Below, in pieces: positions 1 through 40,372 of a stretch of DNA of 40,372 bases. Source of the stretch: Candidatus Saccharimonadota bacterium (lineage in GTDB: Bacteria; Patescibacteriota; Saccharimonadia; Saccharimonadales; Saccharimonadaceae); assembly GCA_026395405.1 (NCBI GenBank), contig JAPLYU010000001.1:210493-250864 (forward strand). Reading direction: 5' to 3'. How positions within the stretch are numbered: position 1 is the stretch's first letter; the number at the start of each line of letters is the position of its first letter. A model generated the notes under the pieces. That model saw nothing but the letters and a program-made list of their open reading frames with translations. It searched no databases and was not told the origin of the DNA. The position numbers and the translations under genes were made by a program.

Positions 1-45
1 ATGTAGTTTCAGCACTTCAAGTTATGCATTATTCGTATAAGTTTG

Positions 46-51
46 TATAAT
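46..51 (+). promoter_or_regulatory. -10 box of the restriction-endonuclease-like gene
   Basis: A perfect TATAAT ends 8 bases before the ATG at 60, so transcription should start at or next to the start codon. No Shine-Dalgarno sequence is present. The remainder of 1-59 shows no recognisable coding end of another gene. Confidence 0.5.
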
Positions 52-59
52 GCATTTAT

Positions 60-704
60 ATGAATGCCTATAATACAATTTTCACAGAATTATTCAAAGA
101 CGAAAAACTTGTAAAACAAATAAAACAGAAATTACCAGAATTATTCCTGCTGGCTGAAATTGAAAACTCACGCAATGGTAAATTGGGAATGGAAATAGGC
201 TCTGCGAGAGAGCGAATTATCATTGCTTTGCTGATGCATAAATATGGTGTAGCTGCAGTTGATGCCGATTTACCTATTACCTTAGCTGAGGTTGATGTTG
301 TCGTTAAGGGTGAACCACTTTCAATTAAAACGGCGACTGGTCTAAAGATACCAGGGGTTAAATTAATATGGTCAGTAGATGCCCAAAAAGCACTGGAGTT
401 TAAGGATAGATACGAACCTGTTTGTGACTTGATGTTAGTACAGTTAAATTGGAACGGTGTTGGCTATATGCATCTATTCCCTAAACAGACACAAATTGAT
501 GTACTGAATAAACTTGGCAGGGATGTTTATATTAAATTACCCAAGCAGGGTACAAATGCTAGAGGTGTCGAACTGAGCGGACTAGCTATTACTGAGCTTA
601 TAAAATCATCAACTTCGTTAAAAATATCTATTGATTTTGTACGTGGTGATGTCGATTATAGGGCATCCTACCATCGTTGGTTGGAATACTGGGCAAATGA
701 CTAG
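60..704 (+). CDS. Probable type II restriction endonuclease (ThaI-like, PD-(D/E)XK)
   Basis: This 214-aa protein resembles, from memory, the ThaI restriction endonuclease family (the ThaI enzyme cuts CGCG). Seen directly: a helical N-terminus, then around residues 75-95 a short acidic strand with EVDVVV, followed by LSIKTATG. This fits the E/D...x-x-K metal site of PD-(D/E)XK nucleases. The rest alternates strands and helices with no signal peptide or membrane segment. Its partner methyltransferase is not in the window and would have to lie upstream, or the gene is solitary. It sits inside the integrase-bearing element, in line with restriction genes as cargo or stabilising modules. The start at 60 is favoured by a TATAAT box 8 bases upstream. 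Alternative: another PD-(D/E)XK nuclease of unknown specificity. Confidence 0.5.
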   Translation: MNAYNTIFTELFKDEKLVKQIKQKLPELFLLAEIENSRNGKLGMEIGSARERIIIALLMHKYGVAAVDADLPITLAEVDVVVKGEPLSIKTATGLKIPGVKLIWSVDAQKALEFKDRYEPVCDLMLVQLNWNGVGYMHLFPKQTQIDVLNKLGRDVYIKLPKQGTNARGVELSGLAITELIKSSTSLKISIDFVRGDVDYRASYHRWLEYWAND

Positions 705-718
705 CACGTTGTTATTGT

Positions 719-741
719 GATTCTAACGCCTCGATAGAATC
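719..741 (+). terminator. Possible hairpin after the nuclease gene
   Basis: A 7-bp inverted repeat GATTCTA / TAGAATC with a 9-base loop lies 15 bases after the nuclease stop. Only a weak T-rich tail follows, so termination is tentative. Confidence 0.3.
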
Positions 742-773
742 GTGCCTTACTATCAATGTCCTTGTTTTCAGAT

Positions 774-779
774 TATAAT
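774..779 (+). promoter_or_regulatory. -10 box upstream of the serine recombinase
   Basis: TATAAT lies 27 bases before the recombinase ATG, with a GAGG Shine-Dalgarno-like sequence about 8 bases before that ATG. No good -35 hexamer is seen. Confidence 0.4.
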
Positions 780-806
780 ACGGATATAACCCAGTGAGGC
801 GAATCC

Positions 807-2486
807 ATGGATAATGACAGTAATCTACAATTAAAACAACTTGTTGAAAGTTATATTAACGATGAGTCTAGTGATGAATTAGACCCAAAGTTATTGCATT
901 ATGCTATGTACGTCAGAAAATCGACTGAGAGTGCCGAGAGGCAAGCACGTTCAATCCCTGACCAAATCCAAGATTGTTTCGAAAGTGTTGTTATCCCATT
1001 GAAATTACCAGATTTCCAACAAAAGGATATATTCAAGGAAGAACGCTCGGCCAAAGAGGCTGGCACTAGACCAGTATTTCGAAAACTCATACAAGCTGTT
1101 GAAAGTGGTCAATATGACGGTATTATCAGCTGGCATCCAGACCGACTGTCTCGCAATATGAAAGATGCTGGTGAAATAATCGACCTTATTGACCGCAATG
1201 TGATAAAAGATATGCGATTTGCACGTGCTCATTTTGAAAATACACCGAACGGTAAGATGACGCTCGGAATCAGCTTTGTACTGTCAAAACACTACTCCGA
1301 GCATCTGAGTGAGTCAGTGAATCGTGGTAATCGAAGAATCACCGAGAAAGGTGGCGTTCTGCATAAGTTCAAACACGGCTACAGGATTATGCAGGACAAT
1401 AGTTTGGTTGCCGATGATGATAACTATCTGTTAATTCAACAGGCTTTTGATATGAGAAAAAATGGTTCAACGCAAAGGGAGATTGCCGATTTTCTAAATA
1501 ACAGCAGTTATCAAGTGTACAAACGTGGCCATGGCCATAAGCAGTATAGATTCGATGAGGATGCTATCTCGAAGATGTTACGTGACCCAATATACGCTGG
1601 TGTAATAAGATATGGTCGTAGAGTAGGACTAGTTTCTGATTATGACCCATTATTTACGCCAATGCTGACTGATGAGGAGTTTCTTGCATTGCACGGTGAG
1701 AAAAACTTTATGTCGAAATCATTTCGAGCTACTAGTGAAACTGTGAAGGCTGATAATTCCAACTTTTTGCGTAGGTGTGTTATTTGTAGCCATTGTGGGC
1801 GATATATGACCACATCTACTGCGGCCAGTGGCAGTGCAAAAAAGACAGTCTATTTTTACTATCGGTGTGAGAATAAAGGTGGGTGCATATATGCTAACAG
1901 CGGCCCAAGGGGTGCAGTTATACTTGACTATGTTTTGGACTTCCTTGATACACACAGATTTACTACTAGGGATAATTACGAACAGTATAAAAAGGATGTC
2001 GAGGAAAAGTTACGTTTTGACACCGAGGAAAACGCACGAGTCATTGCTCAGGCAACTGTGCTGATTGGAAAAAAGAAAAAAGAGTTTGAAAATGCCAAAG
2101 CTGCGGCTGCGGACAAGGACAACCCAATCCATGTTTATTACACCCCTGCAGAACTGAAAAAGCTGGAAACTGAAGTCAAAGATATTGATAGGGAACTGAA
2201 GAAAGCTCGTGAGAAAAAAGGTCGTCAGGACGAGTCAATGATGACTTATGAAGATTTCCTCGAACTTTTTGATAATACTGTTGAAATACTTCGGTCAACA
2301 ACCCACATGTCGACTGCAGATGAGATAATTCGCATTTTCTTCTCGAACTTTACAGTTTCGGCAATTCCGAAGGGTAAAAATGGCAAACAAAAACAGTGGT
2401 CAGTAACTAACCACTGTCTTGCTAAACCTTACGACCAATTTGTTAAAAATGGTCAATTCTCTAATGGTCGGGGTGAAAGGACTTAA
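807..2486 (+). CDS. Large serine recombinase (site-specific integrase)
   Basis: This 559-aa protein cuts and rejoins DNA through a 5'-phosphoserine intermediate, integrating or excising the element. The resolvase domain (about residues 30-180) opens with YVRKSTES, placing the nucleophile at Ser39, and includes the arginine-rich DRLSRNM motif near residue 112. The recombinase domain follows (GGVLHKFKHGYRI, around 190). A zinc ribbon sits near 325-365 (CxxC in CSHCG, then two more cysteines). A lysine/glutamate-rich coiled coil spans about 410-475, as in large serine integrases. The length suits the family. The last 22 bases overlap the 3' end of tRNA-Pro(TGG) on the other strand, so the C-terminal GRGERT and stop are written by tRNA sequence. 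The ORF is intact, so the element may be mobile. Confidence 0.9.
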   Translation: MDNDSNLQLKQLVESYINDESSDELDPKLLHYAMYVRKSTESAERQARSIPDQIQDCFESVVIPLKLPDFQQKDIFKEERSAKEAGTRPVFRKLIQAVESGQYDGIISWHPDRLSRNMKDAGEIIDLIDRNVIKDMRFARAHFENTPNGKMTLGISFVLSKHYSEHLSESVNRGNRRITEKGGVLHKFKHGYRIMQDNSLVADDDNYLLIQQAFDMRKNGSTQREIADFLNNSSYQVYKRGHGHKQYRFDEDAISKMLRDPIYAGVIRYGRRVGLVSDYDPLFTPMLTDEEFLALHGEKNFMSKSFRATSETVKADNSNFLRRCVICSHCGRYMTTSTAASGSAKKTVYFYYRCENKGGCIYANSGPRGAVILDYVLDFLDTHRFTTRDNYEQYKKDVEEKLRFDTEENARVIAQATVLIGKKKKEFENAKAAAADKDNPIHVYYTPAELKKLETEVKDIDRELKKAREKKGRQDESMMTYEDFLELFDNTVEILRSTTHMSTADEIIRIFFSNFTVSAIPKGKNGKQKQWSVTNHCLAKPYDQFVKNGQFSNGRGERT

Positions 2487-2510
2487 ACCTTCGACCTCTC
2501 GGTCCCAAAC
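2465..2510. other. Putative attachment site core in the tRNA-Pro 3' half
   Basis: The T-arm and acceptor end of tRNA-Pro(TGG) coincide with the end of the integrase ORF. The exact crossover cannot be placed without the other end of the element. The interval is the likely region, not a measured core. Confidence 0.4.
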
Positions 2511-2540
2511 CGAGCGCGCTATCAACTGCGCCACACCCCG
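2465..2540 (-). tRNA. tRNA-Pro(TGG)
   Basis: On the minus strand the acceptor CGGGGTG pairs with CACCCCG, followed by discriminator A and an encoded CCA. The anticodon stem CTCGG/CCGAG holds loop TTTGGGA, giving anticodon TGG. The T-arm is GAAGGTTTAAGTCCTTTC, with TTTAAGT in the loop. Its 3' end overlaps the integrase ORF by 22 bases. The upstream leader (2541-2650) is similar to the one before the second tRNA-Pro at 4473. Confidence 0.95.
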
Positions 2541-2650
2541 GCGTCAGAGTTCGCCTCGGTGCTTGAAAACAAACGAGTTTGTTTCCTTCGCTTTATCGGC
2601 GACTCTTCCTTTCAAACTTTCAAACGGCAAGCCTGGTTTGAAAGTTTGGT
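2541..2650 (-). ncRNA. Structured leader of tRNA-Pro(TGG), copy B
   Basis: Read on the minus strand, this 110-base stretch aligns along its whole length with the leader before tRNA-Pro(CGG) (4362-4472). It contains a perfect 13-bp stem at 2613-2625/2636-2648 (on the plus strand CAAACTTTCAAAC with GTTTGAAAGTTTG) around a loop containing GGCAAGCC. A second small hairpin is built on ACAAAC/GTTTGT, flanked by CGCC and GGCG that can pair. Several stem positions differ from copy A with both partners changed. Function unknown: it could be a precursor RNA domain, a promoter-region structure or a repeat. Confidence 0.5.
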
Positions 2651-2740
2651 AAAACAGCAGGGCGCTGTAGAACAGTAGGAATTATAGCGTATTTCAGACT
2701 CTTTTTCCAGTGTTATATGGTAAAATTAAGATAATTAATT

Positions 2741-4303
2741 ATGTTTGGCAATATCTTTAAATCGAAACGACGAATTCTTGGCATGGAAGTCAATGATTGG
2801 TGGATTGTTGCCGCCGGGTTGATTGTTTTTGCCGCGCTTTCACTAGTGACTATTACTCACTCGTCATTCTGGTTTGACGAAGCCTTTGGCGCCTATATGA
2901 TTCACTATAATTTTCTGGATATTGCGCGCTATACTGCAACCGATGTTCATCCACCAATGTTTTATTGGTTGTTAAAGATTTGGAGTATGGTGTTCGGAAA
3001 TACCGAATTGGGACTGCGCAGTATGAGCGTCTTTTTCGGTGGAATCGCAATTGTATTCGGCTATCTTTTAACAAACAAACTGTTTAATAAAACCGCTGCT
3101 CGAATTAGCTTGATTTTTATGGTATTGGCGCCGATGTTTATCCGTTACAGCCAAGAAGCCAGAATGTATATGCTGGTTGCAGCGATTGCGCTGGCGGCAA
3201 CCTATACACTGACAATTGCTATGGAATCCAAGAAAAAACTGCCGTGGGTCATATATGGAATCCTAATTTCTCTGGGAATGTGGGTGCATTATTACGCTGC
3301 CATTATTTGGATTGCACATCTGATTTGGCATGCAGATAACGTTCGACGAACAGCCAAAAAAGGCGAGTTCATGCGAAAATTCTTTGCGAAAGAGTGGAAA
3401 ACGGCATATATAGTTGCAATAATTTTGTACATACCATGGATACCGGTTTTCATCGGACAATCACTAGTCGTACAAATTGCCGGTTTTTGGATTCCACCAG
3501 TAACGCCCGGTACGCCGCTGAACTTTTTAACAAACACAGTTTATTACCGCGACCTGGGAGATGCGACTGGTTGGCTGGCGCTTGCGCTAATCGTTGCGGC
3601 TATATTTTTGACAGCCCTGGCTTTTAAAGTGTATAAGCGCTTTGGCAAAGATGACAAACAGTCATACCGATTAATAATGACGCTGGCGTTTATTCCAATG
3701 ATTATTTTGTTTTTGATTTCGGTACCTATTCGTTCAACATTCATTGACAGATATTTGATTACATCGGTAATCGGGATAGCACTATTTATTGGTGTAACGC
3801 TAGCTTATGGGTATAGATATCTGCGAATTCGCTGGCGCTATGCCAGTACTATTCTTATCGCCTTGTTGATGATAGTTGGCATAGCCAATGTTTATTATTT
3901 GGGTAACTATAACAAAAATACCAGTAATTCGAATCAGACCAGGCAAATAACTCAAATTGCTATAAATCATGGCCAAGACGGCCAGCCGATAATTGCTGCG
4001 ACGCCATGGTTTTTCTATGAAGTCGTGTTTTATCAAACTAGTAGCCATCCGGTTTATTATTTGGCTCCGGACAGATATATATTTGGATCGTTGGATATGT
4101 TGAAGTACAGTAACGATCATAGAATCAGCGACATAGATACGTTTACAAAACAACATCCAATTTGGTGGTATGTCGGTTGGGTCGGACAGGGGGACTTAAA
4201 AGCTCCTTATTCGAATTGGCAAGAAATTAAAAGTATTCAAATTAATGACCCAATCAACGGCAAACCTGAGTACAAAGCAATTCAGTATAAAATAGCCAAA
4301 TAA
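2741..4303 (+). CDS. GT-C family membrane glycosyltransferase (GT39/PMT-like)
   Basis: This 520-aa polytopic protein probably transfers a sugar from a polyprenyl-phosphate donor at the outer face of the membrane. After the first transmembrane segment (about 20-40) comes SSFWFDEAFGAYM, the catalytic-Asp loop motif of GT-C enzymes. DVHPPMFYWLLK follows near residue 68, and SQEARMYML near 130, both typical of the GT39/ArnT-like group. About ten hydrophobic segments reach to residue 390, followed by a soluble C-terminal domain of about 130 residues. The start is the ATG at 2741, with a TAAAAT box at 2721-2726 giving a leader of about 8 bases or less. It stands alone between two inverted tRNA-Pro genes. 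Acceptor and donor cannot be inferred; glycosylation of surface proteins, lipids or pili is possible. Confidence 0.8.
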   Translation: MFGNIFKSKRRILGMEVNDWWIVAAGLIVFAALSLVTITHSSFWFDEAFGAYMIHYNFLDIARYTATDVHPPMFYWLLKIWSMVFGNTELGLRSMSVFFGGIAIVFGYLLTNKLFNKTAARISLIFMVLAPMFIRYSQEARMYMLVAAIALAATYTLTIAMESKKKLPWVIYGILISLGMWVHYYAAIIWIAHLIWHADNVRRTAKKGEFMRKFFAKEWKTAYIVAIILYIPWIPVFIGQSLVVQIAGFWIPPVTPGTPLNFLTNTVYYRDLGDATGWLALALIVAAIFLTALAFKVYKRFGKDDKQSYRLIMTLAFIPMIILFLISVPIRSTFIDRYLITSVIGIALFIGVTLAYGYRYLRIRWRYASTILIALLMIVGIANVYYLGNYNKNTSNSNQTRQITQIAINHGQDGQPIIAATPWFFYEVVFYQTSSHPVYYLAPDRYIFGSLDMLKYSNDHRISDIDTFTKQHPIWWYVGWVGQGDLKAPYSNWQEIKSIQINDPINGKPEYKAIQYKIAK

Positions 4304-4361
4304 ATAGCAGTTTAGCTAATAATAAAGTGTAATTTTTATGATTATGCATTAAAATGTAGCT

Positions 4362-4472
4362 AACCGAATTTTTAAACCAAGCTTGCTGTTTGAAAATTCG
4401 AGAGGAGGAACCGCCAATAAAGTGAAGTTAACAAACTTGTTTGTTAGCGAACGAAAAGGCGAGTTTCGACGA
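4362..4472 (+). ncRNA. Structured leader of tRNA-Pro(CGG), copy A
   Basis: This is the partner of the 2541-2650 leader in the opposite orientation. A 13-bp stem at 4365-4377/4388-4400 (CGAATTTTTAAAC with GTTTGAAAATTCG, one G-T pair) closes a 10-base loop with GCTTGC. A second hairpin TTAACAAAC/GTTTGTTAG lies between CCGCC and GGCG. Compared with copy B, at least two stem positions have changed on both sides so pairing is kept. Spacing to the tRNA is the same in both copies. It may be transcribed with the tRNA or be a duplicated non-coding segment. Confidence 0.5.
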
Positions 4473-4549
4473 CGGAGTATGGCGCAGCTCGGTAGCGCGC
4501 ACCGTTCGGGACGGTGAGGTCGGCGGTTCAAATCCGCCTACTCCGACCA
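4473..4549 (+). tRNA. tRNA-Pro(CGG)
   Basis: The acceptor CGGAGTA pairs with TACTCCG, then ACCA. The anticodon stem CACCG/CGGTG with loop TTCGGGA gives anticodon CGG. The T-arm is GGCGGTTCAAATCCGCC. It ends 4 bases before the convergent gatD stop, so no separate trailer hairpin is present here, unlike most tRNAs in the window. Confidence 0.95.
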
Positions 4550-4553
4550 GTTA

Positions 4554-5276
4554 TTATCTTGGTCGTTTGGCGGCGATTTTACGAGCCATTTCGGCGTAGG
4601 TATTATCTAGGCCCTTAACTATATAATCATTGTATTTTCGTTTGACCGCTTGTTCAATTAAATAATCTGCAACAGCGGGGTTTTTAGGTAGTAACGAGCC
4701 ATGCATATAGCTACCGATAACATTTTTATAGCGGGCGCCTTCGCTGATATCCGATGTGTTATTGCCGGCACCGATTCGAACGCGTCCAAAGACTTGGACT
4801 TTGTGCCCCAAATAGGTTTGTCCGCTGTGATTTTCGTAACCGATAATGTCGCCGAACTGTTCGCTGTGTGTGACTATGTTGCCAATTAATCGTTCGGATT
4901 TGCCGAAAGTTTCAATGTCCAATAAACCAATACCTTCAATAATTTCGCCGTCGGAAGTTTTGAAAAACTTGCCAAATAGCTGGTATAAACCGCAAATCAT
5001 TAGTATCGAAACACCGTCGTCGGCCAGTTTTTTTAACTTTGGACCAATTTTAATAAGGTCTGCTTTGATTTTTTCCTGCCCGCTGTCCTGGCCACCACCG
5101 CCGATAATTATATCAACATCCATAGGGAATTTATCGCCCTGATTATATTCGATAACACGTGGTTCATAACCAGACCACTGCAGGCGCCTTTTGATACATA
5201 ATACATTGCCACTGTCACCATAAATATTCATATCATTGGAATATAAATTCAAAATCGTGATAGTTTTACTGTTCAT
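4554..5276 (-). CDS. gatD: Lipid II isoglutaminyl synthase, glutamine amidotransferase subunit GatD
   Basis: This 240-aa class I glutamine amidotransferase of the CobB/CobQ type releases ammonia from glutamine for MurT, which amidates the D-Glu of lipid II at the inner face of the membrane. Visible motifs: NLYSNDMNIYGDSGN at the N-terminus as in GatD proteins, IIIGGGGQDSGQ near residue 57, the nucleophile Cys in MICGLYQLFG near 95, and the catalytic His in GSYMHGSLLPKNP near 190. The chosen start overlaps the murT stop as ATGA. A longer in-frame extension to 5345 would run inside murT and is unlikely. Translational coupling with murT is expected. Convergent with tRNA-Pro(CGG). Confidence 0.9.
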   Translation of the reverse strand: MNSKTITILNLYSNDMNIYGDSGNVLCIKRRLQWSGYEPRVIEYNQGDKFPMDVDIIIGGGGQDSGQEKIKADLIKIGPKLKKLADDGVSILMICGLYQLFGKFFKTSDGEIIEGIGLLDIETFGKSERLIGNIVTHSEQFGDIIGYENHSGQTYLGHKVQVFGRVRIGAGNNTSDISEGARYKNVIGSYMHGSLLPKNPAVADYLIEQAVKRKYNDYIVKGLDNTYAEMARKIAAKRPR

Positions 5277-6544
5277 TTTATTACCTCGACCTTTGCGATT
5301 TTTGATAGATTTTTGCGAATTGCCAGCATGGCAGTATAAGTACAATAAATACGCATAGGTTGTTTGCTGTACCGAGCAACAAATTTATTTAGAGCTGATT
5401 TTAAATCGGTATCGACGTCACGAATTTTAACTTCATCATATTGCAACCGCAGTGCCATGTCATAGGCTCGAACACCGGAAACTTGTTCGACACCATCATC
5501 GACTAAACTGGAAAAATCTACATCCCACAACCACGACATGTCGCGACCGTCGGCATAGTTATCATTAATCGCAATCATTGTTGCATACCCGGCTGAATCA
5601 AATGATTTTAGTCCAAGCCGGAAACCCGATGGGTTTTTTACCAACACTAATTCTAGCGGCTGACCGTTTACTTTTATCATTTCCCCGCGACCAAACGCTG
5701 GCGTTACTTTGGATAATGCAACGATTAGTTTTGATTGGTCGATTTTTTCGCCGATGATTGCACGAACTAGTGATAGCGCCGCTGCAGCATTAAAGACGTT
5801 ATAAACGCCAGTTAATTTTAGTTTGGTCGACACGGATTTGCCGTCGATTATAAAAGTGGCCGAACTGTCTGAAAATTTAGATAAAATAACATCTGCAGTT
5901 TGAGTTGCTTTTTTGTGATTGCCATTGCCATGTAAATCGTCGTCACTCGGGAATAGCGGCAATAAACTTTCATCCAATCCGTAAAAACGGACTTTGTCGT
6001 CATCCAAAGATTTAGCAATGCTAGCAATCCGTTTGTCTTCGCGGTTTAGTACGACCGTTTCGGTCGTGGCGTCAGCAACACAGCGGAGCAGATTGGTCGT
6101 GTGGTCTATTTCACCGAACCTGTCCAATTGATCTCGCATCACATTTAACAGCAGGCTAAAGCGGGGTATTATCTTTTTAACGAAATGAACAGCATGAGCT
6201 TCGTCGAGTTCCAACACGGCAATGTCGGCATGAAGTTCGCCTTTGATATTAATTTCGCCCAAAAGCGCAGCTGCGATACCGCGTGTAAAATTACTGCCCG
6301 TGCGGTTGGTAAATACTTTCAATCCTTGGCTTTCCAGTAATTCGACTACCATTTTTGTAGTTGTTGTTTTGCCATTAGTACCACTAATTACAACTACACC
6401 CAGCGGCAAATCGGCTAAGGTGTGTGAAATAAAGTTCGGGTCGATATGTTCGACAACTAATCCCGGCAAGGCAGAACCGCCACCACGAAGACCGGCAGCT
6501 TTTTTTACAGCTTTACCTAAAATAGTGACAAGGGGTTTTGGCAT
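5273..6544 (-). CDS. murT: Lipid II isoglutaminyl synthase, Mur-ligase-like subunit MurT
   Basis: This 423-aa ATP-dependent ligase subunit works with GatD to convert D-Glu to D-isoglutamine in lipid II. The P-loop ISGTNGKTTTTKMV lies near residue 55, LELDEAHAVHF near 112, and the Mur-ligase middle-domain motif NVMRDQLDRFGEID near 134. A C-terminal DUF1727-like region begins near 290 (LVLVKNPSGFRLGL, then AINDNYADGRDMSWLWDVDF). MurT of Gram-positive bacteria carries a Cys4 zinc ribbon inserted in the middle domain. Here the equivalent stretch (about residues 165-250) has no cysteines, so the ribbon is absent or replaced by an acidic/His-rich loop. TATAAT ends 7 bases before the ATG, suggesting a leaderless mRNA for murT-gatD. 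Confidence 0.88.
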   Translation of the reverse strand: MPKPLVTILGKAVKKAAGLRGGGSALPGLVVEHIDPNFISHTLADLPLGVVVISGTNGKTTTTKMVVELLESQGLKVFTNRTGSNFTRGIAAALLGEINIKGELHADIAVLELDEAHAVHFVKKIIPRFSLLLNVMRDQLDRFGEIDHTTNLLRCVADATTETVVLNREDKRIASIAKSLDDDKVRFYGLDESLLPLFPSDDDLHGNGNHKKATQTADVILSKFSDSSATFIIDGKSVSTKLKLTGVYNVFNAAAALSLVRAIIGEKIDQSKLIVALSKVTPAFGRGEMIKVNGQPLELVLVKNPSGFRLGLKSFDSAGYATMIAINDNYADGRDMSWLWDVDFSSLVDDGVEQVSGVRAYDMALRLQYDEVKIRDVDTDLKSALNKFVARYSKQPMRIYCTYTAMLAIRKNLSKIAKVEVIK

Positions 6545-6593
6545 ATAGACTATTATAGCGTATTACTCGTCTTGCTAATGCTATAATAGTGAC
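6545..6593. promoter_or_regulatory. Back-to-back promoters of murT (minus) and the 6594 gene (plus)
   Basis: The 49-base gap contains two perfect -10 boxes. One reads minus at 6552-6557, 7 bases from the murT ATG. The other reads plus at 6582-6587, 6 bases from the ATG at 6594. There is no room for ribosome binding sites on either side, so both mRNAs are predicted leaderless. Confidence 0.65.
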
Positions 6594-6980
6594 ATGTTTT
6601 TAGTGGGTATATTGTCTTGGTGGTATAAAAACGGCTGGGCCGACCAAATTCAGACTATGAAAGACCGCCTGGAGTCTTCGGCTGACTTTTTTTCGGTTGG
6701 TCAATTGGCTTCAACGATTTTTGCACCTTTTAGACAGATATCAGCCAGTAAGGTATCTGGGTCAATCGGTGACAAACTACGAGCATTTCTAGATAGAACG
6801 ATATCGCGTTTTGTTGGTGCGGCTGTGCGTATATTTATGATTATTTTTGGTTTGACCGCGATGTTCATTCAAATTGTTTTTGGTGTAATCGTCATTATTA
6901 TTTGGCCGATTATCCCATTTTTTGTAGTTATTGGGTTGATTATGATGATAATCGGATGGGTACCGCGATGGACGATTTAA
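6594..6980 (+). CDS. Small membrane protein of unknown function
   Basis: This 128-aa protein has a short hydrophobic N-terminus (FLVGILSWWYKNGW), a soluble stretch of about 60 residues, and two strongly hydrophobic segments (about 75-100 and 102-122). I do not recognise a named family. It overlaps the start of the Clp-like ATPase gene by 13 bases, and the two share the promoter at 6582-6587, so it is probably a membrane partner of that ATPase. This link is inference from operon structure. Confidence 0.75.
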   Translation: MFLVGILSWWYKNGWADQIQTMKDRLESSADFFSVGQLASTIFAPFRQISASKVSGSIGDKLRAFLDRTISRFVGAAVRIFMIIFGLTAMFIQIVFGVIVIIIWPIIPFFVVIGLIMMIIGWVPRWTI

Positions 6981-9391
6981 AATTTAATTATTCCAGCGTC
7001 CGCAGTGGAAAAGCTCGTATTAGCATAATTTTCAATAAAAACTGGATAATGATTTTATCGATTTCAGTTATATTATTATCGTGGTTGGGAATAATGATGT
7101 TGGCTTTGAAATCGCCGCTTGGCTGGGCTTTTATTGGCTTGGCGTCTGTACCGGCAATGATTGTGCAGTGGTATAACGGCGAATTAAAACACATCCCAAT
7201 CGCTTCGAGCTCAAAAACAATCGATGATGTTTTGTCGGGTGAGGTCTTGGGTAGACTATCTAAAAAACCATCTCCTCAAGAAGTCGCAACAATTATCAGC
7301 AAACTTCCGGGCGGGTATTTCTTTTCAGTTAGGTTTGGTATCGGATCGAAATTCCTGCAAGAATTAGCATCGGCCGACAGCAACGACATGCAAAAAGTTT
7401 GGGGTCTGGCGTGGGATTTACAAAAACAGACCGGCAGTAAAAATATATCTGCAGCTATTCTGATTGTTGCGATTCTTCGCAGTACTCCAAATTACCAAAC
7501 GCTAATCAGCCACTTGCAACTAGATGACAGCGATCTACTGCGGGGAATCGAATGGTACAATCATTTGCGCGAAATTATTGAAAAACACAGGCAACCTAAA
7601 CGTACCGGTGGGGTTGCAAGGGATTGGTCTTTTGGGTGGACTCCAATGCTAAATCGCTTTGGGTTACAAATGGGTGGTGATTCGGTTTTCCAATTGGTTG
7701 CACACGAAGAATCACTGGAACAACTGATGGGAATATTTAGCAAAAGAGGACGACAAAACGTCGTGCTAGTTGGGCAATCGGGTTCTGGAAAAACTGAAAT
7801 AGTCGAGGCTTTTGCATCGAGATTATTGGATGCCAGAGCAAAAGTGCCTAAAAATCTGCGGTTCAGGCAAGTATACAATCTGGACGCCGCCTCGCTTATT
7901 GCAGCTGCTCCAGACAGGGGCGGATTAGAGCAATTAATCCCGCGAGTTTTGGGCGAAGCATACAGCTCGAAGAATATTATTATTTGTTTGGATAATGCGC
8001 AACTATTTTTTGAAGATGGTATTGGATCGGTCGATATAACAAACGTACTGCTGCCAATTCTAAAGGCTGGTAATTTGCGAATGATTTTAACTGTTGATGA
8101 ACAACGTTTCTTGCAAATTGGCAAACGTAACCCCGAATTGGTTAATGCACTGAACCGGATTGTCGTTCCGCCAGCTAATCGTGACGAATCGATAAAGATT
8201 ATGCAAGACCAAACAATTATGGTTGAATTCCAAAATGATGTGACGTTTATGTATCAAGCACTCGTTGAAGCTTATCGACTGGGCGACCGTTACGTTCATG
8301 ACCAAGCTATGCCTGGTAAGGCTATAAAAATAATGGAGTCGGCGGCAAATTATGGTGACAGGGGGTTAGTATCTGCCGAATCAGTGCGACAAGCTATCGA
8401 AAAAACTATGGATATAAAGGTCAGTGTCGCAACTGACACGAATGAGCGTGAAAAACTGCTGAACTTAGAGGAATTAATCCACGGACGAATGATTAACCAA
8501 GTAAGAGCGGTTAACGTCGTCAGCGACGCCCTACGACGCGCCAGGGCTGGTGTTCGTAACCTGAACAGACCAATTGGCACATTCTTGTTTTTAGGTCCTA
8601 CGGGCGTTGGAAAAACCGAACTTGCAAAATCCTTGGCTGAAATCTACTTCAAGGGCGAAGATCATATTATCCGAGTCGATATGAACGAATATGTTGGGGC
8701 TGATGACGTAAACCGATTAATTGCCGATGGCGCTGATAACGCTAATAGTTTGACGGCGCGAGTGATGAAGCAGCCGTTTAGTGTAGTACTGCTGGACGAA
8801 ATTGAAAAAGCTCATACCAATGTGATGTCAACGCTTCTGCAGATGTTAGATGAGGGTATTTTGCGCGATATCAAAAACCGCGAAGTTAGTTTTCGAGATG
8901 CAATAATCGTGGCAACCAGTAATGCGGGTGCCGACAGGATTCGCGAGTATATAGATAGGGGATACGACATTCAGCAATTCGAGGATAAATTTGTCGATGA
9001 ACTTATCAGTAGCAACCAATTTCGCCCCGAATTTTTGAACCGTTTCGATGAAATCGTCATGTTCAGACCGCTAAACAAGTCGGAACTGCTGAAGGTTGTT
9101 GATTTGATGATTAACAGCGTTAATAAAACATTGGCGTTGCAAAAAGTCAGCGTCAAGGTTGCAGACGACGCCAAAGAATATCTGGTTGAAGCTGGTTATG
9201 ATCCGCGGCTGGGTGCACGTCCAATGCGACGGGTTGTCCAGCGGGCTGTCGAAAACACCGTTGCCAAGCAAATGCTATCTGGAACGGTTGAACCCGGAAG
9301 TGTCATTGAGATATCGTTGGACCAGGTCAAACAAATAATTGACTCCAAAGTTGCTGCAGATAAAATTGTCGAAGAAGAAAAAGTTAGTTAG
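6968..9391 (+). CDS. Membrane-anchored ClpC/ClpB-like double AAA+ ATPase
   Basis: About 807 aa from the chosen ATG (MDDLKFNYSS). An in-frame ATG at 6956 is possible, and extension to 6902 would lie wholly within the previous gene. Two adjacent hydrophobic segments (about residues 25-70) predict a membrane anchor, unusual for soluble Clp ATPases. A helical Clp-N-like region follows (130-200). The first AAA domain has Walker A GQSGSGKTE near 272, but its Walker B reads IIICLDNAQ, with Asn where Glu is expected. The second has Walker A GPTGVGKTE near 570 and intact Walker B VVLLDEIEKAH. The C-terminus holds the ClpB-type small domain (RLGARPMRRVVQR). Such enzymes unfold proteins, with or without a protease. 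Convergent 8-base overlap with the next gene. Confidence 0.85.
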   Translation: MDDLKFNYSSVRSGKARISIIFNKNWIMILSISVILLSWLGIMMLALKSPLGWAFIGLASVPAMIVQWYNGELKHIPIASSSKTIDDVLSGEVLGRLSKKPSPQEVATIISKLPGGYFFSVRFGIGSKFLQELASADSNDMQKVWGLAWDLQKQTGSKNISAAILIVAILRSTPNYQTLISHLQLDDSDLLRGIEWYNHLREIIEKHRQPKRTGGVARDWSFGWTPMLNRFGLQMGGDSVFQLVAHEESLEQLMGIFSKRGRQNVVLVGQSGSGKTEIVEAFASRLLDARAKVPKNLRFRQVYNLDAASLIAAAPDRGGLEQLIPRVLGEAYSSKNIIICLDNAQLFFEDGIGSVDITNVLLPILKAGNLRMILTVDEQRFLQIGKRNPELVNALNRIVVPPANRDESIKIMQDQTIMVEFQNDVTFMYQALVEAYRLGDRYVHDQAMPGKAIKIMESAANYGDRGLVSAESVRQAIEKTMDIKVSVATDTNEREKLLNLEELIHGRMINQVRAVNVVSDALRRARAGVRNLNRPIGTFLFLGPTGVGKTELAKSLAEIYFKGEDHIIRVDMNEYVGADDVNRLIADGADNANSLTARVMKQPFSVVLLDEIEKAHTNVMSTLLQMLDEGILRDIKNREVSFRDAIIVATSNAGADRIREYIDRGYDIQQFEDKFVDELISSNQFRPEFLNRFDEIVMFRPLNKSELLKVVDLMINSVNKTLALQKVSVKVADDAKEYLVEAGYDPRLGARPMRRVVQRAVENTVAKQMLSGTVEPGSVIEISLDQVKQIIDSKVAADKIVEEEKVS

Positions 9392-10025
9392 TTTTGTCTT
9401 TAAACACATGTTTGGCGGAGGTGTCTGAGATTAATTCGCGCACCTGATGGATGAATGGAAATTCAGGGAACATTTTTTGAAGTTTTTCAGCCCTTGCTGC
9501 GTGGCCAGCACGTAGTTCCTCGATTGTTTTTACGCCATGGTCCTGGACAAAAGTATTGGCGTCACCGGCCATAATATTGATAATCGCAGGTGTCAGCTTG
9601 TCGACGAAACGAACGAACCTAGCTTCGGGTTCAACCTGTTCTTCATATCGCTTTAATAATTGGGCAGTATGTGGTGGTAATTCATGCAATAGCCATTCAG
9701 CCGCTTCTTTTTCTGCCTTTTCTTTTTTTGCTCGGTCTTTGTCGCTTATACCAAAGGTCCAAGTATCGCCAACGTATGATTCGGGCAAGTCATGAACAAT
9801 GCTGTACTGAGCGACCAAACCGACATCTAACTCTGGATAGTAATCAGCGGCCATTTCGGTGGCGAGCAGCGCCAAGTGAAAACTGTGTTCGACATCGTTT
9901 TCGCGATCTCCACTTGGGTATCTGGGGGCTCGTTCGACTTTGGCAAATCTGACGGTCAGTCTGCTGAGGTCCAACAGGTAATCGTGGGCCTGTTTCGCAT
10001 CTTCATTTGAGTAATTATCAGACAT
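9384..10025 (-). CDS. HD-domain metal-dependent phosphohydrolase (YfbR-like)
   Basis: This 213-aa HD-superfamily protein likely removes phosphate from nucleotides or related substrates. The metal ligands are visible as NDVEHSFHLALLA (His near residue 47) and the HD pair in SIVHDLPESYVGDTW near 80. RFVDKLTPAIINIMAG near 150 carries the late Asp. This order matches the HD_3/YfbR 5'-deoxynucleotidase group, though substrate specificity is not decidable. TAGTAT at 10032-10037 ends 6 bases before the ATG, a leaderless arrangement. Its 3' end overlaps the convergent ATPase gene by 8 bases, leaving no terminator between them. Confidence 0.8.
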   Translation of the reverse strand: MSDNYSNEDAKQAHDYLLDLSRLTVRFAKVERAPRYPSGDRENDVEHSFHLALLATEMAADYYPELDVGLVAQYSIVHDLPESYVGDTWTFGISDKDRAKKEKAEKEAAEWLLHELPPHTAQLLKRYEEQVEPEARFVRFVDKLTPAIINIMAGDANTFVQDHGVKTIEELRAGHAARAEKLQKMFPEFPFIHQVRELISDTSAKHVFKDKTN

Positions 10026-10063
10026 AATCTAATACTAGCATAAATATAAGTTGGTACGGAATA

Positions 10064-10100
10064 TTGACAGACTATGCTACTACGTGGTACTATGTAGTAG
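10064..10100 (+). promoter_or_regulatory. Promoter and probable PadR operator
   Basis: A perfect -35 TTGACA (10064-10069) and a -10-like TACTAT (10088-10093) are separated by 18 bp. The imperfect palindrome CTACTAC...GTAGTAG covers the -10 region (10077-10100), with a further TGATACTATATA just downstream. Its position suits autorepression by the PadR protein encoded next. The leader is about 48 bases and carries AAAGGAG. Confidence 0.55.
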
Positions 10101-10147
10101 TAATAAGTGATACTATATACAAGACAATAAATGAAAGGAGAAACGAC

Positions 10148-10468
10148 TTGGAAAACATCACAGAAATGTTAAAAGGTGCGTTGGAAGGTTGTGTGTTGGA
10201 AATCATTGGCCGTGATACAACCTACGGCTATGAAATAACCCAGCAACTGCGCAAACTAGGCTTCACAGAAGTTGTAGAGGGCACGGTTTACACCATTTTG
10301 GTTCGGCTTGAAAGTAATAAACTAGTTAGCATCGAGAAAAAGCCGTCCGATATGGGACCGCCGCGCAAATTTTATACACTCACAAAAGATGGTCGTGAAG
10401 AACTACGACGCTTTTGGGCAAAATGGGACTTCGTGACATCGAAAATTAATGGACTAAAGGAGAAGTAA
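10148..10468 (+). CDS. PadR family transcriptional regulator
   Basis: This 106-aa winged-helix repressor begins LENITEMLKGALEGCVLEII and continues with YGYEITQQLRKLGF, the typical PadR first helix and recognition region. Then come EGTVYTILVRLE and PPRKFYTLTKDGREEL, forming the wing and the dimerisation helix. The start is TTG at 10148, set 7 bases after a strong AAAGGAG. Upstream extension in frame adds residues unlike PadR. The neighbour encodes a DUF1048 protein starting directly after the stop codon, a common PadR pairing. Autoregulation through the palindrome at 10077-10100 is inferred. The signal it senses is unknown. Confidence 0.88.
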   Translation: MENITEMLKGALEGCVLEIIGRDTTYGYEITQQLRKLGFTEVVEGTVYTILVRLESNKLVSIEKKPSDMGPPRKFYTLTKDGREELRRFWAKWDFVTSKINGLKEK

Positions 10469-10807
10469 ATGAGTAAAATTATAGATACAATTATTGGAAG
10501 CGTCGAAGATAAAAAAGAGTGGAGAGCGATAGAAAAGCGTGCAAAAGCTTTGCCGCATGACTATCGCGTTGCGTATGAAGAAATCAAGCACTATTTATGG
10601 AGAAGCTCGGGGATTACTACAATTGACGCTTTTAGGGTTTTGATAGACCTTTTTGAGGAAAGTGCAGCAAATGGCAGGCAAGTGTTGGAAATCACAGGCA
10701 ATGATGTGGCAGCATTTTGCGATGAACTTGTGAAAGGTGAAAAAACCTACTTTGAAAATCTGCGCAAGAAACTGAACAGCAATATTGCGAAAAAAATCGG
10801 AAAATAG
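10469..10807 (+). CDS. DUF1048 family protein
   Basis: This 112-aa, mostly helical protein starts immediately after the PadR stop (TAAATG). Family features seen: KKEWRAIEKRAKALPHDYRVAYEEIKHYLWRSSG at the N-terminus and EITGNDVAAFCDELVKGEKTYF near residue 75. DUF1048 proteins commonly accompany PadR regulators and their function is not established. There is no signal peptide or membrane segment, so it is probably a cytoplasmic cofactor or co-regulator. The AAGGAG before its ATG lies inside the padR end, so the two are translated together. Confidence 0.8.
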   Translation: MSKIIDTIIGSVEDKKEWRAIEKRAKALPHDYRVAYEEIKHYLWRSSGITTIDAFRVLIDLFEESAANGRQVLEITGNDVAAFCDELVKGEKTYFENLRKKLNSNIAKKIGK

Positions 10808-10841
10808 TCGATTTGGTATAGCGTTATGGCTGAAATTAGAA

Positions 10842-11264
10842 CTATTCTTGTAGTTTAAGTTGTTCTTGAAGGTATTCTTCGTAAAGTCTTGTGCAGTCAC
10901 CTTTGACTTTAACCGTTGGTAGAAATGTTTCCGCATCTTCCCAGACAAGTTGAGTGTAATCATCCGAACATATATGCGGTTCGCCGACCTTCACTTTTAC
11001 TAAATAATCATGCATAAATAATTTGAAATCATCGCGTTCACCATAGCCTTCATTTAGCAGGCAGATTGGCTCTAAGTCCACGCCTAATTTATATGTCCCG
11101 ATACGCTTAATCGTATCGGTATACGTTTCACCCGGTTCCATAAAATGGGATGGCAAGCTCCATACTAGCGGAAATTCTTTTTTTTTCGGCGATCGAAGTG
11201 CAAATAGTGTTTTATTGTCTTTTTTTATAACAACAGAAACGGCATGTTTAGTAGGTTTTTCCAT
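10842..11264 (-). CDS. Nudix-fold protein with a degenerate Nudix box
   Basis: This 140-aa protein has the Nudix fold order: KHAVSVVIKKDNKTLFALRS, WSLPSHFMEPGE, then the box region. The consensus box is Gx5Ex7REUxEExGU. Here the equivalent reads PGETYTDTIKRIGTYKLGV: the RE pair is RI, and the metal-binding EE is YK. Catalysis by the normal mechanism is therefore doubtful. It may be a binding or regulatory protein, as some degenerate Nudix domains are. A TATTAT box at 11271-11276 lies 6 bases before the ATG. It is convergent with the PadR pair. Confidence 0.65.
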   Translation of the reverse strand: MEKPTKHAVSVVIKKDNKTLFALRSPKKKEFPLVWSLPSHFMEPGETYTDTIKRIGTYKLGVDLEPICLLNEGYGERDDFKLFMHDYLVKVKVGEPHICSDDYTQLVWEDAETFLPTVKVKGDCTRLYEEYLQEQLKLQE

Positions 11265-11302
11265 AGAGTAATAATATCATAGGCTGCAATTTGAATAATT
11301 TC

Positions 11303-11443
11303 CATGGGCTGTCAGGCGGTCGCTTCGCTTCCTATTTCCGCTCAATCAACGAAAAAATGTAAACACTTTTTCGCTTCAATCGCTTCACGAACCGCGACTA
11401 TTTTTGCTTTGCAAAAAGTCGCTGATTCAATACGATCCAAGCA
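11303..11443 (-). repeat. tRNA-Arg(TCT) trailing element: T-arm copies with structured insert
   Basis: Read on the minus strand, after the tRNA trailer hairpin comes an antisense copy of this tRNA's T-arm (TTGAATCAGCGAC) and a sense copy (GTCGCGGTTCG), forming a hairpin at 11388-11430. An insert follows with a hairpin CGAAAAA/TTTTTCG (plus strand, about 11349-11373) and a GC-rich end. Last comes CAGCCCATGG, a weak match to the tRNA 3' T-arm and acceptor. The layout matches the elements after tRNA-His, tRNA-Arg(TCG) and tRNA-Lys. The 3' boundary is the weakest part. Confidence 0.5.
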
Positions 11444-11444
11444 T

Positions 11445-11485
11445 CAAAATAAATAAACCAACCGATGGCTGGTTTATTTATTTTG
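11445..11485 (-). terminator. Trailer hairpin of tRNA-Arg(TCT)
   Basis: A perfect 16-bp A/T-rich stem (11445-11460/11470-11485) with a 9-base loop. Its outer pairs use the CA of the tRNA's own CCA end. The descending strand is T-rich, so it can act as a rho-independent terminator and processing signal. Confidence 0.7.
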
Positions 11486-11559
11486 GTACCCTGGGCTGGA
11501 ATCGAACCAGCGACCTTAGGCTTAGAAGTCCTCTGCTCTATCCACTGAGCTACCAGGGC
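11484..11559 (-). tRNA. tRNA-Arg(TCT)
   Basis: On the minus strand the acceptor GCCCTGG pairs with CCAGGGT (G1-T72 pair), followed by ACCA. The anticodon loop CTTCTAA gives TCT. The anticodon stem GAGGA/GCCTA has mismatches at 27-43 and 31-39, so it is weak. The T-arm is GCTGGTTCGATTCCAGC. Structured partial copies of this tRNA lie on both sides: a D-arm copy upstream and a T-arm copy downstream. Confidence 0.9.
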
Positions 11560-11602
11560 ATGTATGGATATAAATTGGTACATTTATTCTGGTAAAGAAA
11601 TT

Positions 11603-11666
11603 CTCAGTGGATAGAGCTTGCTAATTATCTATCTTGGCGCTTCGCTTGGCACTGAGCTACCAGGGC
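11603..11666 (-). repeat. Partial 5' copy of tRNA-Arg(TCT) with fold-back D-arm
   Basis: On the minus strand, upstream of the tRNA, lies a 17-base exact copy of the tRNA 5' end (11650-11666 equals 11543-11559). It is interrupted in the D-loop by an insert (CCAAGCGAAGCGCCAA, then GATAGA) and followed by the antisense D-arm GCTCTATCCACTGAG (11603-11617). GATAGA and TCTATC, and CTCAGTG and CACTGAG, can pair. It looks like a mirror image of the T-arm elements found after tRNAs here. Confidence 0.6.
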
Positions 11667-11734
11667 GTACCTCTAGACATTATAGCAAATTAAAGAGAAA
11701 TATTAGTAGACTGTAGTTAAGTGTTGTAAAGAGG

Positions 11735-11764
11735 TAGACTATTCTAATCGGTAACTGTTATAAT
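11735..11764 (+). promoter_or_regulatory. Promoter of the tRNA-Gly/tRNA-His pair
   Basis: TATAAT at 11759-11764 lies 10 bases before the mature tRNA-Gly 5' end. TAGACT at 11735-11740 is an 18-bp-spaced -35 candidate. Transcription would start within a few bases of the tRNA. Confidence 0.6.
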
Positions 11765-11774
11765 ATAGCGGCAC

Positions 11775-11849
11775 GCGGGCGTCGTATAATGGCTAATATA
11801 CCTGCCTTCCAAGCAGGTGATGCGAGTTCGATTCTCGCCGCCCGCACCA
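11775..11849 (+). tRNA. tRNA-Gly(TCC)
   Basis: The acceptor GCGGGCG pairs with CGCCCGC, then ACCA. The anticodon stem CCTGC/GCAGG with loop CTTCCAA gives TCC. The T-arm is GCGAGTTCGATTCTCGC. It lies 7 bases before tRNA-His and is co-transcribed with it. Confidence 0.95.
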
Positions 11850-11856
11850 CGCGCAT

Positions 11857-11934
11857 GGCGGATGTAGCTCAGTTGGTTAGAGCATCGGGTTGTGGTTCCG
11901 AGGGTCGTGGGTTCGATTCCCATCATTCGCCCCA
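11857..11934 (+). tRNA. tRNA-His(GTG)
   Basis: The acceptor GCGGATG pairs with CATTCGC. The encoded G-1 faces discriminator C73, the identity pair of bacterial tRNA-His. CCA is encoded. The anticodon loop TTGTGGT gives GTG. The T-arm is GTGGGTTCGATTCCCAT. It is followed directly by the trailer hairpin, then a structured T-arm element. Confidence 0.95.
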
Positions 11935-11975
11935 AATTATATAAGGAAGTGTTTTACTTCCTTATTTAATTTGGG
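11931..11975 (+). terminator. Trailer hairpin of tRNA-His
   Basis: The stem CCCAAATTA...TAATTTGGG starts in the last tRNA bases (C73-CCA), continues through ATAAGGAAG/CTTCCTTAT, and has a loop of about 7 bases. It pairs the tRNA 3' end like the trailers of the Arg and Lys tRNAs. Confidence 0.7.
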
Positions 11976-12119
11976 ATGTTCGGGTGATTGAACCCACGAC
12001 ATCGTGGGTGAGAACTGCCAGTCGGCAGTTCGCAAGGCCGGAAGCCGGATGACGAATGTCACCGACTGAGGCGGGGTCGCGGAATTTTCTGAAAGAAAAT
12101 ATCTGTGACCGATTCCCAT
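11976..12119 (+). repeat. tRNA-His trailing element: split T-arm with structured insert
   Basis: In order: an antisense T-arm (TTGAACCCACGAC) and sense T-arm 5' half (TCGTGGGT), which fold back; an 8-bp stem GAACTGCC/GGCAGTTC with loop AGTC (12012-12031); GCAAGG; small hairpins CCGG/CCGG and TGAC/GTCA; and a stem GGTCGCGGA/TCTGTGACC (12075-12083/12102-12110) capped by ATTTTCT/AGAAAAT. It ends with CGATTCCCAT, a 10-base exact copy of the tRNA-His 3' T-arm (11914-11923). The insert breaks the tRNA copy in the T-loop. The same plan and shared stems recur after tRNA-Lys. Confidence 0.65.
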
Positions 12120-12137
12120 AATTTAGTTATTTTGTTG

Positions 12138-12143
12138 TATAAT
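12138..12143 (+). promoter_or_regulatory. -10 box upstream of the 12168 gene
   Basis: TATAAT lies 24 bases before the ATG at 12168. There is no clear -35 hexamer and no strong Shine-Dalgarno sequence. Confidence 0.4.
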
Positions 12144-12167
12144 ATAACCACAACCTAAATCAAGAAA

Positions 12168-12467
12168 ATGGATTTAAACAAACACATCGTTACAAACAGC
12201 ACCAGTAAACCATTTCACAGTAGCGGATTTGCCGAGGCTGCCAATGGAAATCATTTTGGAGCTGTATCAAAAACTTCATTCGAACAGCGACGTCAAATTG
12301 ATAGAACTAGGCAAGCGATACAAAATTACCAGCGGTCAGCTGTAGGCAATGCCTATGGAGCACTGCGAGCGAAACCAGTTCCGGTTGTTAGGCACATTGT
12401 AATAGGCCGAAGCGCACCTCGGGTGGCACCCGTACCACCTACTCGTCGTTATAATCCTTTTCCTTAG
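12168..12467 (+). CDS. Small basic hypothetical protein
   Basis: This 99-aa protein is not recognised. It is rich in Arg, Ser, Ala and Pro, has no hydrophobic segment, and ends in a Pro/Arg-rich tail (PRVAPVPPTRRYNPFP), so it may be partly disordered and could bind nucleic acid. Support for it being real: its own TATAAT box and an open frame that ends 4 bases into the convergent murA gene. Codon use is similar to neighbours. It could be lineage-specific. Confidence 0.5.
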   Translation: MDLNKHIVTNSTSKPFHSSGFAEAANGNHFGAVSKTSFEQRRQIDRTRQAIQNYQRSAVGNAYGALRAKPVPVVRHIVIGRSAPRVAPVPPTRRYNPFP

Positions 12468-13993
12468 ATTTCGCGTATTGTTTCGATATCAGCGCCAATG
12501 CTGTTAAGGCGATTGGCAAAATCTTCATAGCCACGGTTAATTGAATAAACATCGCGCAAAGTCGATTGTCCAGGTGCTGCCAACATGGCCAAGAAAATAA
12601 CAACAGATGGGCGAAGGGCGGGTGGTGATACTACATCTGCGGGTTTCCATTTAGTCGGTCCATTTATGTAAACACGATGTGGGTCGACTAGTTCAATCTG
12701 GGCGCCTAATTTACTTAGTTCGGTAAAATAGATTGCTCGATTTTCATATGACCAGTCATGCACCAGGGTTCGTCCTTTTGCAACTGTCGCGACTAGACCC
12801 ATTAACGGCAAGTTATCCATATTTATAGCTGGGAATGGCATACTGTGAAGCTTATCTTTTGGTGCGTGTAATTGAGATTGCTTGATGGTAATATCGGCCA
12901 GCCTGGTTCGCCCATTCCTGGCGGGGTACTCTTCACTTAGTTCGTAATTCAGGCCCATTCCTGCCATAGTTGCCATTTCTATTTCAAGATATTCGATAGG
13001 TGCCCGTTTAATAGTTATTTCGGAGTTTGTAACTATGCCAGCGGCAATTAAGCTCATAGCTTCGATTGGGTCCTCGGAAGGAGAATATTCAACATTTTTA
13101 TTAATATTTCTAACACCTCGAATTTCAAGAGTCGTAGTGCCAATGCCTTCGATATGTACGCCCAATTTTTGGACGAACAGGCAGATGTCTTGGACCATAT
13201 AATCCATACTGGCATTCCGTATTATTGTCGTTCCGTCGTACAATGCGGCGGCCATAACTATATTTTCGGTTACGGTATTACCTCGTTCAGTCAAAATTAT
13301 TGCATGGTCGAGCTTTTTTTTGCTGACGCTTACATTGTAGCGGTCACTAGTGGATTCGATATTTAATCCATACGGAGCCAAACCAGACATGTGGGGTTCG
13401 ACGGTACGGGTGCCCAAATCGCAGCCGCCAGCGAACGGCAAGCTGAATTCTTTATATTGGTTCAAAAGTGGACCTAAAAACATGATTACGCTGCGAGTAC
13501 GTTTGGCGGCATCAATATTCATTTCTGTCAGTTTTAACCTGGCTGGCGTAATAATTTCTAGGTCGTTTTTGTCATTCAGCCAACGAACTTTGACGCCAAT
13601 ACTTTGAAGTACCTCAATAATTCGGTAAACTTCTTCGATTCTGGCGACTCGTCGAAGGGTCGTTTTCCCATGGTTTAACAGACTGGCACATAGCAGACCA
13701 ACGGCCGCATTTTTGCTGGTTTTTACTTCGATTTCACCAGATAGTTTTTTCCCGCCATTGACGCGGAAATTGATTTTTCCAGACTGATTTAGGCTGACTA
13801 ATTCGCTTGAGAGAACCTCGCTGATACGGGCCAACATCTCAAGGCTGATATTTTGACCACCTTTTTCAATACGATTAATAGCACTTTGACTGGTCCCAAG
13901 GGCCTCAGACAGCTGAGTTTGAGTTAAACCTCTGGACAGTCTGGTCTCTTGGATCAGTTTACCAATTTTGGTTTTATAGGCATTCGCAGGCAT
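12464..13993 (-). CDS. murA: MurA-like enolpyruvyl transferase fused to an XRE HTH domain
   Basis: This 509-aa protein joins an XRE helix-turn-helix (residues 8-65, GLTQTQLSEALGTSQSAINRIEKG) to an EPSP-synthase-fold domain related to MurA, which makes enolpyruvyl-UDP-GlcNAc, the first committed step of peptidoglycan. MurA landmarks: TSKNAAVG near residue 88 (Lys22/Asn23 of E. coli), GGCDLGTRTVEPH near 195 (loop Cys115 and Arg120 kept), ALRPSVVI (Arg397) and YSINRGYEDF near the end. The FPTDMQAQ motif with catalytic Asp305 reads FPAINMDN, so that Asp is not in place. It may be a divergent enzyme or a regulatory paralog. Promoter TTGACT/17 bp/TATCAT lies 7 bases from the ATG, overlapped by TGATATA repeats that could be its own operator. 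Confidence 0.82.
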   Translation of the reverse strand: MPANAYKTKIGKLIQETRLSRGLTQTQLSEALGTSQSAINRIEKGGQNISLEMLARISEVLSSELVSLNQSGKINFRVNGGKKLSGEIEVKTSKNAAVGLLCASLLNHGKTTLRRVARIEEVYRIIEVLQSIGVKVRWLNDKNDLEIITPARLKLTEMNIDAAKRTRSVIMFLGPLLNQYKEFSLPFAGGCDLGTRTVEPHMSGLAPYGLNIESTSDRYNVSVSKKKLDHAIILTERGNTVTENIVMAAALYDGTTIIRNASMDYMVQDICLFVQKLGVHIEGIGTTTLEIRGVRNINKNVEYSPSEDPIEAMSLIAAGIVTNSEITIKRAPIEYLEIEMATMAGMGLNYELSEEYPARNGRTRLADITIKQSQLHAPKDKLHSMPFPAINMDNLPLMGLVATVAKGRTLVHDWSYENRAIYFTELSKLGAQIELVDPHRVYINGPTKWKPADVVSPPALRPSVVIFLAMLAAPGQSTLRDVYSINRGYEDFANRLNSIGADIETIREI

Positions 13994-14041
13994 TTAATCC
14001 ATGATATATCACCCATGATATAGAGTCAAGAGTGATATAAT
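13994..14041. promoter_or_regulatory. Divergent murA/glyA promoters with three TGATATA repeats
   Basis: TGATATA occurs at 14002-14008, 14016-14022 and 14033-14039, the first within the palindrome TGATATATCA. The repeats overlap the murA -10 and -35 (minus strand TTGACT, 17 bp, TATCAT) and the glyA -10 TATAAT (14036-14041). An XRE domain is fused to the adjacent MurA, so autoregulation and co-regulation of glyA is a reasonable inference. Confidence 0.5.
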
Positions 14042-14064
14042 TGAACGATTAGGAGGTGAAATTC

Positions 14065-15342
14065 ATGAAAGACAAGCAGATAGAGGCACTTATTGCTGGT
14101 GAAGAGGCTAGACAGCGCGACGGACTAGAACTTATCCCAAGTGAGAATTACGTTAGTCAGGATGTGTTAACGGCACTAGGAAGCGTTTTTACGAACAAGT
14201 ACTCCGAAGGTTACCCCGGAAAGCGATATTATGGTGGACAAGAGTATACCGATCAGGTTGAACAGCTGGCAATTGATAGGGCTAAAAAACTGTTTGGTGC
14301 AGACCACGCCAACGTTCAATCTCACTCTGGAGCACCCGCCAACGAAGCTGTTTATTGTGCCTGGTTGGATCCCGGTGACACAGTGCTAGCTATGGATTTG
14401 AGCCACGGGGGCCATTTGACACACGGTGCGCCGATAACACGTAGCGCTAAATTATATAATTTCATTCGTTACAAGATGAAAAATATCGAAACCGGCGAAA
14501 TTGATTATGAAGAACTTCGACAACTGGCCTTAAAACATAAACCAAAGATTATCTTGGCTGGTTTTAGCGCTTATCCGCGCGAACTGGATTATGCGAAATT
14601 TGCAGCAATCGGCAACGAAGTCGGTGCTTTATTAATGGCTGATATGGCGCATATTGCCGGGCTAATTGTTGCTGGTGTTGCTAAAAACCCATTCGACTAC
14701 GGATTCCACGTTATCACGACTACAACCCATAAAACCCTGCGAGGACCGCGCGGAGGACTGATTTTATCGAAGGGGACCGTTAGTAGTCCACTTACAGCAC
14801 CCGAAAAGACACTTGATAACATACCAACTCTTATCGATAGGGCAGTTTTCCCCGGTATGCAAGGCGGCCCCCATATGCATTCAATCGCCGCAAAGGCCGT
14901 GGCTTTTTATGAAGCGCTGCAACCGGAATTTAAAGAATATGCCAAGCAAATAATTAAAAACACCTCGGTACTGGCTGATGAAATGCAAAAAAGAGGCTTT
15001 AAACTGGTCACGGGGGGGACTAGCAATCACCTGATACTAACTGACGTCCAAAAAAGCTTTGGAATCGACGGCAAGGTCGTCCAGACGGCCCTAGACGCCA
15101 TTGGGCTTAATGTGAACGCAAATACGACTCCGGATGATACAGCGACCATGTACAGGCCCAGTGGCGTCAGGTTGGGTACGGCGGCTATTACTACGCGTGG
15201 TTTTGTTACCAAGGATATGGAACAAATTGCTGATTGGATGAAGCAGGCGATTGAAAACCGGGATAATCCTAAAGTACTGGCCAAACTTAAAAAAGAAGTG
15301 GTAAAAGTTGCCCGAGCGCACCCAATGCCCGGCGACAAATAG
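14065..15342 (+). CDS. glyA: Serine hydroxymethyltransferase
   Basis: This 425-aa PLP enzyme converts serine and tetrahydrofolate to glycine and 5,10-methylene-THF in the cytoplasm. Clear motifs: NYVSQDVLTALGSVFTNKYSEGYPGKRYYGG near residue 30, SGAPANEAVY near 95, DMAHIAGL near 195, and the PLP-lysine motif TTTTHKTLRGPRGG near 225. The C-terminus TDVQKSFGIDG...RLGTAAITTRGF is complete. The ATG at 14065 sits 8 bases after AGGAGG. A GTG nine bases earlier is part of that site and is not preferred. It is one of the few monocistronic genes here with a real Shine-Dalgarno leader. It pairs functionally with FolD at 37105. Confidence 0.97.
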   Translation: MKDKQIEALIAGEEARQRDGLELIPSENYVSQDVLTALGSVFTNKYSEGYPGKRYYGGQEYTDQVEQLAIDRAKKLFGADHANVQSHSGAPANEAVYCAWLDPGDTVLAMDLSHGGHLTHGAPITRSAKLYNFIRYKMKNIETGEIDYEELRQLALKHKPKIILAGFSAYPRELDYAKFAAIGNEVGALLMADMAHIAGLIVAGVAKNPFDYGFHVITTTTHKTLRGPRGGLILSKGTVSSPLTAPEKTLDNIPTLIDRAVFPGMQGGPHMHSIAAKAVAFYEALQPEFKEYAKQIIKNTSVLADEMQKRGFKLVTGGTSNHLILTDVQKSFGIDGKVVQTALDAIGLNVNANTTPDDTATMYRPSGVRLGTAAITTRGFVTKDMEQIADWMKQAIENRDNPKVLAKLKKEVVKVARAHPMPGDK

Positions 15343-15359
15343 AATAACTATTATGATAC

Positions 15360-15387
15360 AAATACTTGATTTTACATGCAAGTATTT
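15360..15387. terminator. Bidirectional hairpin between glyA and a pilin gene
   Basis: The 9-bp inverted repeat AAATACTTG/CAAGTATTT has a 10-base loop and lies between convergent genes. A T-rich stretch follows on the plus side. Moderate support. Confidence 0.45.
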
Positions 15388-15407
15388 AAATTAACAATAT
15401 ACTTTTT

Positions 15408-15965
15408 TCAAGCACCTGCAGGGAAACAACCTATGTTTTGAGATCCTACATTTACAGAAACATTGCCGTTAATAGTCGGGGAAGTAGATATTTGAGTATT
15501 AGCCCAATCAAATGCATATATTTTACTGCCTGTTATATTAGTAATGTCGGCTGCAGCTGCAGGTGCAGCATTGTTGCCAAGCGTTCTAACACCGCAAATT
15601 ACGTATAAGACAGAAGATTTTGAGGCCGGAGCAGATCCCGTAATTGGAAGTACTGTACTGGTTGTTGTTCCCATTGCATCATATGTGACGCCGTTTAAAT
15701 TATAAGTTGCAGCGGGAACGAATAGGGTTGCTAGCGTGACGGGGTATTTGCCTGTGGTTGATGCTTCGGACGCGTATACGTTTATTTTTTTATTGACTGA
15801 ATTTACAGCATGTTGGCTGGACGCGGTATTTGCCTTAGCCGTTATGCCGGTATAAGAGACGACGGATATTGCTGCTAATAAGCCAATTACAACGATAACA
15901 ACTAATAGCTCGACTATAGTGAAGCCTCTTTTATTATGTTTAGTTTTGACAAATTCCTTAATCAT
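15408..15965 (-). CDS. Type IV pilin-like protein 1
   Basis: This 185-aa prepilin has a short basic leader ending KRG, then FTIVELLVVIVVIGLLAAISVVSYTG. Prepilin peptidase would cut after Gly15, the +5 Glu is present, and the N-terminal hydrophobic helix forms the pilus core. The globular domain is Ala/Thr/Val-rich, with two cysteines (VICGV near 133 and IGCFPAGA at the end) that could form the C-terminal disulfide loop. It is preceded by GAGGT and a promoter shared in sequence with the next two pilin genes. No assembly ATPase or PilC/PilM genes are in the window, so the machinery lies elsewhere. Confidence 0.88.
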   Translation of the reverse strand: MIKEFVKTKHNKRGFTIVELLVVIVVIGLLAAISVVSYTGITAKANTASSQHAVNSVNKKINVYASEASTTGKYPVTLATLFVPAATYNLNGVTYDAMGTTTSTVLPITGSAPASKSSVLYVICGVRTLGNNAAPAAAADITNITGSKIYAFDWANTQISTSPTINGNVSVNVGSQNIGCFPAGA

Positions 15966-15995
15966 TGACTACCTCTTGTTATTGGTTATGCTATT

Positions 15996-16024
15996 AATAT
16001 ACTATGCCAAATACATTTGTACAA
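15996..16024 (-). promoter_or_regulatory. Promoter of pilin 1
   Basis: Minus strand: -35 TTGTAC, 17 bp, -10 TATATT, then a leader beginning AATAGCATAACCAATAAC. Spacing and -10 are identical to those of the other two small pilin genes. Confidence 0.65.
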
Positions 16025-16082
16025 GTGAGTTTGCAATAATTTTACATATTATATTTATGAGAATGATCTTTGTTTATAAAAT

Positions 16083-16110
16083 CATAACACTCACAGTAGT
16101 GAGTGTTATG
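16083..16110 (-). terminator. Terminator after pilin 2
   Basis: A perfect 12-bp stem CATAACACTCAC/GTGAGTGTTATG with a 4-base loop, 26 bases past the pilin 2 stop. A moderate T-rich tail (ATTTTAT) follows on the minus strand. Confidence 0.65.
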
Positions 16111-16135
16111 GATTAAACAAAGCTTAAATAGTTAG

Positions 16136-16609
16136 TTAGTCGCAGGTTGGGCTAGCTATATTCATATTGCCAGCTGTTGCGGTACCTAGGTACTTATAGC
16201 CTACCGAACCAGAAAAGTCCCAATAAGCTACACACGCACCCGTAAGAGGGGCAGAGGTATCAGCTTGATATAGGATAGTAGTTGCACCGGTGGCATTAGT
16301 CAAAGCATTCAAACTACCAGCCGCTACGGTTACTCCCGTAGGTACCTTTGCCAGACCATTGTACGCTGCAAGTGTTGCTGCATTGTTTGGGTAACCAGTC
16401 TTCGTGTCATCAGCTGCGTATGTATTTGCAACACTTGCTACAGAATCAGCGTTTGCCTTTGCTGTCGAAGTGTTTGCCTTTGCTGTTATGCCAGAATAAG
16501 AGGCTACTGTTATTGCGGCCAATATTCCGATTACTACGATAACGACCAAAAGTTCAACAATCGTGAAACCGCTGTCTTTTTGTCTAGTTTTGATATTGTT
16601 TAGAATCAT
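16136..16609 (-). CDS. Type IV pilin-like protein 2
   Basis: This 157-aa prepilin has leader ...KDSG then FTIVELLVVIVVIGILAAITVASYSG, with processing expected after Gly14 and Glu at +5. The body is small and Ala/Thr-rich. The cysteines in GACVAYWDFSG (near 128) and SPTCD (C-terminus) frame a likely disulfide-bonded loop. It is closely related to pilin 3, sharing the GAC(V/I)(A/S)YWD motif and the leader sequence, so the two arose by duplication. An AGGGGG Shine-Dalgarno lies about 10 bases before the ATG. It has its own promoter and terminator, so pilin expression can be set gene by gene. Confidence 0.9.
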   Translation of the reverse strand: MILNNIKTRQKDSGFTIVELLVVIVVIGILAAITVASYSGITAKANTSTAKANADSVASVANTYAADDTKTGYPNNAATLAAYNGLAKVPTGVTVAAGSLNALTNATGATTILYQADTSAPLTGACVAYWDFSGSVGYKYLGTATAGNMNIASPTCD

Positions 16610-16641
16610 TATTGATGCCCCCTATTATTGGTTATGGTATT

Positions 16642-16670
16642 AATATACTACGTAGATGATATTAGCACAA
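16642..16670 (-). promoter_or_regulatory. Promoter of pilin 2
   Basis: Minus strand: -35 TTGTGC (16665-16670), 17 bp, -10 TATATT (16642-16647), then leader AATACCATAACCAATAATAG and GGGGG. The leader is nearly identical to that of pilin 3. Confidence 0.7.
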
Positions 16671-16710
16671 GTGTTTTATTTAAAACAATTTTATTACTTA
16701 TAAAAGCATG

Positions 16711-16737
16711 AAAGTGGCACCGTTTTGGTGCCACTTT
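16711..16737 (-). terminator. Terminator after pilin 3
   Basis: An 11-bp stem AAAGTGGCACC/GGTGCCACTTT with a 5-base loop and flanking A and T runs, 33 bases after the pilin 3 stop. It can work in both directions. Confidence 0.75.
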
Positions 16738-16769
16738 TTGTTTCGTTAAATTAATTTAAGCTGCATGGA

Positions 16770-17252
16770 CTACGTACAAGCAGCTGTGCCCGCATTATAA
16801 GCTACTGCAGCTCCTAAAAATATCTTTCCAGGTAGCCCCGTCCCCGTGTCCCAGTAAGAAATACAAGCCCCCGTCGTTCCTAAAGGTGCGTAGTAGATAG
16901 GACTAACCCCGTTAACCAGATCACCAACGACTGGGTGACCGGCGGTCGCCAGCACTGGTACGACACCATTTGGTAAGGCCGTAGAAGTATATCCGGTGAT
17001 AGCTGCAATAGTAGTAGGGAAAGCACCGTTTCCACCACCATTTGCTACTGAATCAGCCGTCTGAGCGGCGACAACTTGCATTACTGAGTTTGCATTTGCT
17101 TGTGTCTGGGATGCTTTTGCCCTTGTAGTGAAGCCAGTATAAGAAACAATTGTAATTGCTGCCAATATACCGATAACTACGATAACGACCAAAAGTTCAA
17201 CAATAGTGAAACCACGGTCCTTTCGATTAGATTTGATTTTATTTAGGATCAT
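16770..17252 (-). CDS. Type IV pilin-like protein 3
   Basis: This 160-aa prepilin has leader ...KDRG then FTIVELLVVIVVIGILAAITIVSYTG, to be cut after Gly14. The mature part carries GACISYWDTGTG near 128 and a C-terminal Cys in AGTAACT, the same frame as pilin 2. The middle section differs, being rich in Asn/Gly (ANGGGNGAFPTT). It is the paralog of pilin 2 with a duplicated promoter and leader. Sequence variation is concentrated in the surface-exposed region, as expected for pilins. Confidence 0.9.
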   Translation of the reverse strand: MILNKIKSNRKDRGFTIVELLVVIVVIGILAAITIVSYTGFTTRAKASQTQANANSVMQVVAAQTADSVANGGGNGAFPTTIAAITGYTSTALPNGVVPVLATAGHPVVGDLVNGVSPIYYAPLGTTGACISYWDTGTGLPGKIFLGAAVAYNAGTAACT

Positions 17253-17287
17253 ATTTTTCTGTGCCCCCTATTATTGGTTATGGTATT

Positions 17288-17316
17288 AATATACTACGAC
17301 GTTTATATTAGCACAA
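17288..17316 (-). promoter_or_regulatory. Promoter of pilin 3
   Basis: Minus strand: -35 TTGTGC (17311-17316), 17 bp, -10 TATATT (17288-17293). The downstream leader matches pilin 2 for about 25 bases up to the AGGGGG site. Confidence 0.7.
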
Positions 17317-17350
17317 GTGTTTTGTTTTTATAATACAATTTTGTGATTTA

Positions 17351-19462
17351 TTAAGTGCCAGTTTGCAAGGCTGAAGTGACAATCGAGATATTTGGATCAG
17401 TTAATGCGGATGAGTAATTAGTTATGCGTTGAATTGGCCCACAAAAATAATTTCCGAAAGAACTACCAATAATTGCGGTAGCATTCATACCTGTACCGGC
17501 AACTGAGTAGTTATCTGTCATTGTGCCGGGTACGCCATCAAAAAAACTTCGAACAGTACTGCCAACGCTCCAGCGCCCTAAGCGTGCATGATAGCCAGGG
17601 TTTGAATTTCCCACGGCATCAAACTTTGTTCCGACACCGTTAGTCCAGGTCGTCATATATTGCGAAGAAGAGTAGCCGCTATATCCAGTCAGATAGCCTG
17701 TGGCCCCACTCCATTGCCAGGTTCCACCATATGCAGCCGGATTTGCTCGGTATGATGAGTCGCCAGCCTCGATTGCCATCGTTCCAGTACTTACATTCCA
17801 GTTTGTCGTCGGTACGGTTACGCTGTCAGCGGCTCGAGTTGCGGACGAGGTTGTTGTGGGTATATATGAAGTGGCAAAAGGTCCTTTTTCAAGTTGAGCG
17901 GCCGACATTGAAATATCGTATGAATCCCCAGTACTTATGTTACCTGCAACTACAGCTATCCAGGCAGAAACAGTGCCTGCGGGGAATGCTGTCGATGTAA
18001 GGGAGAATCTTTGCCAGGTGTTATTTAATTGTGGTCCAACATCTGGGCCGTAGTATCCAGTAAAAGTAGAGCCGTCAACTTGGTATGCTCTAATTTCAAG
18101 AGTCACAGAAACACCGGATGCGAATCCTTTTAAATATACACTTTCGGTAGCAGTGTCGCCTGGGGCAAACCCTGGATATTGGGGGGTGTATAAATAAGAT
18201 GCTGTACCGGCATCGCTAGTAGCCGTATATGCCTCGCGTTGATAATTTGAACCGTAAACGCCACCTGCAGGTCTGGAAAAAGTTGGGGTACCGATTGTGT
18301 TTTTCCAATTATACCAATTATCTGATGTACCGTCGCTGTCGGTGTCCGCACTGTATGAAGAATTTAGCAAATAGTTTGTTCTGGCTTCCTCAATTACGGC
18401 CTCATTGCCAGTCTTACCGTCGCTTCTGGGCCTAACCCCCAAGTAATTTGCTGGAACGTCATATATTTTTTGAGTTGCCGGGTCGTATATCGTCGATGGT
18501 GTTACGCGACTGACCGTAGCCCAATTGTGTGTTACTAAATCATAGAAATTGCCAACGTGATCACCCTGTGGTGTAGCTAGCCAATCTGCTACTGGCGATT
18601 GTGGTGCTTGGTTTTTGTATGTTGAATTCAAGTTGATTGACCGAATCGAACCGGCTCGGCTGATGTCGCGTCCAGCCATTGTGGCGCCTGCAGTAATTTG
18701 AACGTTCACGGTATTAGTAGGATCCATTGCGGCCTGCCTCATTGTATCAGTCTGAGTGGCGTCACTTGCCAGAACATTTGCAGTAGTAGAGCCGGAGACG
18801 AAGTAGCTGACATTAAAGCCGCTAGGTTGTACTCCGTCAACTAACTCCTCGTCCTTGGCTGTACAAAAAGCATCCGTAATAATAGGGGAGCAGCTTGGTT
18901 TTTGCCAAGGCACACCGCATTTGGCAGAGGCATAGTCAGATGGAGCAACTGTACGTCGCCAAAGTGAACTAACGCCATTAACATTTTTTACGAAATATAT
19001 GATATTTATAGTTATTTTTGTATTTTGATTTACTAACGTGCTGGCGCAGGCGTATGGTTTGTCAATTGCGTAAACATAGTTCCGTGTTGAGGAAATCGGG
19101 TTCGAGGTTGTGGCGTAAGTGTTAAGAATTAACATCGCGCCATTTGTGGCATCGGCATTCTTGAAATTTGCCGATTGGTTGTCAAAACCCTGTGGGGATC
19201 TGATTGCTACATTATTCACCGCCAGGTAACCACTACTAGCAGCCACGTCTTGGTCTATTTGACTGAGGGCTTGCTGCACATTAAACGCCAGCGCATTCGA
19301 TCCCCTGGAAGCAATAACAGCACCAACCATATTGATAATTGCTAGTATAAAGCCGCCTAATACTATAATGACAATCGGGGCAATAATCACCATTTCGACA
19401 AGTGTAAATCCTCGACGTTTGACGACTGTGTTTGGGTATTTGATTAATTTCTTTTTATACAT
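17351..19462 (-). CDS. Large pilin-like protein with lectin-type C-terminal region
   Basis: This 703-aa protein has a type III signal: KRRG then FTLVEMVIIAPIVIIVLGG near residue 19. It would be processed and inserted like a minor pilin. The first ~200 residues resemble a PilW/PilX-like body with several cysteines (ACAST, KCGVPWQKPSCS, DAFCTAKDEE). The C-terminal ~350 residues are Gly/Ser/Thr/Tyr/Trp-rich beta sandwich-like (NYLLNSSYSADTDSDG, WQRFSLTS, SYIPTTTSSATRAADSV), as in carbohydrate-binding or phage-tail lectin modules. A tip adhesin role is inferred. It follows the 19475-20548 gene by 12 bases with AGGT as a weak Shine-Dalgarno, so it is last in the operon started at 21069. Confidence 0.75.
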   Translation of the reverse strand: MYKKKLIKYPNTVVKRRGFTLVEMVIIAPIVIIVLGGFILAIINMVGAVIASRGSNALAFNVQQALSQIDQDVAASSGYLAVNNVAIRSPQGFDNQSANFKNADATNGAMLILNTYATTSNPISSTRNYVYAIDKPYACASTLVNQNTKITINIIYFVKNVNGVSSLWRRTVAPSDYASAKCGVPWQKPSCSPIITDAFCTAKDEELVDGVQPSGFNVSYFVSGSTTANVLASDATQTDTMRQAAMDPTNTVNVQITAGATMAGRDISRAGSIRSINLNSTYKNQAPQSPVADWLATPQGDHVGNFYDLVTHNWATVSRVTPSTIYDPATQKIYDVPANYLGVRPRSDGKTGNEAVIEEARTNYLLNSSYSADTDSDGTSDNWYNWKNTIGTPTFSRPAGGVYGSNYQREAYTATSDAGTASYLYTPQYPGFAPGDTATESVYLKGFASGVSVTLEIRAYQVDGSTFTGYYGPDVGPQLNNTWQRFSLTSTAFPAGTVSAWIAVVAGNISTGDSYDISMSAAQLEKGPFATSYIPTTTSSATRAADSVTVPTTNWNVSTGTMAIEAGDSSYRANPAAYGGTWQWSGATGYLTGYSGYSSSQYMTTWTNGVGTKFDAVGNSNPGYHARLGRWSVGSTVRSFFDGVPGTMTDNYSVAGTGMNATAIIGSSFGNYFCGPIQRITNYSSALTDPNISIVTSALQTGT

Positions 19463-19474
19463 TTTTTATACGAC

Positions 19475-20548
19475 CTATGACTGGTACCTGCTTTTAATCG
19501 CATTATAGTCTTGATTAATTTCTGATGGGGTTAATGCCCTATTATATGCCAATATAACAGACATACTACCTTGCCAATAGTTTCCCGTATACCCAGTTGC
19601 AATAGATATATTAGCTGAAGTAGCAGGTATTATGCCGAAAGGATTTCCGGTAGTCGAGCTCTGTACGCCGTTAATATACCACGCTTGAGTTGTCGAACTC
19701 CTTGTCGAAGCCATAAAATTCCAAACATTCCTAGGTGTTGCGGCGCTAGCTGCCCCAACGTACGAGCCCCCGTCAGCTCCATTACTTCCGTAATATTGAT
19801 TAATACCATTCCCAGTTTCATGAGTCCAAGTACCAGCGCCACCATATGCCTGGTTCCATGGATTTCGCCTTAGGGTTGTGGCTGAATGTTTCATTACCAT
19901 TATTAAAGTTTGTCCGTTGGTGAAATATAGCGAAGAATTATTCGTAATTGTTCCATATTGATTTGTGCCATTAAAGACGATTGCTCCTCCGCCGTCAGTC
20001 GTAAACCCTGGGCCGTTAGTGAGGGTTGCGTTGTTTCCGCTGGTACTTAAATCTGTCCATGTTACTCCGGAGCCAGGATAGGATGCAGTATTACCAGCAT
20101 CTAAATCAAGGACAAGGCCAGATGTTACAATGCCAGAATTTTGGTTTGATACAAACGTCGCATTTCTGACGGTTTGTTGGGGGGTGCCGTATTTTATTGT
20201 TGCAACGACTTCCGATACGGTTTGTGGTGTGGATTCTGCAGCGTATGAACCAGAGCTGTATGGGCACATTATGGCGACAGTTACGTTCACATTCGATAAC
20301 CCGGATACAGTTATTGGTGAATTTGTCAGCGGTGTTTGTGCAGTGCAAGGATTGGTTGCCGTTGACTTGTAGCGCTGGATATAATCCGTAACAACGCTGC
20401 TGGCACTGGCCATCATTCGTGCCTCACCGCCGTTCTTGATTATGGCTGTATACAGTTCAAAACCAGAGAGCAAAAAAACAGCCGCGATAAATAAAGTAAT
20501 TAATAACTCTACTGCTGAAAAGCCTGACTGATTAGATTTATATCTCAT
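19475..20548 (-). CDS. Pilin-like protein with LamG/concanavalin-type domain
   Basis: This 357-aa protein begins with a basic leader (MRYKSNQSG) and FSAVELLITLFIAAVFLLSGFELY, a type IV prepilin signal with the +5 Glu. After a short pilin-like stretch to about residue 140, the C-terminus matches the LamG/concanavalin A-like jelly roll: LVLDLDAGNTASYPGSG, WTDLSTSGNNATLTNG, VFNGTNQYGTI, then WYINGVQSST and YNRALTPSEINQDYNAIK. Such domains bind glycans or proteins. The start codon overlaps the stop of the upstream pseudopilin (ATGA). It probably works with its neighbours as a pilus-tip adhesin. The ligand is unknown. Confidence 0.82.
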   Translation of the reverse strand: MRYKSNQSGFSAVELLITLFIAAVFLLSGFELYTAIIKNGGEARMMASASSVVTDYIQRYKSTATNPCTAQTPLTNSPITVSGLSNVNVTVAIMCPYSSGSYAAESTPQTVSEVVATIKYGTPQQTVRNATFVSNQNSGIVTSGLVLDLDAGNTASYPGSGVTWTDLSTSGNNATLTNGPGFTTDGGGAIVFNGTNQYGTITNNSSLYFTNGQTLIMVMKHSATTLRRNPWNQAYGGAGTWTHETGNGINQYYGSNGADGGSYVGAASAATPRNVWNFMASTRSSTTQAWYINGVQSSTTGNPFGIIPATSANISIATGYTGNYWQGSMSVILAYNRALTPSEINQDYNAIKSRYQS

Positions 20549-21069
20549 TGGTTTAAACTTGTCACCATAATTACATTATTATCAACCTCTTGCCTATAAA
20601 ACAGATTGAATTTGCGGCACTCCACGGCATCATTACATAACGTCCCGTCACTATGCAAAGGTTGATAGACGTATTGATTGATATTTGGCTGTGGAGTTAC
20701 TCCCGCGGTCGTTTGAACGCAGGCTCCAGAACAGCTAGCAGGTATAAATGTTTGAGTTGGAGTCATTGGGTCGGTTAAACCTGGGGCCGTCAGCGAATCG
20801 GTGTCGACATCACGTAGAGCCGTTGTCATGGCATTCTGAGTTGCTGTAATCGAGGTCGAGGGATATCCGCCAACATCCGTGCTGTTGTCTGTGCCGGACG
20901 TGTAATATGCTTCTAGTTGCTGAGCGATTGATTCCACGTCGGTTTTTCGTTCAGTGTCACGTCCATTAGCCTGAGAACTTCGCAAATTCACAACGCCCAA
21001 GGCTATTAAAGCGGCCATTACTGTAATAACAATAACCAACTCAATGATAGTAAACCCACGACGTCGCAT
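20545..21069 (-). CDS. Type II secretion/type IV pilus pseudopilin (GspG/H-like)
   Basis: A 174-aa protein from the chosen ATG: MRRRG then FTIIELVIVITVMAALIALGVVNL, with cleavage after Gly5. The following region RDTERKTDVESIAQQLEAYYTSG and the later YP...ALRDVDTDSLTAPGLTDPMTP resemble GspG-type pseudopilins. Two Cys lie close together in PASCSGACVQ, and two more in LCNDAVECRKF. An upstream in-frame ATG at 21105 would lie within the promoter, since TTGCGA/17 bp/TATGAT ends 7 bases before the ATG at 21069. This makes it the leaderless first gene of a three-gene operon with two large pilin-like adhesins. Confidence 0.83.
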   Translation of the reverse strand: MRRRGFTIIELVIVITVMAALIALGVVNLRSSQANGRDTERKTDVESIAQQLEAYYTSGTDNSTDVGGYPSTSITATQNAMTTALRDVDTDSLTAPGLTDPMTPTQTFIPASCSGACVQTTAGVTPQPNINQYVYQPLHSDGTLCNDAVECRKFNLFYRQEVDNNVIMVTSLNQ

Positions 21070-21076
21070 ATGTATA

Positions 21077-21105
21077 ATCATAAACGTCTTAGGGTCAAAT
21101 CGCAA
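21077..21105 (-). promoter_or_regulatory. Promoter of the pseudopilin operon
   Basis: Minus strand: -35 TTGCGA (21100-21105), exactly 17 bp, -10 TATGAT (21077-21082). The -10 ends 7 bases before the ATG at 21069, which sets the start and predicts a leaderless mRNA. Confidence 0.6.
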
Positions 21106-21121
21106 GCGGTTTTCAAGCGGT

Positions 21122-22141
21122 CTAAATCTCTAGTGGCTCTTGTTGTATCTGGACGCGGAATTTGTCACGTATTTTGCCAATAATCTCATCTCTTGCAGCA
21201 GCGAGGTCGCTGTACGATTTTGCGGATTCGTTAACTAAAACCAGGGCATTTCTGTCGAATATCCTAATTCCATGGGATATAGTACCTTTTAATCCGGCTT
21301 TTTCAATTAACCAGCCCGTTGGGATTTTATATTTATCGTCACCCAAATCAAAAATCGGGATATCAAGATATTGATTGCTTAAATCGTCAACTTGCCATTT
21401 CTCGACAATTGCGTTTTTAAAGAATGACCCGCTATTTGGCACGGTATCAGGGTCGGGTAGTCTGTTTTTACGTATTTCTATGACCGCATCTCTGATTACG
21501 TCAGTAGTATATATTTTAATCTGGTGTTCGTCCAAATATTTTTGAAGCGAGTCATAAAACGGTGGGGCAGGCTGGTTTTTTGATAATTTTATTGTAATAG
21601 AAGTTATGACATATCGGCCTTTTGCTTTACCGCGGAAAATGCTATCTCGGTAAGCAAAGCCGCAATCATCGCGTCTTAATGTTACAAAAGCGTCAGTTTC
21701 GCTGTCATATGCTTCTAGGCTTTGCAGGGTGTCGGCAATTTCCTGATTGTATGCTCCAACATTTTGTACAGGTGCTGCGCCGGCTGTCCCGGGAATTGCA
21801 GACATGGTTTCAATTCCGGAAAGTCTCATGTCGACCGTTCTTTTGACAACTGAATCCCACTCTTCGCCGGCACCGATTTTTATAATCGCGTTATTAATAT
21901 CATCAGCAATCACTTCAAAACCTGGTATGCGCATTCGAATAACGATACCATTAAAGCCTTCATCTTTGGCAATAACGTTGCTTCCGCCACCTAGAATAAA
22001 TATCGGTAAATTTTGAGATTTGGCGTTTCTATACACTTTTTGGATATCGTCCGGTGTGCGAGCTTCGGTCATGAAACGGGCATTGCCACCGATTTTCATC
22101 GTGGTGTAATTTTTTAGTGGTATATTTGTGTGAATTTCCAT
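21122..22141 (-). CDS. murB: UDP-N-acetylenolpyruvoylglucosamine reductase
   Basis: This FAD-dependent enzyme of about 339 aa reduces enolpyruvyl-UDP-GlcNAc with NADPH to UDP-MurNAc, the step after MurA. Motifs: NIPLKNYTTMKIGGNARF at the N-terminus, LGGGSNVIAKDEGFNG for FAD binding, IPGTAGAAPVQNVGAYNQEI near residue 120, FAYRDSIFRGK near 165, and PNSGSFFKN near 250 carrying the catalytic Ser. ALVLVNESAKSYSDL near the end carries the late Glu. Two ATGs fit: 22147 lies 4 bases after TATAAT and 22141 lies 10 bases after it. The second gives the usual MEIHTNIPL start and a leader of about 3 bases. Confidence 0.93.
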   Translation of the reverse strand: MEIHTNIPLKNYTTMKIGGNARFMTEARTPDDIQKVYRNAKSQNLPIFILGGGSNVIAKDEGFNGIVIRMRIPGFEVIADDINNAIIKIGAGEEWDSVVKRTVDMRLSGIETMSAIPGTAGAAPVQNVGAYNQEIADTLQSLEAYDSETDAFVTLRRDDCGFAYRDSIFRGKAKGRYVITSITIKLSKNQPAPPFYDSLQKYLDEHQIKIYTTDVIRDAVIEIRKNRLPDPDTVPNSGSFFKNAIVEKWQVDDLSNQYLDIPIFDLGDDKYKIPTGWLIEKAGLKGTISHGIRIFDRNALVLVNESAKSYSDLAAARDEIIGKIRDKFRVQIQQEPLEI

Positions 22142-22147
22142 ATGCAT

Positions 22148-22196
22148 AATTATTATAGCTCAAGACAGCCATGCATGGTATAATTACCTCTGGTAC
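22148..22196. promoter_or_regulatory. Divergent promoters of murB (minus) and tRNA-Arg(TCG) (plus)
   Basis: TATAAT reads minus at 22152-22157 for murB and plus at 22179-22184 for the tRNA, 12 bases before the mature tRNA start. The tRNA promoter has no convincing -35. Confidence 0.55.
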
Positions 22197-22273
22197 GCAC
22201 CCGTAGCTCAGTGGATTAGAGCATCTGTCTTCGGAACAGAGGGTCGGCGGTTCGAATCCGTCCGGGTGTACCA
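22197..22273 (+). tRNA. tRNA-Arg(TCG)
   Basis: The acceptor GCACCCG pairs with CGGGTGT (G1-T72 pair as in the other tRNA-Arg here), then ACCA. The anticodon stem TCTGT/ACAGA with loop CTTCGGA gives TCG. The T-arm is GGCGGTTCGAATCCGTC. It is followed by a trailer hairpin using its CCA end and by several T-arm copies. Confidence 0.95.
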
Positions 22274-22313
22274 AAATAAAGACCCCATCACCGATGGGAT
22301 TTTTATTTTGGTA
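22269..22313 (+). terminator. Trailer hairpin of tRNA-Arg(TCG)
   Basis: The outer stem TACCAAAATAAA/TTTATTTTGGTA pairs the tRNA's own ACCA end. The inner stem is CCCATC/GATGGG with a T-rich descending side. Likely terminator and 3' processing structure. Confidence 0.7.
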
Positions 22314-22509
22314 ATCTGAAGATATCGAATCGCCGATTAGGTTTTGTTTGCAAAACCTAAGGTCGGCGGTTCGGTGTAGCGCAGCGAAATTCTGAAAAAG
22401 TTTACTTTTGTCAGAATAAGCAAGCGGAAGAGACAGCTTGCTGGCGATATCCGTCCTGCTGTTTGGGCTTTAGCCGCTATCCGTCCGGGTGTGCATATTC
22501 GTCCGAGGG
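22314..22509 (+). repeat. tRNA-Arg(TCG) trailing element with repeated T-arm pieces
   Basis: A long hairpin at 22326-22373 is made of an antisense T-arm (CGAATCGCCGA) and a sense T-arm (TCGGCGGTTCG) around TTAGGTTTTG/CAAAACCTAA. An insert follows with hairpins ATTCTGA/TCAGAAT and AGCAAGC/GCTTGCT. Then come three copies of the 3' T-arm: ATCCGTCC at 22449, ATCCGTCCGGGTGT at 22479-22492 (14 bases identical to the tRNA) and ATTCGTCCGAGGG at 22497. The plan matches the elements after tRNA-His and tRNA-Lys, with extra 3' pieces that suggest repeated events. Confidence 0.6.
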
Positions 22510-22532
22510 TTTAGAAGGACGGACCTTCTAAA
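22510..22532. repeat. Palindromic repeat, copy 1
   Basis: TTTAGAAGG ACGGA CCTTCTAAA forms a 9-bp hairpin, repeated at 23323-23347 on the far side of the membrane-protein gene. Both copies are followed within 20-30 bases by a similar TTGTT...TATAATATA stretch. Confidence 0.7.
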
Positions 22533-22586
22533 GAGAACAATTGTTTTATAATATAGTTTATTTTTTATGCTAAACTAAAATCAATA

Positions 22587-23321
22587 ATGAACGCAATAAC
22601 CAACATATTATTAAACAAAATAAGGCTCAGCTACTACTTTATAATTCTATTTGTACTTTTCGCGGTAATCGAAATGTTCATTCCTCATTACAAGTTTGAT
22701 GGCGGGGCATTAACACTATTCTCGGTCAACTCGTTTTTATACGGGTTTTACATTTCACCGATTTTAGGGGCACAAAAGGCCAGAATAGAAGATTTGCATA
22801 AAATTGTTCGGGCAGAATCAAATGCGATTTTCGGCATGATAATCGGAGTTGCAAAGCTACCCGTCAAACAACGCGAGCACATTAAACAAATGTTCTTGGA
22901 TTACGTTGATCACGTTATGCGGCATCGCAAACCAGCCGGAGGCGAAGAAAAATACGAAATCTTGATTGGCTACTGCCTAGATTACAAAGGCGAACACCAA
23001 GAAGAAATCGACAAATTATTAAACGGATTGATTGCGAATCAAGCGAACCGCACTAATTACGCGATGCAGCTGAGTAACCGCGTTTACAGCAACGAATGGA
23101 TGATTATGATTATTCTGTTTTCTATCACCTTGTCGTTCATCTTATTGCTGGACGTTGGAGAATTGTATATTTATAAACTTCTGGCGGCACTGCTGTGCAC
23201 AGGCCTCACGATGTTGATAATAATTCTAATCAAGATGTCGACCTTGACCCATAAAAAAGCCAAACAAATTTGGACACCTTATAAAAAACTTGCTGAAACT
23301 CGCTTTTACCGAATAGATTAA
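22587..23321 (+). CDS. Membrane protein of unknown function (DUF4239/bestrophin-like layout)
   Basis: This 244-aa protein has two hydrophobic segments near the N-terminus (about 15-35 and 42-60), a charged helical cytoplasmic region of about 120 residues, and two more hydrophobic segments (170-192 and 196-218). This two-plus-two layout, with a GAQKARIEDLHKIVRAESNAI stretch after the second segment, recalls DUF4239 or bestrophin-like proteins, but I cannot confirm family membership. It stands between two copies of a palindromic repeat and between tRNA-Arg and tRNA-Lys, so it may have been inserted there. TAAACT/TAAAAT boxes a few bases upstream give a very short leader. Confidence 0.7.
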   Translation: MNAITNILLNKIRLSYYFIILFVLFAVIEMFIPHYKFDGGALTLFSVNSFLYGFYISPILGAQKARIEDLHKIVRAESNAIFGMIIGVAKLPVKQREHIKQMFLDYVDHVMRHRKPAGGEEKYEILIGYCLDYKGEHQEEIDKLLNGLIANQANRTNYAMQLSNRVYSNEWMIMIILFSITLSFILLLDVGELYIYKLLAALLCTGLTMLIIILIKMSTLTHKKAKQIWTPYKKLAETRFYRID

Positions 23322-23322
23322 C

Positions 23323-23347
23323 TTTTAGAAGGACGGACCTTCTAAAA
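23323..23347. repeat. Palindromic repeat, copy 2
   Basis: TTTTAGAAGG ACGGA CCTTCTAAAA, a 10-bp hairpin directly after the membrane-protein stop. It matches copy 1 over 23 bases and could serve as a terminator, though no long T-run follows. Confidence 0.7.
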
Positions 23348-23381
23348 GATACTTTTGTTGTATAATATATATTTTCATATA

Positions 23382-23410
23382 TTGCACCAACAGGGGTAAT
23401 AGTGTACAAT
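23382..23410 (+). promoter_or_regulatory. Promoter of tRNA-Lys(CTT)
   Basis: -35 TTGCAC (23382-23387), exactly 17 bp, -10 TACAAT (23405-23410). The mature tRNA starts 14 bases after the -10. Confidence 0.65.
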
Positions 23411-23423
23411 CTAATTTTGTCGT

Positions 23424-23500
23424 GGGCCAGTAGCTCAGCTGGTTAGAGCGTCTGCCTCTTAAGCAGAATGTCGTGGGTTCAAGTCCCACCTGGCCCTCCA
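23424..23500 (+). tRNA. tRNA-Lys(CTT)
   Basis: The acceptor GGGCCAG pairs with CTGGCCC, then TCCA. The anticodon stem TCTGC/GCAGA with loop CTCTTAA gives CTT. The T-arm is GTGGGTTCAAGTCCCAC. From the T-loop onwards (23480) the sequence is repeated exactly 185 bases downstream. Confidence 0.95.
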
Positions 23501-23544
23501 AATGAATGAGACCTATCTACGGTAGGTCTCATTCATTTGGGATG
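23480..23544 (+). repeat. 65-bp direct repeat, copy 1 (tRNA-Lys T-loop to trailer)
   Basis: Runs from CAAGTCCCACC in the T-loop through the acceptor, CCA and trailer hairpin to GGGATG. It is identical to 23665-23729 over all 65 bases and diverges immediately on both sides. Confidence 0.9.
23498..23540 (+). terminator. Trailer hairpin of tRNA-Lys
   Basis: A perfect 18-bp stem (23498-23515/23523-23540) with a 7-base loop, starting at the CCA of the tRNA. An identical hairpin recurs in the second repeat copy. Confidence 0.75.
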
Positions 23545-23664
23545 GTTTTGTTGGCTTGAAACCACGACTGTCGTGGGTGAGACCCGCAAGTCTGCGGGTC
23601 GCAAGGAAACAAACTCTTGAAAACTGGTTTTCAAAGAAGTTTTTTCGGGGTCGCGGAACGTGAC
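23545..23664 (+). repeat. tRNA-Lys trailing element: 120-bp structured insert
   Basis: In order: antisense T-arm (TTGAAACCACGAC), sense T-arm 5' half (GTCGTGGGT), an 8-bp stem GACCCGCA/TGCGGGTC with loop AGTC (23581-23600), GCAAGG, a hairpin TTGAAAAC/GTTTTCAA, and a stem GGTCGCG/CGTGACC (23649-23665). It is followed by the second copy of the tRNA 3' end. Stem order, the AGTC loop and the strings GGGTGAGA, TCGCAAGG and GGGGTCGCGGAA are shared with the tRNA-His element, while several base pairs differ in a compensatory way. Confidence 0.7.
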
Positions 23665-23729
23665 CAAGTCCCACCTGGCCCTCCAAATGAATGAGACCTA
23701 TCTACGGTAGGTCTCATTCATTTGGGATG
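23665..23729 (+). repeat. 65-bp direct repeat, copy 2 (displaced tRNA-Lys 3' end)
   Basis: An exact second copy of the tRNA-Lys 3' end with its trailer hairpin, not attached to a tRNA 5' half. With copy 1 it brackets the 120-bp insert, like the two ends of an insertion in the T-loop. Confidence 0.9.
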
Positions 23730-23779
23730 TCTTGATGACGGTTATGCTAAGTAAGAATTTATTACCTCTGTTTTTTTGA

Positions 23780-23785
23780 TATACT
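23780..23785 (+). promoter_or_regulatory. -10 box of the TMEM175-like gene
   Basis: TATACT ends 6 bases before the ATG at 23792, without any ribosome binding site: a leaderless arrangement. Confidence 0.5.
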
Positions 23786-23791
23786 ATTATT

Positions 23792-24430
23792 ATGGCTAGA
23801 CTCACACAGAAAGAAAGAATACGTGGTTTTGGTATTTCAAGACTAGAGGCTTTTAGTGATGGCGTATTCGCAATTGCTATCACAATATTAGTCTTAGAAA
23901 TTGGCGTACCAAAAGGGGCAGAAGAGGATTTGCTTAAAGCGTTACTTGGCCAATGGCCTGCTTATCTTGCCTATTTCGTTAGTTTCGCGACTATCGGTGC
24001 GGCGTGGTTTGCACATTCTGCAATTACCGAACATCTAGAGCGTTCAGACAGAGGCTTGGCAAGAATAAACTTGCTAATACTAATGTTTGTATCTTTTTTA
24101 CCATTCCCGTCAAAACTACTCGCTGAATTTATTGGCAATCCAAGCCAGGAACGCGTAGCGGCCACTCTATATGGGACAGTTTTATTTCTAATTACAATAC
24201 TCCTATCATTCCTCTGGAAATATGCTCAAAAAAATAAACTTGTAAAAGCAGAATCTGGGCAAGAAGATATTGACGTTATATCGGCCCGTTTTACGCCAAG
24301 TCTGTATGGGTATGCAGTAATAATTATAGTTGGCCTATTCATACCTGGTATTGCTGTCTTTGGATATTTAGCAATTGCCGTTTTCATACTTTTCCCGACA
24401 GAAACATTACGCAAGATTCTGCACAAGTAA
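23792..24430 (+). CDS. TMEM175 family (DUF1211) potassium channel-like protein
   Basis: This 212-aa membrane protein has the family signature RLEAFSDGVFAIAITILVLEIGVP in its first transmembrane helix (about residues 18-42). The FSDG part of that motif belongs to the pore-lining helix of bacterial TMEM175 channels. Five more hydrophobic segments follow (about 55-75, 90-105, 120-140, 172-188, 190-205), giving the expected six. Members are potassium-permeable channels without the usual selectivity filter. It is monocistronic with a leaderless-type promoter and convergent with the next gene. Confidence 0.88.
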   Translation: MARLTQKERIRGFGISRLEAFSDGVFAIAITILVLEIGVPKGAEEDLLKALLGQWPAYLAYFVSFATIGAAWFAHSAITEHLERSDRGLARINLLILMFVSFLPFPSKLLAEFIGNPSQERVAATLYGTVLFLITILLSFLWKYAQKNKLVKAESGQEDIDVISARFTPSLYGYAVIIIVGLFIPGIAVFGYLAIAVFILFPTETLRKILHK

Positions 24431-24448
24431 TATTACAGCTCCTCTTTT

Positions 24449-24913
24449 TTAATATTCGCCCTTAATCACAAAAAACGAACCACGAATCGTTCCCGCCAGC
24501 CTAGACTTTTGTCTTGCAAACTTGAATTTCTCTTCTAGCTCTGCTGGTACGTCCATACCATCGGAAAGTTTGAACCCGACGGCTCGTTTTTTGGGATTAT
24601 CAACTGTATACATGACATTGACTTCAAGGCCATCTTCATAAAAAACGTAAGCCCATTTTATATTTTCTACCTGGAAACTCGATGTTTCCAGTGGTTTTGC
24701 GGCAAACTCAATATCGCGCTCTTCTTTTAAAATTCGGCTTACATAATCAAGTGTTTGCCGGCTTTCGCTAACAGGTGTAACCGCAAATTGGTGGTTATAT
24801 TTGTTAAAAAAGTAACGAGCTTCATTAGCGCGTAAACCAGCAAGAGCTTTTGCCACTGGCGAAGACTCTAGGCCAACCGTAGATACATTATTAAAATCAA
24901 CTATATTGGACAT
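24449..24913 (-). CDS. Hypothetical protein
   Basis: This 154-aa soluble protein is not recognised. It has a helical N-terminal half (SPVAKALAGLRANEARYFFNKYNHQF), then a strand-rich half (NIKWAYVFYEDGLEVNVMYTVDN, RAVGFKLSDGMDVP, GTIRGSFFVIKGEY). No cysteines, signal or membrane segment. A strong GGAGG lies a few bases before the ATG, so translation is by Shine-Dalgarno and the transcript has a leader. It stands alone between two plus-strand genes. Real gene by length, ribosome site and codon pattern; function open. Confidence 0.7.
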   Translation of the reverse strand: MSNIVDFNNVSTVGLESSPVAKALAGLRANEARYFFNKYNHQFAVTPVSESRQTLDYVSRILKEERDIEFAAKPLETSSFQVENIKWAYVFYEDGLEVNVMYTVDNPKKRAVGFKLSDGMDVPAELEEKFKFARQKSRLAGTIRGSFFVIKGEY

Positions 24914-25034
24914 TTTTACCTCCTTTTAAAGTTAATTAATTTTACTCATAAGATTATAACTAATAACGCTTAATTTAGGCTGAATTTACTGTTCAAAAAT
25001 AGCCCCACGTACGATTTTTGCTATACTAAATCAG

Positions 25035-25766
25035 ATGAGACGAATGAAACTATCAGATTATGACGCAATTGCTTTTGATGTCGAAGGAACGCTTGCTGAC
25101 ACAATACCAACACATCACGCCGCCAGGTTGCAAGCTTTTTCTGAACTTGGATATGGGAATATAACCGCACAGCAGCATGAGCTGGGTAAAACATACGGAT
25201 CGTCTTCATCTGACATTATCGGTGGGGTTTTGCACGAGGCCGGGGTAATAAAGGAAAATGGTCCGTATAATGAAAATCCAGTAGTTCAAGAGGCTTTAGA
25301 TTTAAAGATGAGGCTATACGAGCAGGCAGCAGAAGCTGGTTTCAATGCTATGCCAGGAGCCGTCGAATTCGTCGAATCAGTCGCAAGTCGATATATTGGT
25401 AGAATGGCTTTGGTTACAACTTCACAAGAAAGGTTTGTCACATCATTTTTAGAAAAATATGATTTGCTGAAATATTTTGCAAGGGATTTGATTATTGGTG
25501 AAGATACTATAAAAAGTGAAGGCATAAATGGTAAACCCGCTCCGGATTCATATAATCTAGCTAAAAAAAGGCTTCACGCCGATAGTCTATTGGTATTTGA
25601 AGACACGGCGCCAGGGACAATTGCTGCTAAAAAAGCCGGAGCAACGGTTGTTGCTGTTGCGTTTGAACCAAATAACACCAAATTGTTCGAGTCGGGCACG
25701 CTCGAATACCCACCAGACTTACTGGTAAAAGATTATGGCGAAGCCCGACGAATATTAGGAATATAG
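25035..25766 (+). CDS. HAD superfamily hydrolase (beta-phosphoglucomutase-like)
   Basis: This 243-aa HAD phosphatase has an alpha-helical cap. Motif I reads FDVEGTLADTIPTHH near residue 14: the nucleophile Asp is present, but the second Asp of DxD is Glu. Motif II is MALVTTSQERF near 135, motif III Lys falls in GKPAPDSYNLAKKRL near 175, and motif IV is LVFEDTAPGTIAAKKAGA near 195. The cap between motifs I and II resembles phosphoglucomutase/phosphoglycolate-type members. The ATG at 25035 lies 7 bases after TATACT, a leaderless start. An internal ATG at codon 4 is less likely. Substrate is not decidable. Confidence 0.85.
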   Translation: MRRMKLSDYDAIAFDVEGTLADTIPTHHAARLQAFSELGYGNITAQQHELGKTYGSSSSDIIGGVLHEAGVIKENGPYNENPVVQEALDLKMRLYEQAAEAGFNAMPGAVEFVESVASRYIGRMALVTTSQERFVTSFLEKYDLLKYFARDLIIGEDTIKSEGINGKPAPDSYNLAKKRLHADSLLVFEDTAPGTIAAKKAGATVVAVAFEPNNTKLFESGTLEYPPDLLVKDYGEARRILGI

Positions 25767-25772
25767 TATCTA

Positions 25773-26564
25773 TTACTTAGAAAAGAACTCGATTAGTACT
25801 GGTGCCAAAATCTTCGAGTTGATGTCGTGGCCTTGACCTTCAATGGTACGACGCGTTGCATTCGGAATCACCTTTGCGAGTTTTTCAGCCGAGGTACCCA
25901 TAAACGGCATTGTTTCTCGACTTGCGCCACCGTCCATCACGAGTGTTTTAGCCTTTACTTTAGCTGCCTGTTCAACAGGAATTGATCGGTCTTTGCCCAT
26001 CTCCGCTGCATCGTACAGCAATGTCGGCGCCACTGCTTCCAAACCCGGCCACATCTGCGACTTTTTCATCCCGACTATCATTTCATCCGGTACGCCAACT
26101 AATTTCATAAATAGTTCCACCGCCTTGCCCCTATGGTCTGCTACGATTGCCTTGTCCAACTTTAATCTGTATTGTCTCCATTCATATGCAGCAGTCTTGC
26201 TCTCGCTATACGGCGCCTCATATAGGGCTAGTCTTTTAACTTTATCGCCAAGCTGGGCAGCTGCCAGCATTGCAAGGCACGCACCAGATGAGATGCCATA
26301 TATATATCCTGAGTCGCCGGACTCATCGATAAGAGCTTCTAGATCCTCAATCTCTCTTTCTACCGCAAACGGTTTGGTGTCAGTACTATCACCACGGCCC
26401 CGACGGTCATAGTTATACACGGTAAAACGATATGCCAAAAGTTTTGCGAGACCAGCGCCAGACGTACTCGTGGAAGTGGCTCCGCCTACTAAAATAACTG
26501 ACAACCCTTTTCCTATTTTGTCGTAAGCAATTTTTGTTCCGTCTTTTGAGATAACTTCTGGCAT
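25773..26564 (-). CDS. Alpha/beta hydrolase
   Basis: A 263-aa serine hydrolase fold. VILVGGATSTSTSG near residue 24 is the oxyanion region, VYNYDRRGRGDSTDTK near 55 follows, and the nucleophile elbow GISSGACLAMLAA near 88 gives Ser in G-x-S-x-G. The catalytic Asp is in LVMDGGASRETMPF near 205 and His in EGQGHDINS near 243. The ATG at 26564 follows AGGAGG by about 4 bases. The longer frame to 26591 would swallow this site and is rejected. Likely a small-molecule esterase or related hydrolase. It is convergent with the HAD gene and has no operon partner. Confidence 0.85.
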   Translation of the reverse strand: MPEVISKDGTKIAYDKIGKGLSVILVGGATSTSTSGAGLAKLLAYRFTVYNYDRRGRGDSTDTKPFAVEREIEDLEALIDESGDSGYIYGISSGACLAMLAAAQLGDKVKRLALYEAPYSESKTAAYEWRQYRLKLDKAIVADHRGKAVELFMKLVGVPDEMIVGMKKSQMWPGLEAVAPTLLYDAAEMGKDRSIPVEQAAKVKAKTLVMDGGASRETMPFMGTSAEKLAKVIPNATRRTIEGQGHDINSKILAPVLIEFFSK

Positions 26565-26686
26565 AAAACCTCCTCTTAATTGGCTACACATGCAATTATA
26601 ATTGAGAGTCCAATTTGATAATGTGAGAATTTGTACTTGTAAAATTCCTAACAGTTTGTAATGAAAAAAATTGCTAAGATTATTTT

Positions 26687-27298
26687 GTGAGAAAAATTGT
26701 TGTTCTATTGTTTGTTTCGATTGATGGAGTTATACAGTCACCCGGCGGGCCGGACGAAGACGTGTCCGGTGGGTTTAAGTACGGTGGGTGGACCGTTCCT
26801 TATTCTGATGATTATATTGGGGAGGTCATGTTTAAACAGATGGACATGCCTTTCGATTTGCTACTAGGGCGAAAGACGTATCAGATATTCGCTTCTTATT
26901 GGCCACATCAGGATGAATCAACTAGCCTTGCGGCGGCACATATGAATAAGGCAAAAAAATATGTTGTATCAAATAACAACGTAAATCTGGAATGGGCCAA
27001 TTCTGTTCTGATAAATAAAGATGTTGTCAGCGAAATTAGAAAATTGAAAGAGCAAGACGGACCATTATTTCAAGTCTATGGCAGTAGTAATCTGGTTCAA
27101 ACACTTCTGAAGAATGATTTAGTTGATGAGCTGTGGTTAAAAATATATCCGATTACTCTTGGTAGCGGCAAGCGGCTTTTTGGCGAAGGTACAATCCCCG
27201 CAGGTTTCAAAGTAATTCAGTCTCACACGTCGCCTAGTGGCGTAGTCGTTGTGTCGTATAGAAAATCAGGAAAAGTTAAAACCGGATCATTTGAATAA
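26687..27298 (+). CDS. Dihydrofolate reductase-family protein (RibD C-terminal-like)
   Basis: This 203-aa protein of the DHFR/RibD-C fold probably binds NADPH. MRKIVVLLFVSIDGVIQSPGG at the start and FDLLLGRKTYQIFASYWP near 65 are typical of the YyaP/YwjB group. GPLFQVYGSSNLVQTLLKNDLVDELWLKIYPITLGSGKRLF near 125-165 is the classic RibD-C stretch. It is not a standard FolA. Translation starts at GTG 26687, 6 bases after TAAGAT, so even this non-ATG start sits in the leaderless position. It stands alone. Physiological substrate unknown. Confidence 0.82.
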   Translation: MRKIVVLLFVSIDGVIQSPGGPDEDVSGGFKYGGWTVPYSDDYIGEVMFKQMDMPFDLLLGRKTYQIFASYWPHQDESTSLAAAHMNKAKKYVVSNNNVNLEWANSVLINKDVVSEIRKLKEQDGPLFQVYGSSNLVQTLLKNDLVDELWLKIYPITLGSGKRLFGEGTIPAGFKVIQSHTSPSGVVVVSYRKSGKVKTGSFE

Positions 27299-27370
27299 AG
27301 AAATTATCAAGCCCAAATACTATGCTGCCATATTGTTACTTGGTTCAAATGAATAACCGTATCCCAAAAT

Positions 27371-28729
27371 TTATTTAACCACTTCTTTTTGAAGGTTGTT
27401 CCTAATACCGACGAATGAGATTATTCCGCCGGCAAACATCAATATTGCGGTGATAATGATTGCTTTTTGAAAACCTATTAAATCAATTTTACTGCCGACA
27501 ATTACTCCAACAATGGCAATAGTTATCAGACCGGCAATCCTGGCGACGGCGTTATTTACAGCAGACGCGATGCCGGAATGTCTAGTGTCGATATCACCCA
27601 GTACGGCCGAAGTTAGTGGTGCAACTGTCATCGACAACCCCAAAGCAAACAGCAGTATTCCTGGGAGTAATTCAGTCAAATAATTTACATGGGTATTCAT
27701 ACTTAACATCAATAGGAACCCGACACCTGCAACTATTGGCCCAAACGTCATAAACAACCTTGGTCCATATTTGCCAGCTAGTTTTCCAAACTGAGATGAC
27801 AAAAAGAACATAACCAATGTTACGGGCATTAATGCCAGCCCGGCGTTAAGGGCCGAAAAACCACCAACTTGTTGCAAGAAAATTACTATCAAAAAAGTGG
27901 CAATAGAAAGTCCGCCATAAATCGATATTGTTGCAATATTTCCTGCCGAGAAATTACGGACTTTAAATAGCGATAACGGCAACATAGCGTTGGAAATTTT
28001 GCTTTCATAAAAAACAAAGGCTACTAGCGCAATCAGTCCCAGTATTAAGGGTGCCAAGATAACCACACTTGACCAGCCAAAATACGGCTGCTCAATCAAC
28101 GCGAAAACGACTCCGAAAAGCCCAAGACTACATAAAACTGCACCACCAGTATCTAGTTTGGTTTTGGAAATTTTATCTTTCAGTTCCAGGCGTGATATTA
28201 AATACAAACATACGGCAATCGGTATGATATTTATTGCGAATATATACCTCCAGGAAAGTGTATCTACCAAAAAGCCACCCAAAAGGGGACCGATGATAAA
28301 GGAAATTCCCGTCCAAGCTGTCCATTGTCCGATTGCTTTGCCTTGGGCTTTGCCGGAAAACGAAGAAATAATTATTGCTAGCGAACTAGGTACCAACAAT
28401 GCGCCAGCCAAGCCCTGTAGCCCACGGGCCACAATCAAAAAAGTACTTGATGGAGATATAGCGCAAAGTATTGAAGCCGCACCAAATCCGATTAGTCCGT
28501 ACGTAAGAACTCGTTTTCTTCCGAAAATATCAGATAAAGAACCAGCCAGCAAAATTAATGAGCCGAGTGTAATCAAATACGCATCGACAACCCATTGTTG
28601 TACCGCCAGACCGCCACCCAAATTGCTAGCGATTGCTGGTAATGCCACATTTACTACAGAACCATCCAAAAAGGCGACAAAAGATGCCATAATACTGACG
28701 ATTAAAACTAGTCTCAACTGGCGTTTCAT
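27371..28729 (-). CDS. MFS transporter, DHA2 (EmrB/QacA) type
   Basis: A 452-aa drug:proton antiporter-like protein. Signature FLDGSVVNVALPAIASNLGG near residue 20 is the DHA2 motif D1, with the membrane-embedded Asp. GSLSDIFGRKRVLTYGLIGFG near 63 is motif A. LVPSSLAIIISSF and WTGISFIIGPLLGGFLVD near 140 match motif C. Hydrophobic profile fits 14 transmembrane segments. It likely exports toxic compounds or metabolites. The start follows a TAAAAT box by about 9 bases with no Shine-Dalgarno. It reads the same way as the SPW gene upstream but has a separate promoter. Confidence 0.88.
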   Translation of the reverse strand: MKRQLRLVLIVSIMASFVAFLDGSVVNVALPAIASNLGGGLAVQQWVVDAYLITLGSLILLAGSLSDIFGRKRVLTYGLIGFGAASILCAISPSSTFLIVARGLQGLAGALLVPSSLAIIISSFSGKAQGKAIGQWTAWTGISFIIGPLLGGFLVDTLSWRYIFAINIIPIAVCLYLISRLELKDKISKTKLDTGGAVLCSLGLFGVVFALIEQPYFGWSSVVILAPLILGLIALVAFVFYESKISNAMLPLSLFKVRNFSAGNIATISIYGGLSIATFLIVIFLQQVGGFSALNAGLALMPVTLVMFFLSSQFGKLAGKYGPRLFMTFGPIVAGVGFLLMLSMNTHVNYLTELLPGILLFALGLSMTVAPLTSAVLGDIDTRHSGIASAVNNAVARIAGLITIAIVGVIVGSKIDLIGFQKAIIITAILMFAGGIISFVGIRNNLQKEVVK

Positions 28730-28751
28730 TCTGTATTAATTTTAGCACTTG

Positions 28752-29114
28752 TTAATTCTGATGGCTTCTGCGACCTTCACTGACATAGTGCGCGACTTCA
28801 ATTTCATCCCAGACTGCGAGTACGAATACAACTATCGCTGAAATCAACATATTCCAAACAGCAGACACCCCAAGACTCATTGGGGCGATAGCCAAAAGGA
28901 AAAGCAAAACCGATGCGGCGCCACTTATCCAACTTGGTAAAGTATTTTCCCAAAGTAGTTGGACAACACCGGCCACGGCAATTATAGCGCCCAAGACGAT
29001 TACACTGTACAGTGCAAATCCTGACACTGAAATGACAAACGGAGAAAGCGCAATCCAAAGGCCAGCTATTATCGTAAGTACGCTAGCTGTTCTTGATTGA
29101 TCAATATCTTCCAT
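28752..29114 (-). CDS. SPW repeat membrane protein
   Basis: This 120-aa protein has four hydrophobic segments arranged as two repeats. Each repeat contains a G-L/I-W-I-A-L-S-P-F or similar piece (IAGLWIALSPFVI near 18, LLAIAPMSLGV near 75) and a W-x-N pair (LWENTLPSWISGAA, VWNMLISAI). This matches the SPW repeat family, small membrane proteins of unknown role. GGAGG precedes the ATG. It is 22 bases upstream of the MFS gene in the same direction, so read-through is possible. Confidence 0.75.
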   Translation of the reverse strand: MEDIDQSRTASVLTIIAGLWIALSPFVISVSGFALYSVIVLGAIIAVAGVVQLLWENTLPSWISGAASVLLFLLAIAPMSLGVSAVWNMLISAIVVFVLAVWDEIEVAHYVSEGRRSHQN

Positions 29115-29205
29115 AATTAACCTCCTTTCTATATCAATTATCGACCAATCATGCGCCTTGGTCTGTTAATTTTTTTACAGGTTTAAGTGGTATATAATAA
29201 AATTC

Positions 29206-29820
29206 ATGGAAAAGATTGATTACAAAAAACAACTATCAGAATTTTATGGGGCCAAAGTCGGTAAATATGAAACCGTCAAAATGCCAAAAATGAATTATTT
29301 GATGATTGACGGGCATGGCGACCCAAATAACTCGCAGGAATATATGGACGCAATTCAGACATTGTATCCGGTTGCGTACACTTTAAAATTTATGAGCAAA
29401 AAAGAACTTGGCAAAGATTTCAGCGTTATGCCACTAGAGGGCTTGTGGTGGACGGAAAAAATGGCTGATTTTAGCGAAAAAGACAAAGGTAATTGGTTGT
29501 GGACCGCCATGATTATGCAGCCAGATGTCATCACTAAACAAATGTTTGAAACTGCCGTAAAGCAAGTTGCTGACAAGAAAAAACCAGCATCAATTGATAA
29601 AATCCATTTCGAATCCTATGTCGAAGGCCGTTCAGCCCAAGTGATGTACGTGGGTCCATATTCTGACGAAGGCCCGACGATTATGGAACTACACGAATAT
29701 ATCAAAAACCAAGGTGGTAAATTGGACGAAACTAACAAACATCATCACGAAATCTATTTTAGCGATCCGCGACGAACCGACCCATCGAAACTAAAAACAA
29801 TTATCCGACAGCCTTATTAA
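29206..29820 (+). CDS. GyrI-like small-molecule-binding domain protein
   Basis: This 204-aa protein resembles the GyrI-like domain family. YKKQLSEFYGAKVGKYETVKMPKMNYLMIDGHGDPNNSQEY opens the domain. ALYP-type stretch TLYPVAYTLKFMSKKE, PLEGLWWTE near 80 and YVGPYSDEGPTIMELHEYIKNQGG near 148 follow the usual order. These domains bind small hydrophobic or cationic compounds, alone or attached to regulators. No HTH is present here. TATAAT ends 7 bases before the ATG, a leaderless start. The next gene begins 1 base after its stop, so the two are co-transcribed. Confidence 0.82.
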   Translation: MEKIDYKKQLSEFYGAKVGKYETVKMPKMNYLMIDGHGDPNNSQEYMDAIQTLYPVAYTLKFMSKKELGKDFSVMPLEGLWWTEKMADFSEKDKGNWLWTAMIMQPDVITKQMFETAVKQVADKKKPASIDKIHFESYVEGRSAQVMYVGPYSDEGPTIMELHEYIKNQGGKLDETNKHHHEIYFSDPRRTDPSKLKTIIRQPY

Positions 29821-29821
29821 T

Positions 29822-30631
29822 ATGATTAGGCCGATAAAATATTTATTAAATATTCTAAGACCAATACCGGTGCTTCACGTTGCCTACGATGTTGGTGATA
29901 AACATAAACAGACAATCGTTTTACTGCATGGGATAGCTGCAACGTCAACAACTTGGGAAATATTAATCAATCAGCTGGGACCTGACAAATATCGTATCGT
30001 AGCACTTGATTTATTAGGGTTCGGGCAATCGCCCAAGCCGAAGAGTATGGATTATACTGTCGATGATCACATCAAATCAGTTCACAAGACACTTGAAAAC
30101 TTAAGAATCAAAAAACCGTTTATAATAATCGGGCACTCAATGGGCGCAATAGTTGCCGTTCATTACTACACAATTTATCCAAAAGGAATAAAACATATGT
30201 ACCTGCTGAGCCCACCTATTTATATCGCAGATGACGACTCGCAAACAATATTTTCTCGTACCAGGACGGATTTGTATTTGGATGCCTATAAATTTATATC
30301 TGAACAAAAGAAATTTACAATTAACAATTCACAACTACTTCGAAAGTTACTATCAATCAAAGATGGTATAGATGTAAACGAGGATAATTGGGAAAGTTTT
30401 CGGTTGTCACTGATGAATACAACAGTAAAACAAGACACGTATGACGAAATTTCGAAGGCGAAAATACCAGTAAGTATCATATACGGCTCGATAGATGAGT
30501 TTTTGATTCCAGAAAGCGTTGATAAATTGGCAGAATATCGACACGTAACAGTGAAAAAACTTCTGGCCGTCGATCATATCGTTGGGAAGCGATTCGCCAA
30601 AGAAGTCGCCCGATTGATTACGAAAACCTAA
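29822..30631 (+). CDS. Alpha/beta hydrolase
   Basis: A 269-aa hydrolase. TIVLLHGIAATSTTWEILINQLG near residue 32 gives the oxyanion HG motif, RIVALDLLGFGQSPKP near 60 follows, and the nucleophile elbow is IIGHSMGAIVAVHY near 103. The catalytic Asp lies in IIYGSIDEFLIP near 222 and His in AVDHIVGKRFAKE near 250. Full triad present. It starts 1 base after the GyrI-like gene stop, and that gene may act on or sense the same compound class. Substrate unknown. Confidence 0.85.
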   Translation: MIRPIKYLLNILRPIPVLHVAYDVGDKHKQTIVLLHGIAATSTTWEILINQLGPDKYRIVALDLLGFGQSPKPKSMDYTVDDHIKSVHKTLENLRIKKPFIIIGHSMGAIVAVHYYTIYPKGIKHMYLLSPPIYIADDDSQTIFSRTRTDLYLDAYKFISEQKKFTINNSQLLRKLLSIKDGIDVNEDNWESFRLSLMNTTVKQDTYDEISKAKIPVSIIYGSIDEFLIPESVDKLAEYRHVTVKKLLAVDHIVGKRFAKEVARLITKT

Positions 30632-30690
30632 GCAAAAAGTCAGCTGAAAAGCTTAGAATATGATTAGGAAACTTAATCAGGAGGTAAAAT

Positions 30691-31104
30691 ATGGGAAATA
30701 ATATCGTTCATTTTGAAATATACGTTGACGATTTGGAACGTGCACAGAAATTTTATACAGAGGTCCTTGGATGGGCCTTTGACTATAGGAAGGACTATGA
30801 CTACACCTTAGTCTATCCGGGAGGAAAGGTGACAGAGGGCCCAGCAACCGTAGGTGTTAATGGTGGCATGATGAAAAGGAATGCGCCAGCACCATCGGAC
30901 GACAAAGCATCACCGAACGCATTTGTCTGCACAATTTCAGTCGATGATGTTGATGCAACACTCGAAAAAGTGACCGCAAACGGTGGGCGAATTGATGTCC
31001 CGGCCATGGAAGTACCTGGCGTCGGGCGTCTAGCCTATGTCCGAGATTCAGAAATGAATTTGATTGGACTATTAAAACCCGACATGTCATCAATGGGCAT
31101 GTAA
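30691..31104 (+). CDS. VOC/glyoxalase-fold protein
   Basis: This 137-aa vicinal-oxygen-chelate protein has NNIVHFEIYVDDLERAQKFYTEVLGWAFDYR at the N-terminus and SVDDVDATLEKVTANGGRIDVP near 90, ending GRLAYVRDSEMNLIGLLKPD. The likely metal ligands are the N-terminal His and a late Glu. The fold is used for glyoxalase, dioxygenase and resistance activities, and this subgroup (PhnB/YdcF-like small proteins) is undefined. AGGAGG lies 6-7 bases before the ATG. The DUF1801 gene follows with a 1-base overlap (TAATG), so the two are translationally coupled. Confidence 0.85.
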   Translation: MGNNIVHFEIYVDDLERAQKFYTEVLGWAFDYRKDYDYTLVYPGGKVTEGPATVGVNGGMMKRNAPAPSDDKASPNAFVCTISVDDVDATLEKVTANGGRIDVPAMEVPGVGRLAYVRDSEMNLIGLLKPDMSSMGM

Positions 31105-31451
31105 TGACAGTTGTTGACGACTATATAATAAGTGCGGGTGAACCTGCGGGGTCCGCACTAGAAGTTATCAGGGAAGTTGTTAAACAGATAGAACCTTCGG
31201 TCGTAGAGGCGATGGTTTACGGTGTACCCGGATTCAAATACAAAGGTAAGTTTTTTGTCGGATTTGCCGCCCACGAACATTTTCTTAGTTTATATCCTGG
31301 CGGGACAGCCGTCGGGGTATTAAAAAACAAGTTAAAAAAATTTGAAATTTCCAAAGGTGCAATCAGATTCACAATTGATAACCAAATCCCGGAATCCCTA
31401 CTCCGGGAGATAATAAAAGTCAGGCAAGACGAGATTAACGCAAAACTGTAA
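31104..31451 (+). CDS. DUF1801 family protein
   Basis: A 115-aa protein with family features: VDDYIISAGEPAGSALEVIREVVKQIEPSVVEAMVYGVPGFKYKGKFFVGFAAHEHFLSLYPGG (residues 4-70), split here by eye into the helix, the YGVPGF turn and the strand FVGFAAHEHFLSLYP. KKFEISKGAIRFTIDNQIPESLLREIIKVR closes it. DUF1801 proteins are small and cytoplasmic with uncertain function. It overlaps the VOC gene by one base. Confidence 0.82.
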   Translation: MTVVDDYIISAGEPAGSALEVIREVVKQIEPSVVEAMVYGVPGFKYKGKFFVGFAAHEHFLSLYPGGTAVGVLKNKLKKFEISKGAIRFTIDNQIPESLLREIIKVRQDEINAKL

Positions 31452-31518
31452 CACCTTATATATCAGACCATACCCATTGAATAAACGTCTGTAACAGTCT
31501 AAACTATATAAAGTTATT

Positions 31519-33081
31519 ATGGACAAAAAATTAAATGCAAATGGTCTGCAACTAAGCCGCCAATTAGCGGAGGCCAAAGCTGCCGACGCTGTTGAATATA
31601 ATGGTAGGACAATTAATGTTGCCGGAGTAGGTGGGGTGGTATCGGCCGCATATGAACAATTGCGTAATGCCGCCGAATACGCTCAGGAACATCTGTTAAT
31701 TCAAAACGCAATTCGTCGGTTTTTTGTTCGTAGTGTTTCTTTTCATAACCATTCATTGTCGGCTAAGTCTGTCGCCGAAGAATTAATTATCGAACTGACT
31801 CAATCGGGCTATTTGAAAAATAATACACTTCCAACCGAGACCATTGATACATTGGGCGATGCTATTAATAAGCATTACAACAATTATTGGCGCTTGAAAA
31901 CAGCCGGAATTGACGAACACGTTGCTCGTACTTGGACATTGGATTTACTGTCAATTGGCAGTGAAGATATTTTGGTTAAAAATCTGATTCAACCTATATA
32001 TATCCAATTTGCGTATCACCACTATAACTCTATTTTGAATAAAAAATCCTTCAAATCCAGCAATCCAATAGATGACAATTTTGAGGTTAGCCTTTATATT
32101 GCCATTCATCGAGCATTATTCAAATCTGATTTAGCAGCAGTACGATACGACATGCAGAAACTTTACAACACGTCCGATAAAAACATCAATGCGTACGCTC
32201 ATTTTCATCAAAGCATAGACGATCTATTTTCTTCCGAAGTTACAAACAAAATCACCCTGTATGTCAATAAATACGGTGCACCGCTGCGAATTTTTCGCAA
32301 TATGATTCAGGACAACAACAAAATTGATGAACTGCTGACCGACAGCGTACGTTTCGACAGAGCATATGCCGACCAAATCAAGAAAGAATACAAAAAAGCC
32401 AAACAAAAATTAAACAAGGGTTTGGTAAAAAGTATTGTATTTTTGATTATTACTAAAACCCTAATTGGTGTTGCAATCGAAGTACCATACGACCTGATTA
32501 CCACGGGCGCCTTAATTGTTACGCCATTTGTAGTTAATTTGTTGTCGCCAATTTTATATTTGGCAATTTTACGACTTGGTTTTAAACTTCCGGGAACTAC
32601 AAACGCCAAGGCAATAAGGGCATATGCCGATGATATGCTGTATAGCGCAAAGGCAAATCCTAGTTTGTATCCAGCGTTCAAAACAAAAAAATATCCAATT
32701 GGTTTTTCAATTGCCTACACTTTGATGTTTTTGATTATTTTTGCAATGGTCGCAAATTTACTGTATGTACTTGGGTTCAACATAGTTAACGGACTAATAT
32801 TCTTTATTTTCATTGCCGCAGCTAGTTTCTTGGGATTTCGGTTATCACGAATTGTGCGAGAATTGGAACTGGTCGCGGTAAAACAAGGCGTAATATCGAC
32901 TACACGTGAATTAATCTTTGCGCCTTTTACATTCCTAGGTAAATGGATATCTGATAAATATCAAAAAGTTAATGTAGTTGCACTGGCGATGGATACTTTT
33001 ATTGAACTGCCGTTAAAAACAATACTGCGTCTAATCAGACAGTGGACCAAATTTATTGACGAAAAAACCGATCAGTTTTAA
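31519..33081 (+). CDS. Membrane protein of unknown function
   Basis: This 520-aa protein is not recognised. Residues 1-290 are soluble, charged and helical. A pair of hydrophobic segments lies near 308-360 (SIVFLIITKTLIGVAIEVPYD, ALIVTPFVVNLLSPILYLAIL) and a second pair near 398-440. An amphipathic tail with KTILRLIRQWTKFID ends the chain. The large cytoplasmic N-terminal domain suggests a scaffold or sensor. TATATAAA ends about 6-8 bases before the ATG, a leaderless start. It overlaps the convergent 33078-33584 gene by 4 bases. Confidence 0.75.
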   Translation: MDKKLNANGLQLSRQLAEAKAADAVEYNGRTINVAGVGGVVSAAYEQLRNAAEYAQEHLLIQNAIRRFFVRSVSFHNHSLSAKSVAEELIIELTQSGYLKNNTLPTETIDTLGDAINKHYNNYWRLKTAGIDEHVARTWTLDLLSIGSEDILVKNLIQPIYIQFAYHHYNSILNKKSFKSSNPIDDNFEVSLYIAIHRALFKSDLAAVRYDMQKLYNTSDKNINAYAHFHQSIDDLFSSEVTNKITLYVNKYGAPLRIFRNMIQDNNKIDELLTDSVRFDRAYADQIKKEYKKAKQKLNKGLVKSIVFLIITKTLIGVAIEVPYDLITTGALIVTPFVVNLLSPILYLAILRLGFKLPGTTNAKAIRAYADDMLYSAKANPSLYPAFKTKKYPIGFSIAYTLMFLIIFAMVANLLYVLGFNIVNGLIFFIFIAAASFLGFRLSRIVRELELVAVKQGVISTTRELIFAPFTFLGKWISDKYQKVNVVALAMDTFIELPLKTILRLIRQWTKFIDEKTDQF

Positions 33082-33584
33082 TCAATAACTAAAACTCCAA
33101 GTAGTGCCCCCGGTTTGTTATCCGGGTTTTTAAATAAATAACCATCTCGGGCTTTAACATTATAATATCCGTGGTTGTATTCAACATTTTCTAATTGGTC
33201 AGCGTCGTAAACCATCCAAACATCAGCCCGTAGTTGTGGTCGCTCTAATGACATTGGCTTCCATTTATGAAAACCTTCTAAAACCGTCAATGACATAGGA
33301 CCGCTTACCTTGCACGCAAAACCGAACAAATCAATAGGTCGGTCCGCCACATTTACCTGATTTTTGTTATCTAAATCGCTTCTGTCGATACCTATATCTA
33401 AGATAAGTTCAATAAGTTGCGCCTTCGTTAAATCATGTTTTTCTGACTGAATTCCGCGCAAAACAATTTTTTGATTCTCAAACCCATCAATTAGTGCACT
33501 ATCAATACATTGTCCAACCTTAACTAAGTCCAAATTCTTAAAACGGTAATCTGGACAAGAAATGTGTTTGACGATCGCACTCAT
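33078..33584 (-). CDS. Hypothetical protein co-transcribed with phosphoketolase
   Basis: This 168-aa protein is not recognised. It begins MSAIVKHISCPDYRFKNLDLVKVGQCIDSALIDGF and has a mixed alpha/beta pattern, with AKDGYLFK-like strands near the C-terminus and no signal or membrane segment. Its ATG follows the phosphoketolase stop TAG with no gap, so it is translated from the same mRNA. That placement suggests a role tied to phosphoketolase or to sugar-phosphate metabolism, but nothing in the sequence names one. Confidence 0.7.
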   Translation of the reverse strand: MSAIVKHISCPDYRFKNLDLVKVGQCIDSALIDGFENQKIVLRGIQSEKHDLTKAQLIELILDIGIDRSDLDNKNQVNVADRPIDLFGFACKVSGPMSLTVLEGFHKWKPMSLERPQLRADVWMVYDADQLENVEYNHGYYNVKARDGYLFKNPDNKPGALLGVLVID

Positions 33585-35990
33585 CTAAGCATCGATTACT
33601 GAATCAGCCATTTTTGCGATGTCAGGAGCAATACCTTCACCGTTCCACGTCCACGAGTTAATCTCGGTCATGTCGGCACCGTGGATTTTTGCGTATTCCG
33701 TATTTTCAGTAATCTTTTTCTGATATTTTATGATTATGTCTTGGGCTTTTTCTTTCGGTATATGTCCGCCTGCAGCCAGTTTTTCAAAAATGGCAATCAG
33801 CAGGTGATAACGACTAGTCAAATTACGAACCTGCATGTCAAACGGCGTTGTAGTACTGCCGTGTTCGATATAGCCGCGAACGTCGAAACGTGTTGTGTCG
33901 ACATTGTAATTGAAAAAGATTGATTTAATCGTTTCAGGATAACCGTGGAAAGTTATGATTACCGGTTTATCGGTCGTAAAGTTACGATCAAATTCTTTTT
34001 CCGCTACATATTCACCACGACGTCCGATACCGTGACTATGTCTGCCACTTGTCAGCGAGCTGACGTTGACGAAACGTAGGCGGGCTTCTGGGTATTCCTT
34101 TTTTGCTAGACTAATTGCAGCCAGCGCTTCCTTGGTAGGATAATCGCCGATTCCAACCAACACTACGTCGGGGTTAGGATCGCTGGCGAATTCCCAGGTC
34201 ATTATACATTCATCAAACTGTTTTTTTGCAAGTTCGGTCGTCAGCCATCGTGGCTCCAACGTTTTCCCGGCAACCATGACGTTGATATTTCTAGTAGAAC
34301 TTAGCATCTTTTCCAAAACAACCAACGTCGTATTGCCATCAGCTGGGAAATACACATTGCCATAATCGCCTTGACGACGCAATGTGTCATCGATAAATCC
34401 GGGGTTTTGATGACTGAATCCATTATGGTCTTGGCGCCAGCCGGAACTGGTCAAGATGTAGTTAAGCGATGGGAAATCGCCATGCCAATCATATTCATTC
34501 ATATGTTTTAGGAATTTGCCGTACTGATCAACCATAGAACTGACAATAGTCAGAAAAGCTTCGTAACTGGCAAACATGCTATGGCGTCCGGTCAAAGCGT
34601 AGCCCTGGACCAAGCCCTGCATATTGTGTTCACTTAACATTTCCATAACACGCCCATCGGTAGTCATATCTTTGTCCCAATCTTTGTGAGGCCAAACCCA
34701 AGCGCGACTAGCGGCTTTGAAAATCTCGTCTAGTTTATTGGAATATGTTTCGTCTGGTGACATAAAACGGAAATTTCGACTGTCTTTGTTAAGTTCAAAA
34801 ACCTCTTTCAAGTAAAGTCCAACCCGTCGCATACTGGACGAACCGATTGTGCCCGGTTTTGATGCATCCTCAGCAAATTGTTCTGCTGACGGCAAAATCA
34901 ATGGTTTATAAACTGCTTCACCGCCCCTGGCATGTTTATTCATACCCATACGTTGGTCAGCCGGAGGCAATACTTTTTCGACAAAGTCGCCAAAACCTTT
35001 TTCGCGATTGAATAACTCTTCAAATTTATATGATTTTAGCCAATCTTCTAACATCTGTAGCTGTTTCGGATCGGATTTGGCATTTGTTAAAACTAATTGG
35101 TGTGAAAGGCAATTGCCTTCGATTTTGTCGCCATTAAGCTCCTTGACACCAGTCCAACCCTTTAAGGAGCGCATTATAATCATCGGCATTCGAGGCGAAA
35201 CAATTTCATCTGATGATTCTTTGATGCTCCAAATTAATTTGTGAGCCCAATCGAGCGCTTCTTCTAGCTGTTCATCCAGATTATCTCCAGAAACTAATCG
35301 TGGTTCATAACCGTAACCCCAAAATAGCGATTTCAGTTCGTCATCGGACATACGTCCAAAAACGGTCGGAGCGGATATTTTATAGCCATTAAGATGCAAA
35401 ATAGGTAATACTGTGCCGTTTGTCTTTGGGTCAATCAGTTTATTCAAATGCCAAGCACCGGCAGCCGGACCAGTTTCGGCCTCGCCGTCACCAACCAGAC
35501 AGGCAACAATTAAATTCCGATTATCAAGGACGGCACCATAAGACGTCGATAGGGAATAACCCAATTCGCCACCCTCTAAAATAACACCTGGTGTGCCAGG
35601 GTTGCTGTGACTGGGGAAACCATATGGCCAGCTGAAATTCTTGCAAATATAGGCGATGCCATCGGCTGTATGGGTTGCTTTCGGATAGAACTTTTCCAGA
35701 CTGCCCTCTAAAAACAGATTGGCTTGTAATGCGGGAAAGGCGTGTCCCGGCCCCAATACGAACATCATTTCTTGACCGGTTTTTTGAATTAATTTATTTA
35801 AATGAGCATAAATCAAATTAACGCCTGGCCCCGAGCCCCAGTGACCGAGCAGACGCGGCTTAACATCTTCAAATGTTAGGGGTCGTTCTAGCAAAAAGTT
35901 ATCTTGTAAAAATATTTGCGCAGCATTTAAATAATTCGTTGCCCGCCTAAAGCGCTCAAAATCTAACATTTGCCCATCCTTTTCGTTCAT
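33585..35990 (-). CDS. xfp: Xylulose-5-phosphate/fructose-6-phosphate phosphoketolase
   Basis: This 801-aa thiamine-diphosphate enzyme cleaves xylulose 5-phosphate (and often fructose 6-phosphate) with phosphate to acetyl phosphate plus glyceraldehyde 3-phosphate or erythrose 4-phosphate. Motifs: LLGHWGSGPGVNLIYAHLN near residue 48, GPGHAFPALQANLFLEG near 80, VGDGEAETGPAAGAWHLNKL near 167 for ThDP/Mg binding, and RQDHNGFSHQNPGFID near 520. Length matches the family (about 790-830). Acetyl phosphate could yield ATP through acetate kinase, if present elsewhere. Promoter TTGCGT/16 bp/TATACA ends 12 bases before ATG 35990. An alternative ATG at codon 8 has AAGGATGG before it, so the exact start is uncertain. 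Confidence 0.97.
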   Translation of the reverse strand: MNEKDGQMLDFERFRRATNYLNAAQIFLQDNFLLERPLTFEDVKPRLLGHWGSGPGVNLIYAHLNKLIQKTGQEMMFVLGPGHAFPALQANLFLEGSLEKFYPKATHTADGIAYICKNFSWPYGFPSHSNPGTPGVILEGGELGYSLSTSYGAVLDNRNLIVACLVGDGEAETGPAAGAWHLNKLIDPKTNGTVLPILHLNGYKISAPTVFGRMSDDELKSLFWGYGYEPRLVSGDNLDEQLEEALDWAHKLIWSIKESSDEIVSPRMPMIIMRSLKGWTGVKELNGDKIEGNCLSHQLVLTNAKSDPKQLQMLEDWLKSYKFEELFNREKGFGDFVEKVLPPADQRMGMNKHARGGEAVYKPLILPSAEQFAEDASKPGTIGSSSMRRVGLYLKEVFELNKDSRNFRFMSPDETYSNKLDEIFKAASRAWVWPHKDWDKDMTTDGRVMEMLSEHNMQGLVQGYALTGRHSMFASYEAFLTIVSSMVDQYGKFLKHMNEYDWHGDFPSLNYILTSSGWRQDHNGFSHQNPGFIDDTLRRQGDYGNVYFPADGNTTLVVLEKMLSSTRNINVMVAGKTLEPRWLTTELAKKQFDECIMTWEFASDPNPDVVLVGIGDYPTKEALAAISLAKKEYPEARLRFVNVSSLTSGRHSHGIGRRGEYVAEKEFDRNFTTDKPVIITFHGYPETIKSIFFNYNVDTTRFDVRGYIEHGSTTTPFDMQVRNLTSRYHLLIAIFEKLAAGGHIPKEKAQDIIIKYQKKITENTEYAKIHGADMTEINSWTWNGEGIAPDIAKMADSVIDA

Positions 35991-36002
35991 ACTTATGTTT
36001 AT

Positions 36003-36030
36003 TGTATAGTAGTGGCTATCTTTTACGCAA
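36003..36030 (-). promoter_or_regulatory. Promoter of the phosphoketolase operon
   Basis: Minus strand: -35 TTGCGT (36025-36030), 16 bp, -10 TATACA (36003-36008). The expected mRNA start lies about 5 bases before the first ATG. Confidence 0.55.
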
Positions 36031-36048
36031 GTACAATATCAATGAGGC

Positions 36049-37026
36049 CTAGGAGTGTTTTTTCAGTTTTCCGATTCCAAGCGAACCGTCGCCAACACCA
36101 AAAGTCATATAATCAAGTCCGCCGTTATAACCGCCGCCGGTAAACACAACATCATGAAGGTCTACATCTTCGTTGTTCTTTACTTTACCCTTAGGGAAAT
36201 CACCGGCCGTAGCTAAAATTCCTAAATCAACAACTCTTTTTTTGTGGACGTCATATCCAAAAAGTACCGGTTCATAGTGAACGCTGTGTTCACCGGTTCG
36301 CCAGGCGCGGTGGCAGGCTAGAATGTATCTGTCCCGACCAACTTGTACAGCATCATTTACACCACCCCAAACGCCTTTAATCGTTGGGAACATCCTTTCA
36401 TCAACATACGGTGCATCTAAAATGGCCTTGGCGTTCAGATTTTCGAGACCATCGACAATTGTATGGGTTATATTACCGTTAGCTTCACTTAATCTGGGTC
36501 GCCCAAAGACATGAAGTTCGGTTGATTCAGGAGCACCTTGAACAACTCGGATATCCTTCATTCCCTCGGGCCCATCCGCGACGTGTTCTAATGCATCTAA
36601 ACTTTTGCCGGCATAAAACCGCGTATGTAAATCTCTTAATTCGTTCGGCTTAAAAGGGTATGGTTGAGCGTCAACCACACTTAACAACCAGATATTTTCG
36701 ATTGCACCGTTTGCAAGTCGTCTGTTGATGCGAGTTAGTGCCGGGTCTTCGCCCCGTATCTCTTGGGCGTCATAGTATGGTTCTAGTGGTTTACGAAAAT
36801 CTCCGACATCAACAATATAGGGTATAGCTAGAGATTTACCAAGGTGTGATTCTTTTGAGTTAGCGGTGTCAGGTTCGACCCTGACGTACATAATGTCATG
36901 GGGTTTTCCGACTTTATCTTCGACAGTCCAAATGGCGGAAGGGTTATAGGCAATATGATCATCTGGAATATCCGTTGGTTTTGCCAACAGGGTAGCTTCA
37001 GTTATTTTGTATTTTTCGAATGACAT
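36049..37026 (-). CDS. DUF1861 family protein (possible glycosidase/phosphorylase relative)
   Basis: A 325-aa protein similar to the DUF1861/MTP-1 family, which is thought to have a five-bladed propeller fold near GH43/GH130 enzymes. Seen: YNPSAIWTVE near residue 28, IRGEDPALTRINRR near 90 (the EDPAL/R piece resembles the GH130 'EDPR' region), GVWGGVNDAVQVGRDRYILACHRAW near 220-245, and a C-terminal GGYNGGLDYMTFGVGDGSLG. The repeats of strand-turn-strand fit a propeller. It may act on a mannoside or other glycan. It lies just upstream of xfp in the same direction but with a separate promoter. Confidence 0.65.
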   Translation of the reverse strand: MSFEKYKITEATLLAKPTDIPDDHIAYNPSAIWTVEDKVGKPHDIMYVRVEPDTANSKESHLGKSLAIPYIVDVGDFRKPLEPYYDAQEIRGEDPALTRINRRLANGAIENIWLLSVVDAQPYPFKPNELRDLHTRFYAGKSLDALEHVADGPEGMKDIRVVQGAPESTELHVFGRPRLSEANGNITHTIVDGLENLNAKAILDAPYVDERMFPTIKGVWGGVNDAVQVGRDRYILACHRAWRTGEHSVHYEPVLFGYDVHKKRVVDLGILATAGDFPKGKVKNNEDVDLHDVVFTGGGYNGGLDYMTFGVGDGSLGIGKLKKHS

Positions 37027-37104
37027 TTTTACATTTACCTTATTTTCATTCTAACATAAATTACAGCTTGTGTCAATTATCCCAAAAATGTTAGACTAGA
37101 TTCA

Positions 37105-37935
37105 ATGACTAAAATTTTGAATGGCTCAGAACTTGCGGGTTTTATTAAAGAGCGCCAAGCAAAACAAGTGCGCGCACTGCGTCAGACATGGAAAGTTTTT
37201 CCACATTTAACAATTGTTCAGATGGGCGAGCATTCGGTAATCAATAAATATGCAGAGTTGAAGTCTGCCTATGGCGAAGATATTTTGATTGATGTTGATA
37301 TTTTAGACACAACAGCTGATGATATTTTAGAACAAATTGAAAAGCTAAATCGTAACGATAATGTCCATGGGATAATTGTTCAATTACCTCTTGCCGACGC
37401 TACTTTAACAAGCGATGCCCTGAATGCTGTTGAACCAGCCAAAGACGTTGACGGGTTAGGTGATAAATCTGCATACATTCCGGCAACTGCAACGGCCGTT
37501 GATTGGTTGCTGAACGGCTACAATATTGATTTAAATGATAAAAAAATTGCTATCGTTGGCAAGGGCAAACTTATTGGTGCGCCGCTAGCGAGACTATGGA
37601 TAAATGCTGGATATAACGTTTCGATTTGCGATACTAAAACACCCGATTTAACGAAAGCTCTAATAGGAATGGATATCATTGTAACCGCTGCCGGTGTCCC
37701 AGGTTTAATAAAAAGTGAAATGATTCGGTCAGGCGCAGTTGTAGTTGACGCTGGTACTGCATCTCAAGATGGAAAAATAGTGGGGGATATAGCTGATGGT
37801 GTGCGACAGCGTTCAAATCTAACAATTACGCCGATTTTTGGCGGCGTTGGCCCACTAACTGTTGCGGCTTTATTTGACAGTGTTATCATAGCAGCCCAAA
37901 AAGTGGCTAATAAAAAAGGCAAACAAGATATTTAG
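37105..37935 (+). CDS. folD: Divergent FolD: methylene-THF dehydrogenase/cyclohydrolase
   Basis: This 276-aa folate enzyme interconverts 5,10-methylene-THF and 10-formyl-THF, downstream of GlyA. The catalytic Lys is in YAELKSAYGED near residue 56, VQLPLADATL near 92 has the conserved Gln, and PAKDVDGLGD near 118 the Asp. Differences from the usual pattern: PCTP reads PATA (near 132), and the NADP loop GRSxxVGxP reads GKGKLIGAP (near 155). The Arg/Ser for the NADP 2'-phosphate are therefore missing, which might favour NAD or reduced activity. FGGVGPLTVAALFDS near 253 is intact. TAGACT ends 7 bases before the ATG (leaderless). Confidence 0.88.
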   Translation: MTKILNGSELAGFIKERQAKQVRALRQTWKVFPHLTIVQMGEHSVINKYAELKSAYGEDILIDVDILDTTADDILEQIEKLNRNDNVHGIIVQLPLADATLTSDALNAVEPAKDVDGLGDKSAYIPATATAVDWLLNGYNIDLNDKKIAIVGKGKLIGAPLARLWINAGYNVSICDTKTPDLTKALIGMDIIVTAAGVPGLIKSEMIRSGAVVVDAGTASQDGKIVGDIADGVRQRSNLTITPIFGGVGPLTVAALFDSVIIAAQKVANKKGKQDI

Positions 37936-37940
37936 GCATT

Positions 37941-38315
37941 ATGGAATTCCCATTAGAAGAGTTCAAAATCAAAAAAGACAGTTATTTAAAATCTCGAGAC
38001 GGTAATTCGAAATTCTTATACATTACATGCGCTAATTGCAACGAACCTATTATGATATATCAAAAAGACGGTAAGGGCGGGCTGTTACGTTGTTATGCAG
38101 ACAGAATCGTTTGGCCGACAAAACTTGCCGATAGAACGGCTGGGATAACGTCATCCAATTTAAAGCAAGCAGATTTATTAATCTGTCCAAAATGCGATAA
38201 CGTCATAGCAAATCCAATGGTATATATCCCCGAAAAAAGATTTGCCTACAGATTAATACCTGGGACCATACATACCGATAGAAGTTTGAAACGTTCAAAA
38301 AACAGATTGGCCTAA
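37941..38315 (+). CDS. Zinc-ribbon hypothetical protein
   Basis: A 124-aa protein starting 5 bases after the folD stop, probably in the same mRNA. Two Cys pairs, CANC near 30 and CPKC near 84, together with an isolated Cys near 52, suggest a split zinc ribbon. The rest is basic (tail SLKRSKNRLA) with no membrane segment, so nucleic acid or protein binding is possible. I do not recognise a family. It is convergent with the DUF2330 gene and separated by one base. Confidence 0.65.
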   Translation: MEFPLEEFKIKKDSYLKSRDGNSKFLYITCANCNEPIMIYQKDGKGGLLRCYADRIVWPTKLADRTAGITSSNLKQADLLICPKCDNVIANPMVYIPEKRFAYRLIPGTIHTDRSLKRSKNRLA

Positions 38316-38316
38316 G

Positions 38317-39459
38317 TTATTTCACTTCAGGATTATCCGGCATATGACCGTCGACTTTGTCGTCAAGCGGGTCAATTGGTAATGTCGCAATTTTAGGCTC
38401 AACTTTTTTTACCGAGGCATTTTGTTTTGATACGAAGAAAAATGTCAGTGGGATTACCAGAAAGGCGGCGATTGCAATCGGATATGCCCATCTTGGGACG
38501 ATGTTTGTTACGGGCTTGGAATAGTTTAATCCTAACGGTTTATATTTTTTGGCACTTGGGTTTCCAAGCCCCAGCGTAAGTGATGCGTCTGTTGAATAGT
38601 CAAATGTGTTTATGTATGTCATAAAGTATTTTCTGGCAGTAAAGTTTAGATTGGAAAAATTTGATTCGCTGGTTTTAGTGATAGTCTGGCCTAATGTATT
38701 AGCGGAGAATTCTTCATTTACGATTTCTGCATTATAGTCAGATATTATCGACGGATCTGTTATTTTCCCATCTGTTAATAGGTAAAGTTTCAACGATTTG
38801 TCTTTTTGGTTGTCCCGGCTGTCTTTGACCTCCATCAGGGGATAGAAAATGGTTTTAGTTGAAAAAGTGAATTTTAATGGGTTAATATCGCTGGTATTTG
38901 CATCTTTTTTAAGTTTGATTACGTTCAAAACAAAACCATTTTCAATATAGGTTCTGACCGGGTTTTCTGCTTCGGCCTCCAGATAAAAACCATTACTTTT
39001 GGTCCAATCAAACAAGTCTTTGTACGAGTTTGTTTTCAAAACGGCGATTTCAAAATTACCAACGGTTTTTCGTTCTAGTACTTGGACCGAATTGTCTGAT
39101 GCGCTTCCCTGTATACTATTCGACATGACCGGTCCTTCTGTCGGTCCAACCAATTCAGCTAAATCATCAAAAACCACTTGTTTAATTTGGCTAATATCTG
39201 GCTTTACGGGAGTAGGTACAACTAGCGCTGTGCTGGAGCTGGTCCCATCGAATTGGAAATCAATTGCCATTTGCTCACTATGTTTTAAACCATCAAAAAC
39301 AACAACACCCTGTTCGCCTGACATTGCAATTTGTTGATTTGCTTCGGGTACTAACATCCCACAGGCGCAGGCCCGAGTTGTTGTCGGTACGATTACAACA
39401 AAGGTTAGCGCGGCCACGAATAATATCAAGATAAGCTTTATCTGGAATGATTTACCCAT
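38317..39459 (-). CDS. DUF2330 domain membrane-anchored protein
   Basis: This 380-aa extracytoplasmic protein has a signal peptide (residues 1-28, ILILFVAALTFVVIVP) followed by TRACACGMLVPEANQQIAMSGEQGVVVFDG. The CACG start and the AMDFQF...ALVVPTPVKPDI stretch are characteristic of DUF2330. A single transmembrane segment lies near 330-350 (WAYPIAIAAFLVIPLTFFFVS), with a short charged cytoplasmic tail. The surface domain is mostly beta. Function of DUF2330 proteins is not established. AAGGAG precedes the ATG, 15 bases after the response-regulator stop, so the pair forms an operon. Confidence 0.85.
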   Translation of the reverse strand: MGKSFQIKLILILFVAALTFVVIVPTTTRACACGMLVPEANQQIAMSGEQGVVVFDGLKHSEQMAIDFQFDGTSSSTALVVPTPVKPDISQIKQVVFDDLAELVGPTEGPVMSNSIQGSASDNSVQVLERKTVGNFEIAVLKTNSYKDLFDWTKSNGFYLEAEAENPVRTYIENGFVLNVIKLKKDANTSDINPLKFTFSTKTIFYPLMEVKDSRDNQKDKSLKLYLLTDGKITDPSIISDYNAEIVNEEFSANTLGQTITKTSESNFSNLNFTARKYFMTYINTFDYSTDASLTLGLGNPSAKKYKPLGLNYSKPVTNIVPRWAYPIAIAAFLVIPLTFFFVSKQNASVKKVEPKIATLPIDPLDDKVDGHMPDNPEVK

Positions 39460-39474
39460 AAATCTCCTTAATTT

Positions 39475-39846
39475 TTATTTTATATCTAATGCTTCTTGAA
39501 CGCGTTTTAAGACTTGATTTGGTGTCAGATTAGCTTTGACGATGTAACTATGGATACCAAGTTCGCGAAGTTTTTTAGGAGATTCCTCCTCGCCCATATT
39601 GGTTAGGATAATAACTGGAATGTTTTTGCCCCATTCGTTTTTGCGAATAATTTCCAGTGCTTCGGCACCGCCCATTTCCGGCATTTGCAAATCCAGTAGG
39701 ATTAAATCAGGTTGAAAGGCTTTAACCATTTCGACGCCACGCTTGCCGTTATTAGCCAACTGGACTTCAAACTCCGAGGCTTCGAATTTGAATCGATACA
39801 TCTGGCTTATTACTGGATCGTCTTCGATAATAGCTATTTTTGTCAT
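39475..39846 (-). CDS. Single-domain response regulator (CheY-like receiver)
   Basis: A 123-aa receiver domain with no output domain. IAIIEDDPVIS holds the acidic pair, DLILLDLQMPEMGG the phospho-acceptor Asp near residue 53, VIILTNMGEEES the conserved Thr near 82 (position T/S), and SYIVKANLTP the Lys near 103. It may act by protein contact, for example on pilus motility or through another partner. The ATG at 39846 lies 8 bases after TATACC in TTATTATACC, a leaderless start. The longer frame to 39882 would begin upstream of this promoter and is not preferred. First gene of an operon with the DUF2330 protein. Confidence 0.88.
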   Translation of the reverse strand: MTKIAIIEDDPVISQMYRFKFEASEFEVQLANNGKRGVEMVKAFQPDLILLDLQMPEMGGAEALEIIRKNEWGKNIPVIILTNMGEEESPKKLRELGIHSYIVKANLTPNQVLKRVQEALDIK

Positions 39847-39927
39847 ACTTTGATGGTATAATAAACTACGAATAATTACCATAGAAGCCGAACTCTTGGT
39901 CCGCTTCCTTAAAATAATGAGGCATAA

Positions 39928-40372
39928 ATGCAGAACACCACATTAAAAGAAAAATTGATTGAAATTAGTAATGCAGTCGAACCGGTAATAAAACAAATCC
40001 TAACAGAAAATGTTGATGATAGTACGTCTGAAATGGTCTTTTATCAGTGTAGTTTGGGCGGCAAGCGCATTCGACCAGCATTAGTGATTCTTTCTGGCCA
40101 AGTTTTTGGTGGAGATGTAAATGGGTTACTTTATCCGGCCGCATCCGTTGAGGTTTTGCATAACTCGACGTTGGTTATTGATGATATTATCGATCATTCT
40201 GAGGTTCGTCGCGACCAACCGACGGTTTGGAAAAAATACGGAAAATCTATGGCTGAATGTGTCGCAATTGATTATCAGGCTTCGATTTTTTCAAGTCTGA
40301 ACAATGTCAATAACAGTAAAAAACTAATTGAACTTTATGCTAAAACTCTAAAGATTATTGTCGATGGCGAGA
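39928..40372 (+). CDS. Polyprenyl synthetase, 5' part (cut by window end)
   Basis: An open frame from ATG 39928 runs off the window (148 codons shown). Translated, it has LGGKRIRPALVIL near residue 40 and HNSTLVIDDIIDHSEVRRDQPTVW near 84. These are the family's GGKRxRP and first Asp-rich motif (DDIID, a DDxxD), with RR at the end. It makes linear isoprenyl diphosphates by trans chain elongation from IPP. Chain length cannot be told from this part. The product could supply undecaprenyl-type carriers or quinone tails. A TAAAAT box and GAGG lie just upstream. It is divergent from the response regulator. Confidence 0.88.
   Translation, partial: MQNTTLKEKLIEISNAVEPVIKQILTENVDDSTSEMVFYQCSLGGKRIRPALVILSGQVFGGDVNGLLYPAASVEVLHNSTLVIDDIIDHSEVRRDQPTVWKKYGKSMAECVAIDYQASIFSSLNNVNNSKKLIELYAKTLKIIVDGE

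What the first reader, a model, noticed from the sequence alone, without database searches (positions are those of the whole stretch)
23480..23729. Exact 65-bp repeat of the tRNA-Lys 3' end around a 120-bp structured insert
From the T-loop through the CCA and trailer hairpin, 23480-23544 equals 23665-23729 with sharp edges on both sides. This is what site-specific insertion into the T-loop, with the element restoring the tRNA 3' end, would leave. A recent tandem duplication is the alternative. The insert itself encodes no protein.
Basis: seen in the sequence. Interest (0 to 1): 0.75.

Follow-up and report, generated by a model that had tools for sequence, protein, structure and literature searches.

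The report
Guide-bearing RNA element jumping between tRNA genes
The short insert between the two copies of the tRNA end belongs to a previously unlisted family of tiny structured elements that have moved in and out of many different tRNA genes of small-genome bacteria, each copy carrying a short stretch complementary to the very spot of the tRNA gene it sits in, and nobody has yet said how they move.

Summary
The 65-bp exact repeat is real (23480-23544 = 23665-23729). The insert between its copies is one member of an undescribed family. Its 87-nt core (23578-23664) folds into three hairpins with very strong covariation (110 sequences: 554 double-compensated cells against 109.5 in shuffles) and has no Rfam match. 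The window's genome holds about 13 copies. The family occurs in 52 of 151 genomes of the same family and, by a core-only model, in 45 of 380 across the phylum. Of 131 copies examined, 110 lie beside tRNAs of many identities: 79 just downstream, 31 just upstream. Each copy duplicates whichever part of the tRNA it cut off, so the tRNA stays intact, and carries an antisense segment complementary to the intact tRNA across the insertion point. Core relatedness does not follow tRNA identity (72 changes; 74 expected at random), so cores hop between tRNAs while flanks and guide are renewed. Empty sites exist in congeners. The chemistry is unknown: no reverse transcriptase, TnpB, IS110, RtcB or dedicated integrase tracks the copies.

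The parts
23424..23500 (+). intact host tRNA-Lys(CTT); insertion point after G53 (23477), repeat begins at C56 (23480)
   Evidence: ARAGORN, Rfam, sequence
23480..23544 (+). direct repeat copy 1: T-loop 3' half, T-stem 3' strand, acceptor strand, CCA, trailer hairpin (B1)
23498..23540 (+). trailer hairpin (18-bp arms) that includes the CCA end
   Evidence: inverted repeat I2
23555..23568 (+). antisense guide segment: complementary (13 of 14) to tRNA 23470-23483 across the insertion point
   Evidence: sequence; family-wide test
23569..23577 (+). sense copy of the tRNA 5' T-stem strand (TGTCGTGGG), pairs with the copy-2 T-stem strand to close the core
   Evidence: model match
23578..23664 (+). 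conserved structured core: hairpin Pa (GACCCGC/GCGGGTC), GCAAGG, hairpin P2, GGGG, hairpin P3 (GGUCGCG-GAA-CGUGACC, with a near-invariant G.U pair)
   Evidence: R1 114.3 bits E 5.8e-26 at 23569-23675; covariation
23665..23729 (+). direct repeat copy 2 (B2), by comparison with empty relatives the original 3' end of the tRNA gene
12000..12120 (+). second member of the family in this window, 66 nt downstream of tRNA-His(GTG) 11858-11934, long-P3 type; its guide is at about 11986-12000
   Evidence: R1 match G000:C4:222492-222612, 83.2 bits

Best explanation
This is a miniature, non-coding mobile element of tRNA genes. The common unit is [half of the target] - core (Pa, P2, P3) - [other half of the target], plus an antisense segment that is a splint for the uninterrupted target. 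The unit sits in the T-loop (after G53), at the D-stem/anticodon-stem junction (after position about 24-25) or, rarely, in the anticodon loop. Insertion leaves a duplicate of the tRNA part beyond the insertion point: the 3' part with trailer in the downstream form, the 5' part in the upstream form. The host therefore keeps a working tRNA. Shown by the data: the family, its structured core, its insertion points, the duplications, empty sites, tandem copies, and frequent movement between tRNA identities with a freshly matching guide. Inferred: the sense strand acts as a folded single strand, most likely the co-transcribed RNA, whose guide pairs with the target across the insertion point as an internal guide sequence would. 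Movement uses either the folded RNA's own transesterification activity (reverse-splicing-like) or a host or helper enzyme acting in trans. I favour the folded RNA form, because the core has RNA-like features (an invariant G.U pair, tandem G.A in the guide hairpin), all but two of the copies whose tRNA was found lie in the transcribed sense of the tRNA, and no mobility protein tracks the copies. How a new guide is written at each new tRNA is not explained.
For: Real structured molecule: 96.6% of cells paired, 24 of 29 pairs with double changes, 554 double-change cells vs 109.5 shuffled; G.U at one P3 position in 104 of 109 scored rows. tRNA association: 110 of 131 unique copies next to a tRNA, 79 downstream (typically 59-86 nt), 31 upstream. 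Insertion points: 76 downstream copies all in the T-loop; upstream copies 16 at D/anticodon junction, 8 T-loop, 3 anticodon loop. Guide: downstream copies score 12.05 against their own tRNA vs 7.71 against other tRNAs and 6.10 for shuffled sequence, 91% span the junction. Movement: tRNA identity on the core tree changes 72 times, shuffled 69-78; nearest neighbour in same genome 21 vs 4.6 expected, same tRNA 9 vs 5.4. Young copies have 63-65 bp exact repeats in three genomes. Empty sites and the position of the original terminator. Patchy presence, 0 to 14 copies in related genomes. The sense T-stem copy changes TC to GA at the same place in 11 copies on Gln, Lys and Ile tRNAs, while the guide keeps matching the tRNA.
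Against: No movement has been observed; excision, circles and transcripts are untested. No mobility enzyme was identified. Two copies lie antisense to tRNA-Phe (L386, L387), which fits a DNA target more easily than insertion into a tRNA transcript. Upstream copies test more weakly for the guide (own 8.29 vs other 6.34; 57% span the junction). The core is only about 90 nt, so the tree is poorly resolved and random-looking tRNA changes are partly expected. Guide length (14-20 nt) and orientation have no exact known precedent.
Confidence: 0.6

Rival explanations
1. A single-stranded DNA element mobilised in trans by a host or helper enzyme, in the manner of IS200/IS605 or REP elements (hairpins recognised, cleavage site chosen by pairing with a guide) or of folded integron attC sites.
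For: Guide next to hairpins and pairing with the cleavage/target site is how IS608 ends work (established knowledge). Sense-strand-only folding also fits ssDNA. Y1-type transposase genes occur in four positive genomes including the window's own and in none of six negatives. Antisense insertions at tRNA-Phe fit a DNA target.
Against: Five positive genomes, including G003 and G124 with 13-14 copies, have no Y1 transposase. No TnpB. Only one Xer-type recombinase in most genomes, positive or negative. The guide is far longer than the 4-nt guides of IS608.
Confidence: 0.25
2. A self-splicing or ribozyme-excised intron of the tRNA: transcripts run through both 3' ends and the segment between the T-loop and copy 2 is removed.
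For: The guide aligns both exons like the internal guide of group I introns. Copy 2 keeps acceptor and CCA in 51 of 79 downstream copies.
Against: The tRNA is already complete without splicing. In 27 of 79 downstream copies the second acceptor strand is gone. In upstream copies the first, interrupted tRNA part often has a broken anticodon arm. No match to group I or II intron models at gathering level.
Confidence: 0.12
3. Gene-cassette array of an integron-like system, cassette = tRNA 3' end + cargo + core.
For: Genes lie between tRNA and core in several genomes (L462, L482, L485, L488), and two cores flank cargo in L462.
Against: In every cargo case I looked at in detail, the cargo joins at the acceptor/CCA end, leaving a short second copy of that end (such as CCCCGACCAT, GGCCCTCCA) before the guide. 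It is therefore a separate insertion at the CCA end, and some of the larger islands carry their own large serine recombinase.
Confidence: 0.08
4. A recent simple tandem duplication or slippage at one locus.
For: Exact 65-bp direct repeat; tandem units in some relatives.
Against: Homologous cores at many tRNA identities in dozens of genera; the core is absent from empty sites.
Confidence: 0.02

Closest known systems
Integrative elements attached at tRNA 3' ends or T-loops (for example mycobacteriophage Ms6, T-loop attB, PMC1762012; partial tRNA genes from integration, PMC9897764)
   Same: Insertion inside a tRNA gene, restoration of the tRNA, leftover tRNA fragment at the far end.
   Different: Only about 120-190 bp, no integrase, a covarying RNA-like core, an antisense guide, insertion also at the D/anticodon junction, and duplication of either the 3' or the 5' part.
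Group I introns and their internal guide sequence
   Same: One guide aligns both sides of the junction; tRNA genes are hosts.
   Different: Core is under 100 nt with a different fold; no Rfam match; the splicing product is not needed or maintained.
IS200/IS605 ends, REP/REPIN elements with RAYT (PMC3116915, PMC8266576)
   Same: Tiny, hairpin-based, non-autonomous, multi-copy; cleavage site chosen by base pairing in IS608.
   Different: Strong tRNA targeting, 14-20-nt guide rewritten for each target, much larger conserved fold; helper gene not consistently present.
IS110 bridge RNA elements
   Same: A structured RNA with segments matching the target would specify the insertion site.
   Different: No IS110 transposase in any of 18 genomes tested; no protein gene in the element.

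Membership tests
Any Rfam 15 RNA family | covariance-model match at gathering score | tested here: not met
   Only tRNA matches at gathering level in the element regions
Group I intron | P3-P8 catalytic core / Rfam intron match | tested here: not met
   No group I match at permissive thresholds; fold is T-stem plus three hairpins
Group I intron | exons maintained so that splicing gives a functional RNA | tested here: not met
   27 of 79 second acceptor strands lost; broken anticodon arms in upstream copies
IS200/IS605 or REP/RAYT | Y1 HUH transposase available in the genome | tested here: inconclusive
   Present in 4 of 9 positive, 0 of 6 negative genomes
IS605 TnpB (omega RNA) | TnpB/Cas12f-like protein | tested here: not met
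   0 of 15 genomes
IS110 bridge RNA | IS110 transposase | tested here: not met
   0 of 18 genomes
Retroelement | reverse transcriptase in the genome | tested here: not met
   None in the window's genome; 4 of 13 genomes overall, not tracking copies
tRNA-integrating element with tyrosine integrase | cognate integrase in or near the element | tested here: not met
   No ORF in the 120-bp insert; a single Xer-like recombinase in most genomes with or without copies
tRNA-integrating element | direct repeat of the tRNA end and occupied/empty polymorphism | tested here: met
Miniature non-autonomous mobile element (MITE-like) | multi-copy, small, no coding capacity, duplicated target flanks, patchy distribution | tested here: met
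Miniature non-autonomous mobile element (MITE-like) | ends shared with an autonomous parent element | tested here: inconclusive
   no protein-coding parent with the same ends found
Self-cleaving ribozyme | cleavage activity | not testable with these tools
   needs in vitro transcription

The most novel reading that the evidence does not exclude
A protein-free or host-assisted RNA element that finds a tRNA gene through a junction-spanning guide and inserts itself. As part of insertion it copies the target's junction in inverted orientation, so that every new copy carries a guide for its new home: a self-retargeting guided mobile RNA.
Probability: 0.22. Interest if true: 0.96.

Novelty: categorically new. 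Interest (0 to 1): 0.87.

Why it matters
A multi-copy structured element family spread over a large bacterial phylum, absent from Rfam and from the papers searched, moves among tRNA genes without harming them and carries a guide that fits the current target. If the guide directs insertion, it would be a new kind of nucleic-acid-guided mobility, with a core of about 90 nt, and a natural example of retargeting that could be studied in vitro. It also means that many partial tRNA genes in these genomes are parts of a defined element.

Tried and rejected
Rfam at permissive thresholds (tRNA and chance hits only, plus a hammerhead in a neighbouring cassette). The first viral and genome pattern scans with a 14-mer were too unspecific; a longer pattern gave no viral hit. 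Blastn against phage and plasmid records: none. Enzyme candidates RVT_1, RtcB, Y1_Tnp, TnpB, IS110, Phage_integrase over positive and negative genomes: none tracks the copies. Idea that the 8-kb island at tRNA-Pro is the autonomous parent: rejected, because its boundary is at the CCA end, not the T-loop. Integron-like cassette idea: rejected for the same reason. Intron idea: weakened by decayed products. Paper searches on CPR introns, tRNA repeats, T-loop integration and structured-RNA surveys gave no description.

Full report
Observation. The window lies in an 0.86-Mb genome (G000:C4:210493-250864). The two 65-nt copies are exact and 185 bp apart. They start at C56 of tRNA-Lys(CTT) and end just after the trailer hairpin. 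The 120-bp insert has no protein. Reading it closely shows four parts after the first repeat: a short linker; an antisense segment CTTGAAACCACGAC (23555-23568) that is the reverse complement of the tRNA from the T-stem through the T-loop with one mismatch; a sense copy of the 5' T-stem strand (23569-23577); and the core 23578-23664. The second repeat then supplies the other T-stem strand.

It is a family. Searching the genome with the insert found related sequences next to Arg, Gly, His and Val tRNAs. In each, the core is conserved while the antisense segment, the T-stem copy and the 3' end copy are those of the local tRNA. A covariance model from 16 copies found 13 copies in this genome, nearly all beside a tRNA. 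In 151 genomes of the same taxonomic family 52 are positive, 38 of 105 good ones, with 0 to 14 copies and close relatives often empty. A core-only model (R2) extends the family to 45 of 380 genomes of the phylum and 36 genera. There the layout is simpler: tRNA - trailer - antisense segment - P2 - P3 - exact copy of the tRNA 3' end. The group is probably Saccharimonadia within Patescibacteria; I infer this from genome size, gene content and the tool's kinship levels and did not test it.

The core is a structured nucleic acid. On 110 distinct sequences 96.6% of scored pairs are standard, against 76% after shuffling and at most 52% when the pairing is slid. Double-compensated cells number 554 against 109.5. 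One P3 position is G.U in 104 rows, which is typical of RNA. The alignment was fitted to the model, so these numbers lean towards the structure; the independent 16-sequence alignment already had 20 of 29 pairs with double changes.

Two mirror-image layouts. Of 131 unique copies, 79 lie downstream of an intact tRNA and 31 upstream; 21 had no tRNA on the same strand in the stretch fetched. Downstream copies are always in the T-loop and duplicate the 3' part of the tRNA. Upstream copies start with a second, often degenerate 5' part of the tRNA, interrupted in the T-loop (8), at the D-stem/anticodon-stem junction (16) or in the anticodon loop (3), followed by a few bases of the other half, the antisense segment and then the intact tRNA. 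In nearly all cases the bases left of the core end in RG. Some tRNAs carry both forms (L079 Leu, L089 Pro, L094 Gln). Two copies in different genomes are inserted into the opposite strand of tRNA-Phe, again with a matching guide (L386, L387).

The guide. In downstream copies the antisense region matches its own tRNA much better than other tRNAs or chance (12.05, 7.71, 6.10) and spans the insertion point in 91%; upstream copies show the same trend more weakly. Complementarity is about as good in copies whose second acceptor strand has decayed (11.1 vs 12.5, p = 0.13). Eleven copies on Gln, Lys and Ile tRNAs have the same TC to GA change in the sense T-stem copy, which turns two pairs of the guide hairpin into a tandem G.A while the guide still fits the tRNA. 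This looks like convergent tuning of a functional helix.

It moves. Empty tRNA-Lys sites exist in congeners (L015, L018, L020, L023). In the occupied L482 and L488 the sequence after the second 3' end, including the terminator, aligns with what follows the only 3' end in the empty L018. The second copy is therefore the original end, and everything from the first T-loop to the core was added. The youngest copies have perfect repeats of 63-65 bp in three genomes. Tandem units occur (L060, L470, parts of L054 and L412). The core tree does not follow tRNA identity (72 changes, shuffled mean 74) or layout (22, shuffled 23.8), whereas cores are nearest to a core of the same genome more often than expected (21 vs 4.6). 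So a core can take either layout and settle at any tRNA, with its guide renewed. The tree rests on about 90 columns, so I read this as strong but not final.

Mechanism. Shown: structure, targets, duplications, guide, movement between tRNAs. Inferred: the sense strand acts folded; the guide pairs with the target junction; the RNA form is favoured by the invariant G.U and by co-orientation with the tRNA in all but two of the tRNA-associated copies. Against an RNA-only route stand the two antisense insertions. A ssDNA route with a Y1 enzyme is the main rival: such genes occur in the window's own genome and in three other positive genomes but not in five other positive ones. Reverse transcriptase, RtcB, TnpB and IS110 do not fit; Xer is universal. 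How the guide is rewritten is the open question. Correction of imperfect inverted repeats by template switching during replication (known in bacteria; my own knowledge) is one possibility.

Separate insertions at the CCA end. Several tRNAs with an element also have 0.6-10 kb inserted between the tRNA and the element, with a short copy of the acceptor/CCA end before the guide; larger ones carry a large serine recombinase (L482, L485), as does the island at the left edge of this window. I treat these as independent.

Novelty. No Rfam family, no phage or plasmid match, and no paper found. The library holds open-licence papers only, so an unlisted description is possible.

Noticed in passing
window 1-2540 and L095 (G000:C4:203000-214000): An 8.2-kb island sits at the 3' end of tRNA-Pro(TGG) (window 2465-2540, minus), with a 559-aa large serine recombinase overlapping the tRNA end, a probable DNA cytosine methyltransferase, and a tyrosine recombinase; its far end is a 10-bp copy of the tRNA CCA end followed by another family copy matching tRNA-Pro.
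   Followed up: partly
L051:1480-1534 (about G000:C4:309050-309107) and L049:776-830: Two type III hammerhead ribozyme sequences, each just after a GC-rich short ORF, near the Val and Gly copies; one scores 39.7 bits with Rfam RF00008 (below gathering 48.5), the other found by pattern only.
   Followed up: partly
L462, L484, L488 (G208, G426, G038): Small cargo insertions of 0.6-3.6 kb without an integrase (NUDIX-like, DUF4145 plus HNH and others) placed at the CCA end of tRNAs that also carry an element.
   Followed up: partly
L383, L397, L071: Solo copies of the core away from any tRNA; they have, instead of the guide, a hairpin with the loop TTTAC (two of them keep a T-stem-like pair of flanks).
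   Followed up: no
L466:2585-2658 (minus) and 6266-6339: In one distant genome the core lies inside a longer repeated sequence of about 250 nt away from tRNAs, present twice.
   Followed up: no
L398:407-580: A degenerate tRNA-Val(GAC)-like gene interrupted in the T-loop by the core with a complete acceptor stem and no intact tRNA in the 1 kb fetched.
   Followed up: no
window 15408-21105: Cluster of genes with type IV pilin-like N-terminal motifs (GFTIVELL and similar) on the minus strand.
   Followed up: no
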